In this document: piece by piece, positions 1-64,000 of the stretch
Layout of the letters: each line of letters begins with the position of its first letter
Numbering within the stretch: the first letter of the stretch is position 1
Assembly: GCF_000165425.1 (NCBI RefSeq)
Contig: NW_001798990.1
Coordinates: 1,796 to 65,795 of the forward strand
DNA from: Paramecium tetraurelia
Taxonomy: Eukaryota > Ciliophora > Oligohymenophorea > Peniculida > Parameciidae
Direction: 5' to 3'
Length of the DNA stretch: 64,000 bases
Made by a program: the position numbers and the translations under genes
The notes under the pieces: model-generated
What the model was told of the DNA's origin: nothing
Database searches by the model: none
What the model saw: only the letters and a program-made list of their open reading frames with translations

Positions 1-2387
1 AATATCAGCTAAGACTTATTATCCGCAATACTCATCAACCTTTTCCTTTAAATCATTCCCCATGTGACTTAGTAGATCCTATTTTTTCTCATTCTGAGGC
101 TTTTATTAGTTTGTCCTTTTATAATATTCTTGCAAGTCTAGTTTTTCTTTTGCTTTTCTTCAATTTCCTAGAGTAGTTATGCTTAATCCTTGATTGTGTT
201 TTAATTTTTAGAATATATTGATTTTATTTCTTAATTTAATTCTGATTTTTCAATCAGATCAACTTCTTTGTAGGTCAAAAGTTAATTAGTCAGATGTTCA
301 ATCAAAAATTCTGGGCAAAATTATATTAGTTTCAAGCTAATTTTATAAACAATTGTAGTACTAGATGAACTAACTATAGTCATTCTTGCTCTGTCTGTAC
401 CTTTATCACCTTCAAGTCTTAATCCTGTTAAAACTCTCCCAAAAATGATATCACCAGGGTACAATTTTTTATAAATATAACTCTTTTAATATTAGATATA
501 TCCATTATTACTATTACAAACAGCATAATCTGGAATTTTATAGGTGATATCTCCATCTTATGTTAAGCAAGACAAGTAATCTTCAGGTTAATTGCGAGTA
601 ATCTTAATAGGATGTTCTTTATAATATCTGTAGGATTTTCTGTGCTGCCTATTTCTAAAATATTCTGGTAATTTAATTCTATCAGTATTTATGGTTCGAA
701 TAACATTACAGGATCCTTTATATATAATGTACATGTATTCTAGGAGGTCTCCTTCTTTGACTAAAACTTCATCGAGATGGAATCTTTGTGGTATTAATTA
801 ATTTGCTAATGGTATTAAAACAAAGGGCTGAATTTATTTAAAGAATCTCAAGGATTTGAGCATTTTGATTTTCTGTTCTAATTCATCTTACATTAAAACC
901 ATAAGGATATTTTTGAAATTTTCTCTGCTAATAGCCAATAGATGACAAGTTTCGCTAGCTTAAATGGAGGCTTTTCTTTATTAAACCTTTTCAACTTTCT
1001 TATACTGAATATTATTAGATTTTGTCAAACCAGAGGAATGCCCTAATTCATCATCATTGGCTAGATTCATTATATAATGTTTTTCCTTAACATTGTCCTC
1101 CTTAACCAAATTAATTATATTAGTATTTTGTCTCTGTAATTCTTTAATCTTTTATTTTTAGAAGGCTTCATCTTAGTGTCCTAGATCTTTGAGTTGTTGT
1201 TTAATGAGTTACTCCTTGACTTCTTTGAGAGATTTTACATTGATATTCTCTAATTTTTCTTCTAGAACTTCCTCTGATCCCTTTTAGGTAGTTTCCATCA
1301 TTGCTAACTCTCCGAAATGTTAGCCATCATAGAGAGATGATACTACCTATTCAATCACAGGGCCAAATTAGTCGAATTTCTTCTCGATTTTAACTACTAC
1401 ACTACCTGATAAAATAACAAATAAATTATCCCCAAAATCGCCTTAATGAAATACATATTCTCCTGGAGGAACTTCAATATACTGACCGAGTTTGACTAGA
1501 TTAATTCTTGTGGATTTAGTAAATCTTTCAAAAAATATGAGTTTTTATACAATTTTATCTATTTCATCAAAATTGATACCATCAAAGGGTTAGCCTTATT
1601 CAAGCAATTCTCTTTTACTCTTTAGTTAATCAGTTAGAAATATTAATTCTTGTTCTGTTAACAAATTATCTTTTATTTTGAGGAACTTATTTTTGTCAGC
1701 ATATAAATTGTGTATAAAAACTTCAGTGTCTGTTGTCATTTTCATGAATTTAACATCTAAATGTGCTAATTCATCATAGAGTGCTTTTATTTCTTCAGGA
1801 TTTATTTGCAATATTTTTTTGGTTGCTCTAAAATTGTCTAAATCGCATTATAATAATTGAGGTGGTTATCTTATTTATTAAATTTAAGAGAACAATTCAT
1901 TTATATTAATCGGATTAGGTTGAAGAACTTATTATTAATTTACAACTTCTATTGTTTATGATTTGGTCACACGTTTTGTAACTGAATTATTAGTTTTAGT
2001 AGTTCTTTTTGTTACAGATTGAATTAATGGTTGAGATTTAATAATTGATTATTAAGTACTCATGTGAGTAGGCATTGTGGTTGAATATTTATTGCTGAAT
2101 AATTTCCTTTTGGTATGATAATAGACATCTTTATTTTTAGACTCTTTAGTTTCTTCATCATTTGAATACAAAGGCAATTCAAATAATGCATCTTTACTAG
2201 GTAATTATAAGGATGTTTAAAGCCGAGTAGTTTTTCTTGACGTTTTGAAGTATTATGAATCACACATTACACTTTATTTCTGAATGTTGTTAAACATCAA
2301 TGAATCAATACTTGGTTTCGATGATGATTTTATTCTTGTTGTTGCAGTAGGTAGTCTCTTTGGTCTAAAAATTCCATTATTAATCAT
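1..2387 (-). CDS. Protein with two cyclic nucleotide-binding domains (3' end lies beyond window)
   Basis: The reading frame runs from ATG at 2387 to the window edge without TGA, giving at least 795 aa with no intron needed. The first ~250 residues are basic and low complexity. A cyclic nucleotide-binding domain follows near 1300-1560 (FHQGDFGDNLFVILSGSV, later FGELAMM as the phosphate-cassette start). A charged coiled-coil linker leads to a second such domain near 400-830 (KEGDLLEYMYIIYKGSC, then FGRVLTGLRLEGDKGTDRAR). Such domains bind cAMP or cGMP. Paired domains are typical of PKG or PKA regulatory proteins, and a kinase domain could follow beyond base 1, but none is visible here. The FG(E/R)xL...RA pattern is only partly canonical, so ligand binding is inferred. 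Confidence 0.85.
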
Positions 2388-2506
2388 TTAGAATAAATAC
2401 TAATATAAATTAAACTAACTTGTTGATAATCATTCTAAATAATTGATGTTGTATCATTATTTTCAATTATATTATATAAGTCGTTTATATTATATTATAT
2501 GTTGTA

Positions 2507-3677
2507 TCAATCCTTCTTAGATTTATCATTATCTTTTTTGAGGAGACCTTCTTATTCTTCATCCTTATTAACATCATCTAATAATTCATCAAGGAAGTCT
2601 TAATCTTGGAATAATTAACTAGAATAAATTAAAGGATTACTTCTAAGTGTTCTGGTCTTATGGTTATGCATTTTAATTGGGTTATTTAGGTTATTCTGGT
2701 TGTTCAGGCTATTCTTCTTACATACTCAATAATCTGGCCTACTCTAATAACTCATCATTCTCTTCTTCAATGCCATTTTCTACCTTTTCTTCTTATATCT
2801 TTTCCTTTTATTATTAAGTTTGTTAAGGTTATTATTATTATTATTATTACTAAGGTTATTATTATTATTGTTAAGGTTATGATTGTTATGTTAATTGTTA
2901 TTATAATCTTTAAGCTTCTTCTTCAAGACTCATTTTCATTATCATGGCTAGTTCTGGATCTAAATTTGGATCGATTCCACCATATTCAGAGAATTATCCA
3001 CCTGTTCGTTATTAGGGAGCTTATTGCTCTTATCCAGGTTCAGCTTGAAAATCCGAATTATTTCCTAAGGATGAAAATAGGGTTTCTGTGGCACTCATTC
3101 CTGGTAAAATATTAATGTATTTTGAAGATTATCCTTTCTATACATTATCAAAGAATGTTTTCAATTTCTTCAGATGATCTTCATTCTACTCTCCAAAATT
3201 GATTAAATCAATTGCAATATTGTTTTTCTTTAACCTTTTTGCAAGACTGTAATAATTTAAATTATGTCATACTTGACTAAAGTATCTACTTCTTCTTCAA
3301 TTGGACTTGCAACAAATGCCACTATACGTTAATGCTATTGTTTATTGATTCTATGTTTCAAAGCCAATTATGCCTATTGAATTGCAACAGAAAACTTTAA
3401 ATTGCCTAATTGTTAAATTTACTTGCATACCTTCTAATCTCGTTTTATGGAATTATCCCTAGATTAAATCTCTATCATTTGTAGGAGTCATCAACAATCT
3501 CACTTATTTACCACCTCCTAAAATCAATCCCATTCCACTTTCCATGTTTGAATCAATAACTACATTAATATACAATTCAATGGCTTCTTGCTAAGCATTC
3601 CATCTAGATGGCTCTAAGTCACCATTTCTAGAGAATTCTGAGTTATCCAAAACTACTACGGCTGCTTCTAGAGGCAT
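2507..3677 (-). CDS. RPN10: 26S proteasome ubiquitin receptor Rpn10 (PSMD4)
   Basis: About 365 aa. The N-terminal von Willebrand A domain begins MPLEAAVVVLDNSEFSRNGD and includes GMGLILGGGKQVRLLMTPTN and RIVAFVASPIEEE, close to Rpn10 throughout. Two ubiquitin-interacting motifs follow (DPELAMIMKMSLEEE; ELLEQARLLSMQEE), separated by a glutamine-rich stretch, and the tail is acidic then lysine-rich. Rpn10 sits between proteasome base and lid and captures ubiquitinated substrates. Three introns: 3406-3430 (25 nt), 3247-3272 (26 nt) and 2619-2640 (22 nt). The last is required to join the frame to FLDELLDDVNKDEE before TGA at 2507-2509. Intron-corrected length is whole codons. Confidence 0.95.
2808..2881 (-). 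repeat. TAA-codon polyglutamine tract inside RPN10
   Basis: On the plus strand this reads as runs of TTA units (2829-2850, 2857-2870). On the coding minus strand these are consecutive TAA codons, with a few CAA and CCT, giving a Gln/Pro-rich linker between the two ubiquitin-interacting motifs. It is a trinucleotide microsatellite within a conserved gene, made entirely of codons that are stops in the standard code. Confidence 0.8.
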
Positions 3678-3972
3678 TTTTATTAAATTTAAATAATTAA
3701 TAATCACATTGGGATTGTTTTTGGATGCTCCTTGAAATTAATTTTTCTCAAATAATCATTCAAAAATACTCATTCATCGTTTAAATCGTTCAAATATTTA
3801 AATTATATTTGTTATTTTTGGGTAATTAATCATTCCTTATTGATACACAAAAATAATAATCAAATACATAAACAAAGAATCAACAATTTGTAGGTGATAA
3901 GTCTCTCATTATATCTGAAAATACATATTTTTTAAATTAAATAACTCATTAATAATAGATAGATATTAATTT

Positions 3973-6900
3973 TCAAAATGGACTCCTTATGTAAATTTTA
4001 ATTTTCAATCTTTATCTTCTGATTAAATAAATAATAACTAAAATTAAAATTACAAGCCCAATCAATATTAAAATAAAATAAATAAACATCCCTTTTGTTT
4101 CTAGTTTATTAATTAGTATTAATTCAACTTCTATAGTTTGTAAGTGAGTGGTTGCGACTAAATTGAATTTTTCAAATTCCTTTTCTACTTTTTACTATTC
4201 GATTTCATACCCAAATTTTCCAAAATAAAATTCAGAATCGTGTATCGATTCAAGTATTTGATGAGTAGTATTGAAAAAGTGAAATTTATCATCCTGTTAC
4301 ATTAATATTTAATAAGTAGGATCATAAAATTATTTTTCCAATCTCAAATCGTAAATAGCTCTATTGCAAATTAATGTTTAATTCTCCAAGTAAAGTAGGA
4401 TATTGATATGATCACATTGCCTAAGTATTTTAGAAACATTTCCTATTTCCAATTAATATAATTTATTAAATTATAATTTATAGATTAACAAATATTCAAA
4501 CATTATTTAGCTGATTTAAACATAAATAGATTCCTATTCAAACTTACATTTTAACAGGGCAAAGCTGCTCTCAGCTAAAATTTCGATAATTTAGATAGGC
4601 TAAACAGGCATTAAGTTTATTAGAAGATCTTAAAGTTAAAGGTAATCCAAAGTGATTATGCCAAGTATTGAATTGCTGGTTCCTTCTAATTGTAGTATAG
4701 ATAATAAAATTTAGAATGATATTGAAGTTCTAACGAATTTCATCTGAAGAACAAGATTTTCATTGTCGTCAAATGTGATTGAATTGTTAATTTCCAACTT
4801 AGACTATATTGATAATAATGAGTTAAATTAAAAGAAGAATAATTCTTGCTGAATCCCAATCTGGACAATTATCAATTTCCCAAGTTTTTTGACCAGAAAT
4901 GGATTGGCATTATTACTCGTAATTTCTATACTATTACTAGATTCCGATACAAAGGATCCTGTTTCAATATCAAAAAAAAAAATGTTATAATAGCAATATT
5001 GTATATTATCATTCTACCAAAATTAAATAAATTAATAGTCTGAAATCTAAATTATTTACATATTATTGTTATTGAAAGTTGAATTAAGAAATTTACAAGT
5101 TATATGATGAATATATTTATCTAAAGCTACGAAATAGCATTCGATTTCATTTTGAATTTTTGTTTTTAAAATGCAGTTAAGTTCAGATTTAGATTTGCAT
5201 TCTAATAATTTTTGAATTCTAAGAAATGGTCCTCGTAAAATTAAATTATTATTCTTAGATATGAATGCAGAAAAGATTTGACCATAAAAATAGTTAGCCA
5301 ATACTATATCTCTACTTACTAACTTATTTTCTATAAAGTTCTTAAGTTGTAATTAATGACACTTATTTTCAACTTTTAAATTTAATTGGCATTCTATAGA
5401 TTTACCAGTAATTTAAGAATTAAGTTAAATAGGGAATGTTTTATATTCTACCAATTTACTTTGAGTAGAATTTAAATTGTTCATTTAGAGTTCAATTTCT
5501 AAGATATTTGATATTCTCATTTAGTTATTTTCATCTTAGTATACCAATTTAGAATTTTGAAAAAAGAAATGCTTACTATTACATTTAATACTTGAAATCC
5601 ATTAAATTTCATCTTACCACTAAATTGCAAGAACCAATATATACATTTGTTCTGACTTAGTAGCAAGCAAACCTACAAAATTCGTATAAAATTAGTAAAC
5701 AAAGGGTCTAACAAAAGTATAATCCTTGTAAGTTATATTTTCAGAGTGTTGTATCTCAAAGTCTTCTAGATAATAACAAAACAGGATGGTTAAAGATTGA
5801 TGTATACCAATCAATTATTGTCCAAAACCAAATGGCAGCATATTAATTATTTATACATCATAAATTCTTAAATAATGGACTTATTCTTCTACTTACCATT
5901 ATTATAATACAAACAAAGTTTAATATTATATAGCTTTTAACTTAGAATTATCTTTATAGAACAATATATTTTCATTTAAAAATAGATCTTCTGGTATTTA
6001 ATACATTTATTATTTTAATTAATATGTATTATTTTGATTTAGATTAAAAATTATTGGAATTTAGTCTTTATAAAATAAAAGCAATGTGAGTCCAAATTAA
6101 ATTATTTTATCTGGAGAATATTCAAGTTACTATATTTACATTGACAAACAAGAATTATGATCAAATTTGTAAACTCTTGCTGAATTTACCCCTAATTTAA
6201 ATAACCAAAACACATTATTTTTTTTAATTAACTTCATACCTTATATATTAATTGATAAATCTTGACATTTCTAATCACAAGATGTAAATTTAAGAATATC
6301 ATTCTTTAGAAACAAGGCTGATGTGTTTTCAAAGCCTAGTAATGTATAATTAAGTTTATGGAAGAATGGTTTACATTAATAGATTGAGTAAAAACTATCT
6401 AAGCTATTAGGTTGTTCTTCTAATGATATTGGAGCTTATATTTCATAATAGATATCATTAACTTTCACATATTTCTAAAAAATAAACCTGGCTTGTGGTT
6501 AGCAATAATTTTGTATTAAACTGTCCATTTAACAAAGACTTTCTTCATTTTCTTTAATTTTCACAATCTTATAACACATTATTAAATTTAAAGCAAAACT
6601 CTGTATGCTGAAAATATAAAGGAATTGCTTTTTGGGTTTAATGAAAGGTTGAGTTAGATGATACTTATAGAATTACATTTAATTTAATTCTTCATCAATT
6701 TAATAAAAGTAACTAAGAGATTGGATGAATTTGATTTATTAATTTGGTATTTATATTGTATAGTTAATGTCAAGTGTTAATATTAAAGAGATCTCTTTTT
6801 CATTATAAATAAATAAACGACCATTAATATAATTCATTTCATAAGAAGAGTTGAAGTTAGTTCTTAATTCAGTTTGCCAAATATAAATTTATCCTGAATT

Positions 6901-7784
6901 CGACTAAGTGAAAATTTATTGGAATTAACATTACTTATTTAGTAACAGTTTTTTGATCTTTCCCTAATATACTTAACTTAAATATATCTATGAATGAGAA
7001 AGATTAAATTATAAATAAAAATTATCTTCAACTAACATTAAATAAGGTGAACGTTAGGAACAATATAAAATGTCGAATAATTATTTAATTTGATATCCAA
7101 TATTTATTTAATAGAATGTAGTTTAGTTTAATAGTATTTGGTTCAAAGTTAAATTTATAATAACCCAGTTCTCACATTAATGAAAAGCCAATAAGAATTA
7201 GAAATTCTATATTTCAAAATAAGTCCTTTTGCATTAAGTTATATTTAGATTGGCTAAACTATATTAGTATAAAAGCTAAGTTGAATTATTCTTAAAAAAT
7301 ACAGCATACACATTAACATATGTTTGGGAGTAACAGAAAACAACAAATGAATTATTTTTATTCCTAAAGAACTCCTCACAGATTTCTCCAGGATTAGAAT
7401 TAATCTCAACCACAAAGGGTTATGCTTATTCATAACTTGCATCATTATTTTCAAATATATTTGAATATGTGATATAAAGTAATTCGAATATTGAATTAAA
7501 TTACATAGCCATTTTTTAAATTTCTAAGAATCATCTAAAGTTTCCATTACCTTTGATTGAATTACCTTACCTGGTGGAAATAATTTCATCGTAAATGATT
7601 TTTCAATCAAATTTTGATTAATTCTGACTTCAGCATTTTAAATATCTTTACCATCTGACTCTATCATGATGGATGAACTGTATTTAGAATAAAATATCTA
7701 ATCTTCTTTGATACGATAATCCTAGCAAACCTAATATGTTAATTGAATTAAATTCATAATCACTATTGATATCAAAAATAGCAT
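3973..7784 (-). CDS. Large secreted-type single-pass membrane protein
   Basis: About 1254 aa. It begins with a signal peptide (MLFLISIVIMNLIQLTYQVC) and ends with one transmembrane helix (MFIYFILILIGLVILILVI) plus a short basic cytoplasmic tail before TGA at 3973-3975. The ~1200 residues between are Asn/Ile/Tyr-rich with scattered cysteines (for example SNPGEICEEFF) and look extracellular. The topology is type I. A frame change near 7505-7580 requires removing DNA; GT...AG of 47 nt (7530-7576 approximately) fits and makes the length whole codons, but that is long for this genome, so this junction is uncertain. I recognise no named family. A surface or vacuolar membrane protein is the inference. 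Confidence 0.75.
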
Positions 7785-7854
7785 AGTATTTAGTATTAAA
7801 ATTATAAATATTTATATTATATATATTCATTAATAAAATCAAATTGTATTCTAA

Positions 7855-8844
7855 TCATTAATAATATTAATTAAGATCTAGATTAATTTTGTCAAGTTAT
7901 TTAGCATAATTTCTAGAGTATGACGATATGAGGTCAAATTCTCCAAATTTATTCTCGTATTACTCGATGGATTAGACAGAACTAAATTATTTATGAATTG
8001 GTTTTATAGAAAATTAGTTTATATATTAAATGATTTCTTTCTTCTTTGGATTTAAAGTTCGCTTTAATTCAACTTATTTAAGTTTATTAAGTTTTATTTA
8101 ATCCACTATCTTACTTTGTATACCACAGAGATAATGTTCATGTATTTTTTCCATTTCGCTATATAGTAATTCATCAAAATAGGCGAACCATTTCATAAAA
8201 TTTTATAAATACAAGGTTTACTAGGATGGTTTGATTTATAGAGTATTTATGAAGTGAATAGTTCTATTCAGTAAAATATCACGATTTAGATGAACAACAG
8301 GAATGCTAAATATTTCTTAGATATCTTGAAAATTCGATGTTGACGTAAATATTTTGTTAAGAATATTCCTTATATATCCTTCATTCTTATATTATTGTAA
8401 TTCTTGAATATATTTACATATTCTGTTAATGTAAAGAATGAGAGTATTCTTATTTATCAATTACAGATTTTTTTCTTGAATTGGTCGATAGGTTGTAGAT
8501 TTGAATTTGCTTTCATCAATACTATTGTAACGATTACGCTACGAATATATTCTTATTCTATTCATTAATAAATGTAAAATAAGTGTTATTGAGAATAATA
8601 AATTCATTAGATAGTTATTCTTGTATAATTTGTAAATGGCTGATACATTATGTACAATATGATTACGAGATTACAAGTAAGACATTTTAAGAATAATCAT
8701 AAGGTCTAAGTTAGCTGTTGATTTATAAAAATGGGAAAGGTTTGAAAAATTACCAAGTTTTAAGTACTAGATCATGTTGTATAATTATACAATCAATCTA
8801 TAAGAGCACACAATCTTTAGATTGTTATTGAGTCTTACGAACAT
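7855..8844 (-). CDS. Hypothetical protein with one hydrophobic segment
   Basis: An open frame of 329 codons from ATG at 8844 to TGA at 7855-7857, no intron needed. A hydrophobic stretch (MNLLFSITLILHLLM) lies near residue 85. The rest is charged and helical (for example EMEKIHEHYLCGIQSKIVDQ), reading like a coiled-coil cytosolic domain. The frame is open further upstream to a TGA near 8982, so a spliced 5' exon is possible. It ends 70 bp before the start of the surface protein downstream. No family recognised; codon content looks coding. Confidence 0.55.
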
Positions 8845-9123
8845 AATTTTTATGAGATTAAAAAAAAATAGAAAATGTTTTGTCTCTTTTTTAGAGAATT
8901 TACTATATATTAAATGCGTATCCGAAAATTACTTTCTTCTATTAAGAAATCTCAAAAGTATTTGTTGTAATTGAGAATATCAAGAGTAACTAATTAGCAG
9001 TAAACTAATTTATAACAATATTTTCAATAAGGTAGAATTTGGGTATTTGGAAATTGAAGCATAAGGGATTAAAATATTTAATTTAGTTTTTGTTATTATT
9101 TATGAAGTTAATTTAATTGAATA

Positions 9124-10774
9124 TCATACAAATTTTTATCTATTTAATTAATAATAAGAAAATTATAAAAAATAAAGGTTTTATTCTTGGATTGGTTGTT
9201 CCTAATTATCACTTGATAAGTTGTCTTCATTGCTTTATTCAATTCTCATTTAATAGATATTCTTAAGTGATGGTTTGAATGAGGATTGCTTTAGAAAATG
9301 CCCTTTTTTATCCATACTCTAACTTTTGAATCTTCTTTTCTTTTATTTATATTCTGACAATTGACTTGAATGTTCACTTACCGAATTTTAACTTTATTAA
9401 TAAAATGATTTTAAAGTGTTTTTGGATTGCAAATAATTAAAACTCATACCCACAGAACCCTCAACAATAGATTGAGTAGAAACGAAATTACCAAAATGGG
9501 AAACTAATGTTTAGGCTTATAATTGAGCCAATAAGTCCTAAACTGTGATTCTGTTTTCTGGTTATTTTTATAACATAGCTTTCAGTAAATAAATACTTTT
9601 TTAACTGACACTAAGAAATTTAGATTCCGAAAAGTCGATTTAACATTCTTTATTTAATTTCAATAATCCATCATATGTATTTGATCGAAATGGTGCTCTT
9701 CCACATAACATGGAATAAAATATTATACCTAAACTAAAAACATCTCCAACCTCTAGATATGGTTATCTCAGAAATACTTCAGGTGCTATATAACCAGCTG
9801 TGCCTTACCCATTTTACAATCTATCTCTCGATATTTTCTCAGTGAAACCAAAGTCAATCAGTTTGAGATTATCTTTATCTATTAATACATTTTCCAATTT
9901 AATATCTCTATGAACATAGCCAATACCATGCACACACTAGAGAGCAATAGTAAGTTTAAGTAGGATTTATGTGGATTCCACCTCTGTTAACTTCTTCTTA
10001 TCCTTTAAGTACTAATACAAGGAGCCTCCTTTGATGTACTCTGTGACTAAGACTATAATCATGTTATTCTGATATTTACTTAGCATTTCGTCAAGTTATA
10101 TGATTTCGAATAGTTTAATGATGTATGGTGAATTCAATTTCCTAAGCACGTAACATTCTGATTGAATAAAATTATGAAATTTTTATGAATCCTTCTTTTA
10201 AATCAGTTCTTCTCTATAATAAATTTTGCCTGCGTAATTGAGTGGTTAATTGGGGAGACGAATGTTTGGAGTGAGTTAGATGACTTTGGAAAATCCACCT
10301 TTAGCAATGACATCAGAGAATGTATAGACTTAATCCAGATTTTAGATAAAGGAGAATTAAGAAAGGTTCTTGAAGAATTAAAAGGTAGATTTTCTAGAGA
10401 AGAGATAGTTAATAATTTTACTAATCATTATTCCAAATATAAATGAATATATCTTTGGTTCTTTTGATTCTGATTACTTTTATAAGATCAGATTTTTTAT
10501 TAGAAATTTTAAGGTCAATGATTTTAAGACTGATATCATGATTGAGTTAGATGTACCCCTTAGTTTTGTTATGATGTTAGTAAAATAGTAACCCTTCATG
10601 ATTCAATAGAAATTGATATTCAGTGGGCTTACTACATTTCCAAGTTATTCGATTCATAGTAAACTATGAAATGATAGATTGAGTAATGTTGAGTTATAGT
10701 TTTTTATTCCAGAATGCTTTGGTCTAGTCGTTTTCCTGGAATATGGGCCAATATTGGAATTGATGATCATACAT
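9124..10774 (-). CDS. Serine/threonine protein kinase with N-terminal PH-like domain
   Basis: 540 aa. The first ~120 residues look like a PH domain ([18 protein letters not shown] ... DIFIYIW). The kinase domain follows with glycine loop AKGGFSKV, catalytic loop [15 protein letters not shown] as LIDFGF, and [10 protein letters not shown], so it should be active. The tail is Ser/Gln-rich. A 28-nt intron (10394-10421) joins the PH part to the kinase; ATG at 10428 is inside this gene and not the true start. Such PH-kinases are often recruited to membrane phosphoinositides; that role is inferred. TGA is at 9124-9126. The kinase is divergently arranged with the MORN gene, whose start lies 103 bp away. 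Confidence 0.88.
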
Positions 10775-10877
10775 TTTTTAAATTAATTAATAAATTTTTA
10801 TATAGACTAAGTTATTATATATAATATTAGAAGTGTCTTGAATTAAATTCTTACTTTTTTAATATTATTTGATTGAA

Positions 10878-11761
10878 ATGGGTATATGTTAATCTACTCA
10901 TATTTAATACCTGGAAGATTTAAAGATTAGACATGCACCTATACTCTATGTTAAGAAATCTCCAGTGTTGGGAATGCATAAAATATATCTCGAGAATCTT
11001 CCAACATTAGATGAGTTTAGTCATGAAGATGATTAGATTAGAAGAGCCTAATTTAGTTATAACGATGACATAATTTATAATGGACAGTGGAATGGAAATA
11101 AAAGAAATGGTTTGGGCGTATTAGTATGGAAAGGTAGATATATTGATCTAGCAATTTAGATGGAACTTATTATGAAGGCAGCTGGAAGGCTGATGAAATA
11201 GATGGAAATGGAAAGTTTGTGAGTAATAATCTGGTGATAGAAGGGTAATGGAAGAACAATTAGTTGAATGGTTATGGTATTTATAAGGTGGATGATCTCT
11301 ATAAGTATGAGGGTTATTGGTGTGATGATCAGAAAATTGGTATTGGGAAGGAGTATTATGATGATGAAAGTCAATATATTGGGAATTTCGACTAAAACGT
11401 AAAATCGGGTATTGGAATCTATATTTGGAATGATGGGAGCAAGTACGAAGGAATGTTCAAATAGGACTGTTTGAATGGAATGGGAGAATTGAGATGGGAA
11501 AATGGAAGTTGGTATAAAGGGGAATTTGTGAATAATTATTTTCATGGGCAAGGGTGTTTTCAATGGAGTGATGGCAGAAGATACGAAGGCAATTATGTTT
11601 ACGACTACAAAAATGGATATGGCAAATATTTTTGGGAGAATAATCAAAAATATGAAGGCTATTGGAAGAATGATAAGTGGAATGGTCATGGAACACTAAC
11701 AAAATCAAATTGTATAATAGAGGGAGAATGGATTGAAGGTAAATTGTAAAAGGTTAAATGA
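10878..11761 (+). CDS. MORN-repeat protein with N-terminal lipidation signal
   Basis: 285 aa. The N-terminus MGICQST has Gly2 for myristoylation and Cys4 for palmitoylation. At least eight MORN repeats follow, with the pattern Y.G.W..G...G.G.. (YNGQWNGNKRNGLGVLVW, YEGSWKADEIDGNGKF, YEGMFKQDCLNGMGELRW, YEGNYVYDYKNGYGKYFW). MORN repeats bind phospholipids or act as membrane-skeleton scaffolds, so a membrane-anchored scaffold is likely. One 26-nt intron (11134-11159) falls within the second repeat. TGA at 11759-11761 is 16 bp before the next ATG. Confidence 0.9.
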
Positions 11762-11777
11762 TTATTTATAATTTATA

Positions 11778-13361
11778 ATGCAATATAAATCATATATTGA
11801 TCCTTTTCTAAATAAGCAAATCAACAACCAAAAACCTTATCTGAATAGAAGTCCTAGTTTTCATAACCCCATCCAAAATTGTATCTAATATTTAGCATCA
11901 CTCTTAGCAATATTATGTAAGAGCATCTCTGAATAGAAACTCAAGCTCTCCATTGATCAAGAGAGCCAGACCAAATTAAACAATATTGGACAATCCCAAT
12001 GGGAGAAGTATCTCCATCATGCCTAAACTTTAGGATTGGATCCAAATTGCCCAAAAGAGTCTAACTTCAATATAGAGAAATCATCAAGCCTAAATAATTC
12101 GAAATCAACCTCTCCCAACCTCGAATTCACAGTCCAAATGCCAATTAACGGTTCAATCGATCTTTCTATATGGGTCTCCAAGAGATCAATTCATCATCCC
12201 AAAAAAGACCTCTCTTGAATCTCACTAGTACTGTTATCATGGTACTTCCAATTCATTTTAACTAAGATCTAGGATAGCACACAAGCCACCTCAGAACTCT
12301 AAACATAGAAAATCTAATAGAAGTTCAGATATAATTTTATATTCCATTATATTATCGGATTGGGAGGATTTGGGAATGTTTGGAAGGTTGAATCCAAAAA
12401 AACTAGAATGATTTATGCAATGAAAGAACTCAAAAAAACCAAGTATTCTTCTTAACCTATTGAGAATTTTAGCTAAAAAATCTGTCAAATCAGTTATGAA
12501 TGAAAAACAACTGTTATAAAAACTAAAAAATCCTTTTATTATCAATATGGTAGGATCCTTCTAAGATAGAGATCACTTATATCTAATCCTCGATTATCTA
12601 TCAGGAGGCGATCTTCGATATCATCTATTGCTCAATAAAACATTTAGAGAAGAATAAATTAGTATTTAGATATCACTATTATAGAATTTTTTGTGGCTTG
12701 CATAATTCTTGGCTTAGAATACATAAACTCCTATCAAGTTATTCATAGAGATCTCAAACCTGAAAATTTAGTATTGGATTGTAAAGGATATCTGAAAATA
12801 ACAGATTTTGGAATAGCCAGATATTATAAAAGTGAAAATAGTAATGAAACTAGTGGTACTCCTGGATATATGGCACCTGAAATAATTCTAAAATAAAACT
12901 ACAATTATTGTGTAGACTATTATGCAATAGGAGTTATTTGTTATGAAATGATAACTGGGAAAAGACCATATCTTGGTAGAACTAAAAAAGAAATACGTGA
13001 TGAAATGCTAGGCAAATAAGCTTAATTAAATGCCAAAGAGTATTTGTAGTATTCATTCAATCTGATTGAATTTACAAATAAATTGCTAGTGAGAAAATAA
13101 CAAAATCGATTGGGTTATTAAAATGGGATCAAAGAACTTAAAAATCACAAATTATTCCAGTCATTTTAATGGGAAAAATTGATAAACAAAACTATGATTG
13201 CTCCTTATCAACCTAAATAAGAAGATAGGAATAGACCCTGTCAAAAGACTAGTGATTCACAGCAAACAATATTTAACGAATAATTGAAGTAACTTAAATT
13301 TAAAGAAATCCAAATGCTTTTTGATGGATATACATATTAAACTGAAGACAAGATTATTTGA
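11778..13361 (+). CDS. YANK/STK32-like AGC serine/threonine kinase
   Basis: About 493 aa. The N-terminal ~170 residues are Ser/Asn-rich and unstructured. The kinase domain has IGLGGFGNVWKV, MVGSFQDRDHLYLILDYL, SGGDLRYHLLLN, VIHRDLKPENLVL, DFGIARYY and GTPGYMAPE. GGDLRYHL and the whole order match the YANK (STK32) family of plants, fungi and animals. Introns 12443-12464 (22 nt, acceptor GAG) and 12662-12684 (23 nt) are clear. Upstream, a TGA at about 12214 must be avoided; introns 12151-12182 (32 nt, donor GTT) and 12242-12266 (25 nt, acceptor AAG) do this and give whole codons, but they are less certain. TGA at 13359-13361. Confidence 0.85.
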
Positions 13362-13403
13362 CTATAAATTCTAAAATCAACAATTATTCAAATATCTCTG
13401 CAT

Positions 13404-14840
13404 TCATAATTAAATGGATTAGAATGAAGCACTATCCACCTCCTAATATACTCTCACTAAATCTTCATTATTCTTGAACATATTTGCTTTGCCTCTACTT
13501 AATAAATTGAAATCTTCTTTACTAAAATGCCATTCAATCTATCCTCTATTCACATCAACCTTAATCATAGTAATTGAATTATCAAACACCTACCCACAAT
13601 TACTAGATTTTATTTCTTCTTTTGCCTATATTCCATATTAATGCGTATGATATAGCTGATTTCTTCCGAAATGATTTATTAGAAACAATTAAATTCTAGA
13701 CAATTCATAGATGATATTAGTATATACTAGTTTCTTTTTTGCTTATGCTATCAATTCTTTGCATATTTTTAGGTCTTTCTTATCTTTAGATTTCTTCAAT
13801 TCAATGTAATCCAAAAAGTAAAAACCCAAAACCTTATCAACAAGATCGCAATCCAATAATTACTCGTTGTAATAATTAAGCAGATATTAAATAGTCATTA
13901 ATATACTCATTATTGATCCCACTTAAGCTAGTATTTCACCTAATTTTGGATATACAATCTAAGTATCAATTGACATCGGATCAAGACGAATAAATAGATT
14001 AAGATATGAGTTCTTAACTAATAGAGTAGACCAAAATTGATTAGTTGTTGCACTTGTTATTAACTAGGCATTGTAGATAAAGCTTTTTGATTCAGAACTA
14101 CTGAATAAAATGCCAGTATCTATAGTAGCTTATGTTTAAGTCAATATCAATTAACCCTAATGAGAGATCTGAGAATCAAAGGTTAAATAATATTATTTCT
14201 TCACTGCCTAGAACTTTTATGAATATGGATCATACTACTTTAAATTCAACCAGAAACTGATATAATTAACAGATTTTTCAAAGAACTCTTTAATTTCTTC
14301 ATCAGATGCACACTCATATCCAATATCAAATAGAGTGGCATTACAAGAAGTGATTACTATCATAAGTTCGGTTGTATCATTCAAATCGTTATCAAAACCA
14401 CTATTTTGAACTAAGGATAGATTGTCAACTCTTAAAAGACTTGTATTATAGGGGGAAATTGTTTGTGACTAATCTAAGAGAGAAAATGGTTTTTATGGAA
14501 TACCATTAATAAAATAGATTCCAATAGGAGTTAATATGTTACGTTAGAATCTGAATGGATCTACCTACTCGTTGCTATACTTCCAATAGCAAAATTCAAA
14601 TAAGGCATCTTCATTATAAAAAATTTGAGAGTAGTTCTAAACTTTCATGAGGTTGGTTGAATTTGGTAGGATTTTGGAACTCCACCATTCATTCATTACA
14701 TAGATAAAATAGCTAAAACTAGCTACTAATACTAATATTGAACATATTCCACTGAGGATAGACTTTTACTCTTTTTCATCTAAGGAGATTTGTGGTTTAT
14801 ATTAGACACCGAATATATCAATCATTTTAAGGTATTTCAT
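13404..14840 (-). CDS. Two-TM membrane protein, paralogue of the gene at 24504
   Basis: 478 aa with no introns. Short cytosolic N-terminus (MKYLKMIDIFGVQYKPQ), a first TM helix (ILSGICSILVLVASFSYFIY), a loop of ~270 residues with Asn-glycosylation-like sites and conserved Cys, then a second hydrophobic segment (GEILAQVGSIMSILMTIQYL) and a charged C-terminal domain. It aligns along its whole length with the gene at 24504-25883: both have LP.STN, FEFCYW, DPFR, NIL.PIG, GIP and YPKLGEILAQVGSI. It is tail-to-tail with the YANK-like kinase (42 bp apart). Function unknown; a ciliate multigene family is inferred. Confidence 0.85.
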
Positions 14841-14931
14841 TTTGAAATATATTATTTTTAATTATGTCCTGAAGTGTCAATAGAAAAAGACATATTTTGT
14901 AAATAATAATGAATTTTAATTAATTTATTAT

Positions 14932-16281
14932 ATGACATAAAGAGAGGAGGTATTGTATATATTATTTTAATTATAATAAGACACCATATTTCAGAGAGTG
15001 TTAAAAATTAGGTGGTATTCAATAGAAGGACATCTATCTATCTCCAACAAAGGCAGCAACATATTTGTATCTACTTAATCATGTAAGAATTATGAAGTAT
15101 GTGAAAGTGTGATAAGGGTGTTGCCATGCAATTCTGCTAAGAGACGAGTATGCAAATGGGATACAACAATTGAATAAGATGGACCAGCCACTTGTAGAAT
15201 CCTTGTTCCTGTTCAGAAGAGAGAAGTATTGATCAAATAATAATTAGAAATGCATTAATGGTTGGCAGAATGTAGGGTATGAAGTGTTTTATTAGAACAA
15301 GGATACAATTGCAGATCAAAAACAGTTGAATTTGGATTATGAGAATGATGAGATCTAATAGCAATTGGAGAATAATGAGAGGATGCTCACCAACGATTTT
15401 AAGTATCAGATGAAGAATTTAGCTAAATTTTACAAGGAACTAAATCAAAAATATAGATTGAATGTTCAGGATCCAGATTTTAAAGAAAGAGTTTAGATAG
15501 CAAAGGAATAGTTATAAAGACAAAGAAATAAACCATTGCAGTACTTTAAGAAAGATGGTGTGAAATTCGTAGAATTGCTGCAAGAACTTATTTAAGCTGA
15601 TAAGAGATAACCTACATTGTTAGAAAGGTTCAAAGCATTCAATCAATTAAAAGCATCTCAATTTAGAATCAAAGAGAAGCTACCTGAAAAGCTATACAAC
15701 AAAACAACCAATGATGAAGATCCGACTCCTAGAAGCAGGAACAAATTGCTGAAAAAATCTTGTAAGTTTATAGGGTAAACAAGCAGAAATGTTACGGATA
15801 CTTTGAAAATGAAATTTCAATTAAAAGATAAATCCTACCATATGTCTAAATAATTCGATAATTACACTCCAAATCTCCTCAAAGTATAATCACAATCGTC
15901 GATATCTTTTCATAAAAAGAATAAAACAGATAACGAAGAATATCTTGATCGACAACTCGAAAAATTCGCAAGTAGAATGATATAACCTCAATTTAATGTT
16001 TAAGAAATTAACACTGAAAACATCAACAAATTGATTGAAGTAATTATTATAAAATAAATTGAAAGAGCAAATCTAATTTAAAGTAATTATGCCTAAAAAA
16101 GATATAATCCAAAACGTTGATTGCTCAATCAGAACATCGTAGTAAAACAGAGAGACAAGAATCAGATTGTAATGTATTCACTTCAAGATCAAGAGATAAA
16201 GATTCTACTAAGGCATCTATCATTTTTAAGCGATCTTAGTTGCTTACATCTTTTACCAATAAATCAGATTGTATTAAATGA
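14932..16281 (+). CDS. Hypothetical basic, partly coiled-coil protein
   Basis: 433 aa, starting at ATG 14932 in a long uninterrupted frame. The N-terminal ~100 residues contain several Cys (KNYEVCESVIRVLPCNSAKR, then ATCRILVPVQKREKCINGW) and may be a small folded domain. The middle is a charged helical region (NLDYENDEIQQQLENNERML), and the C-terminal third is Lys/Ser/Arg-rich (SRSRDKDSTKASIIFKRSQ). Introns 15226-15247 (22 nt) and 16040-16065 (26 nt) are each needed to bypass a TGA or shift frame. No family recognised. Confidence 0.72.
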
Positions 16282-16363
16282 TGATTTATATTTATAAATA
16301 ATAATTCAAAAGGGAATGTTTTGAAATTAATTCATAAATAAATTTTATTTATTATTAATTATA

Positions 16364-17238
16364 ATGTACAATTCAAGATCCTAAGTCTCATGTATCAAAT
16401 TAAATTGACCATTTTTAGATCCCTAAGCATCACCTTCAAGTGGCAGAATTCAAAAGATCTCAGAGAAATTATCCACAATCTAAATTGGAGTAGAAAATGA
16501 GAGATTTCAAAAACTTGAATAAGCTGAATAAAGAATTTAATAGGCTGAAGATGCTTTCAATGAATTCTAAGAATAGATTTTTACTAAATTGAACGGATTA
16601 AGGGATCAAGTAATTTATATACCCATATCTGTGTAGTTAGGCAAATTATAAAAACAAGTAGAAGAAGATAAATTGGCTAAGGAATAAGCCAATGAAACTA
16701 AAAACAGGGAAGTTCAAGCATTAGAAAAGAAATTTGAAAATGCTATTCAAAATGAAACATAAACTAGAAAAGAAGGAGAAACTAAAGTATTGAGATTATT
16801 GGAAGATAAAACAGCATTGTTGAGAACTGAAGTACAAAAAGAAACAGCAGCAAGAGTAGATTCTATTGAAGGAATCCATTAAGGATTATAAAATGATCTA
16901 CCCAAAATCTAAGAGGCCATCAGAAATGAAGCCAATGAAAGAGATGAGTCTGATCAGAATGTAAGTACATACTAACATTTAGGTTATGAAATCCATTACT
17001 GATGAACTTGTTAAATTGAGTAATCTTATCAATGTTGAAAAGAGAAATAGAGATGAAAGTGAATAATCTATATTTGAAATGCTTAAAGATATCGTCAATA
17101 GAGTCAAAGTAGAATTGGATCAAGAAAAGAAAACAAGGTATAATTAATCACATAATTTATAGAGAATAATCAGAAGAACATTTACTCAGTTTATTGGAAG
17201 ATACTTGTAATAAACTCAGTATTGCAGCAAATTTATGA
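16364..17238 (+). CDS. SF-assemblin / beta-giardin family striated-fibre protein
   Basis: 257 aa. Short basic head (MYNSRSQVS) followed by an unbroken coiled coil with the SF-assemblin pattern (QVEEDKLAKEQANETKNREV; KLSNLINVEKRNRDESEQSI; EQSEEHLLSLLEDTCNKL). SF-assemblins polymerise into striated ciliary rootlets attached to basal bodies, and ciliates carry large families of them. Four introns: 16392-16418, 16610-16636, 16961-16982 and 17138-17162 (22-27 nt). The first contains an in-frame TGA, so splicing is required. TGA at 17236-17238. Confidence 0.88.
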
Positions 17239-17286
17239 TATTGAAATAAATACAAAATATAAAGAATATATTATATATAATATATA

Positions 17287-17766
17287 ATGCAATATCATTA
17301 ATTTGATAAGAACTTGTCTCCCTTACAAAGGTTGACTCTATTTCATGATGGTTCAATGACTAAGTTCTTAGAATTATACTTTGCTGAGAATGTCTAAACA
17401 GAAGTCATCAAAGAATCCTCTCAGTTTGATGATGACTATTTGTATGATTGGAAACAATTCATACCAGATGCTCAAATCTAAAGAGAAGTCATCCTAAAGA
17501 ATCAATCCTAAGGAAATCTCATCTATGCAAGATCATTATGGACTAAACTTAATTATGATAAAATTATGTAAGGCAACAAAAATACTGCTATTGGCAAGAA
17601 TCTTGAAAAAAAACAAATCTCATAAAGAAGACAGATTTTAATTGCTTGTTAAACTAAATTACCAAAATCAAGTAATCTACCAATTAGAGATGTTCTAAGT
17701 AGAGCCTATCTAATTTATTAAGAAGATGACCTTCTAATGTATATCGAAGAATACATGTTATTTTGA
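17287..17766 (+). CDS. UbiC-like (DUF98 / chorismate-lyase fold) protein
   Basis: 159 aa with no intron. The order of elements fits the UbiC/DUF98 fold: SPLQRLTLFHDGSMTKFLE near the start, then REVILKNQSQGNLIYARSLW (the 'R.v.L...g..l.yA.s' strand pair) and NTAIGKNLEKKQISQRRQIL (G.lL......R...). In bacteria this fold releases pyruvate from chorismate or binds effectors. Whether this protein has lyase activity is unknown, and it may only bind a ligand. Assignment is by pattern recognition, without a search. It stops 12 bp before the next start. Confidence 0.6.
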
Positions 17767-17778
17767 TAATTTATTTTA

Positions 17779-18507
17779 ATGTTTTAACAGCATAATAATA
17801 CTATTTCAACGTCCCGATCTAATTCATCCATTAATCAAACACCAAGGAGATTAATACGTGTTGGCACTCCTTCTGGTATTGACAATGCAAGTGCTATGAA
17901 AAAGAACGAAGAATTTAACAAATAAATAGAATTATATAAACAAAGAGAATCTCACTACAAGAAAATCATTTTTGCCAAAGATTAAGAAATATCAATGATG
18001 AAATCACACATTTAGTAATTAGAAGAAAGTAAGTTCAAATTTAATATTAGATATCAATCAGAATAATCTGTCCAACCAAATATAAAAATAGATTTAAGAT
18101 CTAACTTAATAAGTCCAAATCTTGTTAGAATCATACAAGTAAAAATCTAATGATCAAAATTTAGTTAAAGGATAATTGAAATTGAAAATCTAAAAAAATC
18201 ATAAGGTCATGATCATACAGAATTAGAAAGACAAGTTTTATAATTATTAAGAGAGAATTCTCAATTGATGAATAGTCTAACCGTTTCACACACTCAATAG
18301 GATGCCTTATCCAAAAAGAATAGTTTATAGAACATATCAAAAATTCATCCATAGGAGACTTCTTGGAAACAAAGGTTTATTAAATTGAATAAAGAATACT
18401 ACGAATTACAAGAAAAGCATGCCTTTTTAACAGCTGAATTAGAAAATAACAGATCTAACTTTCGATCCCCAAGTCTTGAAAGCTTTGAAGCTATTATAAG
18501 ATAATGA
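17779..18507 (+). CDS. Coiled-coil protein
   Basis: 226 aa. ATG at 17779 begins MFQQHNNTISTSRSNSS, a Ser/Gln-rich head with RRLIRVGTPSG, then a long heptad-like coil (HYKKIIFAKDQEISMMKSHI; HTELERQVLQLLRENSQL; LNKEYYELQEKHAFLTAELE). Introns 18029-18050 (22 nt) and 18139-18164 (26 nt) keep the frame and avoid TGA. Cytoskeletal or basal-body roles are common for such ciliate proteins; nothing specific can be said. Confidence 0.75.
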
Positions 18508-18789
18508 TTATTTTCAATTTCTAGAACTTAATTTATTAAGCATATCAAGTTGAACAGTTTTTTGGATAATTTATTGGTCTAATATGGTCAATCAAATAAT
18601 CTAATATATATAGACTGACACCATTTTCCATAATTTTCTTTTTGTTAATAATACTTTTCTTATAGAAATATTTATCTTTTAAATAATAGATTACATCTAA
18701 GAAATGAGTATGAATAGAAGAACTGAATAGATAAAGACATTAATTAGTTTGAAATAAATATTTATTTGCATTTATTTAATTTTATATAC

Positions 18790-20416
18790 TCAATAAGATT
18801 TTCTTATTAGATCTACAGCTTGATTGATTTACTCGTTCAAATAAGTTGCATCCTAAAGCATTTTAAATTAATCTTCCAATCCATAATTTTCAAAATCTAA
18901 TAGAATTCCTGTCACTTGAGGTGCCTAAAGATATTATAAATAAATTACCAATTTTTACTCAACCTATTGGTTAACTAAAGGAAATAGGATTGCTCCTACT
19001 ATGGCAGTGATTTTTTTCTCATTTCCTTAAGCTTACAGACTTTGTAAGAATTACAAGTCTGGCATTCTTGGTTGGTGTGGTCTTTGTTAGTTATGATATT
19101 GATTAGATTATTGATTTGAGTATTAATTTCTCTTAGGTCTGTGTGGATTATAATTACCTTATTATTGAGTGAATCCTGGTTAATAAGGGGGTTATTGAGG
19201 AGGATAACCAGTAGGATATTGGGGTGGTTATTATGGATAAGCACCATAGGGAGGGTTTTGATAGTTTGGATATCCTTAGAATGGTTATTAGTATGGGAAG
19301 GGAATGGGTTAAGGATAAGGTTAAAAGGCTGGTTTCTATTGTGTTTTTTTGAATTGGATAATTTCTGCTGGACTCAACATTGGAGAGATTTGCACAGTCA
19401 ATTTATCATACAGATCAAATATTTTTTTAGTTTTGACAGCCAAATCAATGACTTTTTTACCATCTTCAGCAGATTTCAAATAGATATAAGCTGTTAATTT
19501 ATTAGATTTGTTTGGTGGTAATAATTGAATATCATCTAGAACAACGATGGATTCATATGCTTCTCTGAGTTATTGTTCAGTGACTGTGGGTTTAAGGTTT
19601 TTGGTGTATAGATTAGCTTCAATATTGTCATTTGAATTGACAGCCCATTAAATGGTAATAGTTTGGTTTTGGAATGTTTTGGAAGCTTTGACTGCTTTAT
19701 ATGCATCTTCTGAATTTTCAAATCTAACAAATGCAAAGTATGTTTGATTTTTGGGATTTACATTGACTTAGATGGATTCAATTTTGCCATATTCAGAGAA
19801 ATAGTTGTCCAACAATGGTTTAATTTGATCCAAGGGTTATTAGGACTTGATATTAGAGATGAACAGTTAATCTCTCTTGATTTGTTATAGTTTACCCTTC
19901 TTGATTGCTCTAGATGTATATTTGATTGAATTACCTTGTGATATGCAATCCCAAATTTGCCTAATCTGCCAGACATTGTTCAGCGGATTTCCTTTACTCA
20001 AACTAGATATAGGCCACTCCAGCCTTATCAGACATCTAAACTTTGATATTCAAGATCTTTCCATATTTTTATAATTTCTCTTTCACTTACAATTGGGTAG
20101 TTGTGGGACTTAATCCATCTATGAATATATTTGCCTCTTCATCCAATTTATCCATATCCAAGTATTCATTGACATCCAAGTTCTTTCCTTCTATAGTGAC
20201 TGTCTTGGATGTTGCTTTTTTCACTATTTGATTAAATTAATTTGTACCTGCATCATGAGAATCAAATACTATGAATACTCCATTTGACTTGGCATTTTGC
20301 TATAATTATTCGATCTTTCCGAACTCAGAGAATGCTTATTTCAACTATTCAAGGGTAGTTTCAGACTTATACTAAGTTACATACACACACCTATCATGAA
20401 GAGTTGATTAAATCAT
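18790..20416 (-). CDS. PABP: Poly(A)-binding protein (RRMs plus C-terminal MLLE domain)
   Basis: 533 aa. RRM-type domains in tandem: the first with CVYVTQYKSETTLEQLKQAF and NGVFIVFDSHDAG, a second with NIFIDGLSPTTTQ and KAGVAYIQFEQR, a third with LFISNIKSQQPLDQIKPLL and TYFAFVRFENSEDA, and a fourth with NLYTKNLKPTVTEQQLREAY. A Pro/Gln/Tyr-rich linker follows, then the MLLE domain with QVTGILLDFENYGLEDQF. Cytoplasmic PABPs coat mRNA tails and recruit translation and deadenylation factors through MLLE. One 25-nt intron (19910-19934). TGA at 18790-18792. The linker is dominated by TAA/TAG-encoded glutamine. Confidence 0.93.
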
Positions 20417-20461
20417 AAATAATTATTTAATGATTAATTCACTATTTTTAATTATTAATTA

Positions 20462-21142
20462 ATGGAAACTAAGTGTAAAAGAAATGGTTGTAAGAAAGCT
20501 TACAATGAAAATGAAAATAATGATCAAGCATGCAGACATCATCCTGGAAAACCCATTTTTTCAGATCTCAAAAAAGGATGGACATGTTGTAATAAGATAG
20601 TCTACGATTGGGATGAATTCATGAAAATAGAGCCATGTGCAGTTGGCAGACACACCAATGTTGAAGCTACTGAAGGCAGTGAATTTTATTAGTCAAAGAC
20701 TGTAGAGAATGCATAAAAAGGTATTATTGCAATTTCTAGAATATTAGGAATTGATAACTTTGCTAATAATGCTCCTCAGCCTGTTAGAAAAATAGATGAC
20801 TACAATAAAGAAGAAGCGGAAAAGAAGAAATTGCTAGAATAATAATAAGGTTTCACTTTCTAATTCTACTAATTTAGCTTAAGTATAAAAATAAATCTTT
20901 GTTACTCCTGCTGGAAAACATAAATGCACCAATAAGGGCTGCTTGAAAGAATATGATCCTAAAGAAAATACTGAATGCTTTTATCATCCAGGGGAACCTT
21001 GTTTCCACGATCTTAAGAAATTTTGGACTTGTTGTAAAGTAGTGTCATTCATTTATTTCCAAAGGTTGAAAAATATGATTGGGATGAATTTATGAAAATA
21101 CCAACTTGTGCTAAAGGATCGCATACACCTAAAGTAGTTTGA
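20462..21142 (+). CDS. CHORD-domain protein with two CHORDs (RAR1/CHORDC1-like)
   Basis: 208 aa. Two zinc-binding CHORD domains: residues ~5-65 (CKRNGCKKAY ... CRHHPGKPIFSDLKKGWTCC ... YDWDEFM, CAVGRHT) and ~140-205 (CTNKGCLKEYDP ... CFYHPGEPCFHDLKKFWTCC ... YDWDEFM, CAKGSHT). Each carries the full Cys/His set. CHORD proteins are HSP90 co-chaperones. Animal CHORDC1 also has a CS domain, and that is absent here, so the layout resembles plant RAR1. Introns 20850-20877 (28 nt) and 21039-21064 (26 nt); the second splits CHORD 2. It is divergent with the PABP gene, the starts being 45 bp apart. Confidence 0.9.
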
Positions 21143-21224
21143 AAATCAATATTAAATTATCAACATACAATACAATTTTTATTTTTACATACATAATCTG
21201 GCTGTTATTAAATTAAATTAACAA

Positions 21225-22917
21225 ATGAGAACTAATCAGGGATCTAATAATGATCTTCTTAATAGAAACAACCAAGGAAGAAGAGAAATCGATTAATTGA
21301 TCAGTACCTCTCCGAATGGATGGAAAGATCCTACTGTCTAAAATACTTCAGGATATGTTTCTAGAGAAAAATACAATAAACTCAAGGATCTCAACTCTAA
21401 ATTGAAAGTACAGCATCTACTAATTTGTAGTCGACTTTAAAAGAGTATATTCAAGACACCAAGGACAAAGAAAGACAATTATAAATGAAAGAAGAACAAT
21501 TAATTAAGTATGAAAAAGAAAGGGTCGACTCCTAAAATAAAGGCAATGAGGAACTCAAAACATAACTAAATGAGTTAAAAATTAAATTGTAAAAGAAAAA
21601 GACTAAAATCAGGTTACTCAAGGAATAATCAAAAACCATTGATTCTCGGTTGGACGATAAGTAATCCAATTATCAAGTCGAATTCGATAGAGTGTAACGT
21701 ATGTATGATTCCTAATTAAATGAAATGTAACTATTCTAATGATCATTTAGAAAAGAACAAGAAAAAAGATATTTGATTTTAAAAGATGAAAATAATATAT
21801 TAAAACAAGCCTTATAATCAAAAGAAGATTAATGCAGATATTTCGAAATGGGAGCTCAAGATGATAGGTAACATTTACAATTATTGGAATAAAAAATCAA
21901 AGAATTATAAGAAGAAAAGAAAATATTATAAATAGCAATTGACAATTAAACAACTAAAATTGATGAAACAGAAAAGTTCATCAAGTTAAATGATTCACGT
22001 CATTAATAAGAAATCATTAAAATTGAATCAGAAAAATAACAACTTCAAAATGAGTATCTTTCATAAATTACTTAAAAAAAAGACAAAGGCAAATCCTTTT
22101 AGCTTCAAATCTAATTATTAGAATAATAACTAGCTCAATAATAAAAAGAAGAACTATCATTTAGTAAAATCGTTTAAGGATAAAAACAGGATTACTTAAG
22201 GTTGCAATCATAACTTGAGGACTAAAAATATAAGACTGACTAGGCTTTAAAGGAAACAAGTTTTAAAGCCTAAGAAGTTAAGGAATTGAAATTGAAGTTA
22301 GAATCTCAAAAATCGATAGTCTAAACTTATGAGGATAAATTAGCTTAATATGATATCTAATATTAATTAGATTAAAATGAAAAATAATAGATGTTATTTG
22401 ATATTAATCAAATTGATTAGGAAAATAAGAAGTTGTAGCATCTACTCTATGAATCTGATAAAGATATATCATACTTAAAATAATAACATGAAGATGTAAT
22501 CATTATAATTTATACTTGTAGGATTTACGTTAAATTGAAAGAAAAATAGAATCTTTGATTCGTTAATTAAATGAATCTAAGGAAGAGATATAAGAATAAA
22601 AAAAATTAATCTAAGAATTGAAAAAACAAATTATCTCTAGCGATGAATAAGCAAATGTTTTTAAAAACAAATATTTAAAGGTTAAATAAAACTAAAAAAC
22701 ATTATAATCAGAATAAAAATATGTAATCATATATTTGATAATTCTTTAGTTAGAGGAAAAAGTCAAATTGATAGAAAGTGAAAGAATTTTTGAAGAAAAG
22801 GAAGCTTTAAAAACTAAAGATTATGCCATATAATAGAGATCAGTCTAGTAAAGCAAAATCAGAGTACTTGATGAAATCTAAAGCATGATCAAACAACATA
22901 AAAAAATTACAAGTTGA
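21225..22917 (+). CDS. Long coiled-coil protein
   Basis: 530 aa. A short Asn/Arg-rich head is followed by almost continuous coiled coil from residue ~50 (EKYNKLKDLNSKLK ... QLEEKVKLIESERIFEEKEA), with glutamine very frequent (TAA/TAG). Four introns: 21408-21430, 21727-21750, 22496-22521 and 22723-22749 (23-27 nt); the 21727 one removes an in-frame TGA. Corrected length is whole codons and TGA is at 22915-22917. Likely cytoskeletal (basal body or cortex) by analogy only. Confidence 0.78.
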
Positions 22918-23153
22918 TCAATCTAATATAATATACTTTATAGCTATAATCTATATATATGCTTATTATGAATTCTTAAATGTTATTGAAGAGTTGCCCA
23001 TATTGACAATATTTATTAACACTTAAATTAATTCCTATGCATTCCTATGCATTCTTATGAATCTATTGCAAAGTAATATAAATAAAATATTAATTTGATA
23101 AATGATAAAAATTTCTAAATAAATGTTTCGTTTTTAAAACAAAAATATCTTTT

Positions 23154-23833
23154 TCAATAGAAAACTGCTTGTATTTCCCAATTGTATGGTCTCTTAATGT
23201 AATTTGGACTTTCTAGATATTTCTTGATTTATGGGAATTCAGAAATTCTCTTGTGAAATTCAACTAGTTTTGGCTTTGAAGTAATCACTTCAGGAGCCAA
23301 TACCAGGAATTCATCGACATATTCCCATACCAAAAAGTCAACATAGGTAATTGTATCTCCGGTTAACCATGTTGAACTTTCTAATGTAGTGTTGTAAATT
23401 TTAAAAAATTCTCCAGTTTCTTTCAACATTGCCTCCTTTTTGGCTTCAGCTGTTTCTTTTCCTCCATAAACCCATTAAAAGAATGAGGCTCTGAAATCTC
23501 CAACGGATCCTCTAATGGTTGCGACCATTGTTTATTATTTGGCATCTTTGCCAAGTAATTCAGGTTTATTTACTTTATGAGCTAAATAATAATAGATGGC
23601 ATCTGATTCGAAAACAGTCTATGATAAATAAAATGAATTACGTGATCTCCATCTTTAAGATAGGGAAGATTTGTAAATGGACTATTGAATGTTTGATCGT
23701 CCTTTCCAAACCATTCTTCTGGATTAGTGTATCTCTTATCTTCATAGGGAAGCTCTATGTATTCAAGGAAGAACCTTAATGGTTAAGCTAATCCTCTAAT
23801 TGCCCAATATCCAAGAATGACTTTGTTTTCCAT
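23154..23833 (-). CDS. Glutathione S-transferase, mu-like (copy 1)
   Basis: 218 aa, the usual size. N-terminal thioredoxin-fold with VILGYWAIRGLAQPLRFFLE (Tyr in GYW.IRGLAQP is the catalytic position), LPYLKDGDH and ESDAIYYYLA; then the helical C-terminal domain with STWLTGDTITYVDFLVWEY. It conjugates glutathione to electrophiles in the cytosol. One 23-nt intron (23619-23641). The paralogue at 26056-26735 has the same intron at the same site, with closely similar protein. The tails differ: YNWEIQAVFY here. Confidence 0.93.
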
Positions 23834-24503
23834 GTAAATAATTATATTTGATATTACATATTTGAGTAAAATAATGGTTCATTTAAATTTAATTATGGTA
23901 ATATTATAAGATTCAAACATTCTGTTTAATTATATTTAATTTAACATAAACATTTAGTGGAAATCATTGAATCGCGCCTTTTTATTGCATGAATTATGAA
24001 ATTAATTATTAGTTATTTAAGCTGGAAATTATAATTGTTCATCATATTGTAAATTGTTCAATTATATTTTAGTATAATAAAAGGTATTTTAAAATATTTA
24101 CTTTATTGAAATAAAGGGCATCGTATCTAATGAATATTATATTTTAATAAAGCATTCCTGCTTAGTGTAATTTTAATATATATTCATGTTATTAGTTGAT
24201 AATTATAACTTGATTATTTATTGTTAAATTTACGCAAAAATTAATTAAGCAATGTATGTTACATATATTACACTAATTGTAAGGAAATTATAATTAAAAA
24301 TTAACCAAAGAGGACTGTTGATCGTGTCCATTTTAAAACACATAATTTTAAACTAAAACTTTACCAAAATCTATTTTAAAGCCCTAATATTTTGATAATT
24401 TGATAAAAATTGATTTTAAGAATTAAGAAAGTTGAAAGCTAAAATATCAACCTAGTTCTATATATTACATAAAAATATTAATGTTTATATCATAAATTAT
24501 AAA
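23834..24503. other. Intergenic spacer between divergent genes
   Basis: 670 bp of AT-rich DNA between the divergent GST and two-TM genes. It should hold both promoters. I see no reading frame with coding character, no RNA gene and no clear repeat. Confidence 0.6.
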
Positions 24504-25883
24504 ATGAAGTATGTTAAAATGGCTGATATTTTTGGAGTATAATTGAAATAAGAAATACATTAAGATGAAAAGCTTTAAAAATCAGTTTTTGGAGGAGTGT
24601 TATCAATTATTGTAACTTCTGTTAGTCTAGGGTACTTTATTTATATAATGGATTAATGGAGGAATTCTAACATCCTACCAAAATCAACAAATATCATAAA
24701 GGCTGAAAACTATTCATCAATATAATTCACTAATGATAACCTATTCGAATTCTGTTATTGGAGGTACTAAGAGGGTGTAATTGATCCATTCAGAACTACT
24801 GATAATATTTTAATGCCAATAGGAATGTATATTATTGATGGCATTCCCTAAACACCATTTTCAATGCTTAGTAACATAACAACTTTATCAGCATATAATA
24901 GTAATTTAATCTATGTAGAGAACTTGAATATTATATAAAATAGCGGATTTAATCCTTAATTAAACTAAACCAAGGAATTGCTCATTATTATTACAAAATG
25001 CAATTAATACCTACTCTCTGTAAATTAGACATGTGCTAGCGATACTGATATTGAAAACTTTTTTATTTAATAAACTAATATGTTGAGCTTTTGGATAAAT
25101 ACCAAGTATTTTAATTCAAAAAGTTAGATATTCGATGTAGTCAAAAAGCAATACTACATTTCATTTGAGAAAGAAAGAGCACAATAAATATAAATAATCT
25201 TAAAATAATAAAAAACCAGAATCGATTCAGGAATCCTATTTGAAAACTATGAAGAAAATGATTTTGTATTTGATGCTCAATTTTTAATGACTACATTATA
25301 GATCGACTTTTTTAAGAAAATGATAAACATGGATGCATATATAACATTTACTATAAGATTAGATCCTTTCTCTTATGATACATAAGTTGTCTATCCTAAA
25401 TTAGGCGAGATTTTAGCCTAAGTAGGATCAATCGTTAGTATGATAATGATTGTATAGTATGTAGCCTATTTTTACAATGAATATCTATTATAAAATAGCC
25501 TTGTAGAAGCTGTTTTAAAAAGTCTTGTTCTAAATTATGACTCTCTTAAAAATTCACAAGAAAAATCTAAAAAGATTACATATAATAATATACAAAAATT
25601 AGCAAAGTAAAAATTACTATTTGTCAACATAATAAATGAACTCTCTAGAATTGAACTATTTTTATTGAGCCTTTATGACAGTATCTAAATTAGTAAAATT
25701 TCATAGTTAAAATTTCAGATAGCTAATGAACCGAAGTCGGAATCATTTGAAGGAGTATTCTCTATGCTATCTAATAAAAGTTTAAATATAATAAATGAGG
25801 AAGAATTTAAAGATTTGTTCAATGCATTTATATTTAATCCATTAGAAGCAAAGAAAATCATGATTCTAGAAAATATTTAATGA
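24504..25883 (+). CDS. Two-TM membrane protein, paralogue of the gene at 13404
   Basis: 459 aa, no introns. MKYVKMADIFGVQLKQEIHQ is the cytosolic head, followed by TM1 (GGVLSIIVTSVSLGYFIYIM), a ~275-residue loop with FEFCYWRYQEGVIDPFR, ILMPIGMYIIDGIPQTPFS and Asn-rich sites, a second hydrophobic stretch (GEILAQVGSIVSMIMIVQYV) and a charged tail. It is collinear with the minus-strand gene at 13404-14840 but clearly diverged, so the duplication is old. It sits between the two GST copies. Function unknown. Confidence 0.85.
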
Positions 25884-26055
25884 CAATGTATTTGATAATT
25901 AAACTATAAAGTTCTGATTACATTAAAATATTTGTGTAATATATTGAATCATCAATTTTAATTTTAATTGAAAATCATCATATTCTAATATATATGTGGA
26001 AAATTATAGAGATAAGACACTTTATAATTAATGATCTCTGTATATATAATTCAAC

Positions 26056-26735
26056 TCAAAAGAATACGGCAAAAGGAGGGGAGTTGAATGGTCTCTTAAT
26101 GTAATTTGGACTTTCTAGATATTTCTTGATTTATGGGAATTCAGAAATTCTATTGTGAAATTCAACAAGTTTTGGCTTTGAAGTAATTACTTCAGGAGCC
26201 AATACCAGGAATTCATCAACGAATTCCCATAACACAAAGTCAATATAGGTAATTGTATCCCCGGTTAACCATGTTGATCTTTCTAATGTAGTATTGAAGG
26301 CTCTAAAGAATTCTCCTGCTTCCTTCAACATGTCTTCCTTCTTGGCTTCTGCTGTTTCCTTATTACCATAGGCCCAAGTAAAGAATGAAGCCTTTAAGTC
26401 TCCTATGGCTCCTCTAATAGTTGCGACCATTGTTTATTACTTGGCATCTTTGCCAAGTAATTCAGGTTTATTTACTTTATGAGCTAAATAATGATAGATG
26501 GCATCTGATTCGAAAACAGTCTATGATAAATAAAATGAATTACGTGATCTCCATCTTTAAGATATGGAAGATTTGTGAATGGGCTATTGAATGTTTGATC
26601 ATCCTTTCCAAACCATTCTTATGGATCGTTATATCTCTTATCTTCATAGGGAAGCTCTATGTATTCAAGGAAGAACCTTAGTGGTTAAGCTAATCCTCTA
26701 ATAGGCCAATATCCAAGAATGACTTTGTTTTCCAT
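26056..26735 (-). CDS. Glutathione S-transferase, mu-like (copy 2)
   Basis: 218 aa. Same architecture as the copy at 23154: GYWPIRGLAQPLRFFLE, LPYLKDGDH, STWLTGDTITYIDFVLWEF. The 23-nt intron (26521-26543) is at the same site with the same sequence. Most differences are in residues ~100-130 (the helical domain, KASFFTWAYGNKETAEAKKE) and at the C-terminus (FNSPPFAVFF instead of YNWEIQAVFY). Similar duplicated GSTs often differ in substrate pocket; that is inference. Both copies are minus strand and flank a plus-strand gene. Confidence 0.93.
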
Positions 26736-27048
26736 TTATTTTTAATTGAACAATTGTATGGATAATCAGGCACTATATAAAACTAGAAATAATACGCAAT
26801 TCTGATTAATTCAGGAATCTGGATATTTTCTTTGATAGTTTTATGGATGAAATGTAGATTTTTTTTAAGTTTTATAACAAACAGAATTAATACAAGAATC
26901 AATTTGACTATTATTTTGATCCTCAGATTATGTTTTCGAGTCTTTTCGTCTTATGATCAAACGTAAAATTAATTGACTTTATTGTCTCAAATACGAAAGA
27001 AGTTATAATATAAATTTTATAAATTCTCGATTTATATTTATTAATAAA
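26736..27048. other. Intergenic spacer
   Basis: 313 bp between divergent starts of GST copy 2 and a coiled-coil gene. AT-rich; a short minus-strand open frame here lacks any family signature. Presumed promoter DNA. Confidence 0.5.
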
Positions 27049-27561
27049 ATGAATAAATAATTCAATAAAACTTCCCCTCCTGAGATATTTCTTACTATCT
27101 AAACAAAATAAGCATAACAAGAAGATTCTTTAGATTAAATTAAATAAGTTAGATCAGTCAGTTTGGAAAAGGAACTGGCTTAATTGAATGACGAATAAGA
27201 AACTTATGATATGATAAATGAAATTGAATATAAAATGCTTAATTTTAGATCAGATTAAAGAAGGGAGAGAGCAGAAATAGAATCTACAAAGTCATAATAT
27301 AAATTGTTAGAGATAGTTGCTCAATCTAAAATTAAGCAATTAGAGACATCATTGAAATTCTCTGTTGAAGCTTTAGAGAATAAGTTTATTAGAGAACAAG
27401 GCACAACCAATGGATATGTGGAATACATTTAATAATCTATAAGTCAATAAAAAAAAGAAGATGCATCAATTAATCATTATATAAAATTACTTGAGAAAAG
27501 AGTGGCAGCATTAGAATTCGAGTTGGGAATTGAAAATGTAAATAATTAGTAAGGATAATGA
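27049..27561 (+). CDS. Small coiled-coil protein
   Basis: 170 aa in one exon from ATG 27049 to TGA 27559-27561. A short head (MNKQFNKTSPPEIFLT) is followed by coil (SLEKELAQLNDEQETYDMIN; RRERAEIESTKSQYKLLEIV; LLEKRVAALEFELGIE). The heptad-like pattern and SF-assemblin-like style suggest a cytoskeletal protein, but no family motif is decisive. Confidence 0.72.
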
Positions 27562-27626
27562 GAATCGTTTATAATAACGCATTCTCACTTGATTGAATTG
27601 TTGATATATATATTGATAAAAATAAA

Positions 27627-28145
27627 ATGTAAATCGAGTTTGATTAATACTTGTCTTTGCTAAGTTATTTGGATGAAGAAACTAATATAAAGATTAGAAA
27701 ATAATATCTTTAGATTGAAAATAATCTATCAAAACCATCAAAGTAGAAAGAATCTCAAAGAAAACTATTGAAGTCTTTAATACAAATATTTTTTTTAATT
27801 GTTAAAACATAACTTATATTCATGTACGTGATAATGTGTGGAACCTAGTCTCAAAATTGCTTAGCAAATCTGCAATGGATGGTAGATAACAAATAGAAAA
27901 TTCAAAAAATTAATATTTCATTAAAAGAAATGAACCAAAATGAAGATGATGTCTTAGTGAAACTTGTAATTAATACTTATCAGAAAGTAAGCCCTTCAAA
28001 TGAAGCGATATAACAAAGAAATTATCTTAAAAATGCAACAAATCTACAATTAATTGTTAAAATTTGTAAGAGATAGGTGGATTTATAAATTAAACTCCTC
28101 AATACAAAGGTCCTTGGGTTGTAAATGTAGAATTTTAATTTATGA
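27627..28145 (+). CDS. Hypothetical helical protein (3' structure unresolved)
   Basis: From ATG 27627 a frame of 172 codons (MQIEFDQYLSLLSYLDEETN ... NATNLQLIVKICKRQVDLQ) runs to TGA at 28143-28145. A second Gln/Lys-rich stretch with coding character lies in the same frame at about 28197-28523 (LRILQIYISSNFKKLEQQE) but is separated by two TGA codons. A 26-nt intron near 28182-28207 plus a small frame shift could join them; I could not settle exon borders. It is either one spliced gene or a gene plus a chance frame. No family recognised. Confidence 0.4.
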
Positions 28146-28489
28146 AAACCATGTTAAATCATAGGAAAAACTGGTAAATTGTTGCTTCTGAAATGAAAAA
28201 TCAGAGAACTGAGAATTCTGCAAATATATATAAGTTCAAATTTTAAAAAGCTTGAATAATAGGAGATTAAATTATTGAATAAACAATAAATTGAGACTGA
28301 ACTTTCATCACTTAAGTTGACTTACATTATAGGGATTGAATAATTCGGGCAACAATAAATTAGTTTTATATTAATGTAAGAGACTAAATAGGATGATAAT
28401 AGAGGGCAAAAAATAATCATCTAAAAACCTCCTTTAGAAACATAGCAGTTAAATAAAAATAAAGATAATAAATAAAAAGAATAAATACC

Positions 28490-28720
28490 TCAATAAATTA
28501 CAAATAATAGGATATTCAACTGATATGTATTATTCAATCGATCCTCTTAGTGTTCTATTATATTAAATTAATTCACTGTTGATGGCGAAAGTTCAATCTG
28601 AGCATGGTTAGATTTTCCACCAAAAACTTTATTTTTCATTACGTTAATATTCTCTGACTTGATTAGGCTTTTTCTTATTTAATTTATGAAAATTCTAATA
28701 AAACCATTCTTTTTATTCAT
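28490..28720 (-). CDS. Possible small basic protein
   Basis: ATG at 28720 to TGA at 28490-28492, 76 aa: MNKKNGFIRIFINQIRKSLI then VFGGKSNHAQIELSPSTVNQ. Residue use looks coding, but the frame is short and its end overlaps the uncertain plus-strand tail at 28490-28523, so only one of the two may be real. No homology recognised. Confidence 0.35.
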
Positions 28721-29024
28721 TTTTAATTTTCAAATATCTTTTTTGCCTGAGTTTATTATGCAAGACTATAGACGACTCAAATGAATAATACTACGTACTT
28801 TCTAAATTAATTAAGTTGGTATTCGGGTTAATATATTTTTTGAGCCTTTAAATTAATTAAATATTAAAGATATTATAATTTGTTAAATATTTCATATAAT
28901 TTTACTCAAATATTTATAACAAGATTTACTTTAAATATCATCAAATCTTATTGTTTATAATTAGTCAGATATTATTAAGGTATTTAAATAATTTGTAATT
29001 TTTGTTAACTGAGAATGAAATGTC
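28721..29024. other. AT-rich spacer
   Basis: 304 bp with no supported gene, running up to the start of the broken CK1-like gene. Confidence 0.5.
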
Positions 29025-30259
29025 ATGATAATAAACCAGCTTCATAATCTTATTAATTTCTTGAAAAAATTAGGGGAGGGGTATTTTATATCATTTTGAT
29101 ATAATAAGTTCCTTTGGATTTATATGGAAAGTCAATCATATTGAGACTGGGCGCTTATATGCTTGTAAATTAGTCAAAAATTCGATGAAAAAGGAGAAAA
29201 CTTTACTTCAAAGATTGATAAAGATCCTGCATTTACTGTAAGGGAAAAAAGGTAACAAATAAAGTAAAATAGGCTTTACTCAAATAATCACATCAGGTTA
29301 GGATCATAAGAATACCTACTTTAGAATGAATTTATTAGGAGACAATTTAGAATAAGTGAGAACAAAATTTGGGAATTTTAATACTGCTACTATATTAAAT
29401 ACAGGTTAATAAATGATTCTGCTTCTTAAAGAGTTACATAATGCTCACATTATCGCATAGAGATATTAAGTTATTAAGTCTGAAAAATTTGTAGTTCATC
29501 AAGAGAAACTACATCTAATAGATTTTGGACTATCTATTTCGGAAGGAAAACATCTAGAATTTCAAGAAAATAAGGTTATGATAGGGAAAGCTCGTTGTGC
29601 TTCCATATACGCATTGAAGGGATACGAATAATCAAGGAGAGATGAACTTGAATCTGTTGTTATTTACTAATTTATTTATTCAATGGAACTCTACCATGGA
29701 ACAATATTAAAGGTGATGATAAGCAGAATAAATATTACAAGATTTAAAGGATGAAAGATATATTTAAACCAGAGACCTGCATAAATTTGCCTCTTGAGCT
29801 CTTGAAGTACATAAAATATGTTAAACAATTAGAGTTTGATTAAAATCCTGATTATGAATATTTGGAAAATTTGTTAAAAAAAGGGGAGGATTTTACTCGA
29901 AGTCCTAAACTCTAAATTTAATAAAACCAGTCCTAAGTTAACCCTAATTTATTGAATTTATGGGTATTGAGAAGGAACAGAGTTTGACATCTAGAAAATT
30001 ATTGTAGCAATAAGATAACACTAGTCGAAGGATTAAATTAGAAGATCTAAGTTCCACAGGAGCTGACATAATGGAAGAGTTGGATAAAGATGAAGGAATA
30101 CAATTATAAAACCTATCTGTTGACATCAAATAGCCAAAAATACTAAATAAAACAAGAACGGAATAAGGTTAGATTTTTGGTTTTGAGGCTAAGCTAAAAA
30201 CGAATTAATTACCCATTTCCTTACAATAATCATTACGATATCTTTAATAATTTCTATGA
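29025..30259 (+). pseudogene. CK1-like protein kinase, apparently disrupted
   Basis: Starts MIINQLHNLINFLKKLGEGSFGFIWKV, the glycine loop joined over a 28-nt intron (29081-29108). Casein kinase 1 features follow: LLGDNLEQVRTKFG, LHLIDFGLSI and SRRDELESV. Two lesions stand out. At the catalytic loop, an extra G at 29454 and an extra 8-nt block (29471-29478, echoing the preceding bases) leave the frame intact overall but change HRDIK into unrelated residues. Near 29671-29682 one base is missing, so LPWNNIKGDDKQNKYY and the conserved C-lobe lie in another frame. The remaining tail to TGA 30257-30259 is Ser/Gln-rich. No GT...AG intron explains either lesion. A sequencing error cannot be ruled out for the single-base change. 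Confidence 0.75.
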
Positions 30260-30292
30260 TAATTTATACTACAAAAATTTGTATATATTTTA

Positions 30293-31205
30293 ATGAATTC
30301 AAGTATAATCAATATTGGAGTCTATTAAATACTTCTTAATCGTTTGATTGGATAAGGATGGCATTCAACTACATATTAATGTATAAATATCCAATAAATG
30401 TAAAAATAATTGGTGGCCAAAATCTATTAAAGTTAAACAGTTCCTAATGATGCAGAAATTATCAAACTTAAAAAGCTGAATCATGCTAACGTTGTTTAAA
30501 TTTATGATGTATATTAAAATGAAAAGGACGTTATAATTATTATGGAGAAATGTCAGTCATCTTTAAGGAACGAAATGAAATTTCAGAAGGAATATGATGA
30601 GATGGAGCTATTGGCTGTTTTAAGTTAAATCTTGAAGGGTTATAATTATATTTTGGATCAGGGTTTAGAAATAAATGAATTGAAACCAACTAATATTATG
30701 ATCGATGATAATGAAATCATTAAAGTACGAATTTATTCTATTTGAAAAGGTCTCGAATTATGGTATGAGTAACCTCTATAAACATTCTGATGTAGAAGTT
30801 AGACCTTATGCGGCCCCAGAAATCTTCTTTAGCAATAAGCAGACTGATGCCAAAAACATATATTCGGTAATAAGCTTTAAGATATTTTAGTTAGGTTTGA
30901 TTATTTATTAACTTGTATTTCATTAATTACCATTCTCGTTAAAGTAGAATGGTGACGTGATTGCATTTCTATAGAGAATTAAAAAATCTAAGCTCTAAAT
31001 TCCTTAAAATGTAAAGATGATTCTATAATAGAAATTCTAAAAGATAACTGAGATCATTTCTCAAATGATAATTTATGATTATTAAGAAAGGATAAATCGA
31101 GAGAAATTGGGAGAATTATTAATTTAGAATTTCAAGAGAGGAAGTAGAAGAATAGCTAGTATTTAGCCAATTGCTGCAAAGGCTGACGATTATTTATACT
31201 TTTGA
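30293..31205 (+). CDS. Protein kinase-like protein, probable pseudokinase
   Basis: 287 aa. The fold of a kinase is recognisable: GQGWHSTTYQCI (glycine loop), VVQIYDVYQNEKDVIIIMEK, ELKPTNIMIDD in place of HRDxKPxN, and PYAAPEIFFSN. The catalytic Asp of HRD is lost (EINELKPTN) and DFG is replaced by NYG, so phosphotransfer is unlikely. Introns 30725-30749 (25 nt) and 30867-30890 (24 nt). Frame and splicing are intact, in contrast to the broken gene upstream, so this is a maintained pseudokinase and not a decayed gene. It may act as a scaffold or regulator of a neighbouring kinase. Confidence 0.75.
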
Positions 31206-31243
31206 TTTTTAGAAATTATTTTATTATTTTATTTATTCAATAA

Positions 31244-33661
31244 ATGGCTCATCAAAGGAATGAAATGAAGATAGGAAATTACTCCTTCGATGCTTAGAAG
31301 GATCTTATAGTAGAAGGTAAGAGAGGACCAATACTAAGATGTAAGGATAACTCTGGCTAAGTTTATTGTCTGAAAGTAATTAGAAAATTAGGGGATAATT
31401 ATAGAAATGAAATCGAGGCTTATAAAAGACTCAAATAAGAAAAAGAAAAGCATTTCAATACTTTAAGGGTTTACGAATTGTAAGAGGATAATGACAATTT
31501 TTATATTTTCACAGAACTTTGTGAAGCTACCTTTGATCAATACTTGAGTCAAAGATGGAAAAACATGATGTTGAATTTCGATGAAATTCAAGATTTTCTA
31601 GGTCAAATAGTGAAAGGTTATTAATACTTGAGAAAGCTGAAAATTAATGTGAGAGATTTGACGCCTAAAACTATACTTGTCTAGAAATTAATAAATGATA
31701 GAATGATATTAAAAGTAAACTTTCATTTGATTTAGATATCTGATTATTGTATATACGATAACGGAAGAATAGATCCTCAGGCTCGAACTCCAATTTTCTA
31801 GTCCCCAGAATTGTTCAATTTTAATTCTATGAAAATAAAATTATCCGATCTTTGTGACATTTATGCTGTAAGCTTTATTTAATATTATACGAATAGCTTG
31901 GAGTGATTCTCTATATGATGTGCTTCAAAGGAGATAATATAACAAATGTTGAAGACTTCTCTAATTTAGAAAAATTTCACGAGGACCTAAAAGCCAAAAA
32001 TGCTTTCTAATGTCCAAAAAATGCTTATTGTTAAAAGGAATTACTCTCATTAATATCATAAATGATTGTCTACAATCCAGAGGACAGAATAAAATGGGAA
32101 ATTTTGGAGTAAAGGTATCCTCCACATTTTTTTATCTTATCAGATTTATATTTTGTAAACATTAAATAGGTTCTTGGATCTGGAGCTTAAGGATCTACAT
32201 ACATTGCATAAGATTTAAGAACTAATGAATAATTAGTTTGCAAAATAATTCCAAATGGGAAAGAAGGCACCTTGAGAGAAAAATAAATTGTTGATTAAAT
32301 CAAAAAAGTGAAAGCTAATGAAAATGTGATAAAAATTGCTTATACACAAACGCGCCATCAAGATACTTGCATAATTATGGAGAAATGTGACGAGAGTCTG
32401 CAAAATTATCTAAAAGGAAAAAGTGATTCTTAAAGATAATTAGAAAATAAGGAAATTATAGAGATTCTATATTAAATTGTTTAAGGTTATTGCTTCCTGA
32501 AATAAATTGGAGTAATTCATAGAGATCTAAAACCAGATAATATTCTAATAAAAAAGATTTAAGGGAGAAATGTTATTAAAGTATATTAATTATACAAAAT
32601 TAGATTATCGACTTCGGAGTAGGCAAGATTATTGGTAAAGAAGTTACTTTTACTGAGGCAGGCACACCATTATTTGCAGCTCCTGAAGTGTTAAAACAAG
32701 GTAAAGCTTATGACTATTAATGCGATATTTTTTCAGTATTATTTTGCACATAAACTTTAGTTAGGAGTGATATTGCATTATTTGGCATTTCTAAGAATGT
32801 TTAAGGATATAAATAATAGAAGAGAACTACTAGAATTTCATAACTCTTTAGAGACAAGACCTTTTTATTGTGAACAGCATTAAGTAAATTATTTAAATTG
32901 AGCTGTAGAATCCATTAATTACAGAGCTGATTAATAAAATGATTGTTTATGATCCAAAAAAGAGAATTACTTGGGAATAATTATAAGTTCATTCTATTTT
33001 TGATGAATTGAGAAACATTCCTCCTATTGTACGGTTCACCGAGACTTATAAATACATTTTTGCTTTATATAATTTGGCTTCTAGGGTATTAGGATAATTA
33101 GAAGAAAATGAAAAAGATAATATAATGCTCCAAGGTGAGATATAAATATTGAAATAATTTATTATTAGATTCTAATTATCCTGCTTGATGTGCATAAATC
33201 AAATTACTAAAAATTAATATATTATTATAGATAAAATCTGTTATAAAGTGAAATCATAAACAGATTTCTAAGATTGGCTAAAATAGATTGATTGTTAATA
33301 ACTGTATACCTAAAGCCTTGGAAAATATAATTCTATGAAGGACGTCTAAGCACTTAACTAAAACATAGCAAAGGGGTTGGAATTTTTGAACATGCTTAAA
33401 GAAATTGTCAAAAAGGAAAATACCACCTTTTTAGATATTCATTATTACTTCCACTAATTTTTCTAATTAGTCAGGATTCTAATTTTGAAGTCGAATCTAA
33501 CAAGCAAAGCCAAATATTCCTTGCTAAAATTAAAAAATGTCTTTTAAGAATACCCTGTACACAATTTAGAAGCTTTTATAGAAACTAAAATGACATTAAA
33601 GATATTAGAAACGTCTTAGATGGAAAATTACATTGATGTTGAACTGAAGTAGATTCAATGA
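31244..33661 (+). CDS. Tandem pseudokinase-kinase fusion protein
   Basis: 771 aa. Residues ~1-275 form a degenerate kinase: no canonical glycine loop, VRDLTPKTILV replaces HRDLKPxNxxx, and the DFG site reads SDY. Residues ~295-530 form a second, intact kinase: VLGSGAQGSTYIAQD, CKIIP, VIHRDLKPDNILI, IIDFGVGKI, GTPLFAAPEV. A ~240-residue helical tail of unknown type follows. Introns: 31868-31896 (29 nt), 32581-32603 (23 nt), 32736-32760 (25 nt), 32884-32908 (25 nt). Intron-corrected length is whole codons. The tandem layout recalls JAK or GCN2, where a pseudokinase controls its partner, but the sequences are not JAK-like. It lies 38 bp after another pseudokinase, suggesting local kinase duplication. 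Confidence 0.82.
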
Positions 33662-33729
33662 TTCATATTTTCACAATAAAATAGTCATCTTTATCCAATT
33701 ATTTATAATTAATTTATTATTTAATTGTT

Positions 33730-35695
33730 ATGCAAAGGAGTCCATCCTCATAATTGTCAATTAATTAACTGACAAATTCTTTATTAGAATGTATTTTAAA
33801 GGAATAGCATGGCAGCATTAAATTTGATATAATAAAGAAATTTTAGGAAAACATCAATAATAGCGAAATTCATTAATTTATTTTTTAGCTCTGGTAAATT
33901 GTATTCTAATATATTAGTTATATTTATTATGTAACAGGTAATAATCATCTAGAGGAATTTTTGAAAAAATATGGCTTGATGAATTCTTCAAATTATTACA
34001 GATTAGAATGGACTTTAAAAGCATTGAGTGAGGATTCCAAGTGCTTTCCCATTCCTGATTATTTCGCTAAATTCTTTACAGTAATCTATGCAATAATTTT
34101 AGCTTATGAAACATGAATATGTAAACAAGGGATTAACTAATACTAACAGCAGAGAAGATTATTTTTAGGATAGTAATTCATTTATTTTACGCATATAGTG
34201 TATTTGATTAAAGAAGCCAGAGCAAATTACCAAGATAGATAAGATCAATTAATTTTTAATTTAATAGAATAAAGTCTGAGACTAAAAAGCATTGAGATTG
34301 AGGAAAGAAAATAGTAGATGATAGCCTTTTTAAAAAAGATTAATCAAAATATAAATTATTTGTGGCAAATAACTTCATAAGGTGGCATAACGATACCATT
34401 TAATCATGGATTAATAGATTCTTATTTAGTAGTCCACATTCTTGATGATGAATTTACTTGTTTCAATACTGCAAAGAGAGTTCCTTACAAGATAATTGTA
34501 GAAACTATTGAGTATGTATCAATTCTAACGTAGTCCATCGGAATTAGAACTCATTAAGAAAGCTGTAGAAATCTATCAAAATAGTAGCGATATTTAAGAA
34601 TTAAACCCCTTTTATGATATCGAGAAGGAAATGAAAAGCATAGCATAATTGAAGATACTCTAGCAATATGACATCGATGAATTAAAAAAGTATTGTATCA
34701 GGATATAAGAGATTGGCATTAAAAAAAGTAGAATTTCATTTAAATCCTGAGAACTAGAAAATAAGGAGGAAGCCAAGAGACAAAGATATCTATGCATCTT
34801 CAACTAATTGTACTTCGATTTGGGGTGAAGATTGGAATGAGACTTAGTCTAGAATTCGTAAGTCATCTTAATTTGGACACCTTAAAACCTATCAAATAAG
34901 ACAGATTATAATTAAAGGAGGCGATGATTTAAGGAATGAGTTATTAATCATGCAGATGATAAAGAAGATAAAGGAGATATTTGAGAAACACAAACTAGAC
35001 ATCTTTTTGAGACCTTACGATATTATTTTAACATCCCCAAATAGTGGGATATTAGAATTCATTCCAAATACTGTTTCAATAGATAAAATTAAGAGAGATT
35101 ATTAAGATTACACTTTGAAACAGTTTTATGAGAATTTCTTTGATTGCTTTAGTGAGGCTTAGACGAACTTCTTATAAAGTCTGGCTGGCTATTCATTGAT
35201 ATGCTACCTATTCCAATTAAAGGATAGACACAATGGAAATATATTGATTGACAATTAAGGACACATTATTCATATTGACTTTGGGTTCGTTTTAACTCTA
35301 ACTCCAGGTAATTTGGGATTCGAAACTGCACCCTTTAAGTTAATTGAAGAATACGAAGAGCTTTTGGACGGGAAAGGCAGTTATTTCCATAATTACTTCT
35401 AAACCTTAATATTCAAAGGTATGATATTACTAAATCTTGAGGTCTGATGGCGTTGTAATAAGAAATTGATGAAATCTTGAACTTCGTTAAGATTATGAAC
35501 TTCAGTCCGAAACATAATCTATTGGTGAGTTTGGAGAAATTTAAAATTGAAGACTTTCGAAAGAGGTTTATGGAGAAGTGCTCTCTAGAGTAATTATATG
35601 AGAATGTACAAAATATTGTAAAAGAATCCAGTAATTCATGGACCACCACTCTGTATGATTATTTTTAGTTTAAGACCAACACTATATATTATTGA
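33730..35695 (+). CDS. Phosphatidylinositol 4-kinase, type III beta-like
   Basis: 609 aa. The catalytic domain (from ~330) has the PI4K order: FNTAKRVPYKIIVE, GGDDLRNELLIMQMI, FLRPYDIILTSPNSG, LKDRHNGNILID (catalytic loop) and HIIHIDFGFVL (activation loop start), then GFETAPFKL. The enzyme makes PI4P from phosphatidylinositol on Golgi-type membranes. The N-terminal half is helical and divergent, shorter than in yeast Pik1 or human PI4KB. Six introns: 33917-33937, 34081-34102, 34173-34198, 34512-34533, 34690-34711 (acceptor GAG) and 35419-35441 (acceptor GAG). Length is whole codons after removal. Confidence 0.9.
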
Positions 35696-35711
35696 TACTA
35701 ATTATTAAAAT

Positions 35712-36818
35712 ATGAAATAACCTGAATATAAATGCACAGAAAAGCTATGGAAGCCGATAGTTAGACCTCCAAGGCATAATTACCGTTTAAAAGATATGGG
35801 GAATGAAATATTTATGGTTCAGGACACTGTGGTCAAACGAATAGACTTTGAAATGGTAAACAGTCGCGGACTAACTCTTCAGTGCAGGTAACTTCAATGA
35901 GATTGCTTAGTTTATTTGAGCCTGTAAGAATGTAAGACAAGCCCCATTGCTGCATGATTTATTTACATGGGAACTCCAGCAGCAGAGTGGAGTCTCTAAC
36001 AATACTTGAATATTTACTTCCTTAGAACATTTCGGTTTGTGGAATTGATTTGTCAGGTAATCAAATATTGGATCTTAGGTTCTGGCTAATCCTAAGGAGA
36101 GTACATTTCATTAGGATTCTATGAATCAAGAGATGTAGTTGATCTCTATAATTATTTACGTTCAAATAAAGTAAGTTAACTTCATTATTAAAAGTTGCTT
36201 AGCCATTTATCACTTAAATCGGTTTGTGGGGTAGATCCATGGGTTCAGTCACAGCCATCATAGCAGCTAGTTTGAATTCTAACTTCAAAATGCTTGTTTG
36301 TGATAGTCCCTTCTCAAATCTGACTCATTTATGTTAGGAATTGGCTTCTAATACTTATAGCATTCCAGGATGCTGCTTCAATTGCTTTTGGTGTTTTGTC
36401 AAATCCAAAATAAGAAAGGAAGCCAAATTTAATATTGATGATTTGAATATCATTCAAATTATACAAAGTTTTAAAATAGAATTATTTTATAGCCTTACCA
36501 ACTGATGTTTCTATTGTCTTTCTATCAGCCAAAGGTGATACGCTCATTAGAGAAAAACACCCTAAAGTTTTATCGGAAAAGTTTAGAGGAATTAAAGAAT
36601 TAATATAGTTTGAAGGCACACACAATTCCAAAAGGCCAATCGAAGTTATGAAAGCCACAGTCTAATTCATAGTTGCTTTTATGGAAAAAAATGATTAACA
36701 CTCTTGTCTAAAGGATACAAAAGTTTCATTGAATTGTAAGGACTAGATTCCAATTACTGATGTTGTAGTTCCTCTATTATATTCTGAAAGACCATACATA
36801 TCCAAAACAGAAAAATGA
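35712..36818 (+). CDS. Alpha/beta-hydrolase (S33 / BAAT-like)
   Basis: 334 aa. Alpha/beta-hydrolase landmarks: MIYLHGNSSSRVES (oxyanion strand), CGIDLSGSGQSQGEY, nucleophile elbow GRSMGS (Ser), acid in LSAKGDTLI (Asp), and EGTHNSKRP (His), so the catalytic triad is complete. Close in pattern to the serine-esterase family that ciliates expand. Substrate unknown (lipid ester or peptide). Introns: 35888-35910, 36057-36078, 36171-36202 (32 nt) and 36468-36492. It starts only 16 bp after the PI4K stop. Confidence 0.88.
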
Positions 36819-37495
36819 TGTTAAAGTAAATTCTACAATTATAATTAACATATAAATATCCAAATTCTTATAGATTTTATCTGATATTATATAGTCGATG
36901 GATAATTGGAATAAAATTTACGTTCTCAATTCTTTATATTAATTAATATAATAAATTGTATTTACTTAAAAGACACTCTAAGAGTATCATATTCAAATCA
37001 TTTGGTTTTAGAATTATTAATCATTTTAACTTTATCATGTAAACAAATTCAAACGAAATTTAAATGTAGGTTTGAGATAGTTTAATTGAATTTATTGTTT
37101 TAAAGTGAATTCCTACGTTTTATAAACTTAAATTATAATTTTTAGTAGTTTCATTAAAACTAGTTTCTCTAATTATTTTAATTTGTGATTCAATAGAAAT
37201 TCTGATAATGAATATCTAAAATTAAGATGTTTGATTCAGACTTCCACTATTAAGAATCAATTGTTTGTTATTAATATATCCATCTATTTAGAAGAAATTT
37301 TAATCAATTCCTTATTCCTTTATCTTGTTAACTCCTTATTTTATAAGAGCAATTATAAAGAATCCCAACGTAAGAAAATTAATAGAATAAAAGAAAGTAG
37401 TTGAAACAAAAGAATATAATTACAATAACATTTTGTGATTTGAAAAAATTTTAATAAATTCATTAGTGAGATAATAATAACTTAGAAGGGCTAGA
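36819..37495. other. Intergenic region without a supported gene
   Basis: Convergent spacer between the hydrolase and a minus-strand coiled-coil gene. The minus strand holds a long TGA-free frame here (TGA at 37021, hydrophobic), but its upstream part overlaps a better-supported gene in another frame. In AT-rich DNA with one stop codon such frames arise by chance. Confidence 0.5.
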
Positions 37496-40476
37496 TCAGC
37501 CCAAATCATAAACCTTTTACAAATGTTTAACGATTTATTAGTTATTGAAATCGTTCGTTTCATTGCTAGTTAAACTTCCTATAAATGGTTTATTAAATGA
37601 AACATACTGGACCTTCTTTTATTTTGGAGATTGCTAAGTACTTCTAAAAGTTCTGCTTTATAATTTTTTCCTTTCAAGTGATTGAAAAAATTAATATTCT
37701 TCTCTTTTTAGTCCATTAAATCTTATTTATCCATTCAATTTCCTGTTATCGACAACACTTTTGATATTCAATCTCTGTATTTCATTAGTTTTTTCATCAC
37801 TCGAATTAGGGTCAAAAAAGATCTCATTAAGTTCTTATTGATGCACATGAAAATCCTTAAATTTCTTAAAATAAAATTTTGCTCTATTGTGTTTTTAAGG
37901 AAAATATTTTTATTCTATTTCAAGACTTCTTTTTAGCTATTTCTGATAGAAATGCTTGCTTGTTGAGATTGTGTCTTTAAAAGCATTCATAATATCTTAA
38001 TTCTCTTTTACTAACTCAGCCACTTATTGCCAATGCTCTTACTCTAACAATTCTAAATTATTTTTGATTTTTTGAATTCTTTCTGACTTCTTCTTGCTAT
38101 CCTCAAACAATCTACTAAAAACACCTTTTTATTAGTGTTTAGAAGCTTGGAGAGTCTAAGTTTAAGCTATTCTCTCAAAAGATTACTATTGATGCAAAAT
38201 GATCAATTAATTAGGCTAGCCTAAAGTATAACCATTATTTTTTTCGTTGTATACTTTGAGATCATTTTGATAGTTTGGATTTGAATCCTTGAATTCATTA
38301 GCTTAAACATATCTTCTTTTAAGATTTCCACTTTTTTAAGATGAGTAGTTATCAAAGGATTAATTTTATTAATTGCTTAATTTATAATGTTGCTATGCAA
38401 CACCCTCTCCTTCCATATCATCTATATCCTATGCCAAATTCTTGATCTATTATTTTAACTCAGCGGTTTGCTTTATTAATTCTTCAACATCAATCAAATC
38501 AGTTTAGCATTCTTCATCATGACTTTCCTTTTTGACACATCCCAAATCTTCATGAATATTTTCCTTATTGCTATGTGTCTCATGTATTTCAATAGCTTCT
38601 GCCAAACTTTTATTTACATTACCAATCATAGTTTAGATTGCTTTGTTTTCATAGCTAGTACTTAAAAAGTCTAATGCCAAATTATTTTTTTGATATTACT
38701 CATTCACTTCCTAGATAAATTTCAATCCATTATGTTATTGTCTTAGTTGTTTAAGTTTATCTTTAAAACTAATGGTAGTTTCTCTGTTATTGTCCTCCAG
38801 ATTGAGTTATTCTGGATTGATCTTAGAATCTATATGTTTAATTGTTTATTGCAAACATTTCTAATGATTCTTGATTTTGGCTTTCAAATCTTGAATGATA
38901 ACTTTCATTTAAGAATTTTAGGTCTTAAATTCTTCATTAGATAATCCCATCTGTTCTAATTTATTATTCAACTCAACTATCTCTTCTTAACTTGCTTTAA
39001 TAGCGATCATACTTTTGAGATAATTATTTTCCACCTCCAAGAATTATTATGATGTCAATTTTTCGTAATCATTCTAACTATATTATTAACTTTTTGCTTT
39101 ACTATGCATATAATATCAACTCTTTTATATCTCTGCCTTTCTTGATTTGACTCACAATATACCACAACCTTGTAGCATATTTGAGTTGAATTTTCTATAA
39201 TTACTACAATTCTTTAGATTTCATATCCATGTATTCCTCCTGATGCTATTTCACTATTTTAATATTTAAAGCTCAAAATACATTATTTTTTAAATTATTC
39301 AAATGATTGCATAATTTATTGATTCACTCTGCCCTCAAATTAATTAACTCTTTCAGCCTCTTTTTTCAATTCCTCAATTTCATCCAATAGATCCTGATTT
39401 TAGAGGTTAATAATTCCACAGGCTCTCTCCAAATAGATATACATTTGATCCTCAATACCTTTCTTAAAGTATTCTAATTCTCTATCGTAAGCTTTCGTTA
39501 CCATCAATAGTTTATTCACTTCTCTATATCGAATTCCTGATGCTGGCTTTTACTTTTCAAAGACATCATGAAAGAAATCATTTCCTTTGATGTCTTGAAT
39601 GTATCTCCATATTTTATAAGGGTCTTATTCCAATGCAAATACACGATTCATCAAATACTCCACATTCTCCATCAGCTTCATCTTTTGTTCAAAGTTTCCC
39701 ACTGTCTACCTCAAATTCTAGACCTCGTTCTTTTATTTCTAAACGAATAAATATCTAACAATTAGTTGTTCTATACATTTCCCTTGTCTTCGTTTCATAT
39801 TGACTCTTTAGATTGGCTATCTTGTTATTCACCAAATCTCTGTAGCGAGGATCCTCGATATCTGTGACATCAAAGTAAGAAACCTCGTAGTAATCGAAAT
39901 CATCTGACTTTTTATACATTTGTTCTCTCATGTTTTGTAGGTCTTTGAGATAACCACTGGCTAAATCCAAGAGTTTCTGCTCTTTCAACTGTAGTTTGAC
40001 CTTGAGAGTCGCAATTTCGTAATCCTTTTATTGCAACACTACTTTGTGCTTTTCCAAATCTGCATCGTTGGAATAATCTTGGATATTTTACTAAAATGAT
40101 ATTTGTTTAACTAAACGTGTCTCTTCTTCATCTGAATTCATGAACCCTTCTTATTCACGATCTCCATGTTCTTATCGCTGCTTTAGAAGTTTGCTTACAA
40201 TCTCTTATTATTTAACTGATATACTTGGCAAGCTGTCGATTCTTTATTGTTCTGATAGTGTTTTCGTAATTGCTGAACATATTGGATTAATATGGTTTTA
40301 TATTCAACAGGCGTTAGAGTGCAAGGACAGCAATTTCCTAAAAAAACAAATTCAATTATCGACAACGCAAACTATTGAGTGTGTGATTGTAAGATTTAAC
40401 TGTTAACTTGATCAATATTCTAAATTATTTCTTTAATGGGTTTAATAAGATTATCCACTTATAATTTAATTTCCAT
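37496..40476 (-). CDS. Long coiled-coil protein
   Basis: About 950 aa from ATG 40476 to TGA 37496-37498. The N-terminal ~110 residues look folded (NCCPCTLTPVEYKTILIQYV), followed by an acidic stretch (MNSDEEETRLVKQ) and then long coiled coil (HKVVLQQKDYEIATLKVKLQ; EYFKKGIEDQMYIYLERACG). The tail is Asn/Ser-rich and ends SNETNDFNNQQIVKHLQ. A 23-nt intron (40202-40224, acceptor GAG) is clear. At least one more (28 nt, near 39690-39717) and others between 39300 and 37800 are needed; these exact borders were not all determined. No family recognised; basal-body or ciliary structural roles are common for such proteins. Confidence 0.7.
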
Positions 40477-40520
40477 TATTATAATATTAATGAAAATAGA
40501 AATAATATATATCACCAGTA

Positions 40521-41353
40521 TCAAACTATGCTTCCGACACTTCTTCTTTTATTACGTAATTCATTGATTTGCTATATTTCCTTCTTGGCAGTATCCAGTT
40601 CAACATTTGTTAAAACCAATTTTTCTGAACTTTTATTATAATTTTTATTTAATTATAAAAATTTGCTTCTCCATAATTAAGATTCATTTTAATATAGTGA
40701 AACTTACTTTTACTGATTAATCAATTAAAGTTCCAATTTGGTAATTTATTTGTTTAGATTACGAATTTCAATATTCAATTGTTCGATTTTGGTTGACCAC
40801 TCGATTTGTGTTAATTTGAATTTATTTCTCATTTCATCATATTCTTTGATAATAATGTTTTTTTATTCCAGAATGTTATTGAGACTTCGAATTTGTTAAT
40901 TCGATTCTTCACTTTCAGATTGAAGTTTAGAATTGAATAAATCTAATTAGATGTAAATATATACCTGTGCTATTAGTCAATTATAAATCCTAAGGTCGAT
41001 GGTTTTGTTCTAGATAGGAGATCTTCATCTGTAAAAATTGCACTTGATATTCATAATTTTTGTTCAGCGCTTAGACATCTAAAATTTGCTCTTGCAGATC
41101 TTTTAGTTGGTTGATGTATTCATTCTCTTTCTCGAAGTTTTTAACCCTCATCTCTTCCATTTGATCAAACAACTACTGATTGTCCTTTCTTAAGTCACTC
41201 ACCAATTATTCTAAATAAAACACTTTTAGTACATCCACCTGAGAACTCCTACTATCCAATCTATTTGGATAGCAATCTGGACTCTGATTTAAGAATAATA
41301 TTTACTTGATATGGTTTAGAGACAAAGAAAAAAGGTTATGATTTGATGTGCAT
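40521..41353 (-). CDS. Coiled-coil protein
   Basis: Roughly 240 aa from ATG 41353 (MHIKSQPFFFVSKPYQ) to TGA 40521-40523. Nearly all coil: LVSDLRKDNQQLFDQMEEMR, QLKDLQEQILDVQALNKNYE, QIRSLNNILEQKNIIIKEYD and TNVELDTAKKEIQQINELRN. Introns 41284-41305 and 40943-40964 (22 nt each) are clear; a further one lies around 40640-40710 with unsettled borders. It is head-to-tail with the longer coiled-coil gene downstream (44 bp). Confidence 0.72.
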
Positions 41354-41488
41354 GACTGACTAAAATATATATATAAATAATAAAAATTTAACATTTCTCT
41401 TGAAATGCAACTCTTCAACCAATTAGATACATAGATGACAATGAACATCATTCATTATTATTATTTTATAATTATTGTTGTTATTCAA

Positions 41489-42613
41489 TCATTATTTGAT
41501 ACCTGCCCTGTCAAAACTTTATTTGACTTATTGAATAAGTGATAGATCATTGTCATACTATTAGACCAATTTAGAGTTCAAATTAGCTCTCACGATCCAA
41601 GCATCTTAAGTGGCTTTCAAGTTATCTTGAGCATCTTGCAAATTGGATTTAGCATCATTGAGTAAATTTGACTTGGCCTTGATTTCAGCTACATAATTGG
41701 ACAATCACACATACCATCCTTGATTTCAATGTTCTCTCTCAAATCTGGCAATACAACTGTGGATAACACATTCAATTTGTCATCATAGGTACCCAACAAT
41801 TCCTTATTCAATGTTTCCAATCCTTAGGATGACACTACCAATTGTAATCTGCTTTCTAGGAGTGAGGTTCTCAATTAGTTGAGTAGATTAGTGACTTTGC
41901 TGATCAATTCTTGATTTGCAAAACTATAATAAATAATCTAATATTTAGTTACTTGGATTAAGCAATATCAGTAAGAGCAACGATCAAGGGTTGGAAGAAC
42001 ACCTTTTGTTTACTCAAATGAGTCTTCAATTTGTCATTGACTTGAGCCAAACTTTCAGCATTCTTCAAGGAGGTCAACAAGTTAAGTGCTTCGTCGATTG
42101 CAGCAGCAGAATCATCATACTCTTGTAATTGGGCAGCAGTATTAGCAGCATCAGTCTTTATCTATTGATCCAATTGATTTCTTAGGAGTGTAACATCTTA
42201 TTGTTCCTTGATTGCATCATTCAATAAGGATTGTAATGAGTTCCTAGCTTCTGTGAGATCAGCCAAATCAACTTCGTGTTGAGCCACTTCCACTTGATAT
42301 TGGGTGATTTGATTTTCATAAAACTCTTAATCTGCGTTGTTGGATAAAAAGTCCTTGTTGAATGAGGCATTTTCATCTTCCTTGTTTTGTGCGATTTCAG
42401 ATTCAAGATCGTTGATGGCATTGATCAAACGAGAGTAGTCCAATTATTGTGATTGCTCTTGTAATAATGCCATGTTTTTTAATGCTCTAAAAAGAGAAGG
42501 ATGTTATTCCTCAATTGATTTTTGTCTTTTTATTTATTTAACAATTACTTTGTCTGATTGTCATTGACTGCGATTGTCAAAAGTACCAAAGCAAAGAGCA
42601 CTATATATTTCAT
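41489..42613 (-). CDS. Trichocyst matrix protein
   Basis: 348 aa. Signal peptide MKYIVLFALVLLTIAVNDNQ, a short pro-region, then two long alpha-helical coils rich in Ala, Asp, Asn and Leu (LINAINDLESEIAQNKEDEN; SAAAIDEALNLLTSLKNAES; LLNDAKSNLQDAQDNLKATQ). This matches Paramecium trichocyst matrix proteins, precursors that are cleaved and crystallise in the exocytic dart organelle. Three introns: 42526-42548 (23 nt), 41924-41952 (29 nt) and 41689-41714 (26 nt). GC content and codon use are higher than in neighbours, as expected for a highly expressed gene. Confidence 0.9.
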
Positions 42614-42867
42614 TTATACAATATATTAATTAAAAACGACTATTTAATTCATTTATAATGTAGTGTAAAATCGTCAATACTAAACAATGGGAATCTGGAT
42701 TCTAATTCCTGAAATAACAACTATTAACCAGATGAACACTAATTCGGCAAATGCTATCTTACAATTGTATTTTTACTCCCAAAATCAAACCAAATTCAAT
42801 GTGCAATTTGTGTCTAATGTGTTTGACACTCAGATTGATTGGCAAAGTCCATTCCTGATACAGCATC

Positions 42868-43698
42868 TCATTAAATTCTGTCTGCAAATTGCGATTACTC
42901 TGGATACCACTCAACAGATGCTCCAAATACAAACAGATCTTCAAATTCTAATGATGAGATTGCATCCAAACAGTTTCACCATCAACTCTCATTATCATTC
43001 TCTAAATCAATAGTTATTATTACAGTTCCGAATCTCCAAAAGTCAGTCAACATCACAAAGTTAGCTGTCACTTGTACATACGTGTGATTCTACGGTAAAT
43101 CATTATATTGGAATATCAACTCGTCATTCCACTTCCCATATATCCTATTGTTGTCATTCCTTTCATATTTGTATTTATCCAATTGGCTCCTTTTGAAATG
43201 CTCATGTTTATAACTGAAATAACTATTCTATTTTAAAATCTGTCTCAATTTCTCATGATCGTTTTATAAATTTTTGCTCTCCTTCTTCCAACCAACATTC
43301 TACTCATCCACAATTACGGGAATCCATTGTGATTGCCCATGGATCTAAATGAAATCAGTTACAATTGTTCGGTGATCAGTACTTTCATCCTCATCATCCC
43401 TGTAGATCTCCTAAAAGTTGGCACTAATAAATATTGTATCCTCCTTAGGTTCCTCTATGAAAGCAGATGCCCTAGTGTCACTTCTGAAGGGACTCAAACT
43501 ATTCAACTCTAAAACATCTGAACTAAACTCTGTAGGAATATCAATTTCTTCTGTCACAATTCTGTCTGCATGAACCTCTTGGCATTTTAGTTCCCCTTTT
43601 AGTATCAATTACTTGCACACCAGGTTTTCTCTTATATCCAATTATTTTATGTCACCATTAACGAGTAAAACGAGAATTGTGATAATAAATAATTACAT
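42868..43698 (-). CDS. Secreted protein of unknown function (3' end uncertain)
   Basis: Signal peptide MQLFIITILVLLVNG, then repeated short beta-strand-like turns (QLDIRENLVCKQLILKGELK; CQEVHADRIVTEEIDIPT) that suggest a beta-solenoid, followed by a polar domain (GQSQWIPVIVDEQNVGWKKE; LPQNHTYVQVTANFVMLTDF). No family recognised with confidence. The frame hits TGA at 42982-42984. A 39-nt GT...AG intron (42948-42986) would extend it to TGA 42868-42870 and give whole codons (263 aa), but this is long for an intron here. A trichocyst or surface role is possible given the neighbour, though only by position. Confidence 0.6.
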
Positions 43699-43915
43699 TA
43701 TTATTAATTTGGATGTTATATTCCTTTTCTAAAAATAAGGTAGAATAGAAAGAATGAAGGAATGGAATTGAATTGAAAAAGATAGGAAAGTATGCAAAGG
43801 TAAAAAGGATCTCAAAAATAGATTAACAAAAAAGGAATTCAAATAAAACTACTGACTCAGATTCCTTTTAAAAATCATAAATAAAACTCTAATGTTATAA
43901 AATAATAAGAAATAC

Positions 43916-44758
43916 TCAAGTTTCTTATTCCTAATCATTTTATATCCAATATTGTTTTAAAGTGTCTACTATATCATTTATAAATAATTCTAAGGATTTA
44001 TGATTTCCCTTGTAATTTTCTATTTTTTCGATTTAAGATTGATCTTATTTCAATTAACTTTCTCTCTTTTCATCCACTTTATACTTCTTGGTTCGATTCT
44101 AATCATTAACTTTATACTTCCCTTTGAATGTTACAATCTATAATTTTAGTAATTCCAATTTTTCATTATATGCCATATCATATAATTTATTCCAATTTAT
44201 AACTTCCTAATATTTATGTTGGTTAGTTAAAATATAATTCAAAAATCCTTTTTTAAACTCATCTTCTTAATCATATTTTTGACTATACTATTTGACAAAC
44301 TCATTCAAAAAAGATTAGAGCTCAGGATTTAATTAATTACTCACTAGCTCAATGCTCTTTAGTACAGAATCTTAGATTTTCAAATTTTTGAACTCTTCCT
44401 TATTTAGTTAATATTTATTGACATCAACCAACTAATCATTGGTGATATCATATTGAAGAGTACAGTTATCCAAGTCCCTTAAGAAGAAAGTGTAATCCTC
44501 TTAAATTTTAAGCTGTTCTCTGAGCTTTGATTGTACTTTCTCAACATTCTTCCTCCTCAATTTAGTTTCATCATTATTTCTCTCACTATTTGGTCCTGTT
44601 ATTGTTAATAATCTATAAGTAGCAAACTACGAGAAGATTTCCATCAATTTCAATGCCAACTCGTTTGTAGCAATATAATTGTTATCTAAAGAGATCTCTT
44701 ACTCATCCTCCTTTGGCTTTTATGGTCTCCCACGGCCATTGGTTTTATTTTTGCTCAT
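43916..44758 (-). CDS. Hypothetical protein with N-terminal AT-hook-like motif
   Basis: 280 aa, intronless. Begins MSKNKTNGRGRPQKPKEDEQ. The GRGRP core flanked by Lys is the AT-hook minor-groove binding motif, so chromatin binding is suggested but rests on one motif. The rest is helical and charged (SERNNDETKLRRKNVEKVQS; EFVKQYSQKYDQEDEFKKGF). No other domain recognised. TGA at 43916-43918. Confidence 0.68.
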
Positions 44759-44909
44759 AGAATAATTTTTATAATCTTTTAATTTATGATTATATGAACT
44801 CAAATAATAATTTTTATTCTATTAAATATATTTATGGCAATGAGTAAAATATATAAATTTAATGAAAATAATATAAATCAATTTGTTACTTATAAATTAT
44901 GCAATTTTC

Positions 44910-45595
44910 TCATGGTTTTTCCTCATTGGTAGCACTCTTTTACTTGGGTTTAACGACATCAATTGATATTGATTCCATTTGATCCATAATTGAATTTGAA
45001 TAGGTTCTTGAATGTGCCATTTGCTGATTCCCTCGAAATACTTATTAAAACACCCATTTAAAACTACTCACCTACTCAATATGCTTTTTTATTTATAATA
45101 TTTATTTATACGTCTAATGTAATTACTATTCTTTTTAATGACTTAATTTTTTACTCCGTCACACTTAACTTAATGGCCATCAACATAATAGTTGCTGATG
45201 TCGTGCTATCTTTCGACTCAAATACTGGAAACCCAATAGATTTCATTTACTTTTACTCTGCCTTAAGAATTGTTAGGAATTATCAAATACTATTTTTAAC
45301 GCCTCCTAAACTGCCTGATAAATTGTTTATTTTTCATCGTCACTTTTATCACTATTCAATACCATCTCCTTATCAATAACAACAGCCAAAATCTAGTTTT
45401 TCTGTTCTTAAATCTTAGATATTAAATGATACTCTTCCTAGCTGACACAAACACACATTTCCCATTTAATTATACGAATGTTGGCTTATCACTTTACTTA
45501 ATATTCGAGTATTCAGAATCAGTTGGAATTACTAAGCATTCTACATCCTCATTCTCTACATGACCTGCTGTCAACACAATTTCACAGTTCCCCAT
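44910..45595 (-). CDS. Small macro-domain-like protein
   Basis: About 193 aa. MGNCEIVLTAGHVENEDVEC opens a fold like the ADP-ribose-binding macro domain (strand then 'V..DVeclViPTD'), and the second half fits well: QTIYQAVQEALKIAEQKQMK followed by SIGFPVFESKDSTTSATIML and KSLKRIVITL, the usual helix, 'SIaFP..g', helix and strand order. The normally conserved Gly/Asn of the binding loop are not obvious, so binding is uncertain. A Ser/Thr-rich tail follows. Introns inferred: 45413-45450 region (38 nt), one of 29 nt after QEALKI, and one of 37 nt before the tail. These make whole codons, but two are longer than usual. Confidence 0.55.
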
Positions 45596-45901
45596 ATCCT
45601 ATTTAAGAAGCTATTAAGGAAACTGAGATGATCTCTCCCCTGTTTAATGACAAAGATTATTCCCCATAAATATTAATATAAAACACAAATGGAATAATTC
45701 TTTAGCTATTAATTCAATTATGTGGCCACTACTTAATTCATCTCCCACTCACCATTAGTCAATTTATAAACATATATATATACTCAAATATTTCAGACCT
45801 TATTTGAATTTGTTCATTTATTTGCATTTTTATTATACAATTTTGATTTCATTTTTCATCATAATCTTTTGTGGATTTAGCTTCGTATTTCAATAGATAA
45901 A

Positions 45902-46111
45902 ATGTAGTTTGAATTTGTAGGTATTATCAAATGTATGAATCATTTAAGTGAGATATCGTTTTCTCAAAAGATAGCCGTTTTATTAGATGCCATAGAAGTA
46001 ATGCACAACACCATTTTATTGATCTATTTCTTTAGTCAAATTACAAACTAGAGGTTGTTGAATGTTCTCTTATTTTTAGAATGGCTATAGTAATCAATAT
46101 CATTGTATTGA
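45902..46111 (+). CDS. Possible small ORF
   Basis: 69 codons, ATG 45902 to TGA 46109-46111 (MQFEFVGIIKCMNHLSEISF, then LLNVLLFLEWLQQ). Residue use is plausible, but there is no motif or homologue to recognise, and frames of this size occur by chance here. It lies between divergent and convergent neighbours in otherwise empty DNA. Confidence 0.25.
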
Positions 46112-46160
46112 ATAAATTATAAATTATAAATTAATAACATTAAATTAATTAAATTTATAT

Positions 46161-46736
46161 TCAATCTGGATTGTCAAAGTAATTAGTAATTATTCTTTAA
46201 CGATAGGTGAAGTAGAGTAATGGATCTATCCTCAATTTAAAGTCCAATAAGAAAACCAAGACTCTTTCCAAATGGTTGAATTCCTCATGTGAAATCCCAG
46301 CTACCTTTGCATAATATGAATTCTGAAAGAACCTATCATCATAAAACTTTGCTGATAACATGACTGCCACAACGTACAATCTCTTATTAATTATAATGCA
46401 TTACCGATGGACATTAATTGATTTTAATATAATTCTCCCCTATTTTTATGACAATTTATCTATGAATATTAAACCCATTATTAAGCATTCCTAGGAACAT
46501 TAAGCCTACTTTAAAATTCTGCATAGGTAATCATAAATAGAAATAGAGGGAATCTTAGAACTATTAAAAGCTTCAAGTTCTTAAATGCTATTAGCATCAT
46601 TGTCACCTTCTTCACACAAATCCATAAGCAAATAAGCCATAGCACTTGATAATTATTTATTATCAGCAATTTGCTAATTGTATAATTCATGTTATTATTC
46701 GTAGCTCAATTCTGTTGTTAATCCTAGGTTTTGCAT
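46161..46736 (-). CDS. PHO80-like (P/U-type) cyclin
   Basis: 183 aa. The cyclin box fits the PHO80/PCL class: SIYDYLCRIL, then LIMGLIFIDKLSQKQ, INVHRLYVVAVMLSAKFYDD, NSYYAKVAGISHEEFNHLE and VFLLDFKLRI. Such cyclins bind Pho85-like CDKs and act in phosphate sensing or cell-cycle and morphogenesis control. One 24-nt intron (46381-46404, acceptor GAG) splits NVHR|LYVV. ATG at 46736 starts MQNLGLTTELSYEQQHELYN. TGA at 46161-46163. Confidence 0.9.
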
Positions 46737-47600
46737 TTAAGTATTTATAATTATTATTCAATATATTGTTGTTTGATGTATCAATTTTCTTTAATAAAGT
46801 AAATTATTATATTTCCATATTCCATATTTATCTACATTTTGGTGATATAGCATGCAGCCTACATTTTGCTCAATTTTTGAATATCTTGTATCATCTACAA
46901 CACTATAAAACGAACAAATTCATTAGGAAACTTCTATATAATGCTTATAAATAAACTATTTAATTTAATATAATCATAATAAATTATACTATTATATTAC
47001 AGATTTTAGCAATAGTAGTTATTAATTGAATATTCTTAGACTGGATAATATTATTAATGATTTAAGTTTATTTTCGTTAATTATAATTAAGTTTACCATA
47101 AATTAACTTAGTTCTTATTTGATTAAAGTGTGATATACTGTTCTCCCAATAAAACTTTAGATACATTTTTATATATTAGATCGTTATTGTATATATTCAT
47201 TATATTAAACAAGTCATCTGATTTCACTTTATTTTTTCTAAATTATCTTTCATTAATTCAATCTAATTAAAATCATTTGATTTAATAACTTAGTACTTAC
47301 CTATATTAATTGTTAAATATATATTTCTTTTGATAGATTTTATAATAATTATTAAATTCTAATTAAGTACGTGATTAGGTTAATAAGATAATACATTTAA
47401 TATTGATTCTAATAAATTATATAAAGAAGCAGTTCTATTTTGCTTAATTTAATTATGCATAAAATTCGGTTGAATCCCATATAAATTCAAAAGAGTATAG
47501 AGAGTGAAGGAAGTGGGTGGATGATATTGAGAATATTGATTCTAATTTGAGAGTATTAAAGAATAAAAAATTAATATCTTTTAATTAAAAAAAATATATT
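46737..47600. other. Long AT-rich intergenic region
   Basis: 864 bp between divergent cyclin and RPS11 starts. Very AT-rich, no supported gene on either strand and no clear repeat. A short run just upstream of RPS11 (about 47490-47560) is richer in G and lies where promoter elements of a ribosomal-protein gene would be expected. Confidence 0.5.
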
Positions 47601-48130
47601 ATGGCAGACGTTCAAAAATCAAAGAGCATTCTAAAAATAAGAAGGCATTTTCTAAAACTCCAAGAAACTCTTAGCTAAGAAGACATCAAAAGGTGTTAGA
47701 TACTGGAAAGAAGTTGGTTTGGGGTTCAAAGTACCAAAGGATGCAATTGAGGGTAATTACATTGATAAGAAATGTCCATTCACAGGAAATGTCAGTGTCA
47801 GAGGAGCAATATTAAAGTATGATCTAGAATGATTGTATTATAGAGGAATTGTCATTTCAACTAAGATGACAAGAACCATCATTATTAGAAGAGATTATTT
47901 GCACTATGTTGCCAAATATAACAGATATGAAAAGAGACACAGAAATGTACCAGTGCACATTTCACCAGCATTTGGACCAGTCAAGGAAGGAGATATCGTT
48001 GTTTGTGGACAATGCAGGTACAATTGAATTAATATGAAGACCATTGTCAAAGACTGTTAGATTCAATGTTTTGAAAGTAATCCCAAATGAAATCATTGGT
48101 AATGTTAGAAAGCAATTTGTTTTGTTCTGA
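47601..48130 (+). CDS. RPS11: Ribosomal protein S11 (uS17), with apparent 1-nt frame disruption near the start
   Basis: 40S protein S11: [60 protein letters not shown], and the signature [20 protein letters not shown], ending before TGA 48128-48130. Introns 47817-47843 (27 nt) and 48018-48039 (22 nt). MADVQ starts at 47601, but the conserved continuation (NQRAFQKQEGIFQNSK) is one base out of frame: the run of five A at 47614-47618 should be four. No GT...AG intron fits. Because the rest is perfectly conserved, a homopolymer error in the assembly is the likely cause, not a pseudogene. Confidence 0.92.
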
Positions 48131-48199
48131 TTTGCATGGATATCTATATAGTACAATATCAAAATAATTTATGCATTAATTTAATATTATATATTAATT

Positions 48200-51187
48200 A
48201 TGGACGACATGAATAATTACGATGAGTTCGGAAATTACATAGGGCCAGAAATCGATTCAGAGGAAGAAGACAATGTGTAGATTGAAGAGGAATAAATGGC
48301 TGAGAATGACCAAGAACATGTAATAGCAAATGTAAGAAAATGCTTCTATCTTTGAAGAGAGTGTACATACCTAATCAATAAGTTGCAGTCATTCTTAATG
48401 AAGACAAATAATACTATCCAGATGCATAACAAGTGTATGGTCGAGATGTTGAAATCAATGTGCAAGAAGAGGATGCTTAGCCAATAACTCAGCCAATGAT
48501 TGCTCCATTAAAATCAAAGGAATTTGATATCTAAGAGACACAGATACCTCAAACTACTTTCGACTATGAGTTTCTGTGTCGTATTTCTAAGAATCCAGCT
48601 TTGGTAAGAAATGTTGCAATTGTAGGCGGTCTGCATCATGGTAAGACATCAATGATGGACGTCTTTGTTAAGCAAACTCATCTTAAGCAATTTAGTTTGT
48701 AGAAAGACATCCGATACACCGATACTCGTCAAGATGAATAATAGAGATTGATCTCCATCAAGGCAATCCCTATGAGTTTATTGTTACCAAATAGCAAAGA
48801 TAAATCATATTTGATAAATCTCTATGACACTCCTGGACATGTGAACTTCATGGACGAGGTGTGTTGTGCCTTACGAGCCAGTGATGCCATGTTGCTCATT
48901 ATTGATGTGATTGAAGGAGTCATGATGACTACTGAAATGCTAATCAAGGCGGCTGTCAAGGAGAAGATGCCTATTGTAGTCGTGATAAACAAAATAGATA
49001 GATTAATCATTGAGTTGAAGTTGCCACCTTCAGATGCCTATTTGAAGATCAAAAACATACTTGATGAAGTCAATATCATTATATCCGATAATGGAGGTAA
49101 TTAGATCATATCACCTCTCAATCATAATGTGGTATTTGGTTCAGGTTTATTTTAATTTGTTTTTACAATCTAGAGTTTTGCAAGGAGATATAACAATTTC
49201 TTAAATCCAGAACAATTCACTCGTCTATTATGGGGAGACATCTACTACGATAATAAAGAAAAGAAATTTGTTCGTAAAATGTCACCATATGCTACCTAAA
49301 GGACATTTGTTGAGTTTATTTTAGAACCCATATATAAGTTATTTGGGTAAGTGGTTTCTAAGGATAAGGAACAATCTAGAACCGTTCTTATTGAGCCAAG
49401 GGATATCTCTCAAAAAAAGTGAATTCAAAATGGACACTAGACCATTACTGAAATTGGTTTGTTCTATCTATTTTGGTAATACCTCTTCTTTAGTTGATGT
49501 ACTAGTGGAGTAAGTCCCTAATTCTCAGGAAGGTAGTAAAAGGAAAATGGAATTATATTATTAGGGTGACAAATCGAAATAATCATTTATTCAAGCATCT
49601 CAAGGTTCACACAAGGGACCATTATGTATAAATGTTGTGAAATTGTACAGTAGACCAGATTGCATGAGTTTCGATGCTCTGGGGAGAGTGGTCAGTGGAA
49701 CTATTAAAAAGGGATAGAATGTTAAATTATTAGGAGAAAAATATAATATAGATGATGAAGAGGATATGGCAATCAGGAATATCAAGAACATATATATCTA
49801 TCAAGGTAGATATAGAGTAGAAGTGAATAAAGTGCCTGCAGGAAATTGGGTGTTGATTGAGGGCATTGATTAATTTATTAGCAAGAGTGCTACTATTACA
49901 GAGGATTCTTAACAGATGGACATCTTGAGACCTATTTAACATAACATTTTAGCGACTATGAAGATTGCCATAGAACCATTAGTTCCAAGTGAATTACCTA
50001 AAATGTTAGAAGGTCTACGTAAGGTAACTAAGAGTTATCCTATTTTGACAACTAAAGTGGAAGAATCTGGAGAACATATTCTATTAGGAACAGGTGAATT
50101 ATATTTGGATTGTGTTATGCATGATTTAAGAAAAATGTATTCAGAAATAGAAATTAAAGTATCAGATCCATCAGTTCGTTTTTGTGAAACTGTTATTGAA
50201 ACATCATCAAAAACATGTTATGCAGATACTCCCAATAAAAAGAATAGGGTATTTTGATTAATATAGTATTAATTAGATTAAAGCATTGGCAACTCCATTA
50301 GACAAAGGTTTGACACCTTAAGATAAGGGTTTGGCTGAGAGAATTGAGAATGAAGAGATTGATTTATCATGGCCTAAGAATAAATTAACCGAATATTTTA
50401 AATCCAATTTTAATTGGGATATAATTTAGAGTAGATCTGTGTGGGCATTCGGTCCAGAGAAAACGGGACCCAATGTATTTCTAGATGATACTCTACCATC
50501 TGAAACAAACAAATAGTTATTAACTGAAGTCAAAGACTATATGATTTAAGGTTTTTAATGGGCAACCAGAGAAGGTCCTTTGTGTGATGAGCCAATCAGA
50601 AATGTGAAATTCAAGATCATCGAAGCCAACATTGCTAATGTAATCATTCCATTTTAATGTAGGAACCCATTTATAGAGGAGGTGGTTAAATAATCCCCAC
50701 AACAAGAAGGGTGTGCTATTCTTCATTCCTTATGGCAACCCCAAAAATCATGGAACCAATGTTATTAACAGAAATTATGTGTTTCCAAGACTGTATTCCT
50801 GCCATCCACAATGTTCTATTAAGAAGAAGAGGACACATCTTATCAGAATAGGCAAAGCCAGGCACACCATTCTCAGTTGTGAGAGCCCACATTCCAACGA
50901 TTGATCACTTTGGATTTGAAACTGATCTTAGAGTACACACTTCAGGATAAGCCTTCTGTTTAAGTGTTTTCGATCATTGGTCATTATTACCAGGAGATCC
51001 TTTAGATAAAACCATAGTGCTTAAGCCTTTAGAGCCAGCACCTTCAAATCATTTGGCCAGAGAATTCATGATCAAAACTAGGAGAAGAAAGGGTTTGAAT
51101 GAAGATGTGTCTATTTTGAAATTCTTTGATGATCAGTTCTTAATTGATTCACTCAAACAAGACAAAGACTATTAATAGTATATTTGA
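48200..51187 (+). CDS. SNU114: U5 snRNP GTPase Snu114 (EFTUD2)
   Basis: 962 aa, an EF-2-like spliceosomal GTPase. Acidic N-terminus ([20 protein letters not shown]), G1 loop [10 protein letters not shown], switch region, [12 protein letters not shown] (G3), VVINKIDRL (G4), [44 protein letters not shown] and [19 protein letters not shown] near the end. It remodels U4/U6 and U5 during spliceosome activation and disassembly. Four introns: 48332-48357 (26 nt), 49347-49368 (22 nt, acceptor AAG), 50249-50276 (28 nt) and 50640-50662 (23 nt). The second resolves what looks like a frameshift. Fitting that a core spliceosomal GTPase is itself interrupted by minimal introns. Confidence 0.95.
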
Positions 51188-51395
51188 TGAGTAATTATTT
51201 ACATCCCAATGAGATAATATTCCCGTAATTTCTTTCTAATAATCTTTATATTTGCATAACACCTCTATTCCATCATCTTGAATATAAAAATATCGACGAA
51301 TAATACATAATTTAATAAAAAAAGAGATAAATTACATAAAATTATAAATATGATTATTTACAATTAGTCTTCATTCATAATTACACATTAATATT

Positions 51396-52357
51396 TCATT
51401 ATCCTAATAGTGGCTTGTAGACTTATCTTGTATTGATGTTAATTCTGTGTTCGGTTAAGTAATTAAAAACATGAAAATCAGTATTTAAATTAGCAACAAG
51501 CTTTGATTATTGGAAGGGGTTTCTAATTGTATTATGAGAGTGAGTACTATATAGGATGAAATGAATTTTCAAGGACTCTGGGTACTCCATGATAGCATTT
51601 CCGAGCATGGCCACTCATAACTAGTAAATCTCCGGAGTCCAACTTAATTGCAACAGGTTTTTCATCTTTGGTTGGTCCTCCGATGACGAAAACACTTGAC
51701 AATCCAAAACTAAAGGAGTAGATAGGAGAATCTTGATCTAGTTCGGCATCATCTAAATGTCCTGTCATGTAATCATGAGATTAATAAAAGTTGATAATGA
51801 CTGATTCACTTTGGTAGTGATTTTGCAATTATAAGAAGTTGTTGGCTCTTTGAGATATCTCTTAGATTGGATCAGGCACTTGTGTTTTTTCTGGAGGGTA
51901 GTGTCTAGATTGAGATGATGAGTTACCTATTGTTCCAATCATATTGATAGCCAACATTTGCCCATCTGATTTTATTATTGAAGTGATATTTCTTGTCATC
52001 GTGGACTATGAATTTGTCGAAGTTCTCGTCTTCTTTGTAGATGAAGAGATTGGTTCTGTAGGGTTGATTGATGTATTCGTTCATGCACAATTTGGAGATG
52101 CTAATTTAATCGTCTAGGTTGAGGAAACCCTTGACTAGGATGACTCCTTGGGGGTAATCGAATCGATGGACAGATCCATTCTTATGAATTCCTTGTTGTT
52201 CCATTTATTGTTCATTTAGATTGTTGACATCGATGAGTTCACTAAAATCGGTTTGGAGACCAGCATAGAATTTGTACTTTTTTTCTGTTTCTTTGAAGGG
52301 ATTTAAATTTTAGTATTGGATAGGCTTTTATTTGTTTTTTTTAATCTTCTAATACAT
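51396..52357 (-). CDS. AlkB-family 2OG-Fe(II) dioxygenase, ALKBH1-like
   Basis: 304 aa. Catalytic core complete: HxD as GHLDDAE, distal His in CYHGVPRV, and the 2-oxoglutarate arginines in HRININTRQV. Between them IYSFSFGLSSVFVIGGPTKDE and SGDLLVMSGHARK are typical of ALKBH1. The N-terminal part carries SVHRFDYPQGVILVKGFLNL and WANVGYQYDWNNR. AlkB enzymes demethylate DNA or RNA bases; ALKBH1 proteins act on tRNA or 6mA DNA. The latter is notable because ciliate macronuclei carry 6mA, but the substrate is inference. Introns 51905-51926 (22 nt) and 51523-51547 (25 nt). Confidence 0.9.
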
Positions 52358-52540
52358 AAATTTATTTAATGAAAGAATTCGCATAAAATTAAAATTGATT
52401 GTAATTAGATGTATATTACTTAAGATTATAAAATAATTTTCTAAAATAAAATTATACAATTTCAAAAAAATGTAATAAATTACATCATCAGATATAATTT
52501 AAAAAATGAGGGACTTTGTTTTCACATATATTATTTTAAG

Positions 52541-54995
52541 ATGATTAGCCTTTTCATTCTAGGTCTCGTTGATTTGATACTCTGTTAGAATAGATTTTAT
52601 TACCATGACCCGAGTAATGACATTACAAAACCAAGAACTCACGCCAAGATCTCTGATAGCGGTAACTGAATAATTAATAATCTGTAGACACTCATTTCGA
52701 TTTTTACTTTGAGTTTAGCGAAGATAAGAAGGAAGTGATAATGTTCATAGAGATAGATAAAATTAGTTATTTTTCATTGGGACTTGGAAAATCCATGTCA
52801 GATGGAGATTTATGGGTATTTGAAGTTTACGAAAATGTGATAACTGTTAACGATTCTTATTGTGAGAAACATGGAAGACCTCCAACTGATGTTTCCTTAG
52901 GAGGGACAGACGATTTGTAACTCTTGGGTTACTACTACAATTAGAATGGCAAAACAGGTGTGAAGTTCAAGAGATCAGTTAAAACAGGTATCCACATCAA
53001 TCTAAATATGTTAGGCGACAAATATGACAAAGACTTAGTGGAGGGAGAAGCAGTGGAGTTCATATGGGCTCACGGTAAGACGGAGGCTAATATCACATTG
53101 TCCAACCATGGGAATGTGAACAGAGGAGCTGTGGTATTGAATTTCACCGATGATGGAGGCAGCAACGATGTCATTATAGTGGATGGAGACAACACCTATT
53201 ACATTCACAAATGGACAAACTTTGCCTGTTGGGGCATAGCAAGTGATGTTGCGATAATTGTTGGAAGGTATTACAAGACCTGGGGATATCGAACATATCT
53301 CCATGGGTTCTTGTTCATCTTGATAGTGACGAGTTCCATCACAACAGCCATGATGATGTTGAGTACAGATTGGGCTATTTTGGAATGGAGCAACTTTAAG
53401 GAATAATCCATTAAAAATCAATTCCATATTATCATTTTTATGATTGTGGCAATATTTATGATTGCATAAAGCATTGGAGGCGTTCTCTATAATTTAATGT
53501 TAAGTTCATTGAAGATTAACCAAAAGGTCTCAGTCAAACCCTCCATTCATGCCATTTTAGGCAATGTCGTATACACACTCGGCAAATTACAAATCATAGC
53601 AGGTCTCTTCATGGACAACGATGTTAGACTCATGTTGATTTTGGGAGCTGTTTTCACCACTCGCCTTATATTGGAAATCCTGTATCAAAAGGGTAGTTTG
53701 GTTAGTGTAGTCATGACTGGAAAAGACTCGCATTCCAATAAAGTGTATGAGGAGGGTTAAAATCGCTTATTGGATATCAACAGTAGTCAGCAAGATGACA
53801 GTTTCGAAAAGAATTCTTCAAAATTATGGTGCATCTATAAGAACCAAGTCGTTGAATTGTCACAGATGATTCATCCAGGTGGCAATTACATTTGGAAACT
53901 TATTTAAGGCCAAGATGTTACTCGATATATTATAGGAGCTTACTCTCTTGATTAACTCAAACTCCAAGCCTACAAACACAGCATCTACACTCTCAAGATA
54001 TTGGAATAATATGTTACAGGTATCTATGTCATTCCAGATCCAGAATTCTTTGTCAATAAAGCTAATAGAAGAGTAGTCAAATAATTAGAGGAAACATGGA
54101 AATTGAATACAGTTAATCCCTATACTGATTAAGTTGCTTACTTCGGATTTGTTAATGAAAAGTATCAATTCAAAAATACTTTATCTGGTCTCCAAACATT
54201 TGGCCAATACTTTGTAATCACATCCTAAGAGGATTCAGCTATTTCTACTAGATAGTACACCATGGTCTTAAGTATGACTTAGCAAAGGATCAAGTATAGA
54301 AAGGACATATCGGAACTCTTTAAAAAGATTCTCTCTTTGCAAAACATACAGAAGGAAGTTCCAAAAGAGGAAGAATACTTGTCTGAGTTACCTTTAATAA
54401 TTAAGAAGTATCAATCAAAAAATGGGTTCTCCTCTTTCATTCATGACGACAATCGCAATGGAGAGTATCTTATTCAAGGACCTTATGGAAATAATCTCAC
54501 TATTGAAAATGGCAGTCATTTAGTGTTCATTGCAGGTGGCACTGGATTGTTCCCATTCTTAGACTTACTTGAATATCAACTCAAAATGACCTATCATAAC
54601 ATACTATATAAGTAGTTCGGCTAAGATGCTGTGTAATTTATGAACCCAGGAACAATTAAGAATTTCAAAATCACTCTATTTCTAGCTGTCAACTCAGCAG
54701 ATGATTTGGTATTTATCTTATTCATTATTCTTAGATTGGCAAAGACATCTATTTCACTTTGTTATCGTTACAAAACCAATTGGACACACCCAATTTCAAA
54801 ATGATCGTCAAAGGAAACTTTAAATTAAAGGAATGCGAGATCATCCCCCAAAGATTCAATGCCTAGATTTTGAAGTCGTTCCTTGGGGACTTCAATTCTG
54901 TATCCAATTTCTTTATTTGTGGACCACCCACTATGAATACTACAACCGAAAAAATCTTAAGAGATGTGGGAGTTAATAACATAACTGTTCTTTGA
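52541..54995 (+). CDS. DOMON - cytochrome b561 - cytochrome b5 - flavin/NAD reductase fusion
   Basis: 800 aa. Signal peptide (MISLFILGLVDLILC), DOMON domain to residue ~215 (FDFYFEFSEDKKEVIMFIEI; DGDLWVFEVYEN), then a b561-type multi-TM core at ~230-400 (LHGFLFILIVTSSITTAMMM; HIIIFMIVAIFMIAQSIGGV; HAILGNVVYTLGKLQIIAGL) with His on several helices for haem. Next a cytochrome b5-like domain with HPGGN (~445) and a ferredoxin-reductase-like module: YLIQGPYGN, FIAGGTGLFPFL and FICGPPTMN for FAD/NAD(P) binding. Electrons would pass from cytosolic NAD(P)H through b5 and b561 haem to an extracellular DOMON acceptor, perhaps for metal reduction. Introns 52662-52687 and 54709-54734 (26 nt each). All domains are in one intact frame. 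Confidence 0.88.
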
Positions 54996-55092
54996 TTATT
55001 TATATATAGATATAATTATGAATATCATCATTGTTTTATGTACAATTTTTAGTAACAAGAAACACTGAACTTACTGACACACACACACACCA

Positions 55093-56369
55093 TCAAGAAG
55101 AATATCGACCATTCAATTGGTTTTTCTATATAATTGAACATATATATATACATGCTAACATTATTGAAACAATGGTAGATATCATCCCTCCACAACACTA
55201 TAAAAAGTTAAATAGACCAAAATATTGGATATGATCATTCCAATCCTAGGCAATTATGGCCAATAATGTAGACGTAGTGCCACAATCAACCAATCCCCAA
55301 AGAATGGCTATTAAAAAACACAGGCCGTAATTCTATTCGTAAGTGTTCATTATAGCCAATAACAAGGCTATGGATATTAAATGAAATTGCAATAGTTGGC
55401 TTGTATATTTAGGCGTATAAGAGTTGAATACACCTACAAATATCTATAAAATAGGAATAATATTATACTCCTCCCAAGACTTCACAACATCCTAAGACTG
55501 TCATAACGAATAGAGTATATTTGGTGATTTCTTCGTCACTAAGAGATGAAGTGTTAATAGAATTTTCAATGACATAATGCATAACATTCCATTGAAAACT
55601 CAAAAGACACCCAGTGATCATCATCGGGAAAATAAAGCATTATACTCTAAATTCTTTCATAGTCAAAATGACAGAAATTGGATTCAACTTTCTCAATTCC
55701 TAAGTGCTCTTGAATTATTGCTCATCTTCCTGGAGTAAAACAACACTGTGGGTATAACGCTTCGGTTAAGGTACCAAAAGAAAAGATAAAGAACCTAAAG
55801 TTGCCACAGCGACCATCAAACAGTAAAAATAGAATTGCTTTATTTTAACAATCAAAAAGGCAGAATATAAACTACCTATGACTTAGGATAGTTATAGAAC
55901 TGCCCAGGCAATACCATAATACAATCCAGCTTTTTTGGAATACTTACTCAATTATGCGACGTAATCATTTTGTGTAATAAACAGACCAGAGGACGTGAAT
56001 CCACTTACGGCTGATGATATAATAGTCACTAAGTAGATCCAGAAATCACTGCAGATTCCATCCTCTTTATCTGCACAACTACAAACCAATAAGCCAGATA
56101 TCAAAAATAGCAAATACCCAAGGGAATGAATAAAAAAACTATGATGATATGGCAATTTCCTGATGTATAAAATGCCTAGAATATTAATATTTGTATTTAC
56201 AGACAAAATTTCCAATCATTCCAAAAAAGAAGATAGTGAAAATCGAAATATTCCCCAAATAATCGAAGCCTTTCTACTCAAAAATCTGGGTCATTACATT
56301 CAGGCCAGTCGATGTTGCTGATAAATATACCGCAAACACTAAGCTCATATAAATTAAGCTACAGAGCAT
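55093..56369 (-). CDS. UNC93-like major facilitator membrane protein
   Basis: 408 aa, mostly hydrophobic with about 11 TM helices. UNC93-like features: start LVFAVYLSATSTGLNV, GLYYGIAWAVLQLSQVIGSL, and CFLIAILWGLVDCGTTS. UNC93 relatives act as transporter-like or ion-channel regulatory membrane proteins, with trafficking roles in animals. Introns 56176-56200 and 55444-55468 (25 nt each); the second is needed to read the last helices in frame. ATG 56369 is the first good start. TGA 55093-55095; it is convergent with the reductase fusion gene (97 bp apart). Confidence 0.82.
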
Positions 56370-56433
56370 ATCAAATTTAATAATAATCACATTTTTATAA
56401 ATTATTTAATTTATCATAACTTACATCATTTGA

Positions 56434-57287
56434 TCATAACAATTCATCAATAGATTAATATTATTCGTCATTCCCTTAAAATAATGATATTAATTCTTTT
56501 TCCTTTGATTTGAAGAGATACTCCAAACGAGTTCTTTTTTCTTGTTGTTGATTCCTCTTCAACACTTTGACAGCTTAACTCAATGAGATCTGTTTGGCCC
56601 TTTTTGCATTTTGCTTTTCCTTAAAACAATATTCTTACATGTCTCATAAGCAACTTAGCATTCGAACTTTCAAAACTCAACTAGTCAACGAATTTCTATT
56701 AAATGTCCGATTCTCTTTATTTACAATCGAATTTAGTTAATCTACCTAAGTATATTTTCCCTGAAATTCTCTGCTTCCTCTCTTTTTTCAATTGATTCGT
56801 ATCAAATGGTGGAGGAGATAAATTAGCATGGGCCAAAATAGGAGGTAATTCCTTCCTTTATCTACTATGATGACTCTACAACATCCTTTTAGGCGATTTC
56901 GTTTTTTCTCTCTTCTCTTCAGGTACAAAGGTTGGATTCGACAAAATCAGTTGCTCTTGAGAACTCTTATTCAAAATCAATTTGGATTGACTCTTATTAT
57001 ACTTTCTGCATTCAATAGATTGGGATTGGTGTACTAACGACTTCTAATTTTCATTTTATGGTAACTCAATAAATGGTTTACCTTGATTGAATTTAGGAAG
57101 TCTAGAACTTACTTATCTTAATCCAAACACTGAAATAGTAGTGGCATCATATACTTTCCAATTTGTTCGGATTTTAAATGAACAGATATCCTAATTTAAT
57201 CTTAGTGTCAGTTCTAGCTGAAATGAATTCTGCTGGTTCCAAAATACTCTCCTATGAAATCATTCTCCTAGTTGTTTAAGAATCCAT
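56434..57287 (-). CDS. Hypothetical basic protein (exon structure partly unresolved)
   Basis: ATG 57287 (MDSQTTRRMISQESILEPAE) to TGA 56434-56436, about 270 aa. Middle part is Ser/Lys/Gln-rich (KRMLQSHHSRQRKELPPILA; FDTNQLKKERKQR) and the C-terminus is a charged helix (EKQNAKRAKQISLSQAVKVL; LKRNQQQEKRTRLEYLFKSK). A 19-nt intron (56621-56639 approximately) is likely before the C-terminal helix. Between 57190 and 57080 the frame shifts at least once without an obvious intron, so either an unusual splice or an error is present. No family recognised. Confidence 0.5.
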
Positions 57288-58228
57288 TAAAATTAGCTAA
57301 AAATTAAATAAAAATCCAATGTCTTAAAATATACTTCGATATTTGGGTCTTAGAAGAGTTCCAAAGAATAATTAGAATTTAAAAAAACAATCATAACATT
57401 TAAGTCTGAATATTGAATTAATAATTGATTTTCCATATTGCATTCAATATAGATATAACAAATGGAAAAACCAGAAAAAATTAGATTCCATTCGAAATGA
57501 ACTGGTTTCTGAATTTATATAGTATTGAAGACTTAAAAATTTCTTAAACATTGATCTTTAATTTATTCAAAAATATTTAAAATGCAGTTTGATCTATCCA
57601 CTTAACTTACCAGTTTAGATTCACTAACATTAAAAAAATCTCTCTTAAATAAAGATTTACTTATTTTTTCGGATAATATATTAATAATTATATTTATTTA
57701 TAATAATATATTAATTTCATGATAGCTTAAACGTCATGCTGATATTTTACAGTACTCTAAACATTAGAATGTTATATTTCAATTATTCTCAATCAAAAAT
57801 CTCAGTATCTATAATTATAAGAACATATCACACTTATACAAAATTTAATTTTACCTTGACTAACTCCTCTAATTCAAAATGTAGAGTTTTCTATTAATTT
57901 ATTCTTACTCATTTCACATTAGTATGTATTTCCATTGAGTATTATAAATTGCAAATAAAATCGATGATACTAAATTTAGAACTTTCATAAAATTATTTGT
58001 CTTTTTAAAAGTCAACACAGTATTTAATTCTTGTTATTGCAAAGATCATCTGAATTAAAAATTAGTTTTGAGTAATAAAGCTAACATTTTAGACATATTG
58101 TTAATATTAAAATAGTTAAGATAATTCTCATGATAATGAAATCATGAAGATATAGATACGACTTTTCTTATAAGTATTTATTAATAAAAGAAATGATTAT
58201 TTCATATTTTTCAAACCTTGGATATTTA
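57288..58228. other. Long AT-rich region without supported genes
   Basis: 941 bp. Frames open to TGA exist on both strands but none shows domain motifs or balanced residue use. No RNA gene, tandem repeat or mobile-element end noticed. Confidence 0.5.
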
Positions 58229-58618
58229 TCAATCTTTCTACTATTTATAAGAATGAAGTCTAAAATTTGTCACTTAAGTTCCTTTGTTTTTTAATCTCCC
58301 TTTCTTAGTTGGGGATCTTGAACTGACATTCGAACTCTCCTCTCTAACCTTAGGGATGATTATTATTTTGTTTCCAAATTTTAGTAAATCTCTCATTATT
58401 TTAATCCCCTCTTCCTAGCTTCTTGGCTTAATCATAATCATTTGGATATTGGATATTTAGACACCCTCCTATGTAGACTCTTTAATCAAATTTAATTGTT
58501 GACTGTTAGCCTAGATGGTTGAGTTTATGCTTTTTATTCCAGTTTCTAAGGTGACTGTCTGCAATTACTAAGTGTCTTCAAATTCTGTATCTTTTTATGA
58601 CTTACAGATGTTACCCAT
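58229..58618 (-). CDS. Small protein with myristoyl/palmitoyl N-terminus
   Basis: 129 aa, intronless, ATG 58618 to TGA 58229-58231. MGNICKSQKDTEFEDTQQLQ has Gly2, Cys5 and Ser7, a good dual-lipidation signal. A helical middle (TLETGIKSINSTIQANSQQL) and a basic C-terminus (SSRSPTKKGRLKNKGTQ) follow. Probably a peripheral membrane protein; no family recognised. Confidence 0.68.
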
Positions 58619-59230
58619 GAATTAAAAAATTTAATCTTTTCATTTCATTTACCCAACCTATTAACCAAAATAAATTTTAAGATCCCTCGTTTGAAAATTA
58701 TTCAAGTCAAGTCACTTTCCAAAATATAATATTTTTAGGATATTTTTTTAATGATGAAAAACTAAAATTTAGTTACTTAGGAATACATGTTTTGATTAAT
58801 AGTGCATTTATATGGATTTGATAATATTTATCACTACTGATTCTCATGATCAAGGAAATTAAAAAGTAAAAATTTAATATAAGGGGGTTATAATATAAGA
58901 TAGACATAATTTATATTACTATAAATTTTTAATTGTCTAACTTTTTTTTTATATGAGCACTTATTATTCAAATTAATTAAAATAAATTTTATTTTCTGCT
59001 AATCCTCGATTCAAATTAGGACAAGTCTAAGATATATTCAAAATTTCATTGAAAGCATAAATAATAACTGATTTAAGCATTTACAAGATAAAAATCGATG
59101 ATTCTTCATCTTTAAGTCAGAAACTAATTACTTAGAATAAACAGTATGCTAAATGAAAAAAAAATACATTACCTAATAAATTTTGACAAAAAGAAAGTAT
59201 TAAATTTAAGAAGGATTACTATTTTAAAAA
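58619..59230. other. Intergenic spacer
   Basis: 612 bp between divergent starts. AT-rich with a T-rich stretch at 58944-58951; no supported gene. Promoters for both flanking genes should lie here. Confidence 0.5.
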
Positions 59231-60023
59231 ATGAGACCATTTTTTTTGTAAACTCTTGAGAGCATAAAGAGTTCTGCTGGATATGATAACGAAGTTGACT
59301 TATTTTGTGAGCTTTAAGTAGTAGATTCAATGGAGAAGTCAAGTTAACCATAACTTAAATATATGATGTAATTCTGTTTGTTTAATTTAAAGGAGTTCAC
59401 ACTCTTCTCCTGATGAACGTATTCAAAATACATTTGAATAGGAATTTCATGCAAACCCAAGTGAGTAGAAACTAAACGATTCGAATTAGAACTAGATGCA
59501 AATTTAAAATTATAATGATAAAAATGAGAGAGTTTAAACTTTGAACTAAAGTGAACCAAAAAGACCTAAGAGAAATAGAAGGAAATTAAATGTTAATTCA
59601 CAATTAATGGATTTCCAGTCCGAGAATAATTCGTCCTCCTAAAATTTGAGTATTATTGCTTGTAGATGCACTAAATCGAATTGCTTGAAATTGTATTGCT
59701 TATGCTTCCATTAAAATCAAAAATGCTCTGATCTTTGCAAATGTTTTGAATGTAAGAATAAGGCAGAGCATTTTGAGATCAGATTTAATGCTCTAGAGAA
59801 AGTCAAATAAAAATTGCATAGATAGAAAAACGATGATGATTTATTTGATAGATCAAAGATTTGGGGCTGCAAATGCCAGAAATCCTAATGTCAGAAGAAT
59901 TATTGTGAATGTTTTGTCAGAAATTAGAAATGCTCTTCAAGTTGCAGATGCAAAGATTGTGCAAATAAAAAAAGATTTCCATTCTAGCAAAAAAAGAAAT
60001 AGAAGAACCAATCTTAGGTTTGA
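59231..60023 (+). CDS. CXC-domain (tesmin/TSO1/LIN54-like) DNA-binding protein
   Basis: 255 aa. Two cysteine-rich CXC repeats form the CRC domain: CRCTKSNCLKLYCLCF...CSDLCKCFEC at ~140-170 and CKCQKSQCQKNYCECF...CSSSCRCKDC at ~210-245, matching the family consensus CxCxxxxCxxxYCxC. The repeats coordinate zinc and bind CHR-type promoter elements; LIN54 acts in the DREAM/MuvB cell-cycle complex. The N-terminus is Ser/Asn/Gln-rich with a basic patch, EPKRPKRNRRK, a likely nuclear signal. One 25-nt intron (59368-59392). ATG 59231 gives MRPFFLQTLESIKSS. The inter-repeat spacer is ~40 residues with many Lys and Asp. Confidence 0.9.
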
Positions 60024-60182
60024 GTATATGATGTGATAGTAATACAATTTTGATTTTTGAATTCCTTATTCATTAAGTATTATTCAATCGTGATTTCTTC
60101 CCCAATAGAAGTGAAATACAAGAAATATTTATTTTTTGTTATAGATAATTTAAAGCTGTTAAACAATAATTTAAATAATAAT

Positions 60183-62342
60183 ATGAAACCTTATCAGACT
60201 CCAAATTCTGGGCATTCTCGCCAAGGGAGTTTAAGAGTGTAACGACAACCTTTGGCTGTAATCAGCAATTGTCCTGAATTTTCATAGTGTGCCAATTACC
60301 TGCAATAGAAAGTTTAGGGATTGGAGTAGCGAGTTAAGAACCTCAATAGTTAGCATGCAGACAGAACAGAAAATAGATCGACAACTACATAAAAAAATGA
60401 AGCATCCCTATCACCCTTTGTGAGGTAGAAAAAACCAAGTAGTTCGAATTAGAAAGTGGATTCGTAGAGCTACTATGAAGCCATCATTAATAAACGACTG
60501 GAAAACATCAGTAAAATGGATTAGTCTCCTGTGCATATCAAAACTGATAATACAGTGGCTTAATAAGATAAATATTCCATTCATAGCTAATTATCCAATT
60601 TAGGTCCATGCTCAGGAAAATTGCACTCTAACAGTATTGTTAGAATTTAAAAGTTGACTAAAAAATTGAGAAAGTTTAAAATGATCAAGGACTAAAACCA
60701 AGATGAATGTGCTCCATCTTTGGCAAAAATTAAATGTTTTTGTTAGGAATATTATAATGATTGTTTTGATTTCTATAGATGCACCGACTTGATAGCCTTA
60801 AAATATTTTATCTATTTGCTCGTATAGGAAATTAACACTCTTTATAGTTAGGACGCTTTTAAGATGGCAGACAATTCAATGTAGTATCAATAGTAAATTG
60901 AAATGCTTAAAGAGTAATTAGATAATTAGAAGAGTGATTAGGTGAGTTTCCAAAACCAATTGAAATTATAAAAGATGGTTGTGGATACTCAAAAATTAAT
61001 ACAAGATATTATTAATGTCTTATAAACTAAACACAATTAAAGTACATTGATCAATTAGGTTGAAGTGCTGAATAATTAAATGAAAAATATCAAAGAAAAT
61101 ATGTCGACCAATTAACTGTAACATCAAAATGCAACTTCATTTGGATAGTAATTAGCAAAATGTGGAATTGATGTCAATTATCAATAGAGAGTAACAAATG
61201 ATACTTCAGTAGTGAATTAATCAAATTTTAAAACTCAAACTGTGGATGAAAGAAATCAAACCTAATTTAGTTCAAAATCAAAGTCTCCTTATAATAGGAA
61301 TCAGAAGAAAATTAATTTTGAGTTAGAATAATAAGTGGATATGAATAAGAAATTATTTGATGAACAAGTAGTAACAAATAGATAGTTGATGGAGAAACTA
61401 TTCAAATTACAAACTGAAAAGCAATAAATTGATTAGATATTGAAGTAAGTGTAGGACGAATTGAAATAAAGAAACTAAGCTATTATAGAGTTGGAAAATA
61501 ATCTGTAAAAGGAGAGTTCAATATTTAATGAGATGAATTAAAATTTAGAGGAGGCTCTTTAATAGAATAAAGAAATATAGAAAGAAAATGTTAAGTACAA
61601 AGAGAGCATTGATCAATATATGTAGATAGAATAGAAGTATTATGATTTATTACAAGAGAACAATAAATAATTTTAATAGTTGAATTAAGTTATAAAAGAA
61701 AATGGGTGTCTATAGAAGGTTCAATAGTAAATAGAGGTATTATTGTAGATTAATATTAGGCTGAATGCAAGGGCTATTAATAACAAATTTTGAAATTGCA
61801 AGAGAAGTGTTAAGCACAATATGCTCAAATGTAAGATCAAAGTGATGCCAAATACCTATAATAGTAAATAAATGAGTTACTGTTACAACAACAAGAACAG
61901 AGCAAAATAATTGTAATCAATTTTATAAATAAATTAGACTTTGATTACTGACGAAGCCCTGTATCTTGGCTAGATGACTCTTTATGCCAGTGATATACTG
62001 TAGAGACAACAGACAGATGGCATTCCCACCACTCTTGTGATGCTATAGAAAGACTTAAATGGAAAGAGGAGCACAATTCAATAGAAGATGAACATTCTAT
62101 AGTAATTTGGGAACAACATGAAAAATCAGCAATTGATTGCTCACAGTAGTTCTAGTTAATTTAATGATAATGTGGATTTACTGGAAAATCTGCATAGTGA
62201 AGCTTCGTCGACTAGACAGAAGAATGTGAGTTCTTATGAGGAGACAGCCAGCACAATTCACAATAATAATATCTAATCGAATGATTTGATGATGATGTTG
62301 TTGGTTTAATGCAACACTTTAGAGAAAATGATGGAACTTTGA
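60183..62342 (+). CDS. Long coiled-coil protein
   Basis: 703 aa. The first ~230 residues are Ser/Lys/Asn-rich (MKPYQTPNSGHSRQGSLRVQ), with a Cys-containing patch (KIKCFCQEYYNDCFDFYRC). From ~235 there is extended coil (MLKEQLDNQKSDQVSFQNQ; LMEKLFKLQTEKQQIDQIL; MNQNLEEALQQNKEIQKEN) and a C-terminal region with SNDLMMMLLVQCNTLEKMME. Glutamine is dominant, mostly TAG. Introns 61738-61760 (23 nt) and 61913-61937 (25 nt). TGA 62340-62342. Likely structural; no named family recognised. Confidence 0.75.
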
Positions 62343-62380
62343 TTTTTCCTTGATAATTCAATTTTTATTATTATTTTATA

Positions 62381-64000
62381 ATGTTAACATTTATATGGAT
62401 TTTAATTATGCAATAGGTTAATGCCCAGTCTTGTATGTGCAATTAGACATATCCAGATGGATGTTTGATAAATTAAAATTGCACATTAGTCATATCCCAT
62501 TCAAACAGCACATGGAATGCAGTAGACGAGCTTTTAATAGAGAATTGCAATGTGACGATATGTCTAGAAAAATTAGTGGGTAAAGCGATATTGAATTTCA
62601 GCTAATTAACAATCAACAATGCAAATATAATATAAGATGACGCTTGTTATTCCATATTATCTTAATAATTAATCTTCTTGGGAAATTAAACTATTATTTC
62701 ATCTTCTAACATATTGCTTTATGGGAATATACAATTTTAATTCATTACTACTAATATGAGTATAAGCCATGCAAATCTATTGTCAAACAGTTTAAATCTC
62801 TGTACAGATTACTTGTAGGTCAGCAATTCAACCATTAGAACTCTAATGTAAAACAAATCATAATGCTCATGCTTAAGTAATCAAAATTGTTCTAATCAGA
62901 TGTATATCAAAACCATTTTTAGCTTTGTGGGCTATATCACTCAGAACTATACTAACTTATCTTCGTAATATATTGAGTAGTAGTGGATTTCACAGTTTCA
63001 ATGCAGTTTTTTCAGTCCAAAGACACTGACTTACTTCACCTCATTAATTTCAGTCAAAAATCACTTTAGTTTGGCATAACATTCAAAAATCAAAGGGTTC
63101 TATGTTGGAATCTATGCCTATAGTTTAGAAATTGATCGAACTAGTTAGATTTTGACTGATGGAATGGGATACTCCACCAATGAGGGATATGGTTGTGGAT
63201 ACACTGATAAAATAATAGGATTGAGATAGTAATGTGGAGGTACTGGAGGAAGTCATGGAGGAATGGGAGGGTTCTCAATAAGTCCAAAGTCTAATTACAA
63301 TTAATTGTGCTTACAACTACAGAGCAAGCAGATTTATGATTACTCATTCAATCCAGTATTACCAGGAAGTGGTGGAGGTGGAGTAACATATGGAAATTAG
63401 TTTTATAAATTTGAAAGTTAAGGGCAAGGAGGAGGAGTCATGCATTTAGAAGTGTTGAATTTATATAATGATGGGATAATAAGTTCAAATGGATCTGCAT
63501 ATATCCAGGAACCATTTTTCGGGAGTGGAAGTGGAGGTTCGATTTAGATTAGAATAATCTATTTCAGTGGACAAGGATTAGTAACTGCCGATGGCGGTGG
63601 TTCTTAATCTGGTAATGATTTTGATACGGATTAGTTTGCCAGATAGAAATTTTATTAGACATACCAAATCTATGGAGGATTTGGAGGAGGAGGAAGAATC
63701 AGATTGTTCTTCTTCAACATTACAGAAATGATTAATAGTTCTTATTATAACAATTGCAACAGTATTATGCAAACCAATCCTGGTGGTTTATCAATCCAGT
63801 AAAAAGATATACTTAATATGTCAAATCAAGGTCTTATTAAATTTCAAGGTTCGATTACGCCTACTGGATGTCCTTAAGGTACATAAGGTATTTATTGTTA
63901 AAAATGTGGGAAAGGATATTATAAAATGCTTTTTGGACAAGCACCTTGTAAACCATGTTTTAACACTATAAATAAAAACACTAGTTACTAAATTGAGGGA
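62381..64000 (+). CDS. Glycine-rich surface membrane protein, N-terminal 540 aa (continues past window)
   Basis: Signal peptide MLTFIWILIMQQVNA, a small Cys cluster (CMCNQTYPDGCLINQNC), Asn-rich beta-strand repeats with many N-glycosylation sites, then glycine-rich segments (GGTGGSHGGMGGFSI; PGSGGGGVTYGN; GGFGGGGRIRLFFF). Near the edge GCPQGTQGIYCQKCGKGYYK and APCKPCF begin a growth-factor-receptor-like Cys-rich region. This is the layout of very large ciliate surface proteins with beta-helix ectodomain, Cys-rich stem and C-terminal TM helices; the last parts are outside the window. No intron needed in this part. Confidence 0.85.

Follow-up and report, generated by a model that had tools for sequence, protein, structure and literature searches.

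Gene structure

The gene described here lies on the forward strand of a 64,000-nucleotide stretch of the Paramecium tetraurelia genome (C37:1796-65795, hereafter the window), and positions given without a contig name are those of the window. Its translation with genetic code 6, in which TAA and TAG are read as glutamine, yields one polypeptide in which a secreted-type N-terminus is followed by a DOMON domain, a b561-type core, a cytochrome b5 domain and an FAD/NAD reductase (Table 1). Code 6, the 26-27-nt introns and a 69 Mb genome that contains paralogs are in keeping with the ciliate origin supposed in the original prediction. The spliced alignments of the paralogs on contigs C48 and C218 begin at a Met that matches the exon 1 Met of the window copy (C37). 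Both neighbouring features are on the reverse strand. An exon of one neighbour (51478-51999) carries a 2OG-Fe(II) oxygenase domain (PF13532, Pfam E 2.7e-28), which we take to be AlkB-like, and the downstream neighbour (55286-56215) codes for a portion of a transporter of the major facilitator type (Pfam E 1.1e-8).

Table 1. Positions in the window of the exons, introns and domains of the gene
Feature	Position	Strand	Remarks
Whole gene	52541-54995	+	Four exons, three introns; product 791 aa; code 6
Exon 1	52541-52661	+	Aa 1-40 plus one base; hydrophobic, signal-peptide-like N-terminus, hydrophobic stretch 1-20; spliced model
Intron 1	52662-52687	+	26 nt, GT..AG, phase 1; place and phase matched in C48 (29 nt) and C218 (26 nt)
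Exon 2	52688-52987	+	Most of DOMON, putative haem ligand Met77; spliced model, Pfam
Intron 2	52988-53014	+	27 nt, GT..AG, phase 1, frame-neutral; position and phase matched in C48 (28 nt) and C218 (26 nt)
Exon 3	53015-54708	+	End of DOMON, b561 core, b5, FAD part, start of NAD domain; 564 open codons
Intron 3	54709-54734	+	26 nt, GT..AG, phase 0; place matched in C48 (25 nt) and C218 (23 nt)
Exon 4	54735-54995	+	Remainder of NAD domain, stop TGA included; spliced model
DOMON	52696-53076	+	Aa 44-161, interrupted by intron 2; Pfam PF03351 E 3.2e-15, over cut-off
b561-type core	53206-53691	+	Aa 205-366; Pfam PF03188 E 0.0055 at aa 245-338, under cut-off; H205, H237, H278, H319
Cytochrome b5 domain	53809-54021	+	Aa 406-476; Pfam PF00173 E 1.1e-4, just under cut-off; HPGG His427, His462
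Presumed FAD motif R-Q-Y-T	54250-54261	+	Aa 553-556; R553 and Y555 invariant in 7/7 aligned members
NAD(P)-binding domain	54526-54950	+	Aa 645-777, split by intron 3; PF00175 in Pfam at E 0.0015, below cut-off; GGTG 648-651, CGPP 767-770

The second intron is invisible by reading frame because its length is a multiple of three, and it was detected since the C218 paralog lacks the corresponding residues. Its removal raises the Pfam score of the DOMON domain from 46.7 to 56.9 bits. The intron has been accepted because of this higher score and because GT..AG introns occur at the matching place and phase in both C48 and C218. A two-intron model of 800 amino acids, nine of them intron-derived, was dropped once these two paralogs had revealed the 27-nt intron; the first paralog search of the genome had been made with this older model.

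In-frame TGA is absent from exon 3; it occurs 17 and 14 times in the other forward frames and 7, 14 and 29 times in those of the reverse strand. Of 500 first-order Markov sequences as long as the exon, the best had 400 open codons and none attained 564. Based on these two observations, the reading frame of exon 3 is not a product of chance. The DOMON-b561, b561-b5, b5-FAD and FAD-NAD junctions are all located inside this exon. The fusion of DOMON, b561, b5 and reductase in one protein is real and is hereby confirmed. The original prediction had described these modules as a single-chain fusion; their order stands in one spliced frame, while the accompanying account of the gene, which lacked the 27-nt intron 2 and made no mention of the paralog family, has been revised.

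The paralog family

The genome assembly searched comprises 69,072,372 bases in 231 contigs, and the queries were the window protein and two of its paralogs, the second and third of which added no locus. At least ten loci have been identified: C37, C48, C218, C85, two copies on C71 (an intact one at 16.5 kb, C71b, and one at 7 kb), C166, C160, C153 and C81. Seven models (C37, C218, C85, C71b, C166, C160 and C153) were aligned, and all counts out of seven refer to them; C48 was left out for a frameshift in its DOMON, C81 since it is cut by the contig end, and the C71 copy at 7 kb as degenerate and frameshifted. The C153 model includes a doubtful 19-nt intron, and the N-terminus of the C166 model is uncertain.

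The b561-b5-FNR core is common to the family and the ectodomain is variable. One DOMON is present in C37 and C218, and in C48 by alignment only. In C160 (C160:210044-212886), two DOMON stretches separated by a segment judged by eye to be Cys-rich precede the core, and C153 has a weak DOMON (15.9 bits against a cut-off of 32.7). C85 and C71b have a hydrophobic start and a short linker with no DOMON, and none was found in C166, in which the N-terminus of the model is the uncertain part; three of the seven aligned members are thus without this domain. A tree of the seven cores places two changes in DOMON presence, of which the well-supported branches force only one, and C166 sits on a long branch, so that the tree is compatible with gain of the DOMON as well as with loss. 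The copy at C71:6905-7542 is nearest to the DOMON-less C85/C71b type and lies some 9 kb away from the intact one on that contig; it looks like a decaying tandem duplicate. Relatives were also sought in prokaryote genomes, with 28 pattern matches, and in viral contigs, with 21, none of which was confirmed.

Domain assignments

The curated Pfam cut-offs are 32.7 bits for DOMON, 23 for Cytochrom_B561, 23.7 for Cyt-b5 and 22 for NAD_binding_1. Of the Pfam domains originally predicted for the window protein, DOMON passes its cut-off, while the other three fall under theirs. Elsewhere in the family, Cytochrom_B561 is over its cut-off in C85 (31.2 bits) and C71b (31.1 bits), both of which are without DOMON, Cyt-b5 in C160 (25.7 bits) and C153 (24.4 bits), and NAD_binding_1 in three of the six other members (C85, C71b and C166).

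The flavin-binding half has been more difficult to assign. Members of the FNR and b5-reductase superfamily are characterised by an R-x-Y-[ST] motif, a GTG..P NAD motif and CG(PP). The R-Q-Y-T of the window protein is presumably the FAD motif, going by its meaning in the FNR family. FAD_binding_6 was matched in one of the seven members (E 0.043), and PF08030, the NAD domain of ferric reductases, gave weak matches in three of the seven, the best with an E of 0.0014 and under cut-off. NCBIfam reductase models match the C-terminal part of the window protein with a best E of 4.2e-8, far under their own cut-offs. The putative FAD half has therefore been identified mainly by the R-x-Y-[ST] motif, the domain order and the reductase matches.

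Compared with PDB chains, the family profile matches NqrF, ferredoxin-NADP reductase, b5 reductase and cytochrome b5, with no b561 or DOMON chain among the best 60 of 128 matches. When a profile of the b561 cores was run against the PDB set with E allowed up to 10, the one match (E 0.2) was unrelated and no b561 structure appeared. The single-sequence AlphaFold model of the exon 3 product has a mean pLDDT of 35.6.

Haem, flavin and NAD ligand residues

The haem-binding His pairs expected of a b561 core, whose absence would have spoken against the original prediction, were found: all four residues (H205, H237, H278 and H319) are in place in the window protein and in 7/7 aligned members. The b5 residues His427 and His462 are also invariant in all seven. 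They are 35 residues apart and the corresponding spacing in microsomal b5 is 24, a difference that counts against the reading of the protein preferred below. On the reductase side, R553, Y555, G649-T650-G651, P654, C767 and G768 are invariant in 7/7.

The putative DOMON ligands of the window protein are Met77 and His172 (53107-53109), which lie 95 residues apart. This Met and His pair is found in three of the four DOMON-bearing models, namely C37, C218 and, in its second DOMON only, C160; the DOMON of C153 has kept the Met and has Arg in place of His.

In the hydropathy plot of the window protein, residues 234-259 and 271-304 stand out as strong stretches, and weaker ones that overlap in part are seen at 320-365. 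Residues 205-226 stay below the threshold, and five helices are not resolved. A first helix matching residues 205-226 is shown by the hydropathy of C160, C153 and C166.

Selection and duplication history

The C48 paralog is 77% identical to the window protein and has one frameshift in its DOMON despite purifying selection along the gene; either an error in sequencing or a recent defect could account for the frameshift, which was read through for the estimates that follow. By the Nei-Gojobori method, C37 and C48 differ by a dS of 0.88 and a dN of 0.089, an overall ratio of 0.10. The dN/dS values by domain are 0.077 for DOMON, 0.056 for b561, 0.074 for b5, 0.113 for the FAD stretch and 0.132 for the NAD domain, and the linker that precedes b5, at 0.48, is relaxed. 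Between these two copies, purifying selection is seen in every domain. Between C37 and C218, dS is saturated in DOMON, b561 and NAD, for which pN/pS is 0.22, 0.21 and 0.35, respectively.

Three pieces of the window (50684-51218, 51390-55010 and 58163-58754) match C48 colinearly in blastn, and C218 shares a downstream piece (56804-57233). Since the flanking DNA is shared in colinear order, C37 and C48 are regarded as segmental copies, probably from a whole-genome duplication. The 535 bases at 50684-51218 are 97.8% identical to C48, against 83% and 71% in the other two matching blocks; this looks like gene conversion or strong constraint.

Comparison with known systems

FRE and NOX flavocytochromes carry electrons from NAD(P)H to the outside via FAD and two membrane haems. 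They have a different membrane domain, and in the window protein the b5 and DOMON haems would be added. In b5/b5-reductase fusions of the NCB5OR and nitrate reductase type, b5 is followed by an FNR-type reductase; this part is alike here, but in those fusions it is not attached to b561 or DOMON. The union of DOMON, b561, b5 and reductase in one chain is unusual, although each of these modules is familiar.

The CYBDOM proteins, including plant CRR/HYP1, insect CG8399 and mouse SDR2, are like the window protein in having an extracellular DOMON with Met/His and a four-His b561 core (PMC10784552, PMC10691727). CRR has five helices, the DOMON ligands Met89/His180 and the His pairs 220-289 and 256-325, and the pairing of the first with the third and the second with the fourth His of the window protein, together with its DOMON Met/His, reproduces the layout described for CRR (PMC10784552). 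As described in these sources, CYBDOM proteins are composed of DOMON and b561 (insect members also have a reeler domain), use ascorbate as the cytosolic donor and reduce ferric chelates (PMC10784552, PMC10691727). When plant CRR was expressed in yeast, ferric reduction was raised only when an ascorbate precursor was supplied, and the yeast fre1 fre2 deletion strain forms ascorbate only from such a precursor (PMC10784552). Unlike CYBDOM, the window protein contains b5 and an FAD/NAD reductase in the same chain and has not kept the basic ascorbate positions.

An extracellular DOMON on a transmembrane-haem/FAD/NAD(P)H chain has also been described for reductases of Naegleria, Albugo and Phytophthora; their membrane core is FRD rather than b561, and no b5 domain is described for them in the text of PMC3591440 drawn on here. 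In contrast to those DOMON-bearing ferric reductases, the present family has no FRD match. A DOMON fused to an FAD/NAD-binding oxidoreductase is mentioned in the discussion of PMC10784552, citing Aravind 2001. In a literature search of titles and the starts of abstracts, no DOMON-b561-b5-FNR architecture was reported for ciliates; the fusion list of Iyer et al. 2007, outside that scope, may contain one. The modules are known and their combination is a variant of CYBDOM, for which priority cannot be claimed.

Proposed electron path

It is likely that the window protein is a single-chain, NAD(P)H-driven transmembrane reductase at the cell surface or in a compartment topologically equivalent to the outside, and the most probable function of such an enzyme would be that of a metalloreductase. 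Electrons would enter from cytosolic NAD(P)H and pass to FAD, from which they would be transferred to the b5 haem (His427/His462), the inner b561 haem (His237/His319), the outer b561 haem (His205/His278) and the DOMON haem (Met77/His172). From the DOMON haem they would finally reach an acceptor on the outside, for which chelates of Fe(III) or Cu(II) are the likeliest candidates. The protein would thus operate in the manner of FRE/NOX flavocytochromes and of the plant and animal CYBDOM reductases, with b561 as its membrane core. The built-in b5-reductase module would replace ascorbate, the usual cytosolic donor of b561 proteins.

If five helices follow an extracellular DOMON as in CRR, His205/His278 would be on the outer side, His237/His319 on the inner side and the b5-FNR part in the cytosol; it is the five-helix layout of the CYBDOM proteins that places b5 and the reductase there. 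Likewise, a metal is proposed as the external acceptor because the CYBDOM relatives reduce ferric chelates, and by this analogy the metalloreductase role is plausible. We infer cofactor loading, direction, orientation, helix number, donor and acceptor alike. The complete NAD(P)H-to-outside chain put forward in the original prediction is in keeping with the domain order and the ligand residues; hydropathy supports the five-helix layout only in part.

If the proposal holds, a b561 core, known as ascorbate-driven, would be able to run on NAD(P)H, and the whole electron path would stand in one expressible protein. Members of the family would be candidates for reducing iron at the surface of a ciliate without any matched FRE/NOX domain. 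Since some of them have the DOMON haem and others lack it, they would form a natural series in which the role of the outer haem could be tested.

Alternative readings

In Dcytb and AtCytb561-B, ascorbate is bound at three basic cytosolic positions, H2-7, H2-3 and H4-7 (PMC10691727). None of these positions is basic in any of the seven aligned members (W, T and V in the window protein; W/L/S/C/Y, T/L/V/A and V/I/T, respectively, across the family), which fits a donor swap away from ascorbate. The absence of the basic positions is no bar to membership of the CYBDOM group, since the insect CG8399 CYBDOMs completely conserve H4-7 alone (PMC10691727). The window protein has basic residues near these sites, R233 (H2-4) and K315 (H4-4), and it is possible that they leave a basic patch able to bind ascorbate. 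In an ascorbate-linked redox system, also raised in the original prediction, ascorbate or monodehydroascorbate would trade electrons with the b561 core at one side of the membrane or at both, and the b5 reductase would do no more than regenerate ascorbate. Characterised b561 proteins take ascorbate as their principal donor (PMC10784552), and R233 and K315 lie close to H2 and H4; against this, the three positions are never basic in the family, and we regard such a system as quite improbable. Almost as little credence is given to an oxidase that passes electrons to O2 and produces superoxide outside or in the phagosome, replacing the classical NADPH oxidase. The window protein does share the logic of NOX, in which electrons from NAD(P)H reach the outside by way of FAD and two membrane haems, and no FRD domain was matched in the genome, an absence that is weakly tested. 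However, the DOMON of relatives is tied to metal reduction or electron hand-over in PMC10784552 and PMC10691727, and six-coordinate His/His and Met/His haems would favour electron transfer over O2 binding.

The location of the protein leaves somewhat more room, and a redox chain on an internal membrane, such as that of a food vacuole or secretory granule, where luminal metal or disulfide cargo would be reduced, is possible though rather unlikely; it would be compatible with the electron path proposed above. The signal-peptide-like start permits any site of the secretory pathway, and the differing ectodomains of the diverged paralogs may point to differing sites, whereas plant CRR is found at the plasma membrane (PMC10784552). 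The modest Pfam scores of three domains in the window copy could be taken as a sign that two genes have been joined into one model or that the assembly is chimeric. Such an artefact is very improbable, as the domain junctions sit inside one open exon, the b561-b5-FNR order recurs at paralogs on other contigs and all domains are under purifying selection; on these grounds, the two-gene and misassembly readings have been rejected.

Ferric reductase domains and a possible replacement

Up to an E of 10, PF01794 (Ferric_reduct) matched nowhere in the genome, in a search whose positive controls were bacterial only, and it is not among the families matched by the seven members at E 0.1. The sensitivity of such genome searches is low: the b561 model found one of at least eight b561-bearing loci, and of the 14 places found with PF00175 none belongs to the b561-b5-FNR family. 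In a survey of 263 eukaryotic proteomes, FRD was missing from 33, of which 18 were from Alveolata (PMC3591440). The missing PF01794 match and these 18 proteomes together suggest that b561-b5-FNR proteins may take the place of FRE/NOX. More tentatively, and with rather more doubt than confidence, it can be proposed that a lineage without FRD/NOX membrane domains rebuilt this enzyme class on b561, in which the fused b5-reductase would supply NAD(P)H electrons instead of ascorbate, and paralogs would reach a different external acceptor through a swap of the ectodomain (absent, a single DOMON, or DOMON-Cys-rich-DOMON).

Other DOMON proteins

AIR12 is a GPI-anchored DOMON haem protein (PMC10784552) that has a DOMON, putatively haem-binding in the latter, in common with the window protein and is without b561 or reductase. 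Four more DOMON genes of the genome, on C74, C5, C86 and C173, are AIR12-like in layout: in partial alignments they have a hydrophobic C-terminus and no b561 match. In the C74 gene, the DOMON is followed by a long Ser/Thr/Gly-rich stretch.
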